NCBI RefSeq assembly: GCF_015206885.1
Contig: NZ_JADEXY010000007.1
Coordinates: 1-59,438 of the forward strand
Reading direction: 5' to 3'
Origin: Microcystis aeruginosa LEGE 91341
GTDB taxonomy: Bacteria > Cyanobacteriota > Cyanobacteriia > Cyanobacteriales > Microcystaceae
DNA length: 59,438 bases
The translations under genes and the position numbers were made by a program. This document shows positions 1 through 59,438 of the stretch, piece by piece. Under the pieces are notes generated by a model. It saw only the letters and a list, made by a program, of their open reading frames with translations, was not told the origin of the DNA and did no database searches. Every line of letters begins with the position of its first letter. Position 1 is the stretch's first letter.

Positions 1-9
1 CCCCAACCC

Positions 10-408
10 CTAACCCCCAAATCCTGACTTTTGATTGCTCAGAAATAGTCGTAATTTCAATAAACTGAGAGTTTGACCGAGATTGAGGGGAAGGAGAGAA
101 ATGCCTTCTAACCGCGATTGTAACCAACCATCGCCCCAATACCATTCGTGATAGCCATCGATACCTTGACTCAAAAGCAAGCGTAAACACTGGTCATTGG
201 CCAATAAAACCTGATGTTGTACGGGAATTAAACCTAACCAAGAGGTAAAAGTCAAACCTTCCTCTAATTTATCGGGTAGATTGGGTGAGAGCATTTGCGG
301 CCACAGCCATTGACGGAGATGAGCAGTTTTGAGCAAACTATCCCGGATAGCCTGTTCACTGGCCGAGATTTCGATACGCAGCTGACTTTGTTGAAAATTG
401 CCGAACAT
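10..408 (-). CDS. SRPBCC-like cyanobacterial protein
   Basis: A 132-residue soluble protein with no signal peptide or membrane segment. Its order is a beta strand (LRIEISASEQ), a helix with an aromatic patch (LRQWLWPQ), alternating strands, then a long C-terminal helix rich in Leu. That resembles a small START/SRPBCC ligand-binding fold as found in many cyanobacterial hypothetical proteins. It is divergent from hslO, which starts 85 bases away on the other strand, so the two probably share an intergenic promoter region. The fold call is inferred from the pattern of strands only; no ligand or pathway can be named. Confidence 0.6.
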   Translation of the reverse strand: MFGNFQQSQLRIEISASEQAIRDSLLKTAHLRQWLWPQMLSPNLPDKLEEGLTFTSWLGLIPVQHQVLLANDQCLRLLLSQGIDGYHEWYWGDGWLQSRLEGISLLPLNLGQTLSLLKLRLFLSNQKSGFGG

Positions 409-492
409 ATTATTGTCTGATAATTTTTGTTAAGTTAGTTAAAGAATAACTAAAAATCGGGACAGCGTTTTCCAAGGATAACAGTAAGTAGT

Positions 493-1407
493 ATGGCAGA
501 TAAATTAATCCGCGCCACGGCCGCCGATGGGGGAATTAGAGTAGTAGGAGTGATTACCACCCGTTTAACCGAAGAAGCTCGCCAAAGACATCAATTATCT
601 AACGTAGCCAGTGCCGCTCTCGGTCGCACGATGGCATCGGCTTTACTCTTAGCTTCCAGTTTAAAAAAACCCGGTTCTAGGATCAATATTCGCATTAAAG
701 GCGATGGTCCTCTGGGTGGGGTCTTGGTTGATGCTGGACTCGACGGCACGGTGCGGGGTTATGTGGACTATCCCCAAGTGGAATTACTCCCCAATGCTAA
801 GGGTAAATTAGATGTGGGTCGCGCCGTCGGTAACAAGGGTTATGTGCGAGTCTTACGGGAAGAAAAAGGCGAGGAGAGAAATGAACTTCAAGAAAGCATC
901 GTCGAGATAGTTTCCGGGGAAGTGGGGGAAGATATCGCCTACTATCTAGACCAGTCCGAACAAATTCCCTCCGCTTTGCAAGTGGGGGTTTTTGTCGGTA
1001 CAACCACAGGAGTAACGGCTGCTGGGGGAATTTTATTACAAGTTCTCTCTAAAGAAGCAGCCCGGGATGAGGTCTTAGTGGCTCGTTTAGAGTCGAGATT
1101 GCGAAAATTAACGGGATTTACGCCCCTTTTACGCGCAGGAAAAGGTCTAGAAGATATTTTTCAGGAACTTCTCGGAGATATGGGTCTAGAAATTTTTCCA
1201 GCTGTGCAGCTGCTGCGTTTTGATTGTGATTGTTCTTTTGAACGGGCCCTAGGAGCTTTAAAATTCCTCGGGGTCGATGAATTAAAAGACATCATCGAAA
1301 AGGATAAACAAGCGGAAGCCGTCTGTGAGTTTTGTCGGGAAGTGTATAGTGCCAACGAGACGCAATTAATCGAATTAGTCGAGTCTCTACAGGCTGAATC
1401 TTGCTGA
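493..1407 (+). CDS. hslO: Hsp33 redox-regulated molecular chaperone
   Basis: Cytosolic holdase chaperone that is off when its four cysteines bind zinc and switches on under oxidative unfolding stress. The 304-residue length is normal for the family. The zinc site is complete: Cys245 and Cys247 (FDCDCSFER) and, about 30 residues later, Cys278 and Cys281 (CEFC), matching the family CxC...CxxC pattern. The N-terminal part has the expected DKLIRATA start and the GDGPLGG turn. An AAGGA ribosome site lies roughly 14-18 bases before the ATG. It stands 63 bases ahead of the next gene on the same strand, so co-transcription is possible. Confidence 0.95.
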   Translation: MADKLIRATAADGGIRVVGVITTRLTEEARQRHQLSNVASAALGRTMASALLLASSLKKPGSRINIRIKGDGPLGGVLVDAGLDGTVRGYVDYPQVELLPNAKGKLDVGRAVGNKGYVRVLREEKGEERNELQESIVEIVSGEVGEDIAYYLDQSEQIPSALQVGVFVGTTTGVTAAGGILLQVLSKEAARDEVLVARLESRLRKLTGFTPLLRAGKGLEDIFQELLGDMGLEIFPAVQLLRFDCDCSFERALGALKFLGVDELKDIIEKDKQAEAVCEFCREVYSANETQLIELVESLQAESC

Positions 1408-1470
1408 GAAGTTGGGTAATGAGCGCCATTAGGGTAAAATCTATCTAAAATATCTGCTAGGGAGTCGTGA

Positions 1471-3426
1471 ATGTTTAAAGGAAAAGAATTAACCAAAAAT
1501 CTAGTCAAACGAGAATCGATTGACCCCCTGACTCGTTGGCCAGAGAAAACTAAATCTTTTCTTTTTCTCTTTTGGTACCGATACCAGCATCGTTTCACTT
1601 GGAAAGTTTGGGCGGCTTTATTTGTGGTCGTTTTTGGCGGTGTTGGCTTTCTCGCCACTTGGCAGTTATTAAATATGCAGAAGTCGCCTAATTGCCCCAA
1701 AATCTTCTGGCCCATCGCTTCTGCCTCCCTACGTCTCTACTGCGCTCAACTTTCCGCCGATAGTCGCACCGTGCCAGGTTTACTCGAAGCCATTGCCCTG
1801 GTGGAAGCTTTACCCGAAGACCATCCCTTGCGATCGCAAGTTAATCAACAGGTGGAAGAATGGGCGCGAGATATCCTGAATTTAGCGGAAAAAGACTATC
1901 AAGCGGGAAATTTAGAGCAAGCGATCGCTAAAGCTCGTCAAATCCCCAATAATATGGCAGTAGCGGCAATTATTGAAGAAAGAATCGCCAAGTGGCAAGG
2001 AACTTGGACGGAAGGCAACGAGATCTTAAGCAAACTAGAGGAAAATCTCCGCGCTTCCAACTGGAATCAATCTTTCCGTCTAGCAGTGGATTTATTGAAC
2101 TTAAATAACGAATATTGGGCAACGATTAAGTATAATGAAGCGATCGCTAAAATTACCGTTGCCCGGGAAGATAGCAGTAAATTAGATAATGCCTTTAATC
2201 TCTTTGCCCGGGGCGGTCTCAACAATTGGTTCAAAGTCATCGAAGAAGCTAGAAAAATTCAAGCCAGCAGTTATGCCTATCAGGAGGCACAAAAATTAAT
2301 CGGGAAAACCGAGGATAAACTAAAAGAATACGCCGAAAGATTAATTGAGCAGAAGCAATGGCAAGCTCTCCGGGATTTGGCTAACGAAACCCCCAAAGAC
2401 CTCAAAATTAAAGCAGATATCACCGATTGGTCTCTCTTGTCGGAAGCGGCCTTAGATGCGGAAACCGGCACGGTGGACGGATTAGAAGCCGGCATACTGG
2501 GACTAGAACAAATTGACGCTTCTCGACCCCTCCATCAAACGGCCCTAGCTATGAAGGAGCGCTGGCAGTTACAGATACAGGATGTAAAAATACTGTCCGA
2601 GGCTAGAGATTTAGCACAAGCAGGGACGATCGAGCAGTATAGCGCCGCTATCGCGAAAGCGGGCGAGGTTCCCCGTAATAATCCCCTCTGGTCGCAAGCA
2701 CAGCAGGAAATTGGCTCTTGGAATCGTCAAATACAAGTCATAGAAGACCGGCCGATTTTAGAACGGGCCCAAGAAATTGCTCTCCCCGGCGATATTAATT
2801 CCCTCAGTAGCGCTATTATTCAGGCCCGGGCCATTGGTAAAAATCGGGCCTTATACAGGGATGCTCAACGGGAAATTCGCGGCTGGCAAGTGCGGATTGA
2901 ACGCATGGAGGATCAACCTATTTTAGATCAGGCTCAAGCTTTGGCCAATCTCAAAGACTATAGCACAGCGATCGAAACTGCCAATCAAATTCCCCCCGGT
3001 CGCGCTCTTTCCTCGGAAGTTTCCCAAAATATCCGTCGTTGGCGCCGAGAGTTGCGGGCCCGTCAAAATCTCCAACAGGCTAATCAATTAGCGGCGACGG
3101 GAAGCGCAGAAGGTTTAACCCGAGCGATTGCTTTAGTTACCAATATTTCCACTAAAACCGACGCGGGTGTGCAACGGACTGAATTGCTGGAACGTTGGAG
3201 TTATCAGCTTTTGTCTTTAGCCACGGACCAAGCTAATAACGGCCGTTATCTGGAAGCTATTCGCCTTGCTGAATCCGTATCCCGGGAAAGTACCGCCTAC
3301 AGTTCGGCTCGCTCCCAAATGCAAGGCTGGCGCAATATTCTCCAACCTCCGGCCCCACCACCAATAGTTGAATCGACTCCCCCTTCCCCAGAGTCCCCGA
3401 TAGAAACACCAAGTCCGGGTCAATAA
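1471..3426 (+). CDS. Membrane-anchored helical-repeat (TPR/SEL-like) protein
   Basis: A 651-residue protein found in cyanobacteria and often labelled chromosome-segregation-ATPase-like, although no Walker motif is visible. After about 50 basic residues there is one membrane helix (about 49-68, AALFVVVFGGVGFLATW). The rest is a long array of degenerate helical repeats with recurring AxxL, QIP and W-x-x-x-I/L elements such as A-x-x-IPxxNPLWxxAQ-x-x-I-x-x-W. The C-terminal 25 residues are Pro/Ser-rich. A GGGAG site sits 7 bases before the ATG. The topology suggests a protein-protein scaffold with a large domain on one side of the membrane. Function unknown. Confidence 0.75.
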   Translation: MFKGKELTKNLVKRESIDPLTRWPEKTKSFLFLFWYRYQHRFTWKVWAALFVVVFGGVGFLATWQLLNMQKSPNCPKIFWPIASASLRLYCAQLSADSRTVPGLLEAIALVEALPEDHPLRSQVNQQVEEWARDILNLAEKDYQAGNLEQAIAKARQIPNNMAVAAIIEERIAKWQGTWTEGNEILSKLEENLRASNWNQSFRLAVDLLNLNNEYWATIKYNEAIAKITVAREDSSKLDNAFNLFARGGLNNWFKVIEEARKIQASSYAYQEAQKLIGKTEDKLKEYAERLIEQKQWQALRDLANETPKDLKIKADITDWSLLSEAALDAETGTVDGLEAGILGLEQIDASRPLHQTALAMKERWQLQIQDVKILSEARDLAQAGTIEQYSAAIAKAGEVPRNNPLWSQAQQEIGSWNRQIQVIEDRPILERAQEIALPGDINSLSSAIIQARAIGKNRALYRDAQREIRGWQVRIERMEDQPILDQAQALANLKDYSTAIETANQIPPGRALSSEVSQNIRRWRRELRARQNLQQANQLAATGSAEGLTRAIALVTNISTKTDAGVQRTELLERWSYQLLSLATDQANNGRYLEAIRLAESVSRESTAYSSARSQMQGWRNILQPPAPPPIVESTPPSPESPIETPSPGQ

Positions 3427-3596
3427 TCAGTTTTACAGGCTGTTTTTGCCGTGGATTACCCCTAAAAAAAGTCCCTCATCCCCGGGGGTCTGTTAAGTTA
3501 AATCTGTATTATACTAAATCCTGTTTACAAGGTATGGGAGAGCGGGGAGAAACAATCCATAACTTGGGAGTTCATCGCACTATTAAAAACCGATTT

Positions 3597-3694
3597 ATAC
3601 TAAATCTGTTGAGTACAGGCTAGTTATGAGGAGAGGCAAAAGGCAAAAGGCAAAAGGGAATAAATAATCAGTTTTTAATAACTGGATTTAGTAT
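3597..3694. mobile_element. Miniature inverted-repeat element, family A
   Basis: About 98 bases bounded by ATACTAAATC and the inverse GATTTAGTAT, with matching inner arms (CAGTTTTTAATAACTGGATT near the right end) and a core of tandem AGGCAAA units. Related copies are at 46196-46313 and 53969-54076. It has no coding capacity. It lies in a gene-free stretch (3427-4146) made mostly of such repeats; an older, single-ended ATACTAAATCC occurs near 3511. Confidence 0.75.
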
Positions 3695-3749
3695 TAGTAT
3701 AAATTGCCAACAAATAACCAAAGCCAATTTTAAAAAGATAAAAGGTGTT

Positions 3750-3840
3750 AAGTAGTCGTGCAAAATTAATTTCCTAGTGAAGATAGGCAAGAGGCAAGAG
3801 CGGGGTTAGATATGTGTAATTAATTTTGCTTAGGTACTTA
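3750..3840. mobile_element. Miniature inverted-repeat element, family B
   Basis: Ends are AAGTAGTCGTGCAAAATTAATT and, inverted, AATTAATTTTGCTTAGGTACTT; the shared part is AAGTA plus GCAAAATTAATT. The core holds AGGCAAG units. Near-identical copies are at 13403-13499 and 19812-19915, and one lone end is at 32864-32885. Non-coding; mobilisation would need a transposase from elsewhere. Confidence 0.75.
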
Positions 3841-4051
3841 TCAATTAAATTAATTAATCAAGCAAAAAACATATCTCCGTAATTTCTATAAACCTCTTAC
3901 ATAATTAATTTTTGATGGTTCAAAAACAGCAATAGTAAGGATTAAATAACACAAAATCTTTAAATAGACCATTTAATTGATTATTATTCATTCTTAATTC
4001 TCCTGACTACTGACTACTGGCTACTGACTCCGTTCGGACCTCGGCGTGAGA

Positions 4052-4105
4052 CTTCGGCGTGAGCTCAGTCGAACGCTCGGTCGAACGCTGAGCTCACGGC
4101 CGAAG
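4052..4105. repeat. GC-rich 54-base palindrome
   Basis: Two arms, CTTCGGCGTGAGCTCAG and CTGAGCTCACGGCCGAAG, enclose a 19-base loop that itself contains two TCGAACG units. The rest of the 3427-4146 gap is AT-rich, so this compact GC-rich hairpin stands out. It lies about 40 bases before the pentapeptide-repeat gene and could be a mobile palindromic repeat or an mRNA 5' structure. Confidence 0.6.
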
Positions 4106-4146
4106 CCTAACCCTAAAAACGATTTTTGATTTCTGTAAGAGGTCTT

Positions 4147-5358
4147 ATGAAAGCAAGTGAGGTACTGGATTTATATGCCAAAGGGAAACGCAATTTTACA
4201 GGAGTAAAATTAAAAGGACAGTGTTTTCAAGGACAGAATTTATCAGGGGCTAATTTTAGTAAAGCAGATCTGCGTGGTACTAATTTTCAAGGAGCTATTT
4301 TAGAGAAAACTAAATTTACCGAGGCTAGGGCAGGATTACTAAAGCGCGGTCGGCTACAATTAATTTTAATTTCTTGGTTAATAGCGGCTATCTGCGGCTT
4401 TGTGTGGGGATTAGCCAGTTATTATCTAGCTTTAATGCTGGTGACGGATGTAACCCAATTTAAAATCATTGCTGCGGTGATAATCACGATTTTATCCCTA
4501 ATTTATGGAAGATTTTATCGTCAGCGAGTTGGGGGATTACCCTTAGTTTTATCCTTGATTTCTGGTCAATCAACAAGTTTTATTCTAGCAATTTCCATCA
4601 GCTTAATTTTAACTTTATTGACAGTAATTATCTTGGCTTTTCAGGGAGCATTAGCAGGAATAGCCGTGATGAATGGAACTTTTTCTATAGCTTTAATTGT
4701 TGGGGTTTGTGGTACTTTATTCACCGCTTATCTGGCCTGGTTATCCCTAGAAGAATCGAGAGAAACAATCACAAAATCGATAGCAATTGCTTTTTTAGCC
4801 AGTCAAGGTACGAATTTTTGCGGCGCAAATCTTAAAGAAGCGGATTTCACGGGAGCGCAGTTAAAAGCCACTGATTTAAGGGCAAAAGATTTAACTAGAA
4901 CTCGATTTTATCTGGTATCGGGCATCGAGCGAGCGCGTTGGGAAAAGACAATTTTAGCCGAAGTGGCGATGAGAAATCTTCTGGTTACTGGTCAAGGGGA
5001 AAATAAAGCTTATATTGGCTATAATTTTCGTGGAGTAAATCTTTCCGGGTTTAACTTCAAAAATGCCAACCTGACTAGGGCAAATTTGAGTGAGGCAAAT
5101 TTAGCCTACGCTAATCTAGAAGGGGCAAATTTAGCCCATAGTAACGTGATGAGAGCCAATTTACAGGCAGCTACCCTGACGGGTGCTTGTATCGAAGCTT
5201 GGAAAATCGCCGAAAATACCAATTTAGAAGGGGTTGATTGTGATTATATCTATTTAGTCGAGTCCGACCAAGAGCGCCGTCCTAGGGAGGGAGAATTTGG
5301 GGAAGGGGAATTCCGGCAATTGGCTCTGGAGCAGCGAAAATTGTATATTGACGAATAG
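4147..5358 (+). CDS. Pentapeptide-repeat protein with central membrane domain
   Basis: A 403-residue protein with a three-part layout. N-terminal pentapeptide repeats (about 20-50, A-N/D-L-x-x style: LSGANFSKADLRGTNFQGA) are followed by several membrane helices (about 75-215). A second, longer pentapeptide array follows (about 220-350, e.g. ANLTRANLSEANLAYANLEG). The charged tail is 50 residues. Pentapeptide arrays fold as right-handed beta-helices; the role of membrane-inserted cyanobacterial versions is not known. I chose the ATG at 4147 over an upstream in-frame TTG because AGAGG lies 5 bases before it. Confidence 0.85.
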   Translation: MKASEVLDLYAKGKRNFTGVKLKGQCFQGQNLSGANFSKADLRGTNFQGAILEKTKFTEARAGLLKRGRLQLILISWLIAAICGFVWGLASYYLALMLVTDVTQFKIIAAVIITILSLIYGRFYRQRVGGLPLVLSLISGQSTSFILAISISLILTLLTVIILAFQGALAGIAVMNGTFSIALIVGVCGTLFTAYLAWLSLEESRETITKSIAIAFLASQGTNFCGANLKEADFTGAQLKATDLRAKDLTRTRFYLVSGIERARWEKTILAEVAMRNLLVTGQGENKAYIGYNFRGVNLSGFNFKNANLTRANLSEANLAYANLEGANLAHSNVMRANLQAATLTGACIEAWKIAENTNLEGVDCDYIYLVESDQERRPREGEFGEGEFRQLALEQRKLYIDE

Positions 5359-5468
5359 GATAACTGCGATAAAAAGCTAAAATTGCCGCGCCGAGGCGGA
5401 CAATTAGAGGGATAATAAGACCAGCCTTAACACCTATCCCCCGACTGGTAACTGATCACTGATAAGCG

Positions 5469-7112
5469 ATGGTGAATATTTCTAATCAAGTTACACCCAA
5501 TTGGGGACTAGCGCCCCTGGCAAAAGTCCCCGAAGTCCAAATCCTAGCGGCGATCGATATTGGTACGAATTCGGTTCACATGGTAGTGGTGAAAATTGAA
5601 CCGTCTTTACCCGCTTTTACGATTATTGCCCGAGAAAAGGATACAGTCCGTCTGGGCGATCGAGATAGAAAAACTGGTAAATTAACCCTAGCGGCCATGG
5701 AAAGAGCGATCGCTGCTTTAAAACGCTGTCACGATCTGGCTATTAGTCTCCATGCGGATCAGATTATTGCCGTGGCCACCAGCGCCACCCGGGAAGCGGC
5801 CAATGGTGACGAATTTTTGGCTTTAATCGAGAAAGAAGTCGGTATTTCCGTAAATCTCATCTCGGGACAGGAGGAAGCGCGCCGGATTTATCTCGGTGTC
5901 GTCTCGGGGATGGATTTCCAAAATCAAGCCCATATTATTATCGATATTGGTGGCGGTTCCACGGAATTAATCTTAGCCGATAGTCAAGAAATTCGCTTTC
6001 TTAGTAGTACCAAAATCGGCGCGGTGCGTTTGAGCCAAGATTTCATCACCACCGATCCCATTAGTACCACAGAATTAGCCTATTTAAGAGCCTACACCAG
6101 GGGAATGTTGGAGCGGGCAGTAGAGGAAATTAAACATCATTTACAGGTGGGAGAAGTGCCGCGTTTAGTGGGAACTTCTGGGACGATTGAAACTTTGATG
6201 ACTATCCATGCTTTGGAGAAATTGGGGTTAATTCCCAATCCTTTAAATGGCTATCAATTAACCCGCAAAGATGTCAAAGAATTGGTCAAACGTTTCGCTA
6301 CTTTGGACTATCACCAAAGACTGGCAATTCTGGGGATGTCCGATAAACGGGCCGAGATAATTCTAGCTGGTTCGATCGTGCTTTTGGAAGCGATGACCAT
6401 GTTAGATGTTGATAGGTTAGTTCTCTGTGAAAGGGCCCTGCGAGAAGGAGTAATCGTAGATTGGATGCTGACGCACGGGTTAATTGATAATCGGTTACTT
6501 TATCAGAGTGAAATCCGTCAGCGCAGTGTCTTGAAAATAGCGAAAAAGTATCAAGTTAATTTAGAATCGGCCGAGAGAATAGCGACATTTTCTCTGTCTT
6601 TGTTCGAGCAAACCCAAGCACAATTACATTCTTGGAATCAGGAAGCTAAGGATTTATTATGGGCGGCGGCAATTTTACATAATAGTGGTTTATATGTTAG
6701 TCATGCTGCCCATCATAAACATTCCTATTATTTAATTCGCAATGGTGAACTGTTGGGCTATACAGAAATAGAGTTAGAAGTTATCGCTAATATCGCTCGT
6801 TATCATCGCAAAAGTAAACCGAAGAAAAGACACGATGATTTTATGAAATTAACGGAATATTATCAGTATATGGTCAAACATTTAAGTGCTATACTGCGCT
6901 TGGCTGTGGCTTTAGATCGGCGACAAATAGGAGCAATTAAAAAGATTGAATGTAAGTACGATCCCGAATATAGAACCCTACATCTGCATCTTTTTCCCAA
7001 TAATGCTGAAGATGATTGTGCTTTAGAATTATGGAGTTTAGACTATAAAAAACCTGTTTTTGAGGAAGAGTTTGGGGTGAAAGTAGTGGCAACTTTGGCA
7101 TTTTTGCCCTGA
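5469..7112 (+). CDS. ppx: Exopolyphosphatase / pppGpp phosphohydrolase (Ppx/GppA)
   Basis: A 547-residue Ppx/GppA enzyme, releasing phosphate from polyphosphate chains and/or converting pppGpp to ppGpp. The actin-like ATPase fold motifs are present: AIDIGTNSVHMVV near residue 30 and IIDIGGGSTELIL near 158. The later GTSGTIET loop is also present. The C-terminal 180 residues form the HD-like helical domain (ILHNSGLYVSHAAHHKHS). Length and layout are normal for cyanobacteria. It follows the pentapeptide gene by 110 bases. Ppx versus GppA activity cannot be separated from sequence alone. Confidence 0.92.
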   Translation: MVNISNQVTPNWGLAPLAKVPEVQILAAIDIGTNSVHMVVVKIEPSLPAFTIIAREKDTVRLGDRDRKTGKLTLAAMERAIAALKRCHDLAISLHADQIIAVATSATREAANGDEFLALIEKEVGISVNLISGQEEARRIYLGVVSGMDFQNQAHIIIDIGGGSTELILADSQEIRFLSSTKIGAVRLSQDFITTDPISTTELAYLRAYTRGMLERAVEEIKHHLQVGEVPRLVGTSGTIETLMTIHALEKLGLIPNPLNGYQLTRKDVKELVKRFATLDYHQRLAILGMSDKRAEIILAGSIVLLEAMTMLDVDRLVLCERALREGVIVDWMLTHGLIDNRLLYQSEIRQRSVLKIAKKYQVNLESAERIATFSLSLFEQTQAQLHSWNQEAKDLLWAAAILHNSGLYVSHAAHHKHSYYLIRNGELLGYTEIELEVIANIARYHRKSKPKKRHDDFMKLTEYYQYMVKHLSAILRLAVALDRRQIGAIKKIECKYDPEYRTLHLHLFPNNAEDDCALELWSLDYKKPVFEEEFGVKVVATLAFLP

Positions 7113-7211
7113 AATCATGAGCGGTGAGTCGCTTGAAATCGGCAAGATGGAAATTTTCGAGACTTGTTACCTATTATTCTAGTCCAAGATTATCGATCGA
7201 GGTAAATTGAT

Positions 7212-7350
7212 AAGTAGGTAGGTGTTAAAAGTTGTCAGATACCCCCCTTATCAAGGGGGGATTAAGGGGGGATCGGCACCCCCCTTATTAAGGGGGGCAG
7301 GGGGGATCGAAGCTAAAATCCATTTTAAATTTAATTATAACCAGCTACTT
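7212..7350. mobile_element. Inverted-repeat element, family D (C6/G6 hairpins)
   Basis: Bounded by AAGTAGGTAGGTG and the inverse CCAGCTACTT. Inside are two stacked perfect hairpins of the form CCCCCCTTAT-AAGGGGGG. The second copy, in the opposite orientation, is at 15782-15898 and shares the TTAATTATAACCAGCTACTT end. It fills most of the gap 7113-7451 and ends about 100 bases before the hydrolase gene. Confidence 0.7.
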
Positions 7351-7451
7351 AATTTTTGTTGATAGTCAAGAAAAAAAAACGTTAAAAACTGCGAAGTTAC
7401 TGTTATAATCCAGAGGCAATAGGAACGCAGAAAGAAAAGGAGCAGAAAAAC

Positions 7452-9101
7452 TTGTTGCAATTAGCTAAAATTAGCCGCTCGATCGCTCTTGGTTGCTTAG
7501 GAACGATACTGACTAGCTTTCCTGTCCTCTCGGCCGAGAGAATTACTTTTATCTTAGCACCCTTTAGTCGTACCCTAGAAATTAGTTCCCTAGAAAAGTT
7601 TGCCAAAACTGGCAGAATTGATGCTAATCTAAGACAATATTTAGGTAATACAACCGCCGAACAACAAAAAGAATTTCGCCAAGCTTTAACCACAAGTAAA
7701 GAAATTAATCCCGTCCTGATCTCGCGCTTTTTTAACACCAGAATGGGGGAAGATATTCTCAACCTTTTAGGCGAACTGATCACCATTCAAGGGGGTATTA
7801 ATGGTAAATTTGCCCTGCGTTCTGCCCTAGTTAAATCAGCTTTTGAACCGGAAGGGGTAACTATTCTTAGCCTGCTGCGTAATCTGCCCACTAATATGCA
7901 GATTGATGTGACAAAAGTGCAAAGATTAGCCCGGGCGATCGATATCGTCCTGAAAGCCACCACAGTATTCACGGAAAAGGTGGCGCAATTATCCTTAGAA
8001 GAAGCTAAAAAAGCCGGTGAAATTAATTTTACCGTCATGACCGACCCCCGACAACCCGGACCCCAACAAGTGGAACAGATGCGGCTGGATTTAACCGATA
8101 GCCGTCGTCAGAGGGAACTTTATCTAATTATTGTCAAACCCAAGGGGCAATTAACCCAGAAAACCCCCGTTATCGTCTTTTCCCACGGTTTAGCTTCCCG
8201 TCCCGAAGATTTTGTCCGACACGCGGAACACTTTGCTAGTTACGGTTATCTCGTCGCTATGCCCCAACACCCCGGCAGCGATACCCTACAGGTGCAGAAT
8301 CTGCTGGCCGGTTTATCGCGGACGGTTTTTTATACCAACGAATTTGTCGATCGTCCATTGGATATATCTTTTGTGATCGATGAATTGCAAAGACGCAACG
8401 CGGGGGAATTTCAGGGGCAATTAGATTTAGATAATGTGGGAGTCGGTGGACATTCCTTCGGCGGTTATACAGCCTTAGCGGTGGGTGGAGCGACGATCGA
8501 TTTCGAGAATTTACAACGGGACTGCCAAAGAAGATTAGCTTTTCTCAATGTCTCCCTCTTGCTGCAGTGTCGTGCTTTGGATTTACCCCGAGAAGAATAC
8601 AATTTTCGCGATCCAAGAATAAAAGCGATTTTTGCGGTTAATCCGTTTAATTGGAGTATTTTTGGGGCTAAAGGACTGGCTAAGATCGAAATTCCCACTT
8701 TTGTAGCGGCAGGAACCTACGATCCCGCTACCCCCGCTATTTTTGAACAGGTGCGCTCTTTTCCCCTGCTCAACACCGAAAATAAATATTTAGCTCTGAT
8801 TGAAGGTCAAGCTCACGTCGATTTTTCGGTACTAGATGCGGGAATTAACGAAGCGATCGAATCCGTAGCCGATCTTACCCTGCCAGCACCCTATGTGATC
8901 GATAGTTACGCCCATTCCCTATCTTTGGCCTTTTTTGAGGTGTATATTCGCAAAAACCCCAGCTATAAACCTTTTTTACAGGCGGCCTATTCCCAATATC
9001 TCAGTCAAGGCCAGGAGTTTAGATGTTTTCTGATTACCCGGGTCTCCTCGGCCGCTTTAGAACAGCTAATCGAAGATTTTATCGCTCAAAATGTCCGTTA
9101 A
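7452..9101 (+). CDS. Secreted alpha/beta hydrolase with DUF1400 N-terminal domain
   Basis: A 549-residue protein of the cyanobacterial DUF1400 plus dienelactone/PAF-acetylhydrolase-like type. Residues 1-28 are a signal peptide ending in LSA-E. DUF1400 follows (about 30-150, ERITFILAPFSRTLEISSLE). The hydrolase domain has an oxyanion segment SHGLASRPEDF near 244 and the nucleophile elbow GGHSFGG with Ser335. A late Asp (AGTYDPATP) and His (GQAHVDF) complete a plausible triad. The start is TTG: an AAGGAG ribosome site lies about 10 bases upstream and no in-frame ATG fits. Substrate unknown, probably an ester or lipid outside the cytoplasm. Confidence 0.85.
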   Translation: MLQLAKISRSIALGCLGTILTSFPVLSAERITFILAPFSRTLEISSLEKFAKTGRIDANLRQYLGNTTAEQQKEFRQALTTSKEINPVLISRFFNTRMGEDILNLLGELITIQGGINGKFALRSALVKSAFEPEGVTILSLLRNLPTNMQIDVTKVQRLARAIDIVLKATTVFTEKVAQLSLEEAKKAGEINFTVMTDPRQPGPQQVEQMRLDLTDSRRQRELYLIIVKPKGQLTQKTPVIVFSHGLASRPEDFVRHAEHFASYGYLVAMPQHPGSDTLQVQNLLAGLSRTVFYTNEFVDRPLDISFVIDELQRRNAGEFQGQLDLDNVGVGGHSFGGYTALAVGGATIDFENLQRDCQRRLAFLNVSLLLQCRALDLPREEYNFRDPRIKAIFAVNPFNWSIFGAKGLAKIEIPTFVAAGTYDPATPAIFEQVRSFPLLNTENKYLALIEGQAHVDFSVLDAGINEAIESVADLTLPAPYVIDSYAHSLSLAFFEVYIRKNPSYKPFLQAAYSQYLSQGQEFRCFLITRVSSAALEQLIEDFIAQNVR

Positions 9102-9103
9102 TC

Positions 9104-9163
9104 AGTGTTCAGTGTTCAGTCATCAGTTATCAGTTATCAGTTATCAGTTAACTGATAACTGAA
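9104..9163. repeat. CAGTTAT tandem short repeat with hairpin end
   Basis: Five or more consecutive CAGTGTT/CAGTTAT heptamers are followed by AACTGATAACTG, their inverse complement, so the tract can fold back on itself. The same ACTGATAACTGAT words occur before genes at 35452 and 50598, a common intergenic word in this genome. Confidence 0.6.
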
Positions 9164-9209
9164 AAAATTACTACCTCCTAGTCCCAATTCATAATTCATA
9201 ATTCATAAT

Positions 9210-9500
9210 TTATGTTTGTTGAGGGCGTTTAAGTAGTAATTGGATAGCCAAAAGAATTAAACCAATGGTGACAAAAATAAAAATAAAGGTTCCTAGAGAA
9301 GCTAAACCAAAAACTAAAGTCCGGACAGCACTGCCAATTCTCAAGGCGATCGGACTGTGAGCAACCATCGGTTTTGAGTAAAAAGAATGACCGATCGCTG
9401 CTGTAAGATAATAGAGAATTGTCCCCAGTGCTGCCGAAATTGCCGCACCAACTAAACAGCGAGTAGGAGTAACTTTTTTGGTTTCTAATTCTGTGGTCAT
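9210..9500 (-). CDS. DUF3082 family small membrane protein
   Basis: A 96-residue protein with two clear membrane spans: about 15-35 (CLVGAAISAALGTILYYLTA) and about 58-88 (LVFGLASLGTFIFIFVTIGLILLAIQLL). A short loop (SFYSKPMVAHSPIA) separates them. This size and layout match the DUF3082 family of cyanobacteria and plastid-bearing eukaryotes, which has no assigned role. It lies 54 bases beyond the GspE-like gene on the same strand and could be the second gene of that transcript. Confidence 0.7.
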   Translation of the reverse strand: MTTELETKKVTPTRCLVGAAISAALGTILYYLTAAIGHSFYSKPMVAHSPIALRIGSAVRTLVFGLASLGTFIFIFVTIGLILLAIQLLLKRPQQT

Positions 9501-9553
9501 TACTTTTTAGTCCTCAAATATTGCCCAGGTTAAATTTTAATTCTTTTCCCCGA

Positions 9554-11845
9554 CTAGAACCAAGGATCGAGGGCGGAAGGAAAAGAAGTATTGACTTCGA
9601 TCGGGAAAGTATCGTCTGAATCCGAGGAGACAATCAGATCCTGATTCGTCTCTAGTTGCCGTTTTAACTGTTCCCAATCGCCGGGGTCGGTTAACTCCTC
9701 ATAAACAGGGGCAGCGGAAACGATCATTTCCTTATCCGATGACCGGTTGCGGGAAGGAAGAACTGAATTAGTCAAATCAGGTAGCTTCTGGTCGATAATA
9801 GTTGTATTTGCGCTCTTAGGAGAATTTTTGGGCGAATTTAGGTTAATTTCTTGCTTTAATGACTGTAATTCACCATTGAGAGCTTTTAATAACTGCTCGA
9901 TCGCCTCGATTCTTCCGAAAACATCCGGGGGAATCTCAGGATTATTGGCAGCAGAGAGGGAGGGTAAAGTTAATTTATCGGCCATGACGCGGTCGATTTC
10001 CTCTAGGGTAGTATAACCTTGGCGGACTAATTCCAAACCGTAGGCGAGGAGAGACTTGAATCCTGCTCGTGTTGCCGCTTTTTTGAGCATATCGGCGGGT
10101 TTATTCTCAGCGATGCAATTTTTGAGGTCAGGGGTAATCGTGATTACTTCAAAGACCCCAATCTGGGACTGATAACCGATGCCGTGACAATGACGGCATA
10201 ATCTCCCTTTTCCCCGCGCTTGGATGATTTCTTCGGCAGTGAGGGAATTAGCTTTATAAAAGCTGTATTGAGCAGCTTGGGCGGGAGAAAGACCAAATTT
10301 AGCTAATTCCTCCCTTTTTGGTTGATGTTTCAGCCGACAAACCTGACAAACCCGTCGCACCAGTCTTTGATTGATCACTCCCACTAGGGTATCGGCGACT
10401 AGGGCCGGCTCCGCTAATTGATTGAGGCGAGCGATCGCGGCAAAGGCATTATTGAGGGGTAAACTAGAAATAACTAAATGTCCTGTCAAAGCCGCTTCTA
10501 GGGCATGGGCAAGGGTGGAAGAATCCACCAGGCGATCGATGCCGATGATATCCACATCTTGATTCCGGAAAGAGGGCAAAATCGAGGCATAATCTTGACC
10601 TTGACCATCAGCGATTTCTACTTGGGTAATACCGTTAAGGCCGCGTTCGATCGAGGTTTCCACGGTGGCGATATTAACATCGCCCTGGTTTCGATGGGCT
10701 AGTAGAGAATAAAAACTGGTGGAACAACCGCCTCCGGCCGGTGCGGTGAGCAGAATTAACCCCGCCTGGCGCTCGATCATGGTGCGTACCAGTTTACAGG
10801 TTTCTTGGCTAGTAATCAACTCATCGAGGGGCCAAAGTGGGGATCGAGAATCAAAAACCCGCAAGAGAATTTTTTCCCCGTGTTGACTGGGTAGGGTGTG
10901 GAGACGAAAATCTATTTTGCGACCGGAAAAAGTTTTGGTCATTTTTCCCTGTTGGGGTCGCGATTTCTCGCTGACATCGAGGTTAGCCAGAATTTTTAAC
11001 CGTGAGATAATCGCCGGGGTCGCTTCCCGAGAAATCGGTTCCCCGGCAGAACGAAGGAGACCATCTTGGCGAAAACGGATAGTTAATTGATTTTCTTGGG
11101 GTTCTAGGTGAATTTCCGTCGCTTTGCTTTCAATGGCTTGAACAAGGATATTATTAACGACACTGATGATCGTCCCTTGATTCGCCTCTTGAATCAGCCC
11201 CAGATCCTCGTCGGCTAATTCACGGTTGAGATGGGGGAGAGATTGGCCATCTTCAAAAATATCGGTTATGTCAACTATGGTCTTTAGATCCTGTTCTTGG
11301 GAAAGACGATGGCCAGATAGGGCTTCTTCTTGACGAGAACGATAGATTTCGACCAATTTCTGGTAATCTGCCCGAGCGATGACACGACGCTCAAACTGCA
11401 ATTCTTTATCCCGGAGGATACGACGTAAATCATCGAGAATTTCCTGATTAGCGGGATCGACCATGGCTAGGTGAAGAACCTTGCGATCGGATTCTTGTTT
11501 TTGTAGGGGCAGGATCTGATAACGACGGCAAATTTCAAAGGGAAGGACTGTGCGAAACAGATTTTCGATTTCTGTCCAGTCGATCGTCTCACTCTCAGGG
11601 TCAAGATATTCTAACCCATACTTGGCTTTTAGTTTTGATAGTTGTTCGAGTCGGTAGTATGCCAGTGCATCTTTGGGTAAAGGACGACCGGTGATCAGGG
11701 GTAAAATTGCCAGTAGAGATAGATGACCTTTCTGTTTCTGGATTATTGCCTTTTCTAGTTGCCCGATAGTGATATAACCCGATTGCACTAACTTTTGAGC
11801 AAAGGAAGGCAGCTTGGTCTGGGGGGTCTCGTTTGCTGATGACAT
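9554..11845 (-). CDS. Degenerate GspE/PilB-family protein (predicted pseudo-ATPase)
   Basis: A 763-residue relative of type II secretion / type IV pilus assembly ATPases. The N-terminal MshEN-like domain (about 20-165), the ASP-box region (IHLEPQENQLTIRFRQDG, about 245-262) and the tetracysteine zinc site (CQVC ... CRHC) are kept. The catalytic motifs are not. Walker A reads TAPAGGGCST (367-376), with Cys374 where Lys should be. The Walker B GEIRD segment reads GIDRL, and the HTNDA His-box reads PLNNA. A 110-residue polar extension follows the zinc domain. It probably acts as a structural or regulatory partner of a true PilB rather than as a motor. No pil or gsp genes are adjacent. Confidence 0.8.
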   Translation of the reverse strand: MSSANETPQTKLPSFAQKLVQSGYITIGQLEKAIIQKQKGHLSLLAILPLITGRPLPKDALAYYRLEQLSKLKAKYGLEYLDPESETIDWTEIENLFRTVLPFEICRRYQILPLQKQESDRKVLHLAMVDPANQEILDDLRRILRDKELQFERRVIARADYQKLVEIYRSRQEEALSGHRLSQEQDLKTIVDITDIFEDGQSLPHLNRELADEDLGLIQEANQGTIISVVNNILVQAIESKATEIHLEPQENQLTIRFRQDGLLRSAGEPISREATPAIISRLKILANLDVSEKSRPQQGKMTKTFSGRKIDFRLHTLPSQHGEKILLRVFDSRSPLWPLDELITSQETCKLVRTMIERQAGLILLTAPAGGGCSTSFYSLLAHRNQGDVNIATVETSIERGLNGITQVEIADGQGQDYASILPSFRNQDVDIIGIDRLVDSSTLAHALEAALTGHLVISSLPLNNAFAAIARLNQLAEPALVADTLVGVINQRLVRRVCQVCRLKHQPKREELAKFGLSPAQAAQYSFYKANSLTAEEIIQARGKGRLCRHCHGIGYQSQIGVFEVITITPDLKNCIAENKPADMLKKAATRAGFKSLLAYGLELVRQGYTTLEEIDRVMADKLTLPSLSAANNPEIPPDVFGRIEAIEQLLKALNGELQSLKQEINLNSPKNSPKSANTTIIDQKLPDLTNSVLPSRNRSSDKEMIVSAAPVYEELTDPGDWEQLKRQLETNQDLIVSSDSDDTFPIEVNTSFPSALDPWF

Positions 11846-11970
11846 GGAATAGAGCCAGTTAATATTGTACAGCCCACTACTCTATTATGCCCATTTTCTC
11901 ACCGTGGCTAACAGACAGGCTATTTTTTTTAGGCAAGGGCCAACAGGCCCTGGGCAAGGGAAAGAAAATT

Positions 11971-12074
11971 TATAGCGTTTTTCAGTCTGCTGAGGTACAA
12001 AAGTTATGGGTTTTAGGCAAAAGGCAAAAGGGAAGAAAAATAGGTGTACCTCACTAGCTTAGTAAACGCTTTAT
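11971..12074. mobile_element. Miniature inverted-repeat element, family C
   Basis: Ends TATAGCGTTT and the inverse AAACGCTTTA, inner arms GAGGTACA and TGTACCTC, core with AGGCAAA units. Close copies are at 14818-14926 (inverted) and 36309-36404; worn copies at 16131-16225 and 35238-35337. The rest of the gap 11846-12266 is AT-rich with nothing else recognised. Confidence 0.75.
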
Positions 12075-12266
12075 CTTCGGCTACTTAGCAAGGATTGATA
12101 GTGAACACTCATTATATATTAATAAATATAAATAAATATGAAGTAATTTAAGTTTCACAGAGAATGAACCTGATCTTTTTTAGGATGGTGGTAAAACTGA
12201 TTTTCCATTTCTCAGGTTGAAAGGTGAACCCAGATTAAGCCATCTGAACGATACGAGGACAAGCCA

Positions 12267-12461
12267 ATGTTTGAAGATTTTACCTATATTACTGATGAGG
12301 CTTTTTTAGAGAATTATTGGTGGGAAGAAAAAGTTATTTGTCCCCACTGCCAGGGCAAAGGAAGAATCTATCTAGAAACAGAGAATGAATCCGTCCCCTG
12401 TAAATTCTGTGAAGGTCAAGGCATTATTAAACGAAAACAGGAGGAGACTAACTATCCCTAA
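12267..12461 (+). CDS. Small DnaJ-type zinc-finger protein
   Basis: A 64-residue acidic protein with two CxxCxGxG-type knuckles, CPHCQGKG (about residues 25-32) and CKFCEGQG (about 46-53). They are 21 residues apart, as in one zinc-binding half of the DnaJ cysteine-rich domain. There is no J domain. Such single-module proteins are common in cyanobacteria and may help fold or assemble photosynthetic complexes, but nothing here proves a partner. It is convergent with the CpcD/DUF1816 gene that ends 25 bases away. Confidence 0.75.
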   Translation: MFEDFTYITDEAFLENYWWEEKVICPHCQGKGRIYLETENESVPCKFCEGQGIIKRKQEETNYP

Positions 12462-12486
12462 AAATCTGTATAATTGGATACATAAA

Positions 12487-12978
12487 TCAAAAATCTTCTT
12501 GAGTTAAAACCTCGGGCTGACATTGTTTAATTTCGCTGTTAATCCCGACGGCGGATTCTGATTGTAGGTCTTCGATATAACCGGATTGATGGGACAAAGC
12601 TTCCGAAAAACTCTCAAACGGGCCGAAATAGTAGAGACATTTCGGCTGACTGGTGGTGATCTCTACCCACCAGGGTTGAGGGGGTGAAGTAGGCTTGATC
12701 GAGACAGTTTCTGGGTCAAGAGGCCTAATACTGAGAATCTTGGCACCTTGGCGCAGGAGGCGCTGTGTTTCTTGACTCATGCGGCTTTTAGGTATTCGCA
12801 GGACTGTCCGGGAGAAGCGTTGAGGCAAAGACCCAGAAGAACCGGAAAAAACAACTTCATAGAGAAATATTTGATTCTCTCCCTGATTATTAGCCTCTAG
12901 CATACAGAAAAGATTCTCTTTTGGGGTAAGGGTTAAAAAACAGACGCTACTTTGAGCAGATGACTCAAGCAAAATCAT
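12487..12978 (-). CDS. CpcD-like / DUF1816 phycobilisome-linker-type protein
   Basis: A 163-residue two-domain protein. Residues about 35-90 match the CpcD-like linker fold: a strand (IFLYEVVFSG), then TVLRIPKSRMSQETQRLL and GAKILSIRPL. CpcD caps phycobilisome rods and tunes rod length. Residues about 98-140 match DUF1816 (WWVEITTSQPKCLYYFGPF, then GYIEDLQ), a small domain found in cyanobacterial and chloroplast proteins. The combination suggests a rod-associated or phycobilisome-interacting protein at the thylakoid. AGGAG abuts the first ATG, so a TTG two codons later is an alternative start. Confidence 0.75.
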   Translation of the reverse strand: MILLESSAQSSVCFLTLTPKENLFCMLEANNQGENQIFLYEVVFSGSSGSLPQRFSRTVLRIPKSRMSQETQRLLRQGAKILSIRPLDPETVSIKPTSPPQPWWVEITTSQPKCLYYFGPFESFSEALSHQSGYIEDLQSESAVGINSEIKQCQPEVLTQEDF

Positions 12979-13402
12979 CTCCTAACAGAGTAGCGCATCT
13001 TGATAGGATAGCATAGAGCGGCAAAAAGTTAGGTTTTGACCTATTCTCCCCTCACAGCATGGCTTAAGGGGAGATTCTTCCACAGGAAGAACCCGATAGA
13101 GTTCTTTTATTGAGCCATCCCTGAAGATATCTATGAGGATTTTTTCTCTCGTCAGTTTATTCAAGATGCTGTGGCCGAATATATAGCGTTTCCTATTCGC
13201 AAGAGGTACATTATCGATGTTGAAAAGCTTAATCAGCAAAGGTTAAACTGTGCCGCACAGGTGTGATAACTGCTATGTAGCAGTTATCTTAATGGTCAGG
13301 TAGAAAGTTTTCGTTTTTTGGATTCGGTTGTCGGTCGTCGATGCCAAATCCTGTTATACTTCATCTTTATGAGAAACAAGGTCAATAATATTGACAACCA
13401 AT
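12979..13402. other. Gene-free stretch with worn repeats
   Basis: No supportable gene. A family-C-like end (TATAGCGTTTCCTATTCGCAAGAGGTACA) is at about 13181, and a block near 13320-13375 closely resembles the block at 35275-35335 (GTCGATACCAAATTAGG type), so both are old copies of one element. GATAACTGCTATGTAGCAGTTATC near 13265-13289 is a perfect hairpin. An 85-codon reading frame on the minus strand spans these repeats and is not convincing. Confidence 0.5.
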
Positions 13403-13499
13403 AAGTAGTCATGCAAAATAAATTTCCTAGTAAAGATAGACAAGAGGCAAGAGGCAAAAGCTTTATCGAAATGTGTAATTAATTTTGCTTAGGTACTTA
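13403..13499. mobile_element. Miniature inverted-repeat element, family B, next to a kinase gene
   Basis: Second full copy of family B (compare 3750-3840). Its right end, GCTTAGGTACTTA, stops 16 bases before the sensor-kinase ATG, so the kinase leader is almost entirely element-derived. Confidence 0.75.
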
Positions 13500-13515
13500 G
13501 AGTTTTTTAACAAAT

Positions 13516-14628
13516 ATGCGGACACCAAAATTAAGCTTAGGAACCAGATTATTTTTATCCCATCTCCTCGTTATGGTGGTGGGATTGAGTAGCTTTATTA
13601 TCATTGCTAAATTATCTTCTCCGCGAATGTTTGTTTTACGTTTGGAACAGTTAGAAAGGCAGGGATTTTTTACCGTGCGTTCAGCGAGAACTTTCTTGGT
13701 TAGGGGTTTTGAGACGGCTTGGGATAGTAGTGCTATTTGGTCATTTATTGCGGGAGGAAGTGCAGCTGGTTATCTGAGTTTTTTGGTTTCCCAACGTATT
13801 ATGAAACCAGTAAAACAAATCAAACAAATCACTAAAAATTTTGCGGAAGGGGATTTATCGGCGCGAGTTCCAGAAAGCGAAATCCCAGAATTAAATCAAT
13901 TAGCCATCAGTTTTAATCAGATGGCGATTAGTTTAGCCGATGTGGAAAAACGTCGCCAGGAATTAATCGGTGATCTTACCCACGAATTACGCACCCCTTT
14001 AACTGTGGTACGGGGATATCTGGAAGAATTAGCCGATGGTGCGATCGAACCTAATCCAGAACTTTATCAGAAATTAGTGAAAGAAACCCGACGGTTAGAA
14101 CGTTTAACCCACGATCTACAGGAGCTATCGCGAGCGGAATCTGGTTATCTCTCGATTAAACTGCAACCTGTTAATTTATTAACTTTGTTAAATTCTCTTA
14201 TCGAAAAATTCGCCGATCAATTATTAGAAGATGGACCGACTTTACAGTTAGATTGTCCCCCCAATTTACCATCTGTCATGGCCGATCCCGATCGCCTTGA
14301 ACAAATTTTAGTTAATCTGCTCGGTAATGCCATTCGTTACACCGATCATGGTGCAATTACCCTGCAAGTGACAAGGGACAAAAATCGCCTACAAATTGCC
14401 GTTATCGATACGGGAATCGGCATCGCAGCAGAGGATTTACCCTTTATTTTCGAGCGCTTTTGGCGGGCCGATCGTTCTCGTTCCCGTTATTCTGGGGGTA
14501 GTGGTATTGGTTTAGCGATTACCCGTCGTTTAGTGGAATTACACCAAAGTAAAATGGAGGTAGAAAGTGAATTAGGTAAAGGCAGCACTTTTCGTTTTTC
14601 CCTAGCAATATCTCCGAATTGGGAGTAG
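13516..14628 (+). CDS. Sensor histidine kinase (HAMP, BaeS-like)
   Basis: A 370-residue membrane kinase. It has two membrane helices (about 12-32 and 73-92) with a short periplasmic loop of 40 residues, then HAMP (about 93-145) and the HisKA domain with His156 in GDLTHELRTPL. The HATPase domain has the N box (NLLGNAIRYT), G1 (DTGIGIAAEDL), F box (FERFWRADRSRS) and G2 (GSGIGLAI). All catalytic motifs are intact. The loop is too small for a known ligand domain, so it may sense membrane state. No response-regulator gene is adjacent, making it an orphan kinase here. A family B element lies directly upstream. Confidence 0.9.
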   Translation: MRTPKLSLGTRLFLSHLLVMVVGLSSFIIIAKLSSPRMFVLRLEQLERQGFFTVRSARTFLVRGFETAWDSSAIWSFIAGGSAAGYLSFLVSQRIMKPVKQIKQITKNFAEGDLSARVPESEIPELNQLAISFNQMAISLADVEKRRQELIGDLTHELRTPLTVVRGYLEELADGAIEPNPELYQKLVKETRRLERLTHDLQELSRAESGYLSIKLQPVNLLTLLNSLIEKFADQLLEDGPTLQLDCPPNLPSVMADPDRLEQILVNLLGNAIRYTDHGAITLQVTRDKNRLQIAVIDTGIGIAAEDLPFIFERFWRADRSRSRYSGGSGIGLAITRRLVELHQSKMEVESELGKGSTFRFSLAISPNWE

Positions 14629-14817
14629 GGGTTTTTTTAGTGATCGGTAAACAGTAATCGGTAAGGGGAGACGGGAGAAGGGGGAGATGGATCGGGAAGA
14701 GAGAGTTCGAGCATTTGTACTAAAATATCTAATAGACATCTCCAAAAATTATAACCCAATCACAGCTTACTTTTAGCTTTTGTACTAACTGAGTAGTTCT
14801 GGGCTGAAATGTGTATC

Positions 14818-14926
14818 TATAGCGTTTCCTAAGCTAGTGAGGTACACCTATTTTCTTCCCTTTTGCCTTTTGCCTTTTGCCTAAAACCCATAACTTTTGT
14901 ACCTCAGCAGACTGAAAAACGCTATA
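14818..14926. mobile_element. Miniature inverted-repeat element, family C (inverted copy)
   Basis: Nearly identical to 11971-12074 but in the opposite orientation, with complete TATAGCGTTT / AAACGCTATA ends and three AAAAGGC units in the core. It occupies the middle of the gap 14629-15081; the remainder is AT-rich with no recognised gene. Confidence 0.75.
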
Positions 14927-15081
14927 TCGTTGCTAATTCAATTTTACTGAAAAAATATGAGACAATTAAAATCATTTTTATTTGGTTAGATTCCTTAACT
15001 AGAAAAACTTTTAGTCTTAAGGTAATATTAGGTGGAGGTCTAATAGGCAGTTTCAATGCAGTGCAGCTGATAACGAGATGA

Positions 15082-15636
15082 CTATTCAGGGGAAGACAAG
15101 TGGCGGAAAATCTGGCTGGCGATGGCTGCACTCCGGCGAATTTGTTCAATTTCGGAAAGACTTTGCCAATCTTCGGTGTCTATAGTGGTTTTACTCTGGC
15201 CATTACGCATAGTATAGGCGTAGGGACGGGCAAAAACCTGTAAATCTTCTGGAGACCATTGGGGAAAAAGCTCGCTAAGACAAACAACAAGGCGATCAAA
15301 GTTATCTAATTGACTATTAACTAGATTTTCAGCACTTTCTACTAGACGATTTAAATGTTCGGCTGGCAGTAAAGAGGCAAATTTATCAAAGATATTAGAC
15401 CGGGACGAAACGGAAACTGTCGGGAATTTTTGGTGTAAACTGCTAAAGAATCTATGAGCTTGTGCCTCGATCGCCGTCGCTTCTAGTCCTTCACACAGAG
15501 AAAAAGGCGTTTCTGCCACGTCTAAGGGATCATGACTCTCAACAGCGGTTACATCCCAGGGATAGGTGACTTCTTCTTCGATCAGGATTGCCAGAAGTTC
15601 CTCGGTAATCTGTTCGGATAGGGATAAATGGCTCAT
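15082..15636 (-). CDS. Hypothetical soluble cyanobacterial protein
   Basis: A 184-residue acidic, helical protein without signal, membrane helix or recognisable motif. The N-terminus (LSLSEQITEELLAILIEEEVTYPWD) resembles the start of several cyanobacterial proteins of unknown role. The C-terminal half is helical (LNRLVESAENLVNSQLDNFDRLVVCLSELFP and a final helix with IRRSAAIASQIFRHL). It is a single gene flanked by repeats on both sides. Composition and codon use look native. No function can be proposed. Confidence 0.65.
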   Translation of the reverse strand: MSHLSLSEQITEELLAILIEEEVTYPWDVTAVESHDPLDVAETPFSLCEGLEATAIEAQAHRFFSSLHQKFPTVSVSSRSNIFDKFASLLPAEHLNRLVESAENLVNSQLDNFDRLVVCLSELFPQWSPEDLQVFARPYAYTMRNGQSKTTIDTEDWQSLSEIEQIRRSAAIASQIFRHLSSPE

Positions 15637-15781
15637 AAACGATACTCCATATTTTGGTCTTTGTGGCGTTCAATGAGTAACTACATCTCGGTTTTGACAA
15701 TTCCCGAAGCTACCAACAGACTTCTGCTGGAAGCCAGACGAGAGGTACTCTTGCCATAGTAGCAATAATTAGGGTTTGCAT

Positions 15782-15898
15782 AAGTAGCTGGTTATAATTA
15801 AATTAAAAATGGATTTTAGGTTCGATCCCCCCTGCCCCCCTTGATAAGGGGGGTGCCGATAGGCGGGGGGATCTGACAACTTTTAACGCCTACCTGCA
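15782..15898. mobile_element. Inverted-repeat element, family D (second copy)
   Basis: Opposite-orientation relative of 7212-7350: starts AAGTAGCTGGTTATAATTAA, contains one CCCCCC...GGGGGG hairpin, and ends in ACGCCTACCTGCA. Shorter than the first copy because one of the two C6/G6 hairpins is missing. Confidence 0.65.
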
Positions 15899-16130
15899 TA
15901 TTATTATTGATTACTTTTTGACTTTTGCCAGAAGCCGATTAGAAAAGTGGCATAAACTTCTCAACGCCTGAATTTGGGACAAGCTGACATCCTCTGCTGG
16001 AATGTAAGTGATAAATTTTACCGCTCGAATCTGTCTTCCTCTCTGTGTTCTTTCTGCCTCTGTGGTTTATCCTTAATCTTTCTGGGATCACCTGAGAAAA
16101 ACTGTATGCTAGGCCATATTTAACATTTAA

Positions 16131-16225
16131 TATAGCGCTTTTCACGTTACTGAGGTATCGACAAGTTTTGCCAACAAAGGGTTTAAGCTCCTTGCCCATA
16201 CCTCATTCTGAGGAAAACTGCTATA
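16131..16225. repeat. Worn family C element
   Basis: Ends TATAGCGCTTTTC and GGAAAACTGCTATA and an inner GAGGTA / TACCTCA pair survive, but the core no longer matches the younger copies. It sits in the repeat-rich gap between the hypothetical gene and the sulfatase. Confidence 0.55.
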
Positions 16226-16269
16226 ATTTAATAATTTAATAATTTAATATTTAATCATATATCATAATA

Positions 16270-16431
16270 GACTATATTACTACTGGACTTAAAGTGGCTT
16301 CTTTAATTCGGCTAGGACGATTAACAAGTGTCGAATCATCTGTAATCAATGCACGTTTAGGAAATATCTCACCAGAAAGACTAATACGCATTAAAAATCT
16401 TTTAATCAATTGGCTAAGACAATCAAATTAG
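16270..16431 (+). pseudogene. C-terminal remnant of a MazF/PemK-like toxin
   Basis: An open frame with no start codon encodes about 53 residues ending at TAG. It includes GLKVASLIRLGRLTSVE, then LGNISPERLIRIKNLLINWL. The K-x-x-S-x-I-R-L-x-R-L strand and the closing LG-x-I-S-P-E-R-L helix resemble the last third of PemK/MazF ribonuclease toxins. The catalytic N-terminal part is absent, and the TAA at 16252 closes the frame upstream. No antitoxin is next to it. The family call rests on this short pattern only. Confidence 0.45.
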
Positions 16432-16607
16432 TGTGGTCTGCTAGGCTTCGCCGCTCTTCGAGAACGTAGTGCCTTCGGCAACGCCGTCATCTTATTGATT
16501 AAACTTTAAAAATGCGATCATGTATTGCCGTTGTCAACGAAATAGCCGATTTTTCCGATTTTCACCTCTCGATCGCACAATTTAAAAGGTTAAAAGGAAC
16601 CCTCAAG

Positions 16608-18977
16608 ATGACCCAAGACAAACCGATCCAACGCCAAATTCTACCGATTCCCGACTTGACCCCCTTCGGTCTAACCACCTACGATGCCAAGAATCCCGAC
16701 GCCCACTATCCCCCGATTCGAGATATCCGACCGCCAGCCGGCGCACCCAACGTGCTGATCGTGCTGCTCGATGACGTGGGTTTTGGAGCCGCCAGTGCCT
16801 TCGGTGGTCCCTGCAATACGCCCACTTTCGAGCGATTAGCGGCGGCTGGGTTAAAATACACCCGTTTTCATACCACTGCCCTCTGTTCTCCCAGTCGTGC
16901 GGCTTTGCTCTCTGGAAGGAATCATCACTCGGTCGGCATGGGCAACATCACCGAAACCGCCACCTCCGCCCCTGGACAGAGTTCCGTCCGTCCCAACACC
17001 AAAGCCCCCCTTGCCTTAACCCTGAAGCTGAACGGCTATTCCACGGCGCAATTCGGTAAATGCCACGAAGTACCGGTTTGGCAAACCAGCCCGATCGGTC
17101 CCTTTGACGCTTGGCCCTCTGGCGGGGGTGGATTCGAGTATTTCTACGGCTTTATCGGTGGCGAAAATAACCAGTGGGAGCCGGCACTGTACGAGGGAAC
17201 AACCCCGATCGAACCGCCGAAAACCCCGGAGGAAGGCTATCACCTGACCGAGGATCTGGCCGATCGAGCGATCGCTTGGATTAGTCAACAAAAAGCCCTC
17301 GCCCCCAATAAGCCTTTCTTTGCCTACTTCGCCCCCGGCGCAACCCACGCCCCCCACCACGTCCCGAAGGAGTGGATCGACAAGTATCAAGGCCAATTCG
17401 CTCACGGTTGGGATCGCCAGCGTGAGATCACCTTTGCCCGACAGAAAGAACTGGGCGTAATTCCCCAAAATGCCGAACTCACCCCCCGTCACGCCGAAAT
17501 TCCCCCATGGGATGACATGGACGAGCGCCTGAAGCCGGTATTAGAGCGCCAGATGGAGGTGTACGCCGCCTTTCTGGAACATACCGATGATCAGGTGGGA
17601 CGAGTGATTCAAGCCTTAGAAAAGCTAGAAATCATCGACGATACGCTAATTTACGTCATCGTCGGTGATAACGGTGCCTCCGCCGAGGGAACGCTGCAGG
17701 GTGCGTTTAACGAGATGGCCAACTTTAACGGGTTAGCGAGTCTAGAAACCCCGGAATTTCTTCTCTCGAAACTAGATGACTTCGGTGCGCCCGATTCCTA
17801 TAATCACTACGCGGTCGGTTGGGCCTGGGCGATGAGTAGCCCCTACAAGTGGACGAAACAGGTCGCTTCCCACTGGGGCGGCACCCGCAACGGTACGATT
17901 GTTCGTTACCCCAAACTCATCCAGGAAAAAGGTGGGATTCGTCACCAATTCTGTCACGTCATTGATGTGGCTCCGACGGTGTTGGAAGTGGTAGGCATTC
18001 CCGAACCGACGATGGTTAACGGTGTCCTACAAAGTCCCTACGAGGGTACGAGTATGGTTTATACCTTTAACGACGCGGCTGCCCCCGAACGTCATGATGT
18101 GCAGTATTTCGAGATGTTTGGCAATCGGGGCATCTATTACAAGGGTTGGAGCGCGATTACCAAGCACCGCACCCCGTGGGTGATGACTGGACAGACGATG
18201 GTTCCTTTCGACGATGATATCTGGGAACTATACGACGGCAGTACGGATTGGACGCAGGCTCGGGATCTCTGCCAGGAAATGCCAGAGAAACTGCACGAAC
18301 TACAGCGACAATTTCTGATCGAGGCGGTTAAATATAATGTACTGCCCCTAGACGATCGCCAAGTGGAACGGATCGATCCCGCCACCGCCGGCCGACCCAC
18401 CCTCGCCGGGGGGAACTCGCAATTATTTTTCGCCGGAATGGGGCGTTTGTCCGAAAATAGCGTCATCAACATCAAAAATAAGTCCTTCTCGGTGACGGCG
18501 GAACTGGAAATTCCCCCAGAAGGCGCGGATGGGGTGATTATCGCCCAAGGCGGCCGCTTCGGTGGTTGGAGTGTCTATAGCCACGATGGAAAAGCCAAGT
18601 TCGTCTATAACGTGCTGGGGATTGAAAGTTTTGTCACCGAGGCGACGGAGACGATCCCTGCTGGCAAGCATCAGGTACGGATGGAGTTTGCCTACGATGG
18701 TGGTGGTTTAGGACGGGGGGGAAATGTCACCCTCTACTACGACGGTCAACCAGTGGGTACGGGTCGGGTAGAACGAACTCAGGCTTTTATTTTCTCCGCC
18801 GACGAAACCACGGATATCGGCTACGAATCTGGTACCCCCGTGGCGGCGGAATATACCTCGAAAACCAGTCGTTTCACTGGTAAGATCGGTTGGGTTCAAC
18901 TCGATCTGGGTACGGACGATCATGACCACCTGATCGACCCGGAGGAACGTCTGAAAATTATCATGGCCCGGCAGTAG
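16608..18977 (+). CDS. Arylsulfatase (type I, formylglycine-dependent)
   Basis: A 789-residue sulfatase, hydrolysing sulfate esters and possibly supplying sulfur. The signature CSPSRAALLSGR is present with Cys93, the residue converted to formylglycine. The metal-binding LLDDVGFG (53-60), the GDNGAS segment and KWTKQVASHWGGTRNG are also in place. The C-terminal 180 residues form a beta-rich domain. No signal peptide is seen, so it is probably cytoplasmic. The ATG at 16608 has AAGGAACC about 8 bases upstream, while the first in-frame ATG (16512) adds 32 unlike residues. Sampled lines reach about 63% GC, above the surroundings, and no maturase gene is adjacent: an acquired gene is plausible. Confidence 0.88.
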   Translation: MTQDKPIQRQILPIPDLTPFGLTTYDAKNPDAHYPPIRDIRPPAGAPNVLIVLLDDVGFGAASAFGGPCNTPTFERLAAAGLKYTRFHTTALCSPSRAALLSGRNHHSVGMGNITETATSAPGQSSVRPNTKAPLALTLKLNGYSTAQFGKCHEVPVWQTSPIGPFDAWPSGGGGFEYFYGFIGGENNQWEPALYEGTTPIEPPKTPEEGYHLTEDLADRAIAWISQQKALAPNKPFFAYFAPGATHAPHHVPKEWIDKYQGQFAHGWDRQREITFARQKELGVIPQNAELTPRHAEIPPWDDMDERLKPVLERQMEVYAAFLEHTDDQVGRVIQALEKLEIIDDTLIYVIVGDNGASAEGTLQGAFNEMANFNGLASLETPEFLLSKLDDFGAPDSYNHYAVGWAWAMSSPYKWTKQVASHWGGTRNGTIVRYPKLIQEKGGIRHQFCHVIDVAPTVLEVVGIPEPTMVNGVLQSPYEGTSMVYTFNDAAAPERHDVQYFEMFGNRGIYYKGWSAITKHRTPWVMTGQTMVPFDDDIWELYDGSTDWTQARDLCQEMPEKLHELQRQFLIEAVKYNVLPLDDRQVERIDPATAGRPTLAGGNSQLFFAGMGRLSENSVINIKNKSFSVTAELEIPPEGADGVIIAQGGRFGGWSVYSHDGKAKFVYNVLGIESFVTEATETIPAGKHQVRMEFAYDGGGLGRGGNVTLYYDGQPVGTGRVERTQAFIFSADETTDIGYESGTPVAAEYTSKTSRFTGKIGWVQLDLGTDDHDHLIDPEERLKIIMARQ

Positions 18978-19066
18978 AAAAGGGGACTTGTGATACTGGT
19001 AGTTTTATCTAGACTATCCCTCGGTTAAAAGCAAAAAAATTGAGCTTAAATTAGCAACTTTGTCCT

Positions 19067-19741
19067 ATGGAATGGTCTTTTTTGAGAAACTTTGCCATCA
19101 CTTTATTCGCCCTCTTAAATCCTCTGGGGATGCTGCCGATTTTTATTAGTTACACCGCTCGCGAACGTAAAGAAGTACAACGACTCGTGGCTCTATTTGT
19201 CTCGTTAACTGTCTTGTGTTTGTTGTTAATTTTTATGTTTATCGGAACGGCAATGCTAAAATTCTTTGGTGTCACCTTAGACTCTTTTCGCCTAGCTGGT
19301 GGCGTGCTTTTGTTGATTATCGGTATCAACATTGTTAACGGTTCTGGGGCAGGGACAAAAGAGCTTTTAATTAATGAGCAAGGAGGGGATTATCTCAGCG
19401 AAGCTAAGTCAGTTTATCGGCAGATTGTTATTCCTATGGCTATGCCTTTATTAGTGGGGCCTGGGGTGATTGCTAACGTTATCCTTTATGCCAGTGAAGC
19501 CGAATCAAAGCTAGGTAGTGGTACGAGCATTGAACTGATTTTGATGACAATTTTAGTCAGTTTTTTAGTCTTTCTCATCCTCGCTGCTGGCAAATGGTTA
19601 CAAAGACTTTTAGGAGATATTGGCTTGAGTATTACTCAGCGAGTTATGGGCCTATTTGTAGCGGCGATCGGAGTACAATTTATGGTGACAGGTTTGATTA
19701 ATATTTTTGTCGATCAGATCGTTCCGAAACTACCATCATAG
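19067..19741 (+). CDS. MarC/NAAT-family inner-membrane protein
   Basis: A 224-residue protein with six predicted membrane helices. It starts with the family hallmark FALLNPLGMLPIFI and later has RLAGGVLLLIIGINI. The second half carries the mirrored PMAMPLLVGPGVI motif, reflecting the internal duplication of MarC proteins. Family members were once linked to multiple antibiotic resistance, but no transport substrate is settled; the NAAT label reflects one neutral-amino-acid transporter relative. It is a stand-alone gene 89 bases after the sulfatase. Confidence 0.88.
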   Translation: MEWSFLRNFAITLFALLNPLGMLPIFISYTARERKEVQRLVALFVSLTVLCLLLIFMFIGTAMLKFFGVTLDSFRLAGGVLLLIIGINIVNGSGAGTKELLINEQGGDYLSEAKSVYRQIVIPMAMPLLVGPGVIANVILYASEAESKLGSGTSIELILMTILVSFLVFLILAAGKWLQRLLGDIGLSITQRVMGLFVAAIGVQFMVTGLINIFVDQIVPKLPS

Positions 19742-19811
19742 CCAATTGCTAATTAGTCTAAATGTTAGCCAAGAAAATTACTGGAAATATCAAATAAGCT
19801 GTTGTCTATTT

Positions 19812-19915
19812 AAGTAGTCGTGCAAAATTAATTTCCTAGTAAAGATAGGCAAAAGGCAAGAGGCAAAAGGCAAGAGGGGGTTAGATATGTGTAATTAATT
19901 TTGCTTAGGTACTTA
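19812..19915. mobile_element. Miniature inverted-repeat element, family B (third copy)
   Basis: Full copy with the longest core of the family (four AGGCAAA/AGGCAAG units). Its right end lies 24 bases before the ATG of the frameshifted gene at 19940. Confidence 0.75.
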
Positions 19916-19939
19916 CAATGGGTATTAAGGGGAGCAATC

Positions 19940-20370
19940 ATGAGAAATTCTGAGCAATTGACCAAATCCCTGAAGCATTTTCGTTATACACTTTTTCTGG
20001 GAGTAGCGGCCATGGCAATCAATAGCTGGGGGATGCCCAATATTTCTGTAGCCCAGACTACTTCTGCTCAAGAAAAAGTGCAGTTAATGTTCGTGCAAAC
20101 GGGAGAATATCTTAAGGTAGATACCGTTATCATGATGGTAAGGGCCTAGTTTTTACCGATTGCGATCAACCTAATTGGAGGGAATTTCTCGATCAAGGTT
20201 TTGGTATGGCGGCTTGTTATCAAACCTCCGATACAAGTGTTAATAGTACGGCGATGCGGCGACTGGTAGCAACCTACGGGATGCTTTCCTATTTTTTATC
20301 CGTCTCGATTATTGCTATTATTTTTGGCATGATCGGTAATTTACTCTCAGCAAAAAAGATATTTTATTAA
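19940..20370 (+). pseudogene. Frameshifted small membrane protein upstream of gad
   Basis: The ATG at 19940 follows a GGGGAG site. The frame gives 69 residues: a basic start, a membrane or signal segment (YTLFLGVAAMAINSWG) and a TSAQEKVQLMF stretch. It then hits TAG. Shifting by one base near 20118 restores a frame that runs to TAA at 20370: YRYHDGKGLVFTDCDQPNW, then a helix (MLSYFLSVSIIAIIFGMIG). The original product was probably about 140 residues with two membrane helices. It ends 7 bases before gad, so it belongs to that transcript. One-base damage or a sequencing error would look the same. Confidence 0.65.
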
Positions 20371-20377
20371 GGAAGTC

Positions 20378-21781
20378 ATGGTTCATCAGAAAATTAATCT
20401 CGATCGCCTCAGTCCGGAAGAGGCACTAATTACCCCCACCTATGCTTCCCGCGCCCTGACTTCCTCTGTACCTAAATACGAGATTCCCGAGGGAGAAATG
20501 CCGCCGGCGGTGGCCTACAATTTAATTCGCGATGAACTTGCCCTTGATGGTAATTCTCGTCTGAATCTGGCTACTTTTGTCACCACTTGGATGGAACCAG
20601 AAGCCAAACAATTAATGGCGGAAACCTTCGATAAAAACATGATCGACAAGGATGAATACCCACAAACCGCCGAAATTGAATTGCGTTGTGTGAATATGAT
20701 CGCTAGACTCTGGAATGCTCCCAAAGGCGCAGCGGCAACCGGTTGTTCTACCATTGGTTCCAGTGAAGCGGCGATGTTGGGAGGCATGGCTTTAAAATGG
20801 CAGTGGCGCAAACGCCGACAAAAAGAGGGTAAACCCACCGATAAACCTAATTTAGTTATGGGCATTAATGTGCAGGTTTGTTGGGAAAAATTCTGTCGTT
20901 ATTGGGAGGTAGAACCGCGTTTTGTGCCGATGGAAGGGAATCGTTTTCATCTCGATGCGACGGAAGCAATTAAACTAATTGATGAGAATACGATCGGGGT
21001 AATTGCCATTATGGGTAGTACCTTTGATGGTAGTTACGAACCCGTCCAAGAAATTAATGATGCCCTAGAAAAATTGAACAGAGAAACTGGCTGGGAAGTT
21101 CCCCTGCACGTCGATGGTGCTAGTGGTGGTTTTATTGCTCCTTTTCTTGATCCCGATTTAGTCTGGGATTTTCGCCTCAAATGGGTTAAATCGATTAATG
21201 CTTCTGGGCATAAATACGGTTTAGTCTATCCCGGTGTCGGTTGGATTATCTGGCGAGATCGGCAAGAATTGCCAGAAGAATTAATTTTTCATTGTAATTA
21301 TTTAGGCGGTGATCTGCCTAATTTTGCTCTGAATTTTTCTCGTCCCGGCAATCAAGTAGTCGCCCAATATTATAATTTTTTACGCTTGGGTAAAGAGGGT
21401 TATCGACAAATTCATCAAGCCTGTCGAGATACGGCCTTGTATTTATCGGGGGAAATCGCTAAGATGGGGCCGTTTGAATTGATTACCGATGGTAGCACTA
21501 TTCCAGTTTTTGCTTGGAAATTAAAGGAGACAATTAGCGATCAAACTAATTATAGTTTATTCGATTTAGCCGATAAATTGCGCGAGCGGGGTTGGTTAGT
21601 TCCTGCCTATACAATGCCCAAAAATCGCCAAGATTTAACTGTGCAGAGGGTGGTGATCAAGGAGGGATTTAGTCGCGATATGGCGGATCTGTTGTTGCGG
21701 GATATTAATTCAGCGATCGCCTTCTTTAAATCTCAGTCTAATTATCAGTCAAAATTATCTGGTTCCCATTTTCATCACTAA
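20378..21781 (+). CDS. gad: Glutamate decarboxylase
   Basis: PLP enzyme converting glutamate to GABA and CO2, consuming a proton; it feeds the GABA shunt and can aid acid tolerance. The 467-residue length is standard. Seen motifs: TGCSTIGSSEAAMLGG (cofactor phosphate region), HVDGASGGFIAPF (Asp contacting the pyridine nitrogen) and SINASGHKYG with the Schiff-base Lys279. The C-terminus ends SGSHFHH, a histidine-rich tail reminiscent of the pH-sensing tail of E. coli GadB, although equivalence is only inferred. AAGGAAG lies 6 bases before the ATG. The next gene starts 4 bases after its stop. Confidence 0.94.
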   Translation: MVHQKINLDRLSPEEALITPTYASRALTSSVPKYEIPEGEMPPAVAYNLIRDELALDGNSRLNLATFVTTWMEPEAKQLMAETFDKNMIDKDEYPQTAEIELRCVNMIARLWNAPKGAAATGCSTIGSSEAAMLGGMALKWQWRKRRQKEGKPTDKPNLVMGINVQVCWEKFCRYWEVEPRFVPMEGNRFHLDATEAIKLIDENTIGVIAIMGSTFDGSYEPVQEINDALEKLNRETGWEVPLHVDGASGGFIAPFLDPDLVWDFRLKWVKSINASGHKYGLVYPGVGWIIWRDRQELPEELIFHCNYLGGDLPNFALNFSRPGNQVVAQYYNFLRLGKEGYRQIHQACRDTALYLSGEIAKMGPFELITDGSTIPVFAWKLKETISDQTNYSLFDLADKLRERGWLVPAYTMPKNRQDLTVQRVVIKEGFSRDMADLLLRDINSAIAFFKSQSNYQSKLSGSHFHH

Positions 21782-21784
21782 CAG

Positions 21785-22708
21785 ATGTTGAGGAAAAACT
21801 CGCTTAAATTTCCTAAATATTGGCAACCCTTACAAAGTTTTGGTGTTGCCAATTTTTCCACACGAATTATTCACAAAACTGCTCAAGGAAATTTTCATAT
21901 TTGGTCATCTCGGCGCTTTCGTAAACGCCATAGCAGTGAAATTAAATCTAGCACTTCTGACTTAATTTCCTCTAAGTTAAAGCCGTTTAAATATTGGACT
22001 TGGCAATTAGATAATTTAACCTGGTGGATCGGTTTTATTTTTACCCTTGGTTCAATTTTATTCATTGTCGGCTCAATTCCGATGATGTTTCCCCATCCCC
22101 CCTTAGAGAGGATTTCTGTCATTAATTTTATTGGTTCAGTTTGTTTTACTTTTGGTTCCTATGCTGCCTTTTTAGAAGCTATTAATTTAAATCTAGATGT
22201 TACTCTGATTCGGGATGTAGAAATACTGGAGGAAAAAATCGGCACTGTTTCCCATCCCGTCCCCAAACTGATTAAAATTAAATGGTTTGCTTGGCAACCT
22301 GATCGCCTTGAATATTGGGGAACTTTCATTCAATTTATCGGAGCTTGTCTATTCAATATTAATTGTTTTTTTGCCATGGTGCAAGGTTTAAGTTGGCAGA
22401 GTGATGATCTGTTAATTTGGATTCCTAGTACCCTGGCTTCCCTTCATTTCTGCACCGCTAGTTATTTAGCTGTTGTCGAAGTTTCTCATAGTTATTGGTC
22501 TTGGCATTTTAAAGATATAGAATGGTGGATAGTGGTGTTAAATTTAGGCGGTTCTCTTGGCTTTTTGAGTGGCAGTATTTTCGGCTTTTTCGGACAGGGA
22601 ACAATTATTTGCTGTCAGGAATGGGGAACAAATTTCTCCTTTTTATCGGGTTCACTTTTGTTTTTAGGAGGTAGTTATTTAATGATTCCCGAAATGTTGC
22701 AAGAATAG
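21785..22708 (+). CDS. YrhK-like multi-span membrane protein
   Basis: A 307-residue membrane protein with about eight helices after a basic 75-residue N-terminus. Helix pairs share a motif of the type WWIGFIFTLGSILFIVGSIP ... NFIGSVCFTFGSY, repeated three times (about 78-130, 165-220, 237-300). This resembles tandem YrhK domains. Each repeat starts with a W-rich segment (WTWQLDNLTWWIG, WFAWQPDRLEYWG, WSWHFKDIEWWIV), a clear internal triplication. It begins 4 bases after gad, strongly suggesting co-expression. A role in the gad response (acid, GABA or glutamate movement) is only a guess. Confidence 0.65.
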   Translation: MLRKNSLKFPKYWQPLQSFGVANFSTRIIHKTAQGNFHIWSSRRFRKRHSSEIKSSTSDLISSKLKPFKYWTWQLDNLTWWIGFIFTLGSILFIVGSIPMMFPHPPLERISVINFIGSVCFTFGSYAAFLEAINLNLDVTLIRDVEILEEKIGTVSHPVPKLIKIKWFAWQPDRLEYWGTFIQFIGACLFNINCFFAMVQGLSWQSDDLLIWIPSTLASLHFCTASYLAVVEVSHSYWSWHFKDIEWWIVVLNLGGSLGFLSGSIFGFFGQGTIICCQEWGTNFSFLSGSLLFLGGSYLMIPEMLQE

Positions 22709-22822
22709 CTTTCAGATGTGAAAATTTTCCTCCTGTCTTAATTTAGTATTTATGTACTTTAGTTGAGGACAGTAATGCCTAAACCTTACCCTACTACACA
22801 CAGAAAAATCTGACTTAATCCT

Positions 22823-24574
22823 ATGCAATTTATACCATTTTTCAATATTAATCAAAGAGCTTTAATGCCAAGTAAACCATCTAGAACTAGAGGATGGATG
22901 AAAAAAATTGGGCATACTTTGGTAATATTTATCGTAGTTTTACTAATGACTCTAACTTCCCCTCTTTTGGGAATAGCTCAAAATCCGACACAACTGGAAA
23001 ATAAAATTGACGGCTTTCCAGTTATGTTAGATGGAAAACCCCTCTTTTTTATCCGGCGGGGAGTTTCTTCATTTTCGGCGGAGGAGAGAGCTAACACTAT
23101 TACCCGGAGAATTGAAAGAATTGCTCAAAATGATTCTATTCCTGTGGAGAACCTGACAATTGAGCAGCTCCCTGATGATAACTCACTGTATTTAAGTGTA
23201 GATCAAGAAGTAATTCTAACGGTGACGGAGCGAGATGCAAAAGCCTATCGTTCAACGCCAGAGGTTTTAGCTCAACAAGCTTTACAAAAAATTCAGTTTG
23301 CTATCACTCAATATCGACAAGATCGAAAACCCGAACAACTACTTAAGAACATCATTTATACGGTTATAGCCAGCTTTGCTTTCTTGATTATTAGCTTTGC
23401 AGTTATCAAAATTTCAGGAAAACTATTTCCCTTCATTAGACGTTTGATTGAATCCTTGACACCAGGCATTCAAATCGGGAATGTTGAGATCATATCTTCC
23501 TCTAAAATCAGCTTCTTTTGGCTGCGAGTTCTTCGGATAATTCGCTTCTTTGTTCTGTTTTTATTATTATTTAATTATGCTACATTTGTCCTTCGTTTAT
23601 TTCCCTGGACAAGAGTTTTTGGCGACAGTATTTTAGGTTATTTTTCTCAATCATTAGAACTGGTTTTATACTCCATTGGCAAATATCTTCCCAATGCCTT
23701 TATTATTGCCATAATTATTTTTATTACTTACTACTTAATCCGGCTTATCAAGCCCTTTTTTACAGCAATAGAAAGAGGAAATCTGATTATTCCGGGTTTT
23801 TATACTGATTGGGCTAAACCTACTTACAATATCCTATTAGTCATAATTCTTGCCATAGCAGCAATAGTGGCTTTTCCCTACTTGCCCGGTTTTAATTCTC
23901 CAGCTTTTCAAGGCATTTCTGTTTTTCTTGGTCTTCTTTTATCCCTTGGTTCAACTTCAGCGATCGCCAATGTTATTGGGGGAATTATTCTTATTTATAC
24001 CCGTGCCTTTCGCATAGGAGATCACATTCAAATAGGAGATGTAATTGGCGATCTAATTGAAAAAAACTTCCTAGTTATTCGCATTTGTACTCCTACTAAT
24101 AAAATCATTACTATTCCTAACTCGTCTTTATTAAGTAGTAATGTGATTAACTTTAGTATTTCCTCACGGGAATTAAACAGAAATCTAATTATTCAGACAA
24201 CGATTACCCTAGGGTACGATCTGCCTTGGCGAAAAGCCCACACAACCTTAATTGAAGCTGCTCTAGAAACTGAGCATATCCTCAAAGAACCCGCCCCTTT
24301 TGTCCTGCAAACTAGCCTAGATAATTTTTACATCAGTTATCAGTTAAACGCTTACACTAACCAACCCAATTTGATGGTAATAATTTATTCAGAACTCCAT
24401 CAAAATATTCAAGATAAGTGTAATGAAGCTGGGATTGAGATTCTCTCTCCCAGTTACACCTCCCTACGAGATGGAAATACAACAACCATTCCCGAAAATT
24501 ATTTACCTTCCGATTATGTTGCGCCTCCCTTTCGTGTTCAATCTTCAGACAATCAAGAAAACAACACATTATGA
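22823..24574 (+). CDS. MscS-family mechanosensitive channel
   Basis: A 583-residue protein that releases solutes on hypo-osmotic shock. An N-terminal hydrophobic segment (about 30-50) and a 110-residue periplasmic domain (NKIDGFPVMLDGKPLFFIRRG) precede four to five membrane helices. The pore helix and MscS core follow: GLLLSLGSTSAIANVIGGIILIYTRAFRIGD, then beta-domain VIGDLIEKNFLVIRICTPTNKIITIPNSSLL. This enlarged type, with a periplasmic sensor part, is common in cyanobacteria. An alternative start is the ATG at 22865. It lies after a 114-base gap and is probably a separate transcript. Confidence 0.9.
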   Translation: MQFIPFFNINQRALMPSKPSRTRGWMKKIGHTLVIFIVVLLMTLTSPLLGIAQNPTQLENKIDGFPVMLDGKPLFFIRRGVSSFSAEERANTITRRIERIAQNDSIPVENLTIEQLPDDNSLYLSVDQEVILTVTERDAKAYRSTPEVLAQQALQKIQFAITQYRQDRKPEQLLKNIIYTVIASFAFLIISFAVIKISGKLFPFIRRLIESLTPGIQIGNVEIISSSKISFFWLRVLRIIRFFVLFLLLFNYATFVLRLFPWTRVFGDSILGYFSQSLELVLYSIGKYLPNAFIIAIIIFITYYLIRLIKPFFTAIERGNLIIPGFYTDWAKPTYNILLVIILAIAAIVAFPYLPGFNSPAFQGISVFLGLLLSLGSTSAIANVIGGIILIYTRAFRIGDHIQIGDVIGDLIEKNFLVIRICTPTNKIITIPNSSLLSSNVINFSISSRELNRNLIIQTTITLGYDLPWRKAHTTLIEAALETEHILKEPAPFVLQTSLDNFYISYQLNAYTNQPNLMVIIYSELHQNIQDKCNEAGIEILSPSYTSLRDGNTTTIPENYLPSDYVAPPFRVQSSDNQENNTL

Positions 24575-24652
24575 TAGTAAATCCGTTTTTAAGCCCTCAC
24601 TTTTGGCGGATTATTAATATAATGTTAATTGAGCTTAGAAGGAGATAAATCG

Positions 24653-25081
24653 ATGACGGCATCCTATGAGCAAGACTTTGGACTTTGGGCCGAACAAATG
24701 GCCGATTTATTAGCCTCTGGTCGGTTTTCTGAGTTAGATATTGAGAATTTAGTCGAAGAGGTGCGGGATTTGTCGAAACGGGAGCGCGATCGCTTACTTG
24801 CTAGTCTAAGATTAATTTTGCATCATTTATTAAAGTGGGACTATCAACCTCAACGGCGATCGCACAGTTGGTTGGGAACTATTCAAGGAGAAAGAGCTAA
24901 TATTAGGCTTTATTTGGACGATAGCCCCAGTTTAAGGCGATATTTAACCGATGAAAGCCTATTTAAACTCTATGCTGTTGCTTGTTCCGATGCCTTTAGA
25001 GAGACGGGATTAGAGTTTCCCCCCGTTTGTCCCTACGGTATTGAGGATATTTTAAATCGTTCTCTTCATTTGTCGGAATGA
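24653..25081 (+). CDS. DUF29 family protein
   Basis: A 142-residue DUF29 protein, an abundant cyanobacterial family of unknown role, often in many paralogues per genome. It has the typical start (YEQDFGLWAEQMADLL), the LDIENLVEEVRDLSKRERDRL helix and LRLILHHLLKWDYQPQ. The C-terminus has AYGIEDIL-like YGIEDILNRSLHL. The start is set by GAAGGAG 9 bases before the ATG. A damaged paralogue with near-identical upstream DNA is at 36436. It lies 65 bases before the NACHT gene; a functional link is not known. Confidence 0.85.
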   Translation: MTASYEQDFGLWAEQMADLLASGRFSELDIENLVEEVRDLSKRERDRLLASLRLILHHLLKWDYQPQRRSHSWLGTIQGERANIRLYLDDSPSLRRYLTDESLFKLYAVACSDAFRETGLEFPPVCPYGIEDILNRSLHLSE

Positions 25082-25145
25082 TAGGCGAAAAACGATTAAA
25101 GTTGGTAAGCTTAGATAGTATCCACAGGATCTTAAGTTTATCGCC

Positions 25146-28100
25146 ATGATTGACTGGTTAATTGTCTGGGGGGTTACTCAAGCCGCAGGTTCGCTTGTTC
25201 GTTCAGTAATGCAAGAGTTGGCCATAGAGGGTGCAAAAGATTACGGAAAGGAATTTTTTAAAAATAGTCTAGGTAAAGTGTTACATTTACCCGAAAAAGA
25301 TGTTCAAAAAGAAGCTTATGGAAAAGCAATGAAGGAGTTTTTAGAACTCTTTCAGCAACAGTTAGAAATGGCCGATCTGGAGGATGATCAAATTAAAAAC
25401 TTTGAAAAACCCCTCAAGACTTTTATTAAAGATGACCAAGTTAAACCTATTTTAGGGGATGCTTTTGATATTGATTGTCAAGTTCTTGATAATTTTACGT
25501 TAGCTCAATCTTGGCAAAGACTTAATTTACCCCCGTTACCTGCTGAATTTAACTGGGAAAAACTCAGTAAATTTTATTTGAGAAAAACTCAGTAAATTAT
25601 TCAAAATTCTGAAAAGTTAAGAGCCGTTTTTTTAGTTCAGTTACAGGATAAAAATAGCCAAAATATTCAAGAAATAGCAGGAGTTAAAACAGATTATAAT
25701 TTAGATAACTATGCGGAAGGCTTAAAAAAGGAATATGGCCATCTTAAATTAGAATGTTTAGACACAACGACTTATGAGCAAATTAAACTCTGGCGAATGT
25801 TTGTGCCGCAAAATGTGAGACGATGCAAACAATTTATTCCTCAACTTTATGAATTACCTAAAGAAGTGCTGCAGGAACTTGTAGATAGGGGAGAAATTAC
25901 TCAAGCGGAGTTAGAACAAATACAAGCAGAACTAGAACGAAAACGGCGAGAATATGTCAATGAAAAATTAGATCCTGTTTTGGATATCGTCAATTCTTCT
26001 GAATACCGACGAACTGTAATTTTAGGCGATCCGGGGGCGGGAAAATCGAGTTTATTGCAGTATTTAGCTTTAAATTGGGCTGAAAAAGAACTCAGTCAGC
26101 GTGTTTTGCTTCCCCTTCCTCTTTTGATAGAATTGCGTATTTATGCCAGAGATAAAGATGAAAAAAAATGTCAGAATATTCTAGAATTTTTCCATCAAGG
26201 TAATCTGATTTGTCATCTCAATCAACTTACTTTAGATGATAAGCTTAAAAAGGGTCAAGTTCTTGTGCTTTTTGATGGATTAGATGAAGTTTTTAATCCT
26301 CAATTAAGAGAAGAAATTGTCACGGATATCAAACGTTTTAGTATTCAATATTCTCAAGTGCAGATTATAGTCACTTCTCGCTGGTTAGGATATAAAGCAG
26401 AAGAATTAAATCATGCTGGTTTTGAACATTTTATGATCCAAGATTTAGATAAAGATCAGATTGAAGGTTTTATCAAACGTTGGCATGATTTGGCTTTTGA
26501 AAATCGAGATGATAAAACCCAAAAACAATAACGTTTACAAAAGGCAATTAAGGAGTCAAAAGCGATTCGAGAATTAGCAGGAAATCCTTTATTATTAACG
26601 ATGATGGCTATTCTGAATCGAACTCAAGAATTACCAAGAGATCGCTCAAAACTTTATGAAAAAGCGTCAGAGGTGTTATTACATCAATGGGATTTTGAAA
26701 CCAAGGAAGGATTAATTGATCCTGAACTGAAAAAATATCTTTATAATATTGATCTACGAGATAAAAGGGACATTCTTCGTTTAGTCGCAAGTGCCATACA
26801 AGCAGGGGAAAAAGGGTTAGCTGTTAATTTAATCTATAAGGAAGAATTAGAAAACATTTTGACTCAATATCTTCAAGGAACAGGAATTAACAAACGAGAC
26901 GCTAGTGATCTGACTGATTTAATTATCAAACAACTGCGCTATCGTAATTTTATTCTTTGTTCTTTAGGTGGCAATGCTTTTGCTTTTGTTCATCGAACTT
27001 TTTTAGAATACTTTTGTGCTTGCGAGTTTTATGAAAGATTTAAAAACCGAGGATTACCAGACGGAATTAATCTTGATGAATTGAAAACCAAAGTATTTGG
27101 AGAACATTATTCAGATCCTGTTTGGAAAGAGGTTTTATGTTTATTGATGGGGATGCTAAGTGCAGAATTTCCCAAAGAAATTGCTGAAGAATTAATTAAT
27201 TATCTCATTGATATGGAGGAAAAAGATCAGGAATTTGCTCATCTTTTTTTGGCAGCAGATTGTTATGGAGAATTGCGAAACCAGTCTATTTATGTTGAAC
27301 TAAGTCAGCGATTGTTAGATAGTCTTCAATCCTTAACTAAATCGTCTTATAGGTATGCTGATACTGATTTTAAGGAAAAACCAGTTGCTAAAATTGGAGC
27401 AATTTGGCAAGATGATCCGACAGGATGGAGTGTTCTTCAAGCTATAGCAATTGAGCAAAATTACTGGAGTGGCGCAAGGGAAGCTGTTAATCAATTATCT
27501 AGAATTGCTAAAATTCATTCTGAGGCGTTAGTTTATCTACAGGAAGTTGCTAGACAAGGTGAATCAGCGGCAGGTACAGCAGGTCAAGCTTTAGCCAATT
27601 ATTGGCGAGATAATCCGCAAACTTTACCCATTATTCAACAACTAGCTAACAAGGGTGAATGGGAAGCAATTGAAGCTTTAGTAACCCATTGGCGAGATAA
27701 TCCGCAAACTTTACCCATTATTCAACAACTAGCTAATAAGGGTGAATGGGAAATTATTGAACTTCGTAGAGCATTAGGTAGAATACCAATTGACTCAGAA
27801 ATAGGAGCAATTATCGAAACCATATTATCTAGAAAGGATCTAGATTCTGACATTAAAGAAGAGTTTCGAGAACTTCTTGGGCGTAATAATTTCAGAGAGT
27901 TGAGAATCCCTGATCAATATAGTCAGCACGAAAGCGGCGGCGGTCATTTTTCTACTTTAACAACTAAAATAACTGATGCTGAAATTTTAGTAAAATCTTT
28001 ACAGGATTTGGGAATAATAGTTAAACGTGAAGCAGATGTTCGTGGTTCTAACGGTCAAAGAGTTAGAGTAGATATTGTTGCTGTGCTAGAGGGAGATTAT

Positions 28101-28274
28101 GATCTAGGTTGGATTCGTAATACTGACGGAAGTTTTGACTTGATTGTTGATATATTGGGAGTTGCTAAAAAACATGATCAAACTGAATTGATTAATAGTA
28201 TCAATGCAAAATATGCTGTTAATAAAACCCTTAAAGAAATTAAAGAGAGAGGTTTAAATCAGCGCGATCTCTAA
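25146..28274 (+). pseudogene. NACHT NTPase fused to a Ycf35 (DUF1257) domain; two in-frame stops
   Basis: One 1043-codon frame interrupted by TAA at 25593 (codon 150) and 26529 (codon 462); everything between stays open in the same frame. Layout: N-terminal helical domain (1-215), NACHT with Walker A GDPGAGKS (about 294-301), Walker B VLVLFDGLDEV (about 372-382), sensor and winged-helix parts (GNPLLLTMMAILNR, FVHRTFLEYF). Next is a helical region holding two copies of a 29-residue unit (WRDNPQTLPIIQQLANKGEW). From about 932 to the end is a complete Ycf35-like domain (GHFSTLTTKITDAEILVKSL ... GYDLGW-type core ... AKYAVNKTLKEIK). Bacterial NACHT proteins are antiviral NLR relatives. Both stops replace what look like Gln codons. 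It is either a recent pseudogene, a split protein or a readthrough product. Confidence 0.8.
27601..27752 (+). repeat. Tandem 87-base coding repeat in the NACHT gene
   Basis: Bases 27601-27665 and 27688-27752 differ at one position, spaced exactly 29 codons apart. The unit encodes WRDNPQTLPIIQQLANKGEW. Such near-identity at the DNA level shows a recent duplication, in the region where NLR-type proteins carry variable sensor repeats. Confidence 0.85.
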
Positions 28275-28283
28275 TCTGCTAAT

Positions 28284-28500
28284 TTTGTAGGGTGCGTGTT
28301 TGCGGCTACCAATTCTGTTAAAAAACCAAAATTAACAATCTGCACCCCACGCAGCAAATTTATTATTAAATTGGTGCGTTACGCTTTCGCGCTTTGCACC
28401 CTACGATTTATGTTTTTGTTTGTGGCGATTATCTCTGATAAAAACCTAAATCAACAATCGGCTGTAACACATCAACTTGATCATTAAACTGGTGCGTTAC
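28284..28500. repeat. Family E inverted-repeat element (TTGTAGGGTGCG)
   Basis: One module runs from TTGTAGGGTGCG (28284) to CACCCTACGA (about 28408); a second, single-ended half module (GATTATCTCTGATAAAAACC ... GGTGCGTTACG) follows to 28500. Other copies are at 28986-29211 and 30327-30446. The best copy has perfect 12-base ends TTGTAGGGTGCG / CGCACCCTACAA. Confidence 0.7.
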
Positions 28501-28504
28501 GTTG

Positions 28505-28711
28505 TCAAATATCATCTTCAGTTAATTCTGAATCTTTGAGAATACCTTTTAATGTTCCTATCGGTAAATCTCGATTTCCATGTATTGGTATAACAATAAT
28601 TGCAGAAATATTTTCTTTGGTATAGATATAATGACTTCCTTTAATTCTTGCCAATTTCCAGCCAAATCTTTCAACGACTTTACATAATTTTTTACCTGAG
28701 ATTGACTTCAT
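28505..28711 (-). CDS. hicA: HicA-family toxin (mRNA interferase)
   Basis: A 68-residue double-stranded-RNA-binding-fold toxin that cleaves mRNA. It shows the family order: the helix SGKKLCKVVERFGWKLARIKGSHYIY, which holds the conserved G-S-H catalytic histidine, then VIPIHGNRDLPIGTLKGILKDSEL. Length is normal. Its start overlaps the stop of hicB by 4 bases, so the toxin is translationally coupled behind its antitoxin. No frame damage is visible. Confidence 0.92.
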   Translation of the reverse strand: MKSISGKKLCKVVERFGWKLARIKGSHYIYTKENISAIIVIPIHGNRDLPIGTLKGILKDSELTEDDI

Positions 28712-28914
28712 ACAGAAATCTCCACTAATTGCTGATTCTCTTTTCGATCAAGTAATTTTTTTTCATGAGAAACTTCTAACCAGCCTTCTATTGCCTCTTT
28801 AACCATGACCATCAAATCATCATAATTTTCTGCCCAAGTATGACAACCAGACAAAGCTGGTACAGTTGCACACCAAACATCATCTTCTTGCCAGACAACC
28901 ACTTTGATATTCAT
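28708..28914 (-). CDS. hicB: HicB-family antitoxin
   Basis: A 68-residue partner of HicA. The HicB partial RNase H-like fold is recognisable: VVVWQEDDVWCATVPALSGCHTWAENYDDLMVMVKEAIEGWL. No C-terminal DNA-binding helix-turn-helix or ribbon-helix-helix is present, so self-repression of the operon, if any, must come from another surface. It is first in the two-gene unit. The 358-base gap upstream (28915-29272) carries two family E modules and no other gene. Confidence 0.92.
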   Translation of the reverse strand: MNIKVVVWQEDDVWCATVPALSGCHTWAENYDDLMVMVKEAIEGWLEVSHEKKLLDRKENQQLVEISV

Positions 28915-28985
28915 AATAAATATTTTTTATTGACTAAGATTATTCTAATAATAACATGAATTTGTTTTTTTGTGTAAGCCTGATC

Positions 28986-29211
28986 TTGTAGGGTGCGTTA
29001 GGCAGCGATTATCTCTGATAAAAACCTAAATCAACAATCGGCTGTAACACATCAACTTCATCATTAAATTGGTGCGTTACGCTATCGAATGGCGTACCCG
29101 ACGATTGATGTTTTTGTTTGCGGCGATAATCTCTGACAAAAAACCAAAATCAACAATCGGCTTCATCATTAAATTGGTGCGTTATGCTATCGAATGGCGC
29201 ATCCTACAATT
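28986..29211. repeat. Family E element, double module
   Basis: Begins TTGTAGGGTGCG and contains two GGTGCGTTACGCTATCGAATGGCG-type arms (each under 25 bases), ending CATCCTACAA. It lies directly upstream of the first TumE-type locus; the corresponding single module lies upstream of the second locus, so element and genes were duplicated together. Confidence 0.7.
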
Positions 29212-29272
29212 TATTTTTCTGTTTGAGCGTGATCGTTTATAATCAAAATATCATTATTTTGGAGTAAAAAAA

Positions 29273-29503
29273 ATGCGTAAACAGACCATTCAATATACAT
29301 CATCTTTAGATGCTTTGATTGCTGTTGCCAAGCGACTTAGCGTCTATGAAAACCAACATAAAATGGATTCCGAAGATTTTTATAAGGAATACAATCGGGG
29401 AACATTTTCAGATGATATAATATTTATAGAATGGTCAAACGATTATCGTCATTACCTTGCTTTGCGTCAAGAATTAGAACAAAAATTAAATCATGCTGCT
29501 TAA
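29273..29503 (+). CDS. Antitoxin of TumE-type toxin-antitoxin locus (copy 1)
   Basis: A 76-residue protein, 71 residues identical to the copy at 30512. It has a C-terminal acidic/basic helix (DYRHYLALRQELEQKL). It precedes and overlaps (11 bases) the truncated TumE reading frame, the usual antitoxin-first order. Upstream DNA has TATAAT at 29238 and GGAG 9 bases before the ATG. No DNA-binding motif is obvious. With its toxin truncated, this copy may still neutralise the intact toxin 1.2 kb away. Confidence 0.75.
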   Translation: MRKQTIQYTSSLDALIAVAKRLSVYENQHKMDSEDFYKEYNRGTFSDDIIFIEWSNDYRHYLALRQELEQKLNHAA

Positions 29504-29639
29504 ACTTTTATCTGATTACCTCAATCAAGTAGAGCAAGCAATTGTGCAGTGTGAAAATGCCTATGTAGAACTTTATCAAGAAGAAATACTGACATCACAA
29601 AGAGCCAACTTAAGAATTAGGTTGCGTTTCAAGCAGTGA
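29493..29639 (+). pseudogene. Truncated TumE-family (DUF6516) toxin
   Basis: The first 48 codons match the intact toxin at 30732 almost exactly (MLLKLLSDYLNQVEQAIVQC). After LRFKQ the sequence changes to GATCTTGTAGGGTGCG, a family E end, and TGA follows immediately. The conserved YHFQ...FPHHKH core of the toxin is therefore missing. The break point at an element end suggests insertion or element-mediated deletion. Confidence 0.75.
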
Positions 29640-29810
29640 TCGCCGATCTTGTAGGGTGCGTTCCCTGATGCAACCCTTGTTACTCCATTCGTTTGATGAT
29701 GGGGAACGCACCACCAAACACGGAATATTCAGTGGATTAGGGTGTTAGGGGTTTGGGAAGGAGAATTTAGATTAAAATAGATAACAGATAATTAGCAAAG
29801 TCTGCTCATA

Positions 29811-30086
29811 ATGCCGAATATTATCTGGTCGGATTACTTACAATATCGAGCCAAACTGAGAGGATTTGAACTTGCTAAAATAGAAGAGATTCTCAAATAC
29901 TCTGGAGAAAGGTACTACGATACTGAAACGGGTCGTCTTATTGCCGTAGGCAAGCATGATAATCGTTTAGTAATTATTCCTTATGAATACGATGATAATT
30001 TTATAACTCCTGTCACCATTCATGCGACAACACGCCAACAAATTCGATTTCGCCTAACAACTGGGAGATATACTATCCATGAGTAA
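29811..30086 (+). CDS. DUF4258-like putative toxin
   Basis: A 91-residue basic protein: a helix (WSDYLQYRAKLRGFELAKIEEILKYSGERYYD), then strands (TGRLIAVGKHDNRLVIIPYEYDD) and a closing ATTRQQIRFRLTTGRYTIHE. This order (helix, then a beta sheet with a late R-x-R-x-x-T-G-R) is that of DUF4258/BrnT-like RNase-type toxins. It overlaps by 8 bases the DUF2283 gene behind it, a pairing common in cyanobacteria. Toxin activity is inferred from family and pairing. Confidence 0.65.
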   Translation: MPNIIWSDYLQYRAKLRGFELAKIEEILKYSGERYYDTETGRLIAVGKHDNRLVIIPYEYDDNFITPVTIHATTRQQIRFRLTTGRYTIHE

Positions 30087-30303
30087 CCCTAAAATGAGAT
30101 ACTTTGAACAAGAAGACATTCTTCATTTAACTATTTCTGATGAACCAGAAGCTAAAAGTGTAGAAATTAATCCAAATATTACCGCTGAACTTAATGATTT
30201 AGGAGAATTAATTGGCCTAGAGATTACCAATGCTAGTTCTTTTATCCGAGATTCAATTTTAGAGTCAACCCAAGGAAAAATATTAAATTTGTCCGCCCAA
30301 TGA
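30079..30303 (+). CDS. DUF2283 putative antitoxin
   Basis: A 74-residue acidic protein with the DUF2283 pattern: KMRYFEQEDILHLTISDEPEAKSVEINPNITAELNDLGELIGLEI. It starts within the last codons of the DUF4258-like gene (ATGAGTAAC in the ...CATGAG end), giving translational coupling, and here the order is toxin first. DUF2283 proteins are the usual partners of such small toxins. Confidence 0.75.
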   Translation: MSNPKMRYFEQEDILHLTISDEPEAKSVEINPNITAELNDLGELIGLEITNASSFIRDSILESTQGKILNLSAQ

Positions 30304-30326
30304 CTTATTGAGTGCGATCGCCGCTC

Positions 30327-30446
30327 TTGTAGGGTGCGTTAGGCGGCGATAATTTCTGATAAAAAACTCAAATTAACAATCCGCCGTAACACATCAACTT
30401 CATTATTAAATTGGTGCGTTACGCTATCGAATGGCGCACCCTACAA
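30327..30446. repeat. Family E element, best-preserved copy
   Basis: Perfect 12-base terminal inverted repeats (TTGTAGGGTGCG at 30327 and CGCACCCTACAA ending 30446) enclose about 95 bases. It lies directly before the second TumE-type locus. Confidence 0.75.
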
Positions 30447-30511
30447 TTTATGTTTCTGTTTGAGCGCGATCGTTTATAATCAAAATATCATTATTTTGGA
30501 GTAAAAGAAAA

Positions 30512-30742
30512 ATGCGTAAACAGACCATTCAATATACATCATCTTTAGATGCTTTGATTGCTGTTGCCAAGCGACTTAGCGTCTATGAAAATCAACATAA
30601 AATGGATTCCGAAGATTTTTATAACGAATACAATCAGGGAACGTTGTCAGATGATATAATATTTATAGAATGGGCAAACGATTATCGTCATTACCTTGCT
30701 TTGCGTCAAGAATTAGAACAAAGATTAAATCATGCTGCTTAA
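30512..30742 (+). CDS. Antitoxin of TumE-type toxin-antitoxin locus (copy 2, intact pair)
   Basis: A 76-residue near-duplicate of the protein at 29273; changes include K38N, R42Q, F46L and S55A. It is followed by the complete TumE toxin with an 11-base overlap. The upstream block (TTTGAGCGCGATCGTTTATAATC, then TTTTGGAGTAAAAG) is shared with copy 1, so both keep the same promoter-like and ribosome-site sequence. Confidence 0.78.
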   Translation: MRKQTIQYTSSLDALIAVAKRLSVYENQHKMDSEDFYNEYNQGTLSDDIIFIEWANDYRHYLALRQELEQRLNHAA

Positions 30743-31115
30743 ACTTTTATCTGATTACCTCAATCAAGTAGAGCAAGCAATTGTGCAGTGTGAAAATGCC
30801 TATGTAGAACGTTATCAAGAAGAAATACTGACATCACAAAGAGCCAACTTAATAATTAGGCTGCGTTTCAAGCAGACCCATTTATTAGAAATAAACGAAG
30901 CTATAATAATCACAGACAATTACTTAGAATTCCTAGATTATCGTTACCATTTCCAAGATGAAAAAAATAACCTAGTTTTTCGTTATGATAGTACCCCTCA
31001 CTTTCCCAATCTCTCTACTTTTCCCCATCACAAGCATTTACCAAACGATGTAATTAGTTGTCACAAACCTGAAATTACTCAAGTCTTAACAGAAGCAACA
31101 GAGTTATTGAGGTAA
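30732..31115 (+). CDS. TumE-family (DUF6516) toxin
   Basis: A 127-residue toxin. The N-terminal helix (LLKLLSDYLNQVEQAIVQC) is followed by beta strands (NLIIRLRFKQTHLLEINEAIII) and the family core YRYHFQDEKNNLVFRYDSTPHFPN, FPHHKH. The HHKH cluster is the hallmark of DUF6516 and probably its active or metal site. TumE-type pairs stabilise plasmids or act as stress modules. Complete length, no internal damage. Confidence 0.85.
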   Translation: MLLKLLSDYLNQVEQAIVQCENAYVERYQEEILTSQRANLIIRLRFKQTHLLEINEAIIITDNYLEFLDYRYHFQDEKNNLVFRYDSTPHFPNLSTFPHHKHLPNDVISCHKPEITQVLTEATELLR

Positions 31116-31235
31116 ATAAAACCTATTTAATGCGATCGCTGATCTGGTAGATTGCGTTAGACAACAATCCCAACATTAGGGGCGCAAAGAACTTGCCCCC
31201 TCTGGATATCACGGTAATTCCCCTGACCGTAGCTT

Positions 31236-32579
31236 CTAGCGGAACATTGCCCGGAGAGAACTGGAGAATTGATTGGCTACCCGTGCGGCCACTAATCCCG
31301 AAAGGGCAGCAACCACCACTGTGGCAAGGCAGGTTAGCTGGGCTGCCCCCGGACCCCCCACCCCCAGCACCATCGCCACGGCGGTCAACGGTAGGCGATA
31401 GCCGCCCGCAATACCGGCCGCTGCTCCCGCCGCACCGGCCAGATCCCCCGAAATCTCAAAGGTGGTGGCGAACACCCGGCCACTGAGGTCGCCGATCGCC
31501 AGAAAAGGGACAAACACGCCACCACAGCCCCCGGCTAAAACCGCAGCGGTGGTGAAGGCAGCCCGGAGCAGAGCTACCGCTAACAGATGGTAAGCAGTTG
31601 TTTCAGTGTTTTCGGCCCAGAGGATAGCGGCTCCCCCCGGCCCAAAAGCCGCTGCCGGAGTCGCCACCCGTCCGATCACGATCGCCAAGAACAGCATCAT
31701 CAGGCCACCGATCAGGAGACGAGTGGCGGGCTTGTCCCGCAAGCCTCTAGCCCAGTAGATCGCCTCACCGGTGAGGGCTGTAATCATGCCAGCGATCGCT
31801 CCGATCAATAAAGTGGCACCCACCGCATCCCAGAAGTCAGTCGGGGCAACCTGCGGCACCACCAGCCGGATCAGTTGCAGCTTAAAGGCAACGTTGACCC
31901 CCCATCCCACCAGTCCCCCAGCTAACATCGCCGCTGCCCGCTCCGGGGTGATCGGAACCTGACGTCGCTGACTCAACTCAAACATAAAGAGGCTGCCCAC
32001 CAGAGGGATTCCCATCAGGGCAGAAACACTGGCCGCACCGCCACCGATGGCCAGGGGCCGCACCAGTTGACGCAGGGCTGGATTTATGCTACCCAACCAG
32101 GTTCCCGTTGCCACGCCAATATGAGCCGCCGGTGATTCTGTTCCCATGGGCGCACCCAGCCCAACAGTGGAGAGGATGGCTAGGGCGCGCAAGGGGGCTA
32201 GATTCCAGGGGAAGCGCTCTTCGGACCCAGATGCGTTCACCACGTCACCGGTCAGATCGGCGCGAGCAATGTCATGGGGGAAGGAGTACCAGGCCATGAG
32301 AGAACCCCAGCGGCCAGAGGCAGTGGCCTCGCGGGGAGCTAAGGTCTGTACGGGTTGGCCTCTACCCAGTCCAAACAGGACTAGCACTGCTAAGGTAACG
32401 CCCACCAGAGGCAGCAGCAGTAGCCAGACAGTGCCTAGGCCAGAGGCAATCCTCAGGGTTTGCTTAATTGCCTCAGTCAGCAGTACCGCGGCCAGAGAAC
32501 CGATCAAACCGCCGAGCAGACCAGCAACGGCCCATAGGCCTACCCTAGTTAACAGAAGTTGTAGTTTGTTATTTAGCAT
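31236..32579 (-). CDS. ClC-type chloride channel/antiporter homologue, GC-rich
   Basis: A 447-residue protein with about ten to eleven membrane helices. The second ClC motif appears as MGTESPAAH (usual form G-x-E-G-P), keeping the gating Glu but with Ser for Gly. The third motif appears as GGCGGVFVPFLAIGDL. The GSGIP chloride loop is not recognisable, so selectivity may differ. Sampled lines are 63-75% GC against roughly 40% around it, and the family E / TumE island lies just behind. That strongly suggests recent transfer from a GC-rich bacterium. Confidence 0.85.
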   Translation of the reverse strand: MLNNKLQLLLTRVGLWAVAGLLGGLIGSLAAVLLTEAIKQTLRIASGLGTVWLLLLPLVGVTLAVLVLFGLGRGQPVQTLAPREATASGRWGSLMAWYSFPHDIARADLTGDVVNASGSEERFPWNLAPLRALAILSTVGLGAPMGTESPAAHIGVATGTWLGSINPALRQLVRPLAIGGGAASVSALMGIPLVGSLFMFELSQRRQVPITPERAAAMLAGGLVGWGVNVAFKLQLIRLVVPQVAPTDFWDAVGATLLIGAIAGMITALTGEAIYWARGLRDKPATRLLIGGLMMLFLAIVIGRVATPAAAFGPGGAAILWAENTETTAYHLLAVALLRAAFTTAAVLAGGCGGVFVPFLAIGDLSGRVFATTFEISGDLAGAAGAAAGIAGGYRLPLTAVAMVLGVGGPGAAQLTCLATVVVAALSGLVAARVANQFSSSLRAMFR

Positions 32580-32863
32580 CGCGCAAAGAAAGTTAAGCTT
32601 TTATTGTTCTGATAGCAATTCTATTTGAGTCGTCAAGCAAAACACCCTGAAAGTCTTTACTATATACTAGGTCGTTTCGATGGGACGCTTCTCGGCAGAC
32701 TCCCCCTCAACAGGAGAATTAATTGCCGGATTCTCTTGTCTCGTGCCAAGGTTCCATCTTGCAATGGGAAAAGTGAGCGTCTCCCTTCCTTCCCTGCGTT
32801 ACAAGGGAGACATGGCAACGAGGTGTCTGTAAATATCTCTTGCCGATTGCCTATCCCAACCAA

Positions 32864-32885
32864 GAAATTAATTTTGCACGACTAC
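32864..32885. repeat. Single end of a family B element
   Basis: GAAATTAATTTTGCACGACTAC is the inverse of the left end of family B. No partner end lies within 150 bases. It abuts the stop codon of the CbiG-CobJ gene, so an insertion may have defined or trimmed that 3' end. Confidence 0.65.
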
Positions 32886-34331
32886 CTAATAGTGCCGTGG
32901 AGTATAAACCCACTGCTTGGTTTTACCCTGCTCAATCAGGCGAGTTTTACTAGATCCGATCAAAATTATGGTTCGCATATCCGCGTCGTTAATAGTCATA
33001 TCCTCTAGGAATTTCACCGTCACTGTTTCCCCTTTTCGTCCTAAATTACGCGCTAATACCACGGGAGTTTGCGGCGATCGCCATTGTAATAAAATCTCTT
33101 TTGCCTTCTCTAATTGCCAAGTGCGCTCTTGAGACACAGGATTATAAAATGCGATCGCTAAATCTGCCCGGGCTGCTAACTCAATACGCTGAGAAATCAC
33201 CTGCCAAGATTTGAGAATGTCTGATAGGGAAATCGCACAAAAATCATGGCCTAAAGGTGCGCCAACCCTGGCAGCCGCCGCCTGCATGGCCGAAATCCCC
33301 GGACAGACCTGAATGGCCACCTGCTGCCATTCCTGTTTTGCTTTTTTTTCTAATACCTCAAACACGGCCGCAGCCATGGCATAAATTCCAGGATCTCCGG
33401 AGGAAACTAAGACAACCGATCGCCCCTTAGCCGCTAAATCTAGGGCAATTTCCGCGCGATCGAGTTCCACCCGATTATCCGATTCATGGCGGACAATTTC
33501 TGGGTTTCTCAAGTATTCTACCAAATCCAAATAGGTTTTATAACCCACCCAATCCGTGGCTTTTTCTAACACTTCTCGAACTTCCGGCGACATCCAATTT
33601 AGCGCACCCGGTCCAGTTCCGACTATGGCTAATTTACCTTGACTTTCCTGGGCAAAATCCCCTGATGAAAAACTGGATTTTTCCTTAATTGGCTGGCTTT
33701 CCTCACAGAGATAAACTAAACAGGTATTGCTAGGTTTTGCCAAGTTTAAGTTATTTTTATCTATAATCTCAATGCTCAATTTTGCTGTTGATGAAATTGG
33801 TAAACTACTATTTTTTAACCAGTCCGCTTCACCGATTAATTTTACTTTTTCACCTGCCAATAAATCGGACAGAAACTTCTTAGCATCATCGGGATTAACT
33901 AACTGATAACCCTGTGGTGGCGATAATAAAGTAGTTTTAAATCTAATATCACCAGTGGTAGTAATTGCGGGGGAAATTTGCCAAACTGAGGCAATTTGAC
34001 GAGCGAGATCATTAACCCCTTGTAAACCCCCCAACAAAGGCACTACGGCGCTGCCATCTTCTGCGATTGCTAATACAGGCGGTTCTTGCCATTTATTAGT
34101 TAATAAAGGTGCTAAAGTGCGAATTAAAATACCCGCCGCACAAATGCCAATAATTGGCGTTCCCGTCTGGAAAAATTCTCGCACCGTTTCGCCAAAATTA
34201 GTATAGGTAAAATCAGCCGACTGGGTACGATTTATTAACCCATAAATCACTGCTTCCTGTAGGACCATTTGCACTTGACGAGCCACGGGAATGCTGGTTT
34301 CTCCTAAAATGAGAATAGCTGGAGGTTTCAT
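32886..34331 (-). CDS. cobJ: CbiG-CobJ fusion (precorrin-3B C17-methyltransferase)
   Basis: A 481-residue cobalamin-pathway enzyme. The N-terminal 170 residues are CbiG-like (ILGETSIPVARQVQM, GTPIIGICAAGILIRTLAPLL, PLLGGLQGVNDLARQIA). After a linker comes the SAM-dependent CobJ domain: KLAIVGTGPGALNWMSPEV, VLVSSGDPGIYAMAAAVFE, CPGISAMQAAAARVGAPLGHDFCAISLSD. The fusion couples ring contraction with delta-lactone opening and is usual in cyanobacteria. Its ATG overlaps the upstream Uma2 gene by 4 bases (ATGA). The C-terminus (KTRLIEQGKTKQWVYTPRHY) is intact but ends directly against a family B end. Confidence 0.9.
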   Translation of the reverse strand: MKPPAILILGETSIPVARQVQMVLQEAVIYGLINRTQSADFTYTNFGETVREFFQTGTPIIGICAAGILIRTLAPLLTNKWQEPPVLAIAEDGSAVVPLLGGLQGVNDLARQIASVWQISPAITTTGDIRFKTTLLSPPQGYQLVNPDDAKKFLSDLLAGEKVKLIGEADWLKNSSLPISSTAKLSIEIIDKNNLNLAKPSNTCLVYLCEESQPIKEKSSFSSGDFAQESQGKLAIVGTGPGALNWMSPEVREVLEKATDWVGYKTYLDLVEYLRNPEIVRHESDNRVELDRAEIALDLAAKGRSVVLVSSGDPGIYAMAAAVFEVLEKKAKQEWQQVAIQVCPGISAMQAAAARVGAPLGHDFCAISLSDILKSWQVISQRIELAARADLAIAFYNPVSQERTWQLEKAKEILLQWRSPQTPVVLARNLGRKGETVTVKFLEDMTINDADMRTIILIGSSKTRLIEQGKTKQWVYTPRHY

Positions 34332-35080
34332 TTAGCTTCCCCTGACTGCGCTGCGGTTAACTTTTGGACAAATTCTTGATGTTCTACCGAGTTAATTCCA
34401 GCCTTTAAGATGTCCAACACCCGTGACATATTGCCGTTGAGCATGGCAGATTCGACAAGCTCACTGCAAGCTGAAATATCTAACCACAAACCCGGAAATA
34501 CTAGAGAGCAAATCACTCCTTCTTGGTTGGGTAACAAAGAAATATAATCGCCATTTTCTAAACTAAACCAATCAATTTTTTGATCAAATACTTGCCAAAC
34601 AAGGTATTCTTGAATGCCACCGCGCCGATAAGCACGTTTTTTATCCCCTAAATCTATGGCGGCACTACTAGCGGCAATTTCTACCACTAATTCCGGCGAT
34701 CCTTCTAGGTATCCCTCTGCACTTAGGGTTGATTTCCCCCCGCTTTCTTGACTAATTAATAACACCCCATCCGGCTGTAGTTCGTTGTCGATATCCAAGC
34801 GGACTGTTGGCTCAATACCCATTTGTACTTGGGGTGTAGCCGCTTGATAAACTCCCAACCAAGTGATTAAACGTCCGTGGGGTTCAGCATGAAATTTAAA
34901 CCTTAATGGCGATGCCATATACACAACTCCTTCGATCAGTTCGGCTTTTTTTAATCCTGGCATAGCTTGATAACGGCACTCGAATTCGGGACAAATTAAG
35001 CGATCCCCATTTTCTAAAGGGGGTAAATGTTGAGTGGTTACAGTCTGAGAAGTTAAGGATTTAACTGGGGAAGAAGTCAT
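34328..35080 (-). CDS. Uma2 family (DUF820) endonuclease-like protein
   Basis: A 250-residue protein of the PD-(D/E)xK-like Uma2 family, hugely expanded in cyanobacteria. Seen: ELIEGVVYMASPLRFKFHAEPHGRLITWLG, then DIDNELQPDGVLLI (catalytic Asp region), and ELVVEIAASSAAIDLGDKKRAYRRGGIQEYLVWQV, with the E-x-A/K-type active segment and the K-R-x-x-Y motif. I chose the ATG at 35080 because the 51 residues before it are low-complexity and unlike the family. It runs into cobJ with a 4-base overlap, an odd partner for a cobalamin gene. The biological role of Uma2 proteins is not established. Confidence 0.85.
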   Translation of the reverse strand: MTSSPVKSLTSQTVTTQHLPPLENGDRLICPEFECRYQAMPGLKKAELIEGVVYMASPLRFKFHAEPHGRLITWLGVYQAATPQVQMGIEPTVRLDIDNELQPDGVLLISQESGGKSTLSAEGYLEGSPELVVEIAASSAAIDLGDKKRAYRRGGIQEYLVWQVFDQKIDWFSLENGDYISLLPNQEGVICSLVFPGLWLDISACSELVESAMLNGNMSRVLDILKAGINSVEHQEFVQKLTAAQSGEAK

Positions 35081-35237
35081 GGTGGCAGTCTTTGGGAACA
35101 AAACAGCATTGATTTTATTATAGATTGTTTCATTGGACTTCTTGAGGGATTTAATTTTTAAATGAAATTTCGCCAGAATTCCTGAGTTTTTAGCGATGGG
35201 ATGAATGGCGACCAACAGATAGACAATTACCAAAAAC

Positions 35238-35337
35238 TATAGCATTTATCTTAGTGATGAGGTACAAAGTTTTCCTTTTCGGAAGTCGGTAGTCGATACC
35301 AAATTAGGTTACACTTCATCTAGTTATGAGAAATGCT
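35238..35337. repeat. Worn family C-like element
   Basis: CTATAGCATTTATC...GAGGTACAAAG at one end and GAGAAATGCT at the other. The inner block (GTCGATACCAAATTAGG, then TTCATCT-GTTATGAGAAA) is shared with 13320-13375. The rest of the gap 35081-35451 shows only ACTGATAACTGAT words just before the next gene. Confidence 0.5.
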
Positions 35338-35451
35338 GTCATAACTGATACAGCGAGCCTAAATGAAAGGTAAACGTCCTCTTCTCGAGCCTACCCATTC
35401 ACGAGTCAATTAGGCACACTATAACTGATAACTGATAATCGATAACTGATA

Positions 35452-36159
35452 ATGTTGGTTCCCCTTACCCGTCAATCGATCGAGCAAATTGTCCCAATTA
35501 TCGCCACAGGCCCCCAGTACGCCCACTATTGGGGTAAATGGTCTGATTTTCTGCGCCGTTTATTTATTTCTATCATCGCTCTCACCGCAGCTTGGTTAAT
35601 CGGTAATTTATTCGGCCCTGGTGGTTTAACGATTAAACTGATTTTCGACATTATCGCCGGTTTATATTGGCTCTGGGGTCCGGTCTATTGGGCCAGTGTT
35701 CGCAATAATACCTATCGTCGTCTTCCCTACGGGGGGTTTTGGCGCGGTCGCGTTTTCGATGCTTTTGTAACCGAGGAATTAATCGGGGAAGAAGAAAGGG
35801 TAAATAAACGCGGGGAATTAGAGATTATCGAAAATCGCCAGCGCTGTATTAATCTAGAAATCGGTGATCAAACTGGCTTTTCGGCGATCGTTCGCGCTCC
35901 CCTCAAACGCATCCATAAATCGATCCGTCCCGGGATGGTGGCCGAAGCTTTGTTAATGTCTCGAGACCCCGATTTAGGGGATATCAATCAGCTTTCTGAT
36001 GTCCATCTTCCCCAACTCGACCAGTGGATAGGGGAATATCCTGTGCTGCGACGGGATATTTTTCAGCAAGTTAGTCGAGAATTAGGAGGGGGAAAAGAAC
36101 CCCGGACAAAACCTTCTCGTTACTCTAATAATGTCATCCGAAGACGCAAAACCCGTTAA
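35452..36159 (+). CDS. Conserved cyanobacterial membrane protein
   Basis: A 235-residue protein. Two membrane helices lie at about 35-52 (LFISIIALTAAWLIGNLFG) and 58-80 (LIFDIIAGLYWLWGPVYWA). A soluble C-terminal domain (about 95-200, FDAFVTEELIGEEERVNKRGELEII ... IGDQTGFSAIVRAPLKRIHKSIRPGM) and a basic tail (NNVIRRRKTR) follow. Orthologues occur across cyanobacteria and are sometimes mislabelled phosphate ABC permease; I see no ABC permease motif. Function unknown. Confidence 0.75.
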   Translation: MLVPLTRQSIEQIVPIIATGPQYAHYWGKWSDFLRRLFISIIALTAAWLIGNLFGPGGLTIKLIFDIIAGLYWLWGPVYWASVRNNTYRRLPYGGFWRGRVFDAFVTEELIGEEERVNKRGELEIIENRQRCINLEIGDQTGFSAIVRAPLKRIHKSIRPGMVAEALLMSRDPDLGDINQLSDVHLPQLDQWIGEYPVLRRDIFQQVSRELGGGKEPRTKPSRYSNNVIRRRKTR

Positions 36160-36308
36160 TTTTTCGGCGATCATTGAAAAAACACCGATTTCTCGGCTAT
36201 CAATGAGTAATAATCAATTAAATGGTCTATTTACAGAGTTTATGCCATTTAATCCTTATTTTTGCCGTTTTTGAACCATCAAAAATTAATTACGCAGGAG
36301 GTTTAATA

Positions 36309-36404
36309 TATAGCGTTTTTCAGTCTGATGAGGTACAAAAGTTATGGGTTTTAGGCAAAAGGGAAGAAAAATAAGCGTACCTCACTAGCTTAGGAAACGC
36401 TATA
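36309..36404. mobile_element. Miniature inverted-repeat element, family C (at a duplication border)
   Basis: Complete TATAGCGTTT ... AAACGCTATA ends. Its right end overlaps TATAATGTTAATTGAGCT, the first bases shared with the DNA upstream of the intact DUF29 gene (24617). The element thus marks the left border of the duplicated DUF29 segment. Confidence 0.75.
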
Positions 36405-36435
36405 ATGTTAATTGAGCTGAGAAGGAGATAAATCG

Positions 36436-36644
36436 ATGACGGCATCCTATGAGTAAGACTTTGGACTTTGGGCCGAACAAATGGCCGATTTATTAGCCTC
36501 CGGTCGGTTTTCCGAGTTAGATATTGAGAATTTAGTCGAACAGGTGCGGGATTTGTCGAAACGGGAGCGCGATCGCTTACTCGCTAGTGTGAGATTAATT
36601 TCGCATCATTTATTAAAGTGGGACTATCAACCTCAACGGCGATC
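36436..36644 (+). pseudogene. Broken DUF29 paralogue
   Basis: Near-identical to 24653-24860 including the GAAGGAG ribosome site. Codon 7 is TAA where the intact copy has CAA (Gln). Homology ends at CGGCGATC (36644), where the intact gene continues in its 3' half. What follows to 36756 is unrelated low-complexity sequence. A downstream ATG (36481) could start a 91-residue fragment, but half the domain is gone. Confidence 0.85.
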
Positions 36645-36883
36645 CCGTAGGGCGGTTTCATTTAAATTAAGTACAGCTGATTTTGAGTCAATAAATTTGA
36701 CTGAAGATTCTCAAGTTTATCTTTCTCTAACTAAAAGAGTTAGTCACAATAATTAATCTTTAATCTTCTGCTCATATTTATTATGAAGAGATTGATACAG
36801 CTTGTTAACAAACCACTAAAAGCCTATCTCTCTTGAAATTGTCTGAGAGTACATCCTGTTAATTTAGCTGATTTTTCTGCTTC

Positions 36884-37279
36884 TTACGTCGATAAAACTA
36901 TCAGTTTTTTCCAACGTTCAGCTAACCACCTCTGTCCCTCCGTTATTGAGAGAAAACCCAGAAGACACATCAAATATCCTACAATAATATTTGTTAAAGT
37001 AGGCATAAGTGCGGGTAAATATTTTTCTCGCAAATTTTCATACTTCGGTTGACAAATGAAATCACGACATTTATTAAGAACAATAGCAAACTAACGAAAA
37101 TCATCATTATCTTCTACTCCTTTAATACTGTTACGAGGGGCAATAGATTCAGGAGCATCTGCTAAATCTACCTCCCATTCCTCAATAATATCAAGTGCAA
37201 TTAAAGCGTTCTCATTGTCGGCAAATTCAATACGGTACTGATCAATTTTTTCTGGTGTTAAACGAGTTGCATCTGACAT
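36884..37279 (-). pseudogene. Small membrane-tail protein interrupted by TAG
   Basis: The ATG at 37279 opens 62 codons (MSDATRLTPEKIDQYRIEF, ALDIIEEWEVDLADA) ending in TAG at 37091-37093. The same frame continues open for 68 more codons (FAIVLNKCRDFICQPKYENL, then a hydrophobic LMPTLTNIIVGYLMCLLGFL) to TAA at 36884. The two halves look like one protein of about 131 residues of a cyanobacterial family I cannot name. The 62-residue piece alone could be a real short product. Confidence 0.5.
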
Positions 37280-37681
37280 AATATGATCCTTAAAGCCAAA
37301 ACCAATTTTTTCCCATTATCTCAGCTTATTAGCTCCTAATCCCAGCAAAGCAAAAAAGCGGTTAAGGATGTCGTGAGGACAATCCCTCGCTTTAGCTTGT
37401 CTACAACTTTATAATCGTCTCGTCGCTAACGGTTTTGACTTTACCGATCGCAAGTTAATCCAGTCGAGATTAGCTTAGAAGACTAAGAAGAAGCGAATTT
37501 TTGGGGATGAGAATTTACTTTTGTCAAAAATCATTACATATTCGCAACAAAATAAACTTTTTTGATCAAATTAATGTACCATACTTAGATAAGGTGATCA
37601 ATTATTTTGACCGCCGAGATTTTTAATCATTATAAGATTGTTTCCCTAATTGCCAAATTAACAATTACATACCGAAAAACA
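37280..37681. other. Gene-poor stretch with one coding-like relic
   Basis: About 400 bases. Positions 37377-37478 (plus) form an open frame without a start, GQSLALACLQLYNRLVANGF and so on to TAG, that looks like the tail of an unidentified protein. The 200 bases before the DUF1350 gene are AT-rich and should contain its promoter; I do not see a clear -35/-10 pair. Confidence 0.4.
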
Positions 37682-38611
37682 ATGACAGCAGAATTTAAGT
37701 TTATTCCCCTGCAATTTAACTGGGCTGCTATCAATCCTAAACCTATTGGGGTTGTCTATTTTATCGGTGGTGCTTTCTTCGGCACTTTTCCCAATCTGTT
37801 CTATCGTTATCTACTCAAACAAGTCTTTGAACGGGGCTATACTATTATTGCTATTCCCTATCGTTTTACTTTTCGCCATTGGAATGTTTCCATAGAAATG
37901 GTCAAAGATTTGATTGGATTGAGAAAGGCTATTTATGAAGAAGCTAAGTTTTTAGGCTATGAAGATAACCTTAATTTGTACTTAGAGGATCCCACTGCTG
38001 GTAATCCTAATTATTTTTGGATGGGCCATAGTTTAGGGTGTAAATATATCTCCCTTTTAGAGGTTTTAAGTGATGTGGAAAACACAGAACTAGAACAGGT
38101 TTTGAGTGGTTGTGTCGGGAAAAATCAAGCCGAAGATATTCAAAAATCGCTGAATAATACCGATATTCATACCGTATCTTTGAAAAATCAACCCTCACTT
38201 TTACTGGCTCCTGTAATTGCTGGCATAGATAGCGCAATTCCCATAGCTGCCCTAGCTAAATTAGTGCAGAGTTTGGGTTTAGACGTACAACCAAACGTGC
38301 AGGAAACCCGTTGTTTAATTAGCAATAGTAAGCTATTTCGACTCTTGGAAATTATCGCATTTGCTAAGGATCTACAGGCTAAAGATACGGTAGCCTGGTT
38401 CATTAAAGAACTAAGTCAACAACTCTTAAAACCAGTAGTTCCCTTAGCCAATCGCGGCCATCTAGCACCCCTTGGCTGGCGCAATGGCGACCAAGAATTA
38501 GCCGATAATGTGATTAAATCAATCCAGGAATTACGCGCTAAACTTATCTCCTGTTATCCCCAAAGTCAGGAAAAAGAGGAAGTCTTAATGAAAATGATTT
38601 CTGAACATTAA
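37682..38611 (+). CDS. DUF1350 family alpha/beta-hydrolase-like protein
   Basis: A 309-residue protein of the DUF1350 family shared by cyanobacteria and chloroplasts. The alpha/beta-hydrolase core is visible: the first strand (GVVYFIGGAFFGTFPNLFYRYLL), then a nucleophile elbow-like FWMGHSLGCKY with Ser at the usual place. The C-terminal part has VPLANRGHLAPLGW with a candidate catalytic His. The ATG at 37682 is chosen; the longer frame starts with TTG and adds 25 poor residues. Its stop overlaps that of the convergent uridine phosphorylase gene by 4 bases. Substrate unknown. Confidence 0.8.
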   Translation: MTAEFKFIPLQFNWAAINPKPIGVVYFIGGAFFGTFPNLFYRYLLKQVFERGYTIIAIPYRFTFRHWNVSIEMVKDLIGLRKAIYEEAKFLGYEDNLNLYLEDPTAGNPNYFWMGHSLGCKYISLLEVLSDVENTELEQVLSGCVGKNQAEDIQKSLNNTDIHTVSLKNQPSLLLAPVIAGIDSAIPIAALAKLVQSLGLDVQPNVQETRCLISNSKLFRLLEIIAFAKDLQAKDTVAWFIKELSQQLLKPVVPLANRGHLAPLGWRNGDQELADNVIKSIQELRAKLISCYPQSQEKEEVLMKMISEH

Positions 38612-39411
38612 TCAATTGAGGATAGGGAGAGGTTAGTAACAGTCAATATTGCCACCTGAATCGCTTTTTCGATGGCCTGTTGTTTGCTTTCTAAACTAAT
38701 CCCTTCCTCTTTGCTTCTTTCGGCAATCACAGCACAAATACAAGCGGCAGTAAATCCATAAACCCCCGCCATTTTCAATAAAGTCCCCGCTTCCATTTCA
38801 TAATTGAGAATATTTAAACGTCGATATTCTTCCGTAATTCCCTCTAAATGGCGCTGAAGATAAGGGTTAGCAGAAGACACAATTCTTTCCTGTCCTTCAT
38901 AAAAACTATCCACAGAAGCGGTAATACCTAAATGATAATTTACTCCCAAAAATTGAGCCGATTTGACTAGAGCAACTGTCAAAAAAGGATCCGCCACTGC
39001 GGGATATTCCGGAGGAGCAATATCATTAGCTGCACCTTGCCTACATAAAGCCGCTTGGGAGATAATAATATCACCAATTTTTATTCTATTTTGAATTGCG
39101 CCACAAGTACCAATACGAATAATAGTTTTAATTCCCACCTGTATTAATTCATTAACCACAATACTCAAAGATGGCGCACCCATGCCACTGGTAGCCAGAA
39201 GGATTGGGGTAGAATTATCTAGATAGCCAAGATAACTATTTAATCCGCGATAATCCGATAGTAAACGTGCATTTTGTAAATAATTTTCAGCAATATAGCG
39301 TGAGCGTTCTGGTTCCCCCGATAATAGGGTGATAGTCGGTTTTACTGTGCCTAAATCCTCACTGCTAAAGTTGAGATGATAGGGTTTTTGGTGAGATAAG
39401 ATATTGGACAT
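38608..39411 (-). CDS. udp: Uridine phosphorylase (PNP/UDP family)
   Basis: A 267-residue nucleoside phosphorylase splitting uridine to uracil and ribose-1-phosphate (pyrimidine salvage). Seen: the phosphate loop (LSGEPERSRYIAENY), the family signature around SGMGAPSLSIVVNELIQVGIKTIIRIGTCG, and the ribose/base site YEMEAGTLLKMAGVYG with the conserved E-M-E. The late VIAERS segment also fits Udp. Assignment to uridine rather than purine nucleosides rests on the Udp-like YEMEAGTL and length. Convergent with the DUF1350 gene. Confidence 0.85.
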   Translation of the reverse strand: MSNILSHQKPYHLNFSSEDLGTVKPTITLLSGEPERSRYIAENYLQNARLLSDYRGLNSYLGYLDNSTPILLATSGMGAPSLSIVVNELIQVGIKTIIRIGTCGAIQNRIKIGDIIISQAALCRQGAANDIAPPEYPAVADPFLTVALVKSAQFLGVNYHLGITASVDSFYEGQERIVSSANPYLQRHLEGITEEYRRLNILNYEMEAGTLLKMAGVYGFTAACICAVIAERSKEEGISLESKQQAIEKAIQVAILTVTNLSLSSID

Positions 39412-39522
39412 TTAAATTAAATTAAGAGCAGTTACTTTGGTTAAATAGGCTTTTGGTTATTATAACAACTTGAGGTTTAAATTGAAATTAAATATTTAAT
39501 TATTGACAGAAGAGAATCAAGC

Positions 39523-40167
39523 TTAAGGACGACTATTGATGTTAAGTTCTTGCACTAATTTCTGTACTGTGGTTGAGGGATTGGCATCAAAAGGATGTTT
39601 TTTTGCTTCATCTCTATCTTGAATAAGTTTTGCTGTATTAGTGATTGCTGTTGTCTGGTATGGCTTTAATTTTTCGTACATATCCTCTCGATTTTTTGCA
39701 TATTTTTCTTTCTTGTTTAATAATCCATACTTTTTCATCTGGGTATTTAAAATTTTTTGGTATTTACTTCGGGATGTGGCAATATCCAGATATTGAAAGT
39801 GTAAAATAAACCAAATTTCAAAAGCTTCATTAGAATAGGCAATCTTGATGTTTTTTTGTTTAGCCAGTCTTTCCGCTTGATTAAATTGCTCTTTAGAACA
39901 GTTATCTTTATCAAAAACACACCAGATTTGATCGAATGAGTCATCTTGTTTTAGATTATCTATAATCTTAATAGCTTTTTCGACTAAACTCAAGCTATTT
40001 TTACCTTCACCTCGCACCGTAACTTCAATTTTCTTAGGAACATCAAAAGCCTTAAAATAGTTAACTTCAGTTTTTTCTCCCTCGCAAACAATTAAAAATC
40101 TTTTTCTTGTTTTTCTAGTCTTAGTTTGGCGACGCAAATAATCAGAAGTATTCCTGTTGTTACTCAT
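39523..40167 (-). CDS. RloB/AbiLii-like TOPRIM-type effector
   Basis: A 214-residue basic protein of the RloB family. After a Lys/Arg-rich start (RRQTKTRKTRKRF) comes FLIVCEGEKTEVNYFKAF, holding the TOPRIM-like Glu. About 70 residues later is WCVFDKDN, the D-x-D-type metal site, then FEIWFILHFQ. Such proteins are probable nucleases acting with the upstream ATPase. The start is ATG at 40167, 1 base after the ATPase stop; a TTG 12 bases earlier also overlaps. In-order, tightly coupled pair: an abortive-infection-type system. Confidence 0.85.
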   Translation of the reverse strand: MSNNRNTSDYLRRQTKTRKTRKRFLIVCEGEKTEVNYFKAFDVPKKIEVTVRGEGKNSLSLVEKAIKIIDNLKQDDSFDQIWCVFDKDNCSKEQFNQAERLAKQKNIKIAYSNEAFEIWFILHFQYLDIATSRSKYQKILNTQMKKYGLLNKKEKYAKNREDMYEKLKPYQTTAITNTAKLIQDRDEAKKHPFDANPSTTVQKLVQELNINSRP

Positions 40168-40168
40168 A

Positions 40169-41461
40169 CTAATTACCAATAATTGTACTTAAATCACCAA
40201 TAAAAGGTATTGCTCCATAACGACCTTGAATATAATCTTTTTCAAAGGGATTATTATTATTAATATCAGCAAATTCCACCAAAGAATATAAATCTGTTGC
40301 TCCTTGATGATTTTTTTCGGTAAACCAAATTTGATCCCTCCTTAAAAATTTATAACTAAGTAAATTAATATCGTGAGTAGTAAAAATAAGTTGAGCATTT
40401 TTGGGATTAGTTTTCTGAGAATTAAATAATTCGATTATATTTCTAGTCATTAGAGGATGAAGTCTGGCATCCAATTCATCAATTACTAAAACTTCCCCTC
40501 TTTGCAAAGTGTCTAAAATCGGTGCTGACAGAGCAAAAATCTTTTTAGTTCCATCAGATTCATGTTTGTCCATATCAAAAATTTCTAACTCAATCATTTT
40601 ACCTGTTGAGTCATACTTTGGATGATAGGTTTTTATGGTAGCGGACTTTATTTCACCGCTAGAGTCACTGATGATATTTCTGACAACATCCTGTAAATCT
40701 TGCGGGAAACTATCTAAGGAAATTTTTCTCGTTTCTGTTTCTAGGTTCAGATTGTCAATACTTAAATCTAATTTTTTAATTAACTTAGTCACATCATAAA
40801 TCAAATCTTGTCTATCAGAAAGATACTCAAGCGTAATCGCTTTTAATAATTCCACATTTAACCCAGACACAACACCTAAGTGACTAAACCAAGAGACAAT
40901 TTCCACCGCTAGAGAATCATTAAATTGAGCCGCTAGTGATAAAAAGAGAGTATTTTTTTTTGTCAATCCTCTTAGTATATTACCTTGTTCAATATTTTTG
41001 CTATATTCTATTTTATCGCCTTGCCGATTAAAAATTTTAGTTTCACGACTTCTGGGCGTACAAAATAACCATTCGGAAACTACTCGCTTTTGAGTTGCTT
41101 CAAATCCATATCTATAAGTTTTGTTTTTTAGCTGAAAAACTATTTCAAAAAAGGATGGTTTATCAACAGTTTCGGTACTTAATCTAAAGTCTTCCACATC
41201 TATTTTGTCAGTGATTTGTAATTTTGCAGAATTCATGACAAACCGTCGCATAAAATTGAATGCCAGAATTAAATTACTCTTACCACTGGCATTTGCTCCA
41301 TAAATAGCGGCACTTTTCAGTAAACTAAATTGTTGATTAACCTTAAAAACATTATTTTTATCAAGCTCATCATTACTACAGGCATCCTCCACCGCTACCA
41401 TGCTGAGAGTGACTACATCTTTAAAAGAGCGATAATTGCCGACACTAAATCCGATGAGCAT
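40169..41461 (-). CDS. AbiLi/RloA-like AAA ATPase
   Basis: A 430-residue ABC/SMC-type ATPase of the AAA_15/21 group. Walker A is GANASGKSNL (about residue 57) after a typical NYRSFKD start. The signature/Walker B region reads FALSAPILDTLQRGEVLVIDELDARLHPL, with the switch His in IFTTHDINLL. It is the sensor/motor half of the RloA-RloB (AbiL) pair, restricting phage by abortive infection in lactococcal homologues. Both genes are intact. A 168-base gap upstream contains only the chlN terminator. Confidence 0.88.
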   Translation of the reverse strand: MLIGFSVGNYRSFKDVVTLSMVAVEDACSNDELDKNNVFKVNQQFSLLKSAAIYGANASGKSNLILAFNFMRRFVMNSAKLQITDKIDVEDFRLSTETVDKPSFFEIVFQLKNKTYRYGFEATQKRVVSEWLFCTPRSRETKIFNRQGDKIEYSKNIEQGNILRGLTKKNTLFLSLAAQFNDSLAVEIVSWFSHLGVVSGLNVELLKAITLEYLSDRQDLIYDVTKLIKKLDLSIDNLNLETETRKISLDSFPQDLQDVVRNIISDSSGEIKSATIKTYHPKYDSTGKMIELEIFDMDKHESDGTKKIFALSAPILDTLQRGEVLVIDELDARLHPLMTRNIIELFNSQKTNPKNAQLIFTTHDINLLSYKFLRRDQIWFTEKNHQGATDLYSLVEFADINNNNPFEKDYIQGRYGAIPFIGDLSTIIGN

Positions 41462-41572
41462 TGCATATTAACCCTAACAGTCTCTAAGGAATAAAGGAGA
41501 CGATACTTTTATTTTATGCACTTGTTGAGCATTTGAACAAGAATTGTCCTCAGAATCAGCAAACAATCACTG

Positions 41573-41602
41573 AAAAAGGTAAGGAATTGATTTTCCTTAC
41601 CT
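41573..41602 (-). terminator. Intrinsic terminator of chlN
   Basis: Read on the minus strand, AGGTAAGGAA - AATC - AATTCCTTACCT followed by TTTTT, starting 28 bases after the chlN stop. A perfect stem with a U-tract; it closes the chlL-DUF5331-chlN unit. Confidence 0.85.
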
Positions 41603-41629
41603 GATGATTGTAGCCTTTTGAAAACAAAT

Positions 41630-43045
<1,416 letters not shown>

Positions 43046-43429
43046 TTAATTGCGGAATTGGTTTAGGTATTCAGTATGTGGATTGGTTTCAGGCAGTAAA
43101 GGAATGGCTTCAGCTTCTTGGATTTTTGCTCTTTCTTCTTCTCGTTTTTCGAGTTCTATCTCAGGGCCAAAATTTAAACCTAAAGCATCGACAAGTTTAT
43201 TACTATCGTTGCTGAGAACACAAAAAGGACTCATCCACATAAATAATTGTGTTTCTAAAGCAGTAGCTACTCCCAGAATTAGATGAGAAGAAGGACGTTT
43301 TCCCCCATCAGGAGTGTTTATCCAAGAATTAGTAGCAGTCGTAAAAACCTTAATCCAAGCTTGATTAATTTGGTAGTAATCCAACCATTTATCTTTAAGT
43401 GCTGCTTTTAATTCCTCAAAGTTGCTCAT
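43046..43429 (-). CDS. DUF5331 protein of the chl cluster
   Basis: A 127-residue protein located between chlL and chlN, its usual cyanobacterial position. It starts SNFEELKAALKDKWLDYYQINQAWI and contains a conserved TPDGGKRPSSHLILGVATALE stretch, with an acidic tail (EKREEERAKIQEAEAIPLLPE). The ATG at 43429 is preceded by GGAGAC at a good distance; a longer frame to 43477 lacks a site. It ends 16 bases before chlN. Role unknown; probably assembly or regulation of the dark reductase. Confidence 0.85.
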   Translation of the reverse strand: MSNFEELKAALKDKWLDYYQINQAWIKVFTTATNSWINTPDGGKRPSSHLILGVATALETQLFMWMSPFCVLSNDSNKLVDALGLNFGPEIELEKREEERAKIQEAEAIPLLPETNPHTEYLNQFRN

Positions 43430-43499
43430 TTTGTCTCCTTGGCTGAATAATGATGTTCTCTCTATTAGAGTTCCCAATAAGAGGGAAAAATGATCATCA

Positions 43500-43650
43500 T
43501 CGAGTCCTCGATAAAATTCGTGGGTAGGGTGAGTTAGGTGACGATGAGTTAGGCTATTAACTAATAAGTTAATTATGCGCCGTAACCCACTCAGAAAAAG
43601 AGTTTATTGGTGGTTATTGGTGGGTTACGATGTCCCTAACCCACCCTAGA
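43500..43650. repeat. GGGTGGGTTA inverted repeat between DUF5331 and chlL
   Basis: GTGGGTAGGGTGAGTTAGG on one side and CCTAACCCACCCTAG on the other, with an inner CGTAACCCACTC / GGTGGGTTACG pair, fold into a long imperfect hairpin. It fills nearly the whole 228-base gap inside the chl cluster and could reduce read-through from chlL. Confidence 0.6.
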
Positions 43651-43657
43651 AAATAAT

Positions 43658-44527
43658 CTAAACCATCATTAGATCTAATTCCGCCTCGGCGTTAACTTTG
43701 GGTTTATCAGCATTAAGATAGAAATCCGATAATAAAGTGAATAACTCCCGGTCGGCAGATTCTTTAGGAATAACTCCTTCTGGTTTGGCTAAAATCTGAT
43801 CGGCAATGTTGAGATAATAGTCACAAACGTAACTTAACATCGGATCCTTGTCGGCCATTTCAAAGAGAGTTTGACCTTTAACTCTGGACACACGAATATC
43901 TTCAATTAAGGGTAAAACTTCTAACACTGGCATGGGAACATGATCCACATATTTATTAATTAAATCGCGTTTTGAGGTGCGATTACCAATTAATCCTGCT
44001 AGTCGCAGGGGATGGGTGCGAGCTTTTTCCCGGACGGAAGCGGCGATGCGATTGGCGGCAAAAAGAGCATCAAAGCCGTTATCTGTGACAATTATGCAGT
44101 AATCGGCGTAATTTAAGGGTGCGGCAAATCCTCCACAGACCACATCCCCCAAAACATCAAACAAAATCACGTCAAATTCATCAAAAGCGTTCAATTCTTT
44201 TAATAATTTCACCGTTTCCCCGACGACGTAACCGCCACAACCAGCGCCGGCCGGGGGACCCCCCGCTTCCACGCATTTGACACCACCGTAACCTTCATAG
44301 ATAACGTCTTCGGGCCAGATGTCTTCGTAGTGAAAATCTTTTTCTTGTAGGGTATCAATGATTGTGGGAATAAGAAAGCCTGTCAGGGTGAAAGTGCTAT
44401 CATGCTTGGGGTCACAGCCTATTTGTAGGACTTTTTTGCCTCTTTTGGCTAAAGCAGCCGAAATATTACAGCTTGTTGTCGATTTACCGATGCCACCTTT
44501 TCCGTAGACCGCGAGTGTTAAAGGCAT
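43658..44527 (-). CDS. chlL: Light-independent protochlorophyllide reductase iron protein
   Basis: A 289-residue NifH-like ATPase that passes electrons from ferredoxin to ChlNB. Walker A is [11 protein letters not shown] (8-18), and the switch regions are [11 protein letters not shown] and [13 protein letters not shown]. The [4Fe-4S] cysteines of the homodimer interface lie in [15 protein letters not shown] and in DVVCGGF. Complete and of standard length. First gene of the chl cluster, with the 460-base region 44528-44987 upstream as likely promoter. Confidence 0.98.
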
Positions 44528-44987
44528 GGAAGTTCTCCTAAATGTACGTTTGAATGGTGAGTTTGTTTATCAGTGCTTCGATCGCAATTATTGACCATCT
44601 CCCCACCTCTTGGCAAGAGGCTCAATTTTTACCTACTATAGCTAGAGTGAGAATAAAAGCTTAAAAACTAGATAAATAATTTTTTAGAGCTTATAAAGTC
44701 TCTGAAATTGATAAAAACTTATAAAAAAAGCTTTATTTATATATTTAATATAAATACAAACAAAAAACAAAAAACCGCCAAAGCTTTACAAAAACTCGAT
44801 AAACAGAGTTTTACCGTGCCAAACCCAGACAAAAAAGGTCAAGATAGAGGCAGTCTAGAGACCGATGTCAGATTTTCGTGAATAATCATTACAATTTTCC
44901 CGATCAGCAGATTAAATAAATCGATCCTGAGAAGGATGCTGAAAAAAGCTGTAGTACAATTAGAACAAAGTACCTGTAGGGTTTCCC
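44528..44987. other. Divergent intergenic region, chlL promoter side
   Basis: 460 bases of AT-rich DNA between chlL and the divergent membrane-protein gene. It must hold at least two promoters. AGAGCTTATAAAGTCTCT (about 44687-44704) and AAAGCTTTATTTATATATTTAATAT-type tracts are conspicuous. A GTCTAGAGAC palindrome is at about 44852. No gene, element or named operator could be assigned. Confidence 0.4.
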
Positions 44988-45833
44988 ATGCGAGTTAAGC
45001 AAAAAACGCTGACTACACTCTTATTAGAAAATAAGGCTCCTAAATATCGTCCTTTTCTGGGTTTTTTTCTGGCTGGGTTTCCTTTGCTGTTTTTAGCCTA
45101 TGTAGTTTTTTTCCAGCGCGCTTATCTCGACTGCATTCGGTTAGGCACAAAAAGGATAGATTGTCAATATGTCCAAGAGTATAATTTTCCTGTTTCTAGT
45201 CGGGAAAATTTTTCTTTAACTCACATTAAAGCTACGGCTGTCTATCAGGAAGTTTTTATCAGTGTTGAGCAGAAAAAAACTGTTAATAACACGGTTTTAT
45301 TGGTTGGAAGAAATAACCATCTCTACATCGAGAATTTTCGGGATGTGCAGTCAGCTAGTGATTTTAAAACCCGATTTGAGAGTTTTGTGAATAGATATCA
45401 AACTCAGGAAATTATTGCAAAAAGTCCCCTAGATACCTTGTCAGTACTGCTAGAACACCACCATAATTATCGCTATTATCTTTGGGGTATGTTATGCTTA
45501 TTGTCTGGTCTATTGTTACTTTATGATGCCAGCTATTGGGAGAGTTATATCTTTAATCAGGTTACCGCTACCCTAACCCATAAGCGACAACATTTAACTT
45601 TTAGAAGTGAAAGTGATTATCTTCTAGAGAGAATTGTTGAGGCAAAAGTAGAAGACTACAAAGGCTTTTTAGGGTCTAATTACCGACGGATTATTTTAAC
45701 CCTATCGAACGGTGAAAAAATCATTCTAAATAGCCGTTTACTGGAATCTATAAGTAACGGAAAAAGGGAAGAAAAAATCCTGGCAATGATTGCCGAAAAG
45801 TTAAACTTAACTCAAGAGGAACTGTTAATCTAA
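44988..45833 (+). CDS. Two-span membrane protein of unknown function
   Basis: A 281-residue protein. Helix 1 is about 22-43 (FLGFFLAGFPLLFLAYVVFF). An external domain of about 115 residues follows, then helix 2 about 163-182 (YLWGMLCLLSGLLLLYDA). The C-terminal cytoplasmic domain (about 190-281) has beta strands of a PH-like type (LTHKRQHLTFRSE, RRIILTLSNGEKIILNSRL). It is followed by a two-span small protein 4 bases later, likely one transcript. No family is recognised. Confidence 0.7.
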   Translation: MRVKQKTLTTLLLENKAPKYRPFLGFFLAGFPLLFLAYVVFFQRAYLDCIRLGTKRIDCQYVQEYNFPVSSRENFSLTHIKATAVYQEVFISVEQKKTVNNTVLLVGRNNHLYIENFRDVQSASDFKTRFESFVNRYQTQEIIAKSPLDTLSVLLEHHHNYRYYLWGMLCLLSGLLLLYDASYWESYIFNQVTATLTHKRQHLTFRSESDYLLERIVEAKVEDYKGFLGSNYRRIILTLSNGEKIILNSRLLESISNGKREEKILAMIAEKLNLTQEELLI

Positions 45834-45837
45834 GTAA

Positions 45838-46023
45838 ATGCGCTCCAATTCTAGCTATTTAAAGTCTCTTTTTTTCGGTTTCCTATTGGTGACTGTGTTA
45901 GTTTATGTATTACGCGGCATGGGAATATTATCCTTTTTACCCGGAGGATTAATTTTGTTATTAATTCTGTCTTCTGTGGTGACGGGAATCCTCTACGGAA
46001 TCGATAAAACCCGCCGTTTTTAG
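45838..46023 (+). CDS. Small two-span membrane protein
   Basis: A 61-residue protein, nearly all membrane: about 10-28 (LFFGFLLVTVLVYVLRGMG) and 30-50 (LSFLPGGLILLLILSSVVTGI), with a basic tail (GIDKTRRF). It starts 4 bases after the stop of the previous gene, which supports it being real and co-expressed. No match to a known family. Confidence 0.6.
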   Translation: MRSNSSYLKSLFFGFLLVTVLVYVLRGMGILSFLPGGLILLLILSSVVTGILYGIDKTRRF

Positions 46024-46161
46024 GAAAATATTGGCTCTTCCTTCCAGACAGAAACGAGAAGGCTGCATCTCATTTTTGTAAATCTACTAAGTTGCGATTT
46101 TTAGGGGGAAACTCTCTGCTAAAGTCGGGCGTTACTTTCGATTTTATCACTCAATCCAAGC

Positions 46162-46183
46162 TTTTGGGGGGTTCTACCCCCCA
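46162..46183. repeat. Perfect G6/C6 hairpin
   Basis: TTGGGGGGTTCTACCCCCCAA, a perfect stem with a three-base loop, in the gap 46024-46533. It lies 14 bases before a family A element. It could act as a bidirectional barrier after the two membrane genes, but no U-tract follows. Confidence 0.6.
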
Positions 46184-46195
46184 AGACAGCTGCTG

Positions 46196-46313
46196 ATACT
46201 AAATCCAGTTATTAAAAACTGATTATTTATTCTCCGTTTTGCCTTTTGCATGAGTAGAAAACGGGTTTCTCCGAGAAACCCGTTTTCTGTGCGTTACTCA
46301 ACGGATTTAGTAT
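46196..46313. mobile_element. Miniature inverted-repeat element, family A, with nested palindrome
   Basis: Inverted orientation relative to 3597-3694, with full ATACTAAATC / GGATTTAGTAT ends. In its middle, where other copies have AGGCAAA units, lies AAACGGGTTTCTCCGAGAAACCCGTTT (about 46259-46285 region), a perfect hairpin not present in the other copies. Confidence 0.7.
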
Positions 46314-46463
46314 GATATATCTGTAATAATTTAAGAGTCACTGATAATTGCTGATTGTCGGTATTTTTGCAAATGTGAGATACACCCAACGAGAAGAATC
46401 CAACGGTTCTAACGTCAATGTCAAGATTGCGGTTGTTAGTTTCTGAGCAATCCCACTGATAAA

Positions 46464-46503
46464 AATATCGGCTGCATCTTCTATTTGTGATATGAGATGC
46501 AGC
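46464..46503 (-). terminator. Likely terminator of ispH
   Basis: On the minus strand, GCTGCATCT - 15-base loop - AGATGCAGC followed by CGATATTTTTATC, starting about 30 bases after the ispH stop. Stem is perfect; the U-run begins 5 bases late, so efficiency is uncertain. Confidence 0.6.
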
Positions 46504-46533
46504 CATTGCCAAAGGCTAACACACCTAGGCTAA

Positions 46534-47742
46534 TTAACCAGGGACTAAAGAAGATTTGAGCGCAAAAATTTTCTCGATTACCTCTTCTACCACCTTATCG
46601 GGAGTGGAAGCGCCGGAAGTCACTCCGACGATAATTTTTCCCTCATTTAACCAGTTATCGGTGATAATTAAATCGCCACCTAAAGGTTTATGTTCGATGC
46701 GATTACCGGGGAGAATGCGCTCGGCACTATCGATATGATAGGAGGGAATGGCACGCTCGATCGCTATTTCCTGTAGGTGAGTGGTATTAGAGGAATTATA
46801 GCCCCCAATTACCACCATTAAAGAAAGCGGTTCTTTCACCAGTTCAAACATGGCATCTTGACGCTCTTGAGTGGCATCACAGATGGTATTAAAACTCATG
46901 AAATGATCTTTAAAATCGATCGGTCCGTACTTTCTCAACATAGTATGCTCGAAGAGTTTGCCAATTTCCTCCGTTTCACTTTTCAGCATCGTGGTTTGAT
47001 TGGCAATACCGATATAATCTAGATCGCGATCGGGATCGAACCCCTGGGAATGAGCATTTTTAAACTTCTCTAAAAACTCGTTTTTATCGCCACCGTGGAG
47101 AATATAATTAGCGACATAATTAGCTTGAGCCAAATTTAAAACAATTAGATAAGTGCCGGCAAAAGAGCTAGTGGCGATCGTTTCTTCGTGATTATATTTC
47201 CCGTGAATAATCGAAGTATGGGCGCTTTTTTTGTGCTTTTCCACAGAATTCCACACCTTAGAAACCCAGGGACAAGTGGTATCCACAATCATGCAACCCT
47301 TATCGTTAAGTATTTGCATTTCTGAGACACTGGCCCCAAAAGCGGGTAAAATCACCACATCCCCCGATTCCACCACAGTAAAGTCTTTTTGGCCATTTTC
47401 CACCGGAATAAAACCCACGGCCATGGAGCGCAGACGCTGATTAACCGAGGGATTGTGAATAATTTCGTTAGTAATCCAGAGACGTTCCTGGGGAAAATGT
47501 TGACGAGTTTCGTAGGCCATAGCAACAGCGCGTTCTACCCCCCAACAAAACCCAAAAGCTTGAGCGAGATAGATCGTCACGTCACCCCGTTCTAAACGAT
47601 AATTATTTTCACGAATTTTTTGGATCAGGTCGCTTTGATACTCATTGGTCATCGCATCCATTACTTCCTCTTTGTGACCGAATCCCTTGCGGTTATAGTT
47701 ATCCGATTGCTGTAGGGTGCGTTTAAAGGATTTTGTATCCAT
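46534..47742 (-). CDS. ispH: 4-Hydroxy-3-methylbut-2-enyl diphosphate reductase
   Basis: Last enzyme of the MEP isoprenoid pathway, making IPP and DMAPP for carotenoids, chlorophyll tails and quinones. The 402-residue cyanobacterial/plant-type length is normal. The three [4Fe-4S] cysteines are visible in [30 protein letters not shown] and [25 protein letters not shown] carries a substrate-binding His. Complete, single-gene unit with a probable terminator behind it; crr6 ends 94 bases upstream on the same strand. Confidence 0.96.
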
Positions 47743-47836
47743 GATTCTCTGATAGGGGTATTGGTGGCGCTAAATTGGGCGAGACAGTAGCTTGCCATAT
47801 ATTTAAAATACCTTATCTAGTCAGCCCAGGGAGTCT

Positions 47837-48310
47837 TTAGAGACTAGAGAGAAATTCCTCGTCGATATCGTAACCAAACTGTTGAGCAAAAAATTTTAAG
47901 CGAGATAAAGCAGGAATTTGCTGACTTTTCAGCCAATCAGACAAAATAAAGAGTTTTTGCATCACAAAAATCTCCAAAGCTTCGGGATTATATTGAATTC
48001 CTTCCCCGCGATGGAATTGATGGGGAACCAACATAGCAGCATAACGAGCGATTTCTCCCTGTTTTGGGTCAAGAATAAAGATTAACCAGGGATAAACCGC
48101 ATCTAAACGCAAAAACCACAGCCTGACTTCCGGTATCTCCGATAATTCTCGCATATCACCCTCCGCGCGAGGATAATCTATCTCTAATTGTAGAGCTTGT
48201 TCCAGTTCGGCGATCGCTGATCGTGACTGATAATCTTGAATAATAGTCTCTAAGGATGATAGATCGAGATTTTGGATTTGATTGGGGTTAAGAGCGATTT
48301 TGACAGTCAT
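47837..48310 (-). CDS. crr6: CRR6-family NdhI maturation factor
   Basis: A 157-residue protein of the chlororespiratory reduction 6 family, needed to assemble the NdhI subunit of the NDH-1 complex. Typical stretches: LEIDYPR, DMRELSEIPEVRLWFLRLDAVYPWL, IARYAAMLVPHQFHRGEGIQYNPEALEIFVMQKLF. The start is ATG at 48310 (TVKIALNPNQI); the reading frame continues 31 codons upstream but those residues are unlike the family. ndh genes are not nearby. Confidence 0.9.
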   Translation of the reverse strand: MTVKIALNPNQIQNLDLSSLETIIQDYQSRSAIAELEQALQLEIDYPRAEGDMRELSEIPEVRLWFLRLDAVYPWLIFILDPKQGEIARYAAMLVPHQFHRGEGIQYNPEALEIFVMQKLFILSDWLKSQQIPALSRLKFFAQQFGYDIDEEFLSSL

Positions 48311-48443
48311 AGGGGCAAATAAAAGGTTATATCGGGCAAAATTACGGTTTTTTATCCCTAGATCACAATGATCTATCTCAGAAAATACTCTTAATCGGGA
48401 CAAAAAAACTAAGTTTGACTATTCTCTCACTCCGGAGCGGCCA

Positions 48444-48517
48444 GGGAAACCGGACAAAAATCGCCAAGGTTGGATTTCTCCCACAATTTAACCTCCCTTG
48501 CACACCGGGTTTTTTAG
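48444..48517 (+). repeat. Left copy of a 75-base direct repeat with terminator-like end
   Basis: GGGAAACCGGACAAAAATC ... GGTTGGATTTCTCCCACAAT ... CACACCGGGTTTTTTAG. The right copy is at 49528-49603 in the same orientation, about 85% alike by eye. The two flank a 1-kb stretch of decayed genes. Confidence 0.6.
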
Positions 48518-48616
48518 ATTGATAACTATTAGGGTGATATTGTGGCTCTTCTCGACTTTGTGTGATAATTTTTGCTTATGAAATCGTGAAATGTTTACTG
48601 GGAAAGACTTTTAGAA

Positions 48617-48844
48617 CTATTTTGTTAAATAAACTATCAGTATAGACCTCGTTTCCACACAGAAACCAGAAGAACCATATTGTCCTCGTTTGCTCATCAG
48701 TTCCCCATGGGTTCTTACTTCGCTAATTTTACCGTTTTCGAGAACAACAATGGCATCTGCCAGTGGACAAAGAGCTAATCGATGACTAATGACTATTGAT
48801 AAATTTCCTATTCTCCACTGGCAGCAAGGGAGCCAGTCTTTCAC
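48617..48844 (-). pseudogene. C-terminal relic of an ABC transporter ATPase
   Basis: The middle of this frame reads LSIVISHRLALCPLADAIVVLENGKISEVRTHGELMSKRGQY, the switch-His (ISHR) region and C-terminal end of an exporter-type ABC ATPase. Walker A, signature and Walker B are missing upstream. The first 12 and last 20 residues do not fit. Just upstream on the same strand (about 48905-49010) a second relic ends FVWGKVIDKVAHFPDITLFD. The piece resembles peptide or lipid exporters. Confidence 0.65.
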
Positions 48845-49211
48845 TCAAAAATGAGTAATTCTCTGGATAATTATTCTAGAGGATTTAACCCTTTTTTCCT
48901 TAACTTAATTAAGGGCAATCAATCGGGATTATCAAAGAGAGTGATATCGGGGAAATGAGCTACTTTATCAATTACTTTACCCCAGACAAATCCTCGAACT
49001 AGATCGTACAGAAAAGCAAAGAGTCAACTGGTAATCCTGCTGAGGGAATCGGTAAACAAGCTAAGGAATATTAACCCGCTCACACTTGCGACTACATTTA
49101 AAACAAACAACGGTTGAGTTTTCTCTGACGAATAATACAGATTATTACATTCTCCCGCACTCGAACCAGGGATAAAGGTACAATAGAACTGTAGGGTTCT
49201 GGAGGGTTGCT

Positions 49212-49391
49212 ATGTTTACACACAACTTAGATGACAGAAAACTGCCCCTCGATCGAGAAGGGAAAACTCTGCAAAAACTCACCTATCGTTCACCGAAAAT
49301 CCACCACCTTGATCGCCCCAGCAATTTGTCAATGGTAGGGAATTCAAGGATTGTGGGATTTAGGAGGAAAATTTGCCCTCGTTATTCTTGA
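49212..49391 (+). CDS. Small peptide, possible RiPP precursor relic
   Basis: A 59-residue frame with a good GGAGGG ribosome site 5 bases before the ATG. The first 40 residues are charged and leader-like. TYRSPKIHHLDRP resembles the YxxPxL element bound by the recognition domain of lasso-peptide leaders, though the G and T usually seen after it are absent. The tail (VGNSRIVGFRRKICPRYS) lacks an acceptor Asp/Glu at positions 7-9 and is probably frame-scrambled. The nearby ABC exporter and asparagine-synthetase-like scraps fit such a cluster. Alternatively it is chance. Confidence 0.3.
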   Translation: MFTHNLDDRKLPLDREGKTLQKLTYRSPKIHHLDRPSNLSMVGNSRIVGFRRKICPRYS

Positions 49392-49428
49392 TGGGAGTCC
49401 TGCGACAACATTTCCTAGGCATTGCTGA
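49339..49428 (+). pseudogene. Asparagine-synthetase-like N-terminal scrap
   Basis: A frame without a start, overlapping the end of the small peptide, reads GIQGLWDLGGKFALVILDG, like the L-W-x-x-x-G-x-FA-x-V-I-x-D segment of the glutaminase-like domain in AsnB and lasso cyclases. It stops at TGA 49426. Too short for certainty. The remaining bases to 49527 contain nothing recognisable. Confidence 0.25.
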
Positions 49429-49527
49429 TGTCAAAAGTGGTAGTCGCATCGGCAGTTCCCTAGCTGTGATCCCATGGTTGCCACCAAGCAACTGAAGTGA
49501 GACGGGGATATCATCCCAGAGGGGGAA

Positions 49528-49603
49528 GAGAAACCAGACTAAAATCCCTGGGGTTGGATTTCTCCTACAATTTAACCCCCTCTGCACACTGAGGGTTTTT
49601 TAG
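49528..49603 (+). terminator. Right direct repeat ending in an intrinsic terminator
   Basis: Mate of 48444-48517. Its last 24 bases (49578-49601) form CCCTC - TGCACACT - GAGGG followed by TTTTTT on the plus strand, a plausible terminator for whatever was transcribed from 49212. The BASS gene starts 80 bases later. Confidence 0.6.
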
Positions 49604-49683
49604 TCGGCAAAATCGGGAACCAGGGACAAGAATAAATTAGTCAATTTATGGGAAAATAAGCTCATCTTCTCGGCTTTTATCCC

Positions 49684-50553
49684 ATGCAGGCCAACTTTTT
49701 TACTAATATCCTCTTACCCGTTGCCCTAGGCGTTTTAATGTTAGGCATGGGATTAGGATTAATTCCCGCCGATTTTCAGCGTATCACTCGTTATCCCAAG
49801 GCAGTCCTGATCGGTTTAGTCAATCAAATTATTATTCTACCGATCGTCGGTTTTATTATTGCTTCTCTTTTGCCTCTCCGTCCAGAAATTGCCGTCGGTT
49901 TAATGATTGTCGCGATTTGCCCCGGCGGTCCTTCCTCCAATGTTTTAACCTATTTAGCTAAGGGAGATGTGGCTCTTTCTGTTACTTTAACCGCTTTTAG
50001 CAGCATCATCACCATTTTCACAATACCTTTTTTAGCCAGTTTTACTATCCAGCATTTTATGGGTGAAAGTGCCGCCATATCCCTACCCATTGGTTCCACT
50101 ATGGCGCAGATATTTTTGATTATACTTTTACCCCTGGTTATCGGTATGACTATCCGCCATTACTTCCCTTTACTGGCCAAAAGTCTGGAACCGATAACTA
50201 ATCGTTTGGCCGTAATTTTTCTAGCAGTTATTATCTTCTTATTAATCCTGAAAGAATGGGAACGTTTACCTTTATTTATCGCTCAAACTGGTCTGGCAGT
50301 GATTATTTTAAATACGATTGCTTCCCTAATTGGTTTTTTCAGTGGTCGTTTATTTCAATTAACTATTCCCCAAAGAATTTGTATCGCAATTGAAGTGGGT
50401 ATTCAAAGCGGCACTTTAGCTATTGCCATCACTGCCGGTTTATTAAAGAATCCCGATCTAGCCATTCCCGCAGTTGTCTATAGTTTATGGATGTATGTCA
50501 GCGCTTTTATCGCTGTTTATTATGGTCGCCAAAAAGCCGCTTTGGCAAAATAG
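49684..50553 (+). CDS. Bile-acid:sodium symporter family (BASS) transporter
   Basis: A 289-residue sodium-coupled carrier with about nine to ten membrane helices. The family's LGVLMLGMGLGL start and the unwound helix region VAICPGGPSSNVLTYLAKGDVALSV are present, the latter contributing the sodium sites. The pseudo-repeat EVGIQSGTLAIAITAG is also seen. Plastid and cyanobacterial relatives move pyruvate or other organic acids, while bicarbonate carriers (SbtA, BicA) belong to other families. Substrate here undecided. Confidence 0.9.
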   Translation: MQANFFTNILLPVALGVLMLGMGLGLIPADFQRITRYPKAVLIGLVNQIIILPIVGFIIASLLPLRPEIAVGLMIVAICPGGPSSNVLTYLAKGDVALSVTLTAFSSIITIFTIPFLASFTIQHFMGESAAISLPIGSTMAQIFLIILLPLVIGMTIRHYFPLLAKSLEPITNRLAVIFLAVIIFLLILKEWERLPLFIAQTGLAVIILNTIASLIGFFSGRLFQLTIPQRICIAIEVGIQSGTLAIAITAGLLKNPDLAIPAVVYSLWMYVSAFIAVYYGRQKAALAK

Positions 50554-50597
50554 CTAAATCGGGTGATAGGATATAGCTAAAAAACTGATAACTGATT

Positions 50598-51194
50598 ATG
50601 TTAATTGGTAAATATTTAACCCTTGAAGAATTATCTACCTGTTCCCAAACCTATCAAAAGTACGCAGCACAAATCGACCCCTATCCAAAAAATCCTGAAA
50701 CGATAACCGCTTGGCAAAATCTCGCTCACTTTATTATCGATCCAATTATTGATAATTTTGGTCGAGAAAGATTCCAATTAACCTACGGATTTTGTTCTAA
50801 TGATCTGAGAAAATTTCTCCAAAAAAAAGACCCAATCACCGGCTTAAAAAACGGTAGAATCGATCCCAGTCGTGATCAACATTGCGCTCACGAAATTAAT
50901 CAAAAAGGTCAATATTATTGTCAGCGATTGGGGGCAGCCTGTGATTTTCGGATTATCAATTTAACGAGCGATCGCCTGATAGATTGGATTTTAACCGCAA
51001 AATTACCCTTTGATTCTCTCTATTTTTACGGAATTAATCGCCCGATTCATATCAGCTACGGACCCCAACATAAACGAGATCTATGGACTTTTACCCCTAG
51101 AGGAACACCGACTAAAAAAGGGTTACAATCATGGTTAGAAGCCGCTAAATCTACCGATTCTGAAACAAAAAAATCCCCCGAAACTGGGGGATAA
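50598..51194 (+). CDS. M15-like peptidase-fold protein
   Basis: A 198-residue soluble protein. It looks like a peptidase M15 (DD-carboxypeptidase / Hedgehog-type) fold. Evidence: FQLTYGFCSNDLRKFL, then DPSRDQHCAHEINQKGQYYCQRLGAACDFRI, where the H-x-x-H/E and D positions resemble the S-x-H-x-x-G-x-A-x-D zinc motif. The exact motif is not matched, so catalysis is uncertain. The C-terminal KKSPETGG is encoded by the stem of the recA terminator. An ACTGATAACTGAT word abuts the ATG. Confidence 0.5.
   Translation: MLIGKYLTLEELSTCSQTYQKYAAQIDPYPKNPETITAWQNLAHFIIDPIIDNFGRERFQLTYGFCSNDLRKFLQKKDPITGLKNGRIDPSRDQHCAHEINQKGQYYCQRLGAACDFRIINLTSDRLIDWILTAKLPFDSLYFYGINRPIHISYGPQHKRDLWTFTPRGTPTKKGLQSWLEAAKSTDSETKKSPETGG
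51168..51194 (-). terminator. Intrinsic terminator of recA, inside the convergent gene
   Basis: Minus-strand ATCCCCC - AGTTTC - GGGGGAT followed by TTTTTTTG. The stem begins 23 bases after the recA stop and overlaps the last codons of the M15-like gene on the other strand. Confidence 0.85.
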
Positions 51195-51217
51195 CCAAGA
51201 CTTAAAACCGTCTTCTT

Positions 51218-52285
51218 TTAGATTTCTGGTTCCTGATCGTCCTCATCGTCCTCATCGGCAGGTTCCGTGGGGAAAGGAACCGAACCCATGTCTAATTTAT
51301 CCCGCAATAACTTCTCAATTTCCGCCGCTACTTCTGGCTTTTCTTCAAGATATTTAACGGCATTATCGCGACCTTGGGCAATATTTTCGCCATTATAGCT
51401 ATACCATGCCCCTTTACGAGTAACCACGTTAGTTTGTTCGGCGATATCCAGCATACAACCCACTTGGGAAATGCCTTTACCGAAGATAATATCAAATTCA
51501 GCAATCCGGAAAGGAGGTGCGACTTTATTTTTAGCCACCTTAACTTTAGCCCGAATTCCGTATTCTCCTTCCGTGCCTTTTTTTAAAGTTTGAATGCGAC
51601 GGATATCTAAACGTACCGAGGCATAAAATTTTAAGGCGTTTCCCCCGGTGGTCACTTCAGGATTGCCGTAGGTGACACCGATTTTTTGCCGCAGTTGATT
51701 GAGGAAAATGACCACACAACCGGATTTACCAATATTACCGGCAATTTTTCGCAGGGCTTTACTCATCAAACGGGCCTGCAAACCCACCTGATTATCCCCC
51801 ATTTCCCCTTCAATTTCCGCCCTCGGCACTAAAGCGGCCACCGAGTCGATGACGACGATATCCACGGCCGAAGAACGCACTAACTGGTCAACTATTTCTA
51901 GGGCTGCCTCCCCCGTATCCGGTTGTGCTACCAGTAAATTATTGATATCTACCCCTAAAACTTCCGAATAGGTGGGATCTAAAGCGTGTTCCGCATCGAC
52001 AAAGGCCGCCACTCCCCCAGCTTTCTGCACTTCTGCGATCGCATGGAGGGCTAAAGTGGTTTTGCCAGAACTTTCCGGCCCGTAAATTTCGACGATGCGG
52101 CCTTTCGGTAAACCGCCACCCAAAGCCATATCTAGGGTTAAAGCACCACTAGGCACGGTTTCCACCCGCATCCGGGTGGCGTCTCCTAAACGCATAATCG
52201 AACCTTTGCCAAAGTTGCGCTCGATTTGATTTAAGACTAAACCTAATGCCTTATCTCGATCGGGATTATTTGTCATTGTCGCCAT
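51218..52285 (-). CDS. recA: Recombinase RecA
   Basis: A 355-residue strand-exchange ATPase for recombination and DNA repair. Walker A is GPESSGKTT, with [19 protein letters not shown] (loop L1), [22 protein letters not shown] (L2, split over 21 residues) and a strongly acidic tail ([14 protein letters not shown]). Single gene with its own terminator. A LexA-type operator was not recognised in the 127 bases upstream. Confidence 0.98.
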
Positions 52286-52412
52286 TAATTTTGTCCCCAG
52301 TTTTCTTAAGTAGTACAGCAGTATCTAAAGATTGTAGCTTGTTTTAATCTTGATCACCAAAAAGTTAGAGACTTTTTCCAGAATGGTGATCAAAAATCAA
52401 AAGTTTTGATTT

Positions 52413-53366
52413 TTACAGCCAAGGTCGGCTCATCTGTTCTAATTGCGTCACCTCTTGCGCTTCTAAACTCCATCCTAAGGCCCCGGCATTTTCGATCACT
52501 TGGGCTGCGGTTTTGGCCCCCGGGATGGGAATTACATCCCCTTGGGCGATTAACCAATTGAGGGCGACTTGTGCGGGGGTTTTTTGGTATTTTGCGCCCA
52601 ATTCTTGCAGTACCCTTAAAATTGGGGCTATTTTCTCCAAACCTTCTTTTTTGAACCGGGAGTCAACTTTTCTGGCTCCATCGGGCAAATTCTGGCTTTC
52701 TGGGCTATATTTACCCGTCAGTAGTCCTTGAGCGAGGGGGCTGTAGGCGAGGATGGTGACACCTAATTCCTTGGCCGTGGCTAAAATTGCCTTAGTTTCT
52801 ATTTTGCGATATAAAAGCGAATACTGCACCTGATTGACCGCTAAGGGAACCTCTTTTTTCGCCAAAATCTGGCTTGCTTGACGCATTTGCTCGGCGGAAT
52901 AATTACTTACACCCACGGAACCAATGCGGCCGCGTTTTACTTCTTCCGCTAGGGCATTCATTAGGGTTTCTTGGCTAATCAGGAAGGTGAAGGGCCAATG
53001 TACTTGGTAAAGAGCCATTTTATCGGTTTTTAGACGGTTTAAGCTCTCGGTAATGGCATTATGAACCGAATTCGCCCCAAATCGCCACGGTACGGGGGCA
53101 AACTTACTGGCAATATCGATGGGAATATCGCTCTCTTGCGTAAATTTTCCTAAGAGTCGTTCCGATTCCCCTAGTCCATAGACTTCGGCAGTGTCAAAAA
53201 AGGTGATTCCTGCCTCTACTGCCGCTTGAAAGGCCGCTTCTACCTGAATAGCTCCGTATTCCTTGCCATAGTTCCAGAATAGTTTATCTCCCCATGCCCA
53301 AGTCCCGATGCCCAAGGCACTGACGGAAATTCCTGTTTGTCCGAGATTAGCGGTTTGTCTAGTCAT
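52413..53366 (-). CDS. Aldo/keto reductase
   Basis: A 317-residue NADPH-dependent TIM-barrel oxidoreductase. The catalytic tetrad fits: Asp/Tyr in FFDTAEVYGLGESERLLG, Lys in IDIASKFAPVPW and His in LYQVHWPF. The cofactor end has WLIAQGDVIPIPGAKTAAQVIENAGALGW. The sequence VGVSNYSAEQM is typical of the family. The physiological substrate cannot be told. It ends 127 bases before recA on the same strand. Confidence 0.92.
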   Translation of the reverse strand: MTRQTANLGQTGISVSALGIGTWAWGDKLFWNYGKEYGAIQVEAAFQAAVEAGITFFDTAEVYGLGESERLLGKFTQESDIPIDIASKFAPVPWRFGANSVHNAITESLNRLKTDKMALYQVHWPFTFLISQETLMNALAEEVKRGRIGSVGVSNYSAEQMRQASQILAKKEVPLAVNQVQYSLLYRKIETKAILATAKELGVTILAYSPLAQGLLTGKYSPESQNLPDGARKVDSRFKKEGLEKIAPILRVLQELGAKYQKTPAQVALNWLIAQGDVIPIPGAKTAAQVIENAGALGWSLEAQEVTQLEQMSRPWL

Positions 53367-53968
53367 ATTCCCTACAAAGGTGGCAATTTTAAAGTTTTAC
53401 AAGTCAATGACAGCGTTTCTTATCAGTGCGAAATGTTTAGGCATCAAACAGGGTTGTAATAGCTGAAATAACTGCCTAGTCAGGTTGTCAGCCCCTCGGA
53501 GCCTAATGCAAAGGTCAAATAATGACTAACCTTATAACTGTTTATTTGTCCCGACGTTTTGTATCAAATAGACACCAAACCAGGCGAGGGGACTCAAGGT
53601 TAATCTACTTTATAATAAATTTTAACAACTTATTACAAAGGTGAGAGTAACGGCGATGGCCACCCCCAATTTCAGAAACCACAACTCTGAGATTGAAGCT
53701 GGAAACGGAAGGCTCCGAGGTGTAACCTAAAAAGAGAAAGCGAGATCACTGCCAACCATCCATGATTAGGTACGGGCTGAATGTCTGACCTGAACGATCA
53801 TCAAGACTGGGCGGTAAAATAGGTTGACACACTGCGTTCAAGAGAACAGGGGTAAAAGTGAGGAGTTTTATTTTTAATGTCAGGTGAAGACCATTCGGCG
53901 GTTTGGCTGAGTTCACGCCGAAATCTCACGTTTGTCACCCATTGAAGTCAATCCATCTCGTCAAGATA
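53367..53968. other. Gene-free region with structured-looking sequence
   Basis: About 600 bases without a convincing gene. A 24-codon frame (ATG at 53655: MATPNFRNHNSEIEAGNGRL) precedes a purine-rich, fairly GC-rich block (53640-53960) that differs from the AT-rich repeats elsewhere. It contains several complementary words (GGCTCCGAGG; GAAAGCGAGATCACTG; CGGCGGTTTGGCTGAGTTCACGCCG). It could be a non-coding RNA or decayed gene. No known RNA family was recognised. Confidence 0.35.
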
Positions 53969-54076
53969 ATACTAAATCCGTTGAGCATAGGCTACTTATA
54001 AGAACAGGTAAAAAGCAAGAGGGAAAAGGCAAAAGGGGTGAATAAATAATCAGTTTTTAATAACCAGATTTAGTAT
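53969..54076. mobile_element. Miniature inverted-repeat element, family A (third copy)
   Basis: Ends ATACTAAATC and GATTTAGTAT, right arm CAGTTTTTAATAACCAG, core with AAAAGGCAAAAGG. It lies 26 bases beyond the stop of the frameshifted effector gene. Confidence 0.72.
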
Positions 54077-54102
54077 CAAGATTGCAGATAAGCAGCATTT
54101 AT

Positions 54103-54857
54103 TCAGAGTAAATCTTCCAGTTTTATGGTGATATGATTTTGATTGGGATTTTTGATAAACTTAACAACGATTTTATCTCGTTCTTCTAATAGGGTTTCTA
54201 GGGTTAATAAATTTGATTCTGTAGATTGAGAGAGAATTTTATATAAGGTACTCTCGCTCAAATTATAGTCTGGCTCATTTTCTTTGGCAATATCACTAAT
54301 TTCGTTGCGATTATAAAAAATAATTCCTCTGAAATGCACAAGTATTTGTGCATTGTGATAGTTTTTCTGGGGATTAGCATGATTATTGAGAGTTAGAAGC
54401 ATATAGATTCTATTCATCCCGCTTTGAAATTTACCAGCAATCTGCTTTAATGTGCTTTCTTTGTCTTTTTTTGCCTGTAGGGATGCTTTAAGTTCAATTA
54501 AACAAATTTGCAGATGATAATATAATTGAGAATTTTACCAGCATCATCGACTTTTCTCTGTAAAACTACTATAGCTTTTTCAGGGGTTTTGCCGGAAGTA
54601 TAGATACTGGGTAACTCTTTTTCTAAATCGATCACCCAGATTTTATCTACTTCTGTAGATATATTTTTGTCATTTTTAGACGATAACTGTAAGTGATTAA
54701 TAACTACTTTCTTTAAATCGCTCTTTTTTGTTTCTTGAATTTCAATATACTCATCCTGAGTAGGGGATATTTCTTCAATAAAACCCTGTTTTTCTAAAGC
54801 TTGATGAAACTCTTGTCTAAGGGAAAATATTTCTTTTTTTGAGTTAGACTTACTCAT
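54103..54857 (-). pseudogene. Frameshifted effector of an ATPase-linked defence-like pair
   Basis: The ATG at 54857 opens 119 codons ending at TAA 54498. A one-base change near AATTATATTATC (about 54520-54531) would join it to a frame that runs on (QICLIELKASLQAKKDKEST ... FQSGMNRIYMLLTLNN) to 54103. The restored protein is about 251 residues. LIELKASL, preceded by an Asp (WVIDLEKEL), looks like the (D/E)xK strand of a PD-(D/E)xK nuclease. Its start overlaps the ATPase stop by 8 bases, so the two form one unit. A sequencing error cannot be excluded. Confidence 0.6.
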
Positions 54858-56316
54858 TCTCTGCTAAATAGATATGATTGGTTAAAATTTCTCCAGATTT
54901 CTGCACGGAGTTGATAACTTCTTTAAAGTTACGAAAATAAATACCATATTCACTGGTTCCATAATCAATAATTTTATCACCCGTGAAAAAGTAAACCCCT
55001 AAGTCTTCTTTAGCAATTGAAATTTCAGGATTTAAATTTTTTAATTGATTATCTTCAATGATTTTTGTGACATCAACATCATAACTTTTTAAGGTATGAA
55101 GATAAACATAATTGTTGAGAATATCGGTTAAAATTGGGCTATGGGTAGTGATCAAAACCCGATTATCATGCTCGGTGACAAATTGAACTAAAATATCCAT
55201 TAAGCGAATTTGATTTTCGGGATGCAAATTAACTTCTGGTTCATCTATCATCAAAAAATTGTTTTTTTCCTTGGCCCAATATTTGAGATAAAGATACAAG
55301 ATAGTCAACTGATTAACTGAAGATGAAGCTAGATACATAGGTAAATCTTTGCTTTCATCGAATTTAAAAGAAAATTGAATAGGTGCGATCGCTTCTAGAC
55401 TAGAAATCGTGATTTCTCCTCCCATTAATCCGATCATTTTTTCAATCAGAGAATTATAAACTGAATTAATTTCTTTCTTGGTATTGAGAGAATAAAGCGA
55501 CTCAATCACTTTATTCATTGGTTCTGTATAAGACCTTTTGGGTAATTGTTCTTGAAGACGTTTGAATATATTTTTATTAGTATCACCATCATCATCAATA
55601 TTTTCTATTAATTCTTGCAAACGACGATTATACTCACTTCTTGTATTTCTCTCTATCTCATAAATGTACTGGTAGAAAACAGGAAAAAAGCTACGACTAG
55701 CGGGGATAAAAAAAGTATCTTCTGTCTTAGACAAAAGCACTCTTATTATTGACGGAATAATTACTGATTCCTTGTATGGTTTAGCTCTCTCAAAAAAGTC
55801 TCTGGGTATTTGATCAAATACTTTTTCGGGTATATTAGGTTCTTTTATATTTATTGTTAGGCTACCTTTGCCCTTGCTAATCTGTAAATACTCCAGATCA
55901 TTATTTCCTGCAACACGAACCAAAAAAGTTGTTTTAAATTTCGTCTCTTTAAATTCTTGGATATTTGCTTGAAAAATTAATTTATTGGAACTAATAATCG
56001 TTTCTTTAATACTGGCATCAAGATTATAAGTATTAACAACTTCTTTTTCAATAAATCGGCTAAATTTATTGAGAATCTCATCGATTAATTCTTGATTAAT
56101 CTTAATAGGTTTTTTAGAGTCAATTACTAAAGAATCAATTTGGGTATTTTCGGAAAACTTTCTAATATTGTCATCATTAAAAATTGTCCACAAAAGCTGA
56201 GAAACTAGGGTTTTGCCACTATTATTGTAACCAATAAAAGTATAAAACTTTTTGGTTAAATCTATAGCTTGATTATTATTTCTAATTGATCCCAAATTCT
56301 TGATCAGTAGTTCCAT
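54850..56316 (-). CDS. AAA ATPase of a two-gene defence-like unit
   Basis: A 488-residue ATPase of the OLD/RecF-like AAA group. It starts LLIKNLGSIRNNNQAIDL, with Walker A GYNNSGKTLVS (about 29-39). The late signature/Walker B region is YLASSSVNQLTILYLYLKYWAKEKNNFLMIDEPEVNLHPENQ, with switch His in ITTHSPILTDIL. The insert between is long and variable, as in phage-sensing ATPases such as those of PARIS or AbiL. It is a different lineage from the RloA-like protein at 40169. Partner: the overlapping, frameshifted gene downstream. Function as phage defence is inferred. Confidence 0.8.
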   Translation of the reverse strand: MELLIKNLGSIRNNNQAIDLTKKFYTFIGYNNSGKTLVSQLLWTIFNDDNIRKFSENTQIDSLVIDSKKPIKINQELIDEILNKFSRFIEKEVVNTYNLDASIKETIISSNKLIFQANIQEFKETKFKTTFLVRVAGNNDLEYLQISKGKGSLTINIKEPNIPEKVFDQIPRDFFERAKPYKESVIIPSIIRVLLSKTEDTFFIPASRSFFPVFYQYIYEIERNTRSEYNRRLQELIENIDDDGDTNKNIFKRLQEQLPKRSYTEPMNKVIESLYSLNTKKEINSVYNSLIEKMIGLMGGEITISSLEAIAPIQFSFKFDESKDLPMYLASSSVNQLTILYLYLKYWAKEKNNFLMIDEPEVNLHPENQIRLMDILVQFVTEHDNRVLITTHSPILTDILNNYVYLHTLKSYDVDVTKIIEDNQLKNLNPEISIAKEDLGVYFFTGDKIIDYGTSEYGIYFRNFKEVINSVQKSGEILTNHIYLAENE

Positions 56317-56386
56317 ATTATTTTTACCAATCGCACCGAGAGGATAACTAATTTTTTAAAGGTGGACAAAATGCCCACCCTTAAAA

Positions 56387-59011
56387 CTATTGTAAACTGC
56401 TAGTTAACTGACTTTTGGCCTTAGCTAAAGCTTCGCTTAACTTACTAGCATCCCGTCCCCCAGCTTGAGCTAAATTGGGACGACCACCACCACCACCGGA
56501 GCAGATTTTAGCGATCGCACCGATAAATTTACCCGCTTGTAAACCCTTATCTTTAATCACCCGGGGACTAAAAGCGGCCACTAAACTCACTTTATCAGCC
56601 GCGGGAGTCGAGGCCAAAATTATCGCCCCTTCCCCTAATTTTTGCTGTAGTCTTTCGGCTGCAGCCATCAAAGCATTAGCATCAATATCGCCCAAAGAAG
56701 CGACTAAAAGCTTAAATTCGCCGATAGATTCAGCTTGAGATAGCAAAGCATCCGATTTATTTAGTGCTAACTCCTGTTTAACCGCTTCTAACTGCTTTTG
56801 TGTCCCCTTTAACTCCGATTGTAGGGCCGTAATGCGATCGGGAATTTCCAGAGGTTTGACCTTAAAGCGATCGCACAAATCCCGTACCACCTGATCCCGT
56901 TCATTCAAATAGGCTAACACGGCGGGGCCGGCCACCGCTTCGATGCGACGAATTCCTGCAGCGATTCCCGTCTCAGAGATGATTTTAAATAAACCGATCT
57001 CGGCGGTATTTTTAACGTGAGTTCCCCCGCATAATTCCATAGAAACGCTAGGAATATCGATAACTCGCACTTCTGAGCCGTATTTCTCGCCAAACATAGC
57101 AATAGCTCCCTTTTGCTTCGCTTCTTCCAATCCCATCACCGCTATCTCGGTGTCATGCGCTTCGGCAATCCAAGTGTTAATCTGTTCTTCCACCTGTTGC
57201 AATTCAGCACCAGTCAGGGGACGAGGACAGTTAAAATCAAAACGGAGGCGCTCAAAACTGACGAGGGAACCTGCTTGGGAAATCCCAGCATCGACAAGCT
57301 TTTTCAGGGCCGATTGTAGCAGATGGGTCGCGGTATGATTAGCTTGGGCGCGACGACGACAGGAACGGTCAATCTGTGCATTAATTGTATCGCCGGTGGT
57401 GACAACTCCCCGCTCAATCCGACCAAAATGGATAAAAATCCCCGATTCTTTCTGCACATCCTCAACGCGGATAAGCAGATTATCGCCGGTTAAATAACCC
57501 TTATCACCGATTTGTCCACCCGATTCGGCATAAAAAGGAGTTTGATCGAGAACTACCTGCACCTCAGTCCCTGCTGCGGCCGATTCCACCGTTTTACCAG
57601 CGACTAAAACCGCCGTTACTGTTGCGGTTGCTTGCAAATCCGTATAACCGAGAAATTCCGTCGGGTGAATATGTTCCGCCAGTTTATCTAAACTACCCTG
57701 TACCGTCAAATCTATGGTTTCGTGGGCGGCTTTTGATCTTTGCTGCTGTTTTTTCATTTCCTGCTCGAAACCCGCCGTATCGACGCTTAAACCCTGCTCC
57801 TCAGCGATTTCTTGAGTGAGTTCGAGGGGGAAGCCATAGGTATCATAAAGGGTAAAGGCATCGACTCCCGAAATCTGGCTTTTTTCTTTTTCTAGAATCG
57901 ATTCGAGCAGTTTCTCGCCTCTTTCTAGGGTTTCTAAAAATCTCGCTTCTTCTCGCTCTAATTCTGCCTTGATCACCGTTTCCCGTTCCCGAACATTGCC
58001 ATAGACGGACTCGGAAAGAGCGATCGCAACTTCCGCCACTTTGCTGATAAATTGACCTTCAATACCGATTAAACGTCCGTGCCGTACTACTCTGCGAATC
58101 AGGCGACGCAGGACGTAACCTCTGTCAGTATTCGATGCTGAGATACCATCCGCTATCATGTGTACTATCGAGCGCACATGATCACCGATGACTTTTAGGG
58201 AAACTTTCGTTTTTTCGTCCGCTTTCTGGTAGTCTATGGCCGCTAACCGGGCTGCTTCCGCGACAATTGGGAAAATTAGGTCAGTTTCGTAGTTATTGGC
58301 GACTTTTTGCAGGATTTGCGCCATCCGTTCCAAACCCATCCCCGTATCGATATTTTTATTCGCTAGGGGTGTCAGATTGCCATCTGCGTCGCGGTTATAC
58401 TGCATAAAGACGAGGTTATAAAACTCGATAAAACGGCTATCATCCTCTAAATCGATGGTTTTATCCCCTAATTCCGGGTGAAAATCGTAGTAAATTTCCG
58501 AACAGGGACCACAGGGACCCGTGGGACCCGATACCCAAAAGTTATCCGCTTCGCCCATTTTTTGGATACGATGGGCAGGAATACCGATTTTATCGCGCCA
58601 GATAGCGAAAGCTTCCTCATCCTCTTTAAAGACACTAACGACTAATCTTTCGGGGGGAAGGTTAAAAACTTCTGTGGACAATTCCCAGGCCCAGGCGATC
58701 GCTTGTTCTTTAAAATAATCACCAAAGCTAAAATTACCCAACATCTCAAAAAAAGTATGATGTCTAGCAGTCCGGCCGACATTTTCGATATCGTTGGTGC
58801 GAATACATTTTTGGGAAGTGGTAGCGCGGGTAAATTCTGGGGTCTTTTGCCCTAAGAAAATCGGCTTAAAAGGGAGCATTCCCGCAATAGTCAGCAAAAC
58901 GGTGGGGTCTTCTGGTACTAGAGAGGCACTAGGGAGAATTTTGTGGTTTCTGGCCGCAAAAAAGTCTAAAAATCGCTGGCGAATCTCGCTTCCGCTTAGG
59001 TGGTTACTCAT
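56387..59011 (-). CDS. alaS: Alanyl-tRNA synthetase
   Basis: An 874-residue class II synthetase charging tRNA-Ala. Class II core: [20 protein letters not shown], motif 2 around [18 protein letters not shown], and [10 protein letters not shown] (motif 3 region). The editing domain has its zinc ligands in NHTATHLLQ (HxxxH) and ELCGGTHV (CxxxH). C-Ala ends [17 protein letters not shown]. Length normal, no damage. It stands alone between the ATPase unit and the partial gene at the window edge. Confidence 0.98.
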
Positions 59012-59082
59012 AGAAGATGTCAGTTAGTCAGAAAATGCCTATTTTATCCATTGTGGCATTTTTGCGTTTTAACTCTCCACCT

Positions 59083-59438
59083 TTACTCTTGCGCCGCTTG
59101 TCGGACCTGTTCTAAGTCTAAATCCAAAGCTTGAGCGATTTGTTCCACACTTAAACCCAAAGCAAGCAAACGGGGAATAGATTCCAGTTTAGCCTCTAGT
59201 TTTCCTTCCAGTTTTCCTTCTAGTTTTCCTTCTAGTTTTCCTTCTAGTTTTCCTTCCTGTCGTCCTTCCCCTTTAGTTGCTTCCTTCCATTCCTGATAGG
59301 TTTGAGATAAAGTCATAAACACCTCTCTATCCTCAGTTTCTAGGATGTTATTTACTTCCATACTAACCCGCCAACTAATCAATAATTCTAGGACATTTTC
59401 CCGGAAAGCATTACCTTGAGGTAATTCTAACAATTCTC
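59083..59438 (-). CDS. C-terminal part of an Rpn/PD-(D/E)xK transposase-family protein (runs off the window)
   Basis: At least 118 residues; the frame stays open to the window edge, so the N-terminal catalytic domain lies outside. Visible: RENVLELLISWRVSMEV, LSQTYQEWKEATKGEGRQEG, five KLEG/KLEA repeats, and a closing helix (SIPRLLALGLSVEQIAQALDL). This tail layout is typical of the cyanobacterial Rpn-like recombination-promoting nucleases, present in many copies per genome. Family assignment comes from the tail only. Confidence 0.6.
   Translation of the reverse strand, partial: ELLELPQGNAFRENVLELLISWRVSMEVNNILETEDREVFMTLSQTYQEWKEATKGEGRQEGKLEGKLEGKLEGKLEGKLEAKLESIPRLLALGLSVEQIAQALDLDLEQVRQAAQE
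59193..59261. repeat. 12-base tandem repeat encoding KLEG
   Basis: Five consecutive copies of TCCTTCTAGTTT-type 12-mers within the Rpn-like gene, in frame, giving (KLEG)n. Copy number can change by slippage without breaking the frame. Confidence 0.85.

Follow-up and report, generated by a model that had tools for sequence, protein, structure and literature searches.

Like plant NLRs, in which integrated domains serve as integrated decoys, the protein described here, encoded in the window (the whole 59,438-nucleotide stretch of DNA that was analysed), joins a host-protein domain to an NLR-type switch; binding of that domain, DUF1257, by a pathogen factor is putative. Bacterial NACHT proteins are related to NLRs. 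bNACHT25 has an N-terminal domain, a central NACHT with Walker A/B and a C-terminal end, an arrangement shared by the window gene, and it senses via a host protein, the chaperone DnaJ (PMC12169576). bNACHT25 differs in carrying NCH1 and a PD-(D/E)XK nuclease; the available sections of that paper mention no DUF1257, and defence by the DUF1257 fusions is putative. The iSTAND-MoxR-vWA ternary conflict systems (Kaur et al. 2020, PMC7159879) have variable C-terminal modules, GUN4 among them; decoys have been proposed for these systems, and the C-terminal slot of the vWA component is described there as an effector slot, not a sensor slot. Relatives of the window's DUF1257 domain form the ends of proteins encoded beside such genes, but the window gene encodes a NACHT protein and no ternary component. 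The main text of PMC7159879 does not contain "ycf" and has "1257" only in its references, and no NACHT-DUF1257 fusion was found in the open-licence main texts searched.

A forward-strand frame at 25146-28274 has the domain order NNH2, NACHT, short HEAT-like repeats and DUF1257. The features are as follows.

24629..25081, + strand, DUF29 gene directly upstream of the NACHT gene (PF01724, 143 bits; synteny)
25146..25592, + strand, NNH2 (NACHT N-terminal helical domain 2) segment (PF22734, 134.3 bits), closed by an in-frame TAA at 25593-25595
25797..26528, + strand, NACHT NTPase segment (PF05729, 47.2 bits), closed by a second in-frame TAA at 26529-26531
26601..27577, + strand, remaining NACHT module plus helical C-terminal part, in the same frame
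27578..27761, + strand, short tandem HEAT-like repeats (WRDNPQTLPIIQQLANKGEWE), with overlapping alignments to several places in genome G010
27939..28271, + strand, DUF1257 of the Ycf46-partner type, without the last strand (PF06868, 67.4 bits), followed by a stop at 28272-28274

The two TAA stops (25593 and 26529) mean that this is not one intact reading frame, and the window NACHT gene is a disrupted copy. Walker A (GDPGAGKS, 26025-26048) and Walker B (LFDGLDE, 26268-26288) were located by eye, and a NACHT with both motifs was found in the window gene and in two intact relatives. The original prediction that the NACHT frame runs on into a DUF1257 domain was borne out by the three profile matches in one frame. 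The match of PF06868 to the tail (67.4 bits against a curated cut-off of 22.2) covers residues 20-106 of 111 and positions 1-87 of the 103 in the profile, a score that rules out chance similarity. From 26601 to 27761 the frame is 95% identical to the intact protein of G010, a genome of the same genus. The number of HEAT-like repeats varies between genomes, with more copies in G010 (by eye); HEAT_2 matched the window repeats weakly, under its cut-off. The DUF29 gene accompanies the NACHT gene in G010 and in G011, also of the same genus, and marks the insertion point by synteny. No MoxR, vWA or iSTAND gene was seen when the neighbourhood of the window gene was inspected by eye. Searches of the window protein with PADLOC and NCBIfam gave only partial matches, to its NTPase part, the best of PADLOC type being PDC-S60 at 34 bits; the NCBIfam model EruA scored 24-45 bits on that part against a cut-off of 1000. 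PADLOC at 1e-5 gave no match to the fusion proteins of G010 and Mojavia, NCBIfam yielded neither a DUF1257 family nor a model of Ycf46, and a PDB sequence search found no solved relative.

The fused domain had been read as a complete Ycf35, and neither part of that reading held. This genome has two further DUF1257 genes above cut-off, on contigs C42 and C58. The C42 gene, which adjoins a ferredoxin-like gene and scores 155 bits, is the canonical Ycf35, an assignment based on its full-length Pfam match, its neighbour and cluster g as described in PMC4284462. The C58 gene (80 bits) is a free DUF1257 paralogue beside a Ycf46-like AAA ATPase gene. The fused domain has 28% identity to the canonical Ycf35 and, over about 105 residues, 77-82% (depending on method) to the C58 paralogue, which rules out Ycf35 proper as its source. 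The free paralogue was paired with, and directly downstream of, a Ycf46-like AAA ATPase gene at all 41 loci checked, and of the 388 genomes of the order that were searched, 379 had a profile match. Judged by sequence, the captured protein is thus the DUF1257 protein normally encoded with a Ycf46-like ATPase, a widespread host protein, and the claim that a NACHT protein carries a housekeeping domain of the photosynthetic lineage at its sensor end was upheld. The free gene encodes 117 aa and has an extra final strand (NANVKLVVQ) that the fused domain lacks, so that the window DUF1257 is incomplete.

A canonical Ycf35 profile, built from three sequences of which two are nearly alike and applied at E <= 1e-20, gave two or three matches in 50 of the same 388 genomes; among these 103 copies the longest open frame was 225 aa, and canonical Ycf35 was not seen in any long fusion, which rules out that all DUF1257 types are fused alike. 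About half of these control copies (53 of 103, at 76-97 bits) are probably a third DUF1257 type.

Fusions without the stops were found in other genomes, as the original prediction had proposed. In G010 the gene is one uninterrupted NNH2-NACHT-DUF1257 frame of 1106 aa. In the G011 copy some 190 extra bases containing a stop separate NNH2 from NACHT, and a second stop stands just ahead of DUF1257. The fusion gene was present in 3 of 12 genomes of the genus, and NACHT-DUF1257 in at least 5 of the 388 genomes of the order (G000, G010, G011, G255 and G351); a further case, from Mojavia pulchra JT2-VF2 (G450), lies beyond this sample. To call the fusion "general" proved too strong. It is scarce (one of the 80 nearest NACHT loci that were kept), and with the copies of G000, G011 and G255 disrupted as well, the trait is often lost. 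Profile searches at E <= 1e-21 or 1e-22 underlie these counts, with at most 12 or 22 first-look candidates scored per genome, over genome samples of which two were drawn evenly from a larger group; counts are per genome, genomes with two or more matches were searched again, and diverged fusions are missed by such searches, so that all fusion counts are lower bounds. One genome, G449, is 38% contaminated according to its own annotation. In many cases a second copy of the paralogue is simply an unfused standalone gene, and five frames of 229-360 aa in the second-copy survey are known by length alone.

The Mojavia gene encodes an intact Peptidase_C14-NACHT-HEAT-DUF1257 protein of 1221 aa with Walker A/B. 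It also has GHG and DACRSG motifs, which we take to be the catalytic motifs of a caspase-like peptidase. With a caspase-like effector at the N-terminus, DUF1257 would therefore be at the sensor end.

The same DUF1257 paralogue ends a second, unrelated kind of protein, from operons of the iSTAND-MoxR-vWA type. VWA_CoxE genes were identified by Pfam at three such loci (L090, L102 and L107) and iSTAND genes at two (L105 and L107); MoxR-like genes occurred at five, by Pfam in L107 and by eye in L088, L090, L103 and L105. Two loci alone have the full set of MoxR, vWA and iSTAND: L107, and L105 if the MoxR and vWA genes called by eye are counted. DUF1257 is thus joined to more than one immune-type kind of protein, NACHT proteins and proteins of vWA/MoxR/iSTAND operons. 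In plasmid homologues of the operon protein the C-terminal end is a GUN4, FGE-sulfatase or receiver domain, and DUF1257 therefore sits in a swappable slot.

This slot bears on two other readings of the domain. In one, DUF1257 would be an effector and no sensor: upon activation the truncated domain would jam the Ycf46-DUF1257 machinery of the host as a dominant negative and halt growth. The description of the slot in ternary-system vWA components as an effector slot, in which several effectors are inactive copies of host enzymes (PMC7159879), agrees with this, as does the loss of the last strand; however, the effector end of the Mojavia protein is already filled by an apparently complete caspase-like domain, and we consider the effector reading unlikely. 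In the other, the fused DUF1257 would be a physiological sensor or guard and no phage decoy. It would dock to Ycf46 or to clients of this ATPase, or read photosynthetic or stress state, and would switch NACHT when photosynthesis collapses. GUN4, for which such a role has been proposed in conflict systems of cyanobacteria and which Kaur et al. read as a sensor of photosynthetic status (PMC7159879), occupies the same slot in a homologous protein. The slr0373-slr0374(Ycf46)-slr0376 operon of Synechocystis, in which slr0376 is perhaps the DUF1257 gene and of the same type as the free gene here, is described as regulated by stress and blue light (PMC7496141), and the constant pairing of the free gene with the AAA ATPase also agrees with this reading. 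This reading alone leaves unexplained why the photosynthesis-linked canonical Ycf35 is not seen in long fusions, and the lost strand may weaken native docking; we regard it as rather doubtful.

None of 21 altered copies kept the last strand, which was present in all 34 free copies and in all 5 extra copies that stand alone; the variants NANVKLLVQ and KANINLVLH account for four of the 34 free copies. The 21 altered copies are not independent, because three are from the same genus and two (G325 and G346) are altered in the C-terminal tail alone, with no fused N-terminal part.

An isolated local deletion joining two genes had been named as another possible origin of the fusion. It was looked for and rejected, because the free gene is intact elsewhere beside Ycf46, the fusion occurs in other genomes, and dS between fused and free copies is close to saturation or beyond it. 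A crude estimate between fused and free copies gave dN of 0.21-0.22 at near-saturated dS, which points to long-term constraint. The free gene had five synonymous changes and no nonsynonymous change between two genomes. Among the three same-genus fusion copies dN/dS was 0.64-0.87, with 3-5 synonymous changes each, which fits relaxed constraint as well as conflict. In a NACHT tree made by a quick method, with the window copy left out, fused proteins stood in three places and the starred branches require two changes or more, possibly a gain and a loss. Branches of the DUF1257 tree were mostly unresolved. In this poorly resolved tree the fused copies did not group with the free copy of their host, and a recent origin of each fused copy from the free gene of its own host was rejected; DUF1257 could have passed between conflict proteins rather than being captured afresh from the host gene.

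The high dN/dS within the genus and the disrupted copies of G000, G011 and G255 would also suit accretion without function, in which NACHT genes picked up a duplicated fragment by chance and this fragment is now decaying. The intact long frames of G010 and Mojavia, the tie of DUF1257 to two unrelated kinds of conflict protein, the lack of long fusions of canonical Ycf35 and the crude sign of long-term constraint all argue against accretion, which we hold to be very unlikely.

The best explanation, which has about an even chance of being correct, is that the gene is a broken copy of a cyanobacterial NACHT (NLR-like) defence-type protein with a captured, truncated Ycf46-partner DUF1257 as its C-terminal sensor. 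The sequences themselves show the domain order, which protein was captured, that it also occurs in unrelated proteins of conflict type and sits in a swappable slot, that all 21 altered copies have lost the last strand, and that the window copy is disrupted. The fused DUF1257 is best read as a host-protein mimic, decoy or guard; its C-terminal position is observed, whereas the trigger, the role in defence, the contact with a phage factor, activation and output are inferred. At the N-terminus, NNH2 here and the caspase-like peptidase of the Mojavia relative would supply the output; NACHT would act as an ATP switch, the repeats as a spring and DUF1257 as bait. The trigger would be either a phage factor that binds to or modifies the machinery of Ycf46 and DUF1257, or the Ycf46 machinery itself when disturbed; by engaging the fused copy it would release the switch and lead to shutdown of the cell. 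DUF1257 and Ycf46-like genes are encoded by phages, some of which carry AAA-DUF1257-DUF2997 cassettes or Ycf35-like genes. IMG/VR scans with strict patterns for the Ycf46-partner type of DUF1257 found nothing, and a viral home for this type in IMG/VR is not supported. We tentatively suggest, as a possibility only, a bacterial counterpart of the plant integrated decoy, in which the truncated Ycf46-partner DUF1257 on NACHT switches and in MoxR-vWA operons serves to lure phage factors directed against the Ycf46 machinery or able to take its place.

If this reading holds, NLR-like and MoxR-vWA systems of bacteria would sense by host-protein mimicry, with the same logic as plant integrated decoys. 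The uncharacterised Ycf46-DUF1257 pair would then be a point of phage interference and a recurrent target of cyanophages, and proteins binding free DUF1257 would offer a direct route to the trigger. The intact genes of the G010 type and of Mojavia pulchra are specific candidates for testing, and the fusions provide a functional lead for DUF1257, a domain of "unknown function".

The NACHT gene of the window was read as one forward-strand frame with the following parts.

Parts of the NACHT-DUF1257 frame (Pfam matches; Walker motifs by eye)
25146-28274 (+), whole frame
within it (+), first domain: NNH2 (PF22734, 134 bits)
within it (+), second domain: NACHT (PF05729, 47 bits)
26025-26048 (+), Walker A, GDPGAGKS
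26268-26288 (+), Walker B, LFDGLDE
within it (+), between NACHT and DUF1257: helical region with short repeats
within it (+), last domain: DUF1257 (PF06868, 67.4 bits against a cut-off of 22.2)

The original prediction of a NACHT NTPase fused in frame to a DUF1257 domain was correct, and the profile check of the C-terminal part gave the DUF1257 match listed. Two in-frame TAA codons (25593 and 26529) split the gene into three open frames; this copy is disrupted and probably inactive.

The window genome has two more DUF1257 genes above the cut-off, on contigs C42 and C58. The C58 gene (117 aa) lies directly downstream of a 503-aa AAA ATPase gene, to which no family model gave a name and which we take to be Ycf46. 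The C42 gene (128 aa) matches the full profile (1-103, 155 bits), and its ferredoxin-like neighbour agrees with the order DUF2997, ycf35, fed7 described in an excerpt of PMC4284462. The fused domain had been predicted to be a whole Ycf35. It is 28% identical to canonical Ycf35 (C42) and 77-82% identical to the C58 paralogue, so Ycf35 is ruled out as its source. Judged by these identities, and because the free gene is paired with an ATPase, the origin of the fused domain is the Ycf46-partner paralogue; all 41 of the free loci examined have the ATPase gene on the same strand, 134-182 bases upstream. Matches to the paralogue profile were present in 379 of the 388 order genomes, in 216 of 217 genomes from family f33 and in 312 of 388 from the class sample. 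Within the genus, 11 other genomes match the Ycf46-partner DUF1257, unlike G002, where only the Ycf35-type gene matches this search at E <= 1e-4.

The domain is also not complete. The last strand, which reads NANVKLVVQ in the free gene, was present in 34/34 free and 5/5 standalone extra copies and in 0/21 altered copies, that is, copies of the Ycf46-partner type with a fused part or a changed tail. Of the 72 positions that do not vary across 33 free sequences, 50 are also conserved in 75% or more of 20 altered copies, and 10 in every one of them. By eye, a short zinc-ribbon-like stretch replaces the lost strand at eight loci (L093, L094, L095, L100, L088, L102, L105 and L109); some of these stretches gave weak Pfam matches below the cut-off. 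A canonical Ycf35 search of the same 388 genomes matched in 367, with two or three matches in 50. No long fusion was found among the 103 copies from those 50 genomes, every frame being at most 225 aa; 50 were the best match of their own genome, and the other 53, scoring 76-97 bits, are probably a third DUF1257 type.

A recent local joining of two genes in the window, such as an isolated deletion between neighbours, is rejected, since the genome has an intact free DUF1257 gene at another place and the three fused copies of the genus differ from free copies by a dS near or past saturation (3.0, 2.1 and undefined; dN 0.21-0.22). By the same crude counts, the fused copies compared pairwise gave dN/dS of 0.64-0.87 on 3-5 synonymous changes. 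Between G000 (the window genome) and G003, the ATPase gene had a dN/dS of 0.02 and the free DUF1257 gene one of 0, its five changes all being synonymous.

The fused gene was found in 3 of 12 genomes of the genus (G000, G010 and G011). In G010 it is a single frame of 1106 aa (NNH2 190, NACHT 45 and DUF1257 65 bits). The G011 gene is broken between NNH2 and NACHT by about 190 additional bases carrying a stop, with a further stop ahead of DUF1257. In G007, sequence corresponding to window 31222 comes within about 134 bases after the DUF29 gene, so the roughly 6.1 kb containing the NACHT gene (window 25083-31222, missing at L278 of G007 after the same DUF29 gene) are extra in the window. The DUF29-NACHT unit of G010 and G011 occupies a different site, after the gene corresponding to window 35452, and the segment looks like a cassette moving between DUF29 copies. 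A truncated DUF29-like frame lies at window 36481-36756. HicA toxin and HicB-like antitoxin genes (28505-28914, -) immediately follow the NACHT gene in the window; other small genes follow it in G010 and G011. An RloB gene (PF13707) adjoining an AAA_21 ATPase gene (39523-41461, -) makes up an RloA/RloB-like defence pair with it.

Two paralogue-profile matches were present in 23 of 388 genomes of the order sample, including the three above. We re-searched the other 20, 11 newly flagged genomes of family f33 together with G457, and 28 genomes flagged in the class sample; architectures were read from stretches of 14 of the first 20 order genomes and of seven family genomes. The proposed search of other cyanobacteria for stop-free NACHT-DUF1257 genes found them in G010 and in G450 (Mojavia pulchra JT2-VF2). 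The 1221-aa G450 protein (Peptidase_C14 54, NACHT 53, HEAT_2 35 and DUF1257 51 bits) is the clearest case; it has both Walker motifs (A and B) and the caspase-like motifs GHG and DACRSG. Locus L111, from the same strain, is 100% identical to it over the query. Its effector-like end is N-terminal, so DUF1257 occupies the sensor end. The domain was also found in a NACHT protein of G351 (855 aa, reaching the contig end) and in a disrupted NACHT-like gene of G255, which shares 52% identity with the NACHT core of the Mojavia protein but has no Walker A and no Pfam NACHT match. Other carriers were a CHAT protein of G242, proteins of 430-490 aa (G311, G404, G419, G449 and G502), a 285-aa protein of G485, and shorter frames with (G273, G362, G196, G367 and G450) or without (G060) an apparent zinc ribbon, for which Pfam support was weak or none. 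Models of Csx21, from type III CRISPR neighbourhoods, match the end of the CHAT protein (L090, 4575-7151, -). G325 and G346 have tail-only variants, and the second copy was a plain standalone gene in G189, G254, G353, G428 and G432 among the stretches examined. Most second copies in the class sample sat in frames no longer than 197 aa; five, from four genomes, had frames of 229-360 aa.

Among the best 80 of 454 related NACHT stretches from GTDB genomes, the one DUF1257 match within the DNA examined was the Mojavia protein itself; most of the other loci have repeats or a helical cap at their end, and some leave the contig. In a tree built by a quick method from 91 NACHT cores, the five fused rows fell in three places (G010 with G011, G351 with G450, and G255). 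By its starred branches the tree requires at least two changes, perhaps one gain and one loss instead of repeated acquisition. The DUF1257 tree was mostly unresolved, with long branches on many fused copies. The occurrence of DUF1257 in two kinds of protein that are unrelated to each other holds.

The genes ahead of the DUF1257 protein at L107 are iSTAND, MoxR-like and VWA_CoxE (all by Pfam). L105 has a Peptidase_C14-iSTAND gene (Pfam) and, by eye, MoxR- and vWA-like genes; VWA_CoxE genes precede the DUF1257 protein at L090 and L102, and MoxR-like genes were seen by eye at L088, L090 and L103. No iSTAND, MoxR-like or vWA gene was seen at L104 (G485). Six plasmid records encode homologues of the L107 protein's N-terminal part. 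The three examined all lie behind a MoxR or ATPase gene, and their last domains are GUN4 (Tolypothrix), FGE-sulfatase (Anabaena cylindrica) and a receiver domain (Nostoc carneum). The DUF1257 slot is swappable. Portions of PMC7159879 describe variable C-terminal modules in systems of this type, propose decoys, and interpret GUN4 as sensing photosynthetic status. The main rival explanation is that the fused DUF1257 is a putative GUN4-like physiological sensor, in favour of which the Synechocystis Ycf46 operon is described as stress-regulated in part of PMC7496141. A putative effector role is possible, above all in the ternary iSTAND-MoxR-vWA systems.

Canonical Ycf35-like genes (34-46% identity) occur in 15 phage records, several from one phage, covering Prochlorococcus phages and marine viruses; in P-SSM2, DUF2997 adjoins the gene. 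IMG/VR gave 139 related stretches, of which 80 loci were retained. Three separate IMG/VR scans, aimed at the fused or Ycf46-partner type, gave none. Microcoleus phage My-WqHQDG encodes a DUF1257-like protein (21.6 bits, slightly below the Pfam cut-off of 22.2), 35% identical to the Ycf46-partner type and 31% to Ycf35, with the last strand present. Aeromonas phage HJ05 and Rhizobium phage L338C have a Ycf46-like AAA ATPase (35-36% identity), one unknown gene, DUF1257 and DUF2997 consecutively (L192, 1456-4561; L193, 2444-5763), a copy of the Ycf46-DUF1257 partnership from outside the cyanobacteria. Together these genes indicate that phages carry Ycf46-DUF1257 machinery; we know of no phage factor acting against it. 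Plasmid pPg_01 of Pseudanabaena galeata (L280) carries GrpE, Hsp70, DUF1257, an ATP-binding protein, an unknown gene, DUF2997 and an AAA ATPase consecutively, and these neighbours suggest a chaperone-like role for DUF1257.

The fused DUF1257 is most likely a putative host-protein mimic, decoy or guard, which would form the sensor end joined to a NACHT switch. Sensing through a host protein has a precedent in bNACHT25, whose partner is DnaJ according to part of PMC12169576. Our search of the open-licence literature found no paper treating NACHT together with DUF1257; DUF1257 itself occurs in 3 papers, and a search combining integrated decoys, bacteria and antiphage returned four plant papers. 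The main text of three bacterial conflict-system papers (PMC7159879, PMC8195603 and PMC10907252) has no "ycf", and "1257" appears in their references only. The parts are of known kinds; what is new, to the extent of these searches, is the captured domain and its recurrence.
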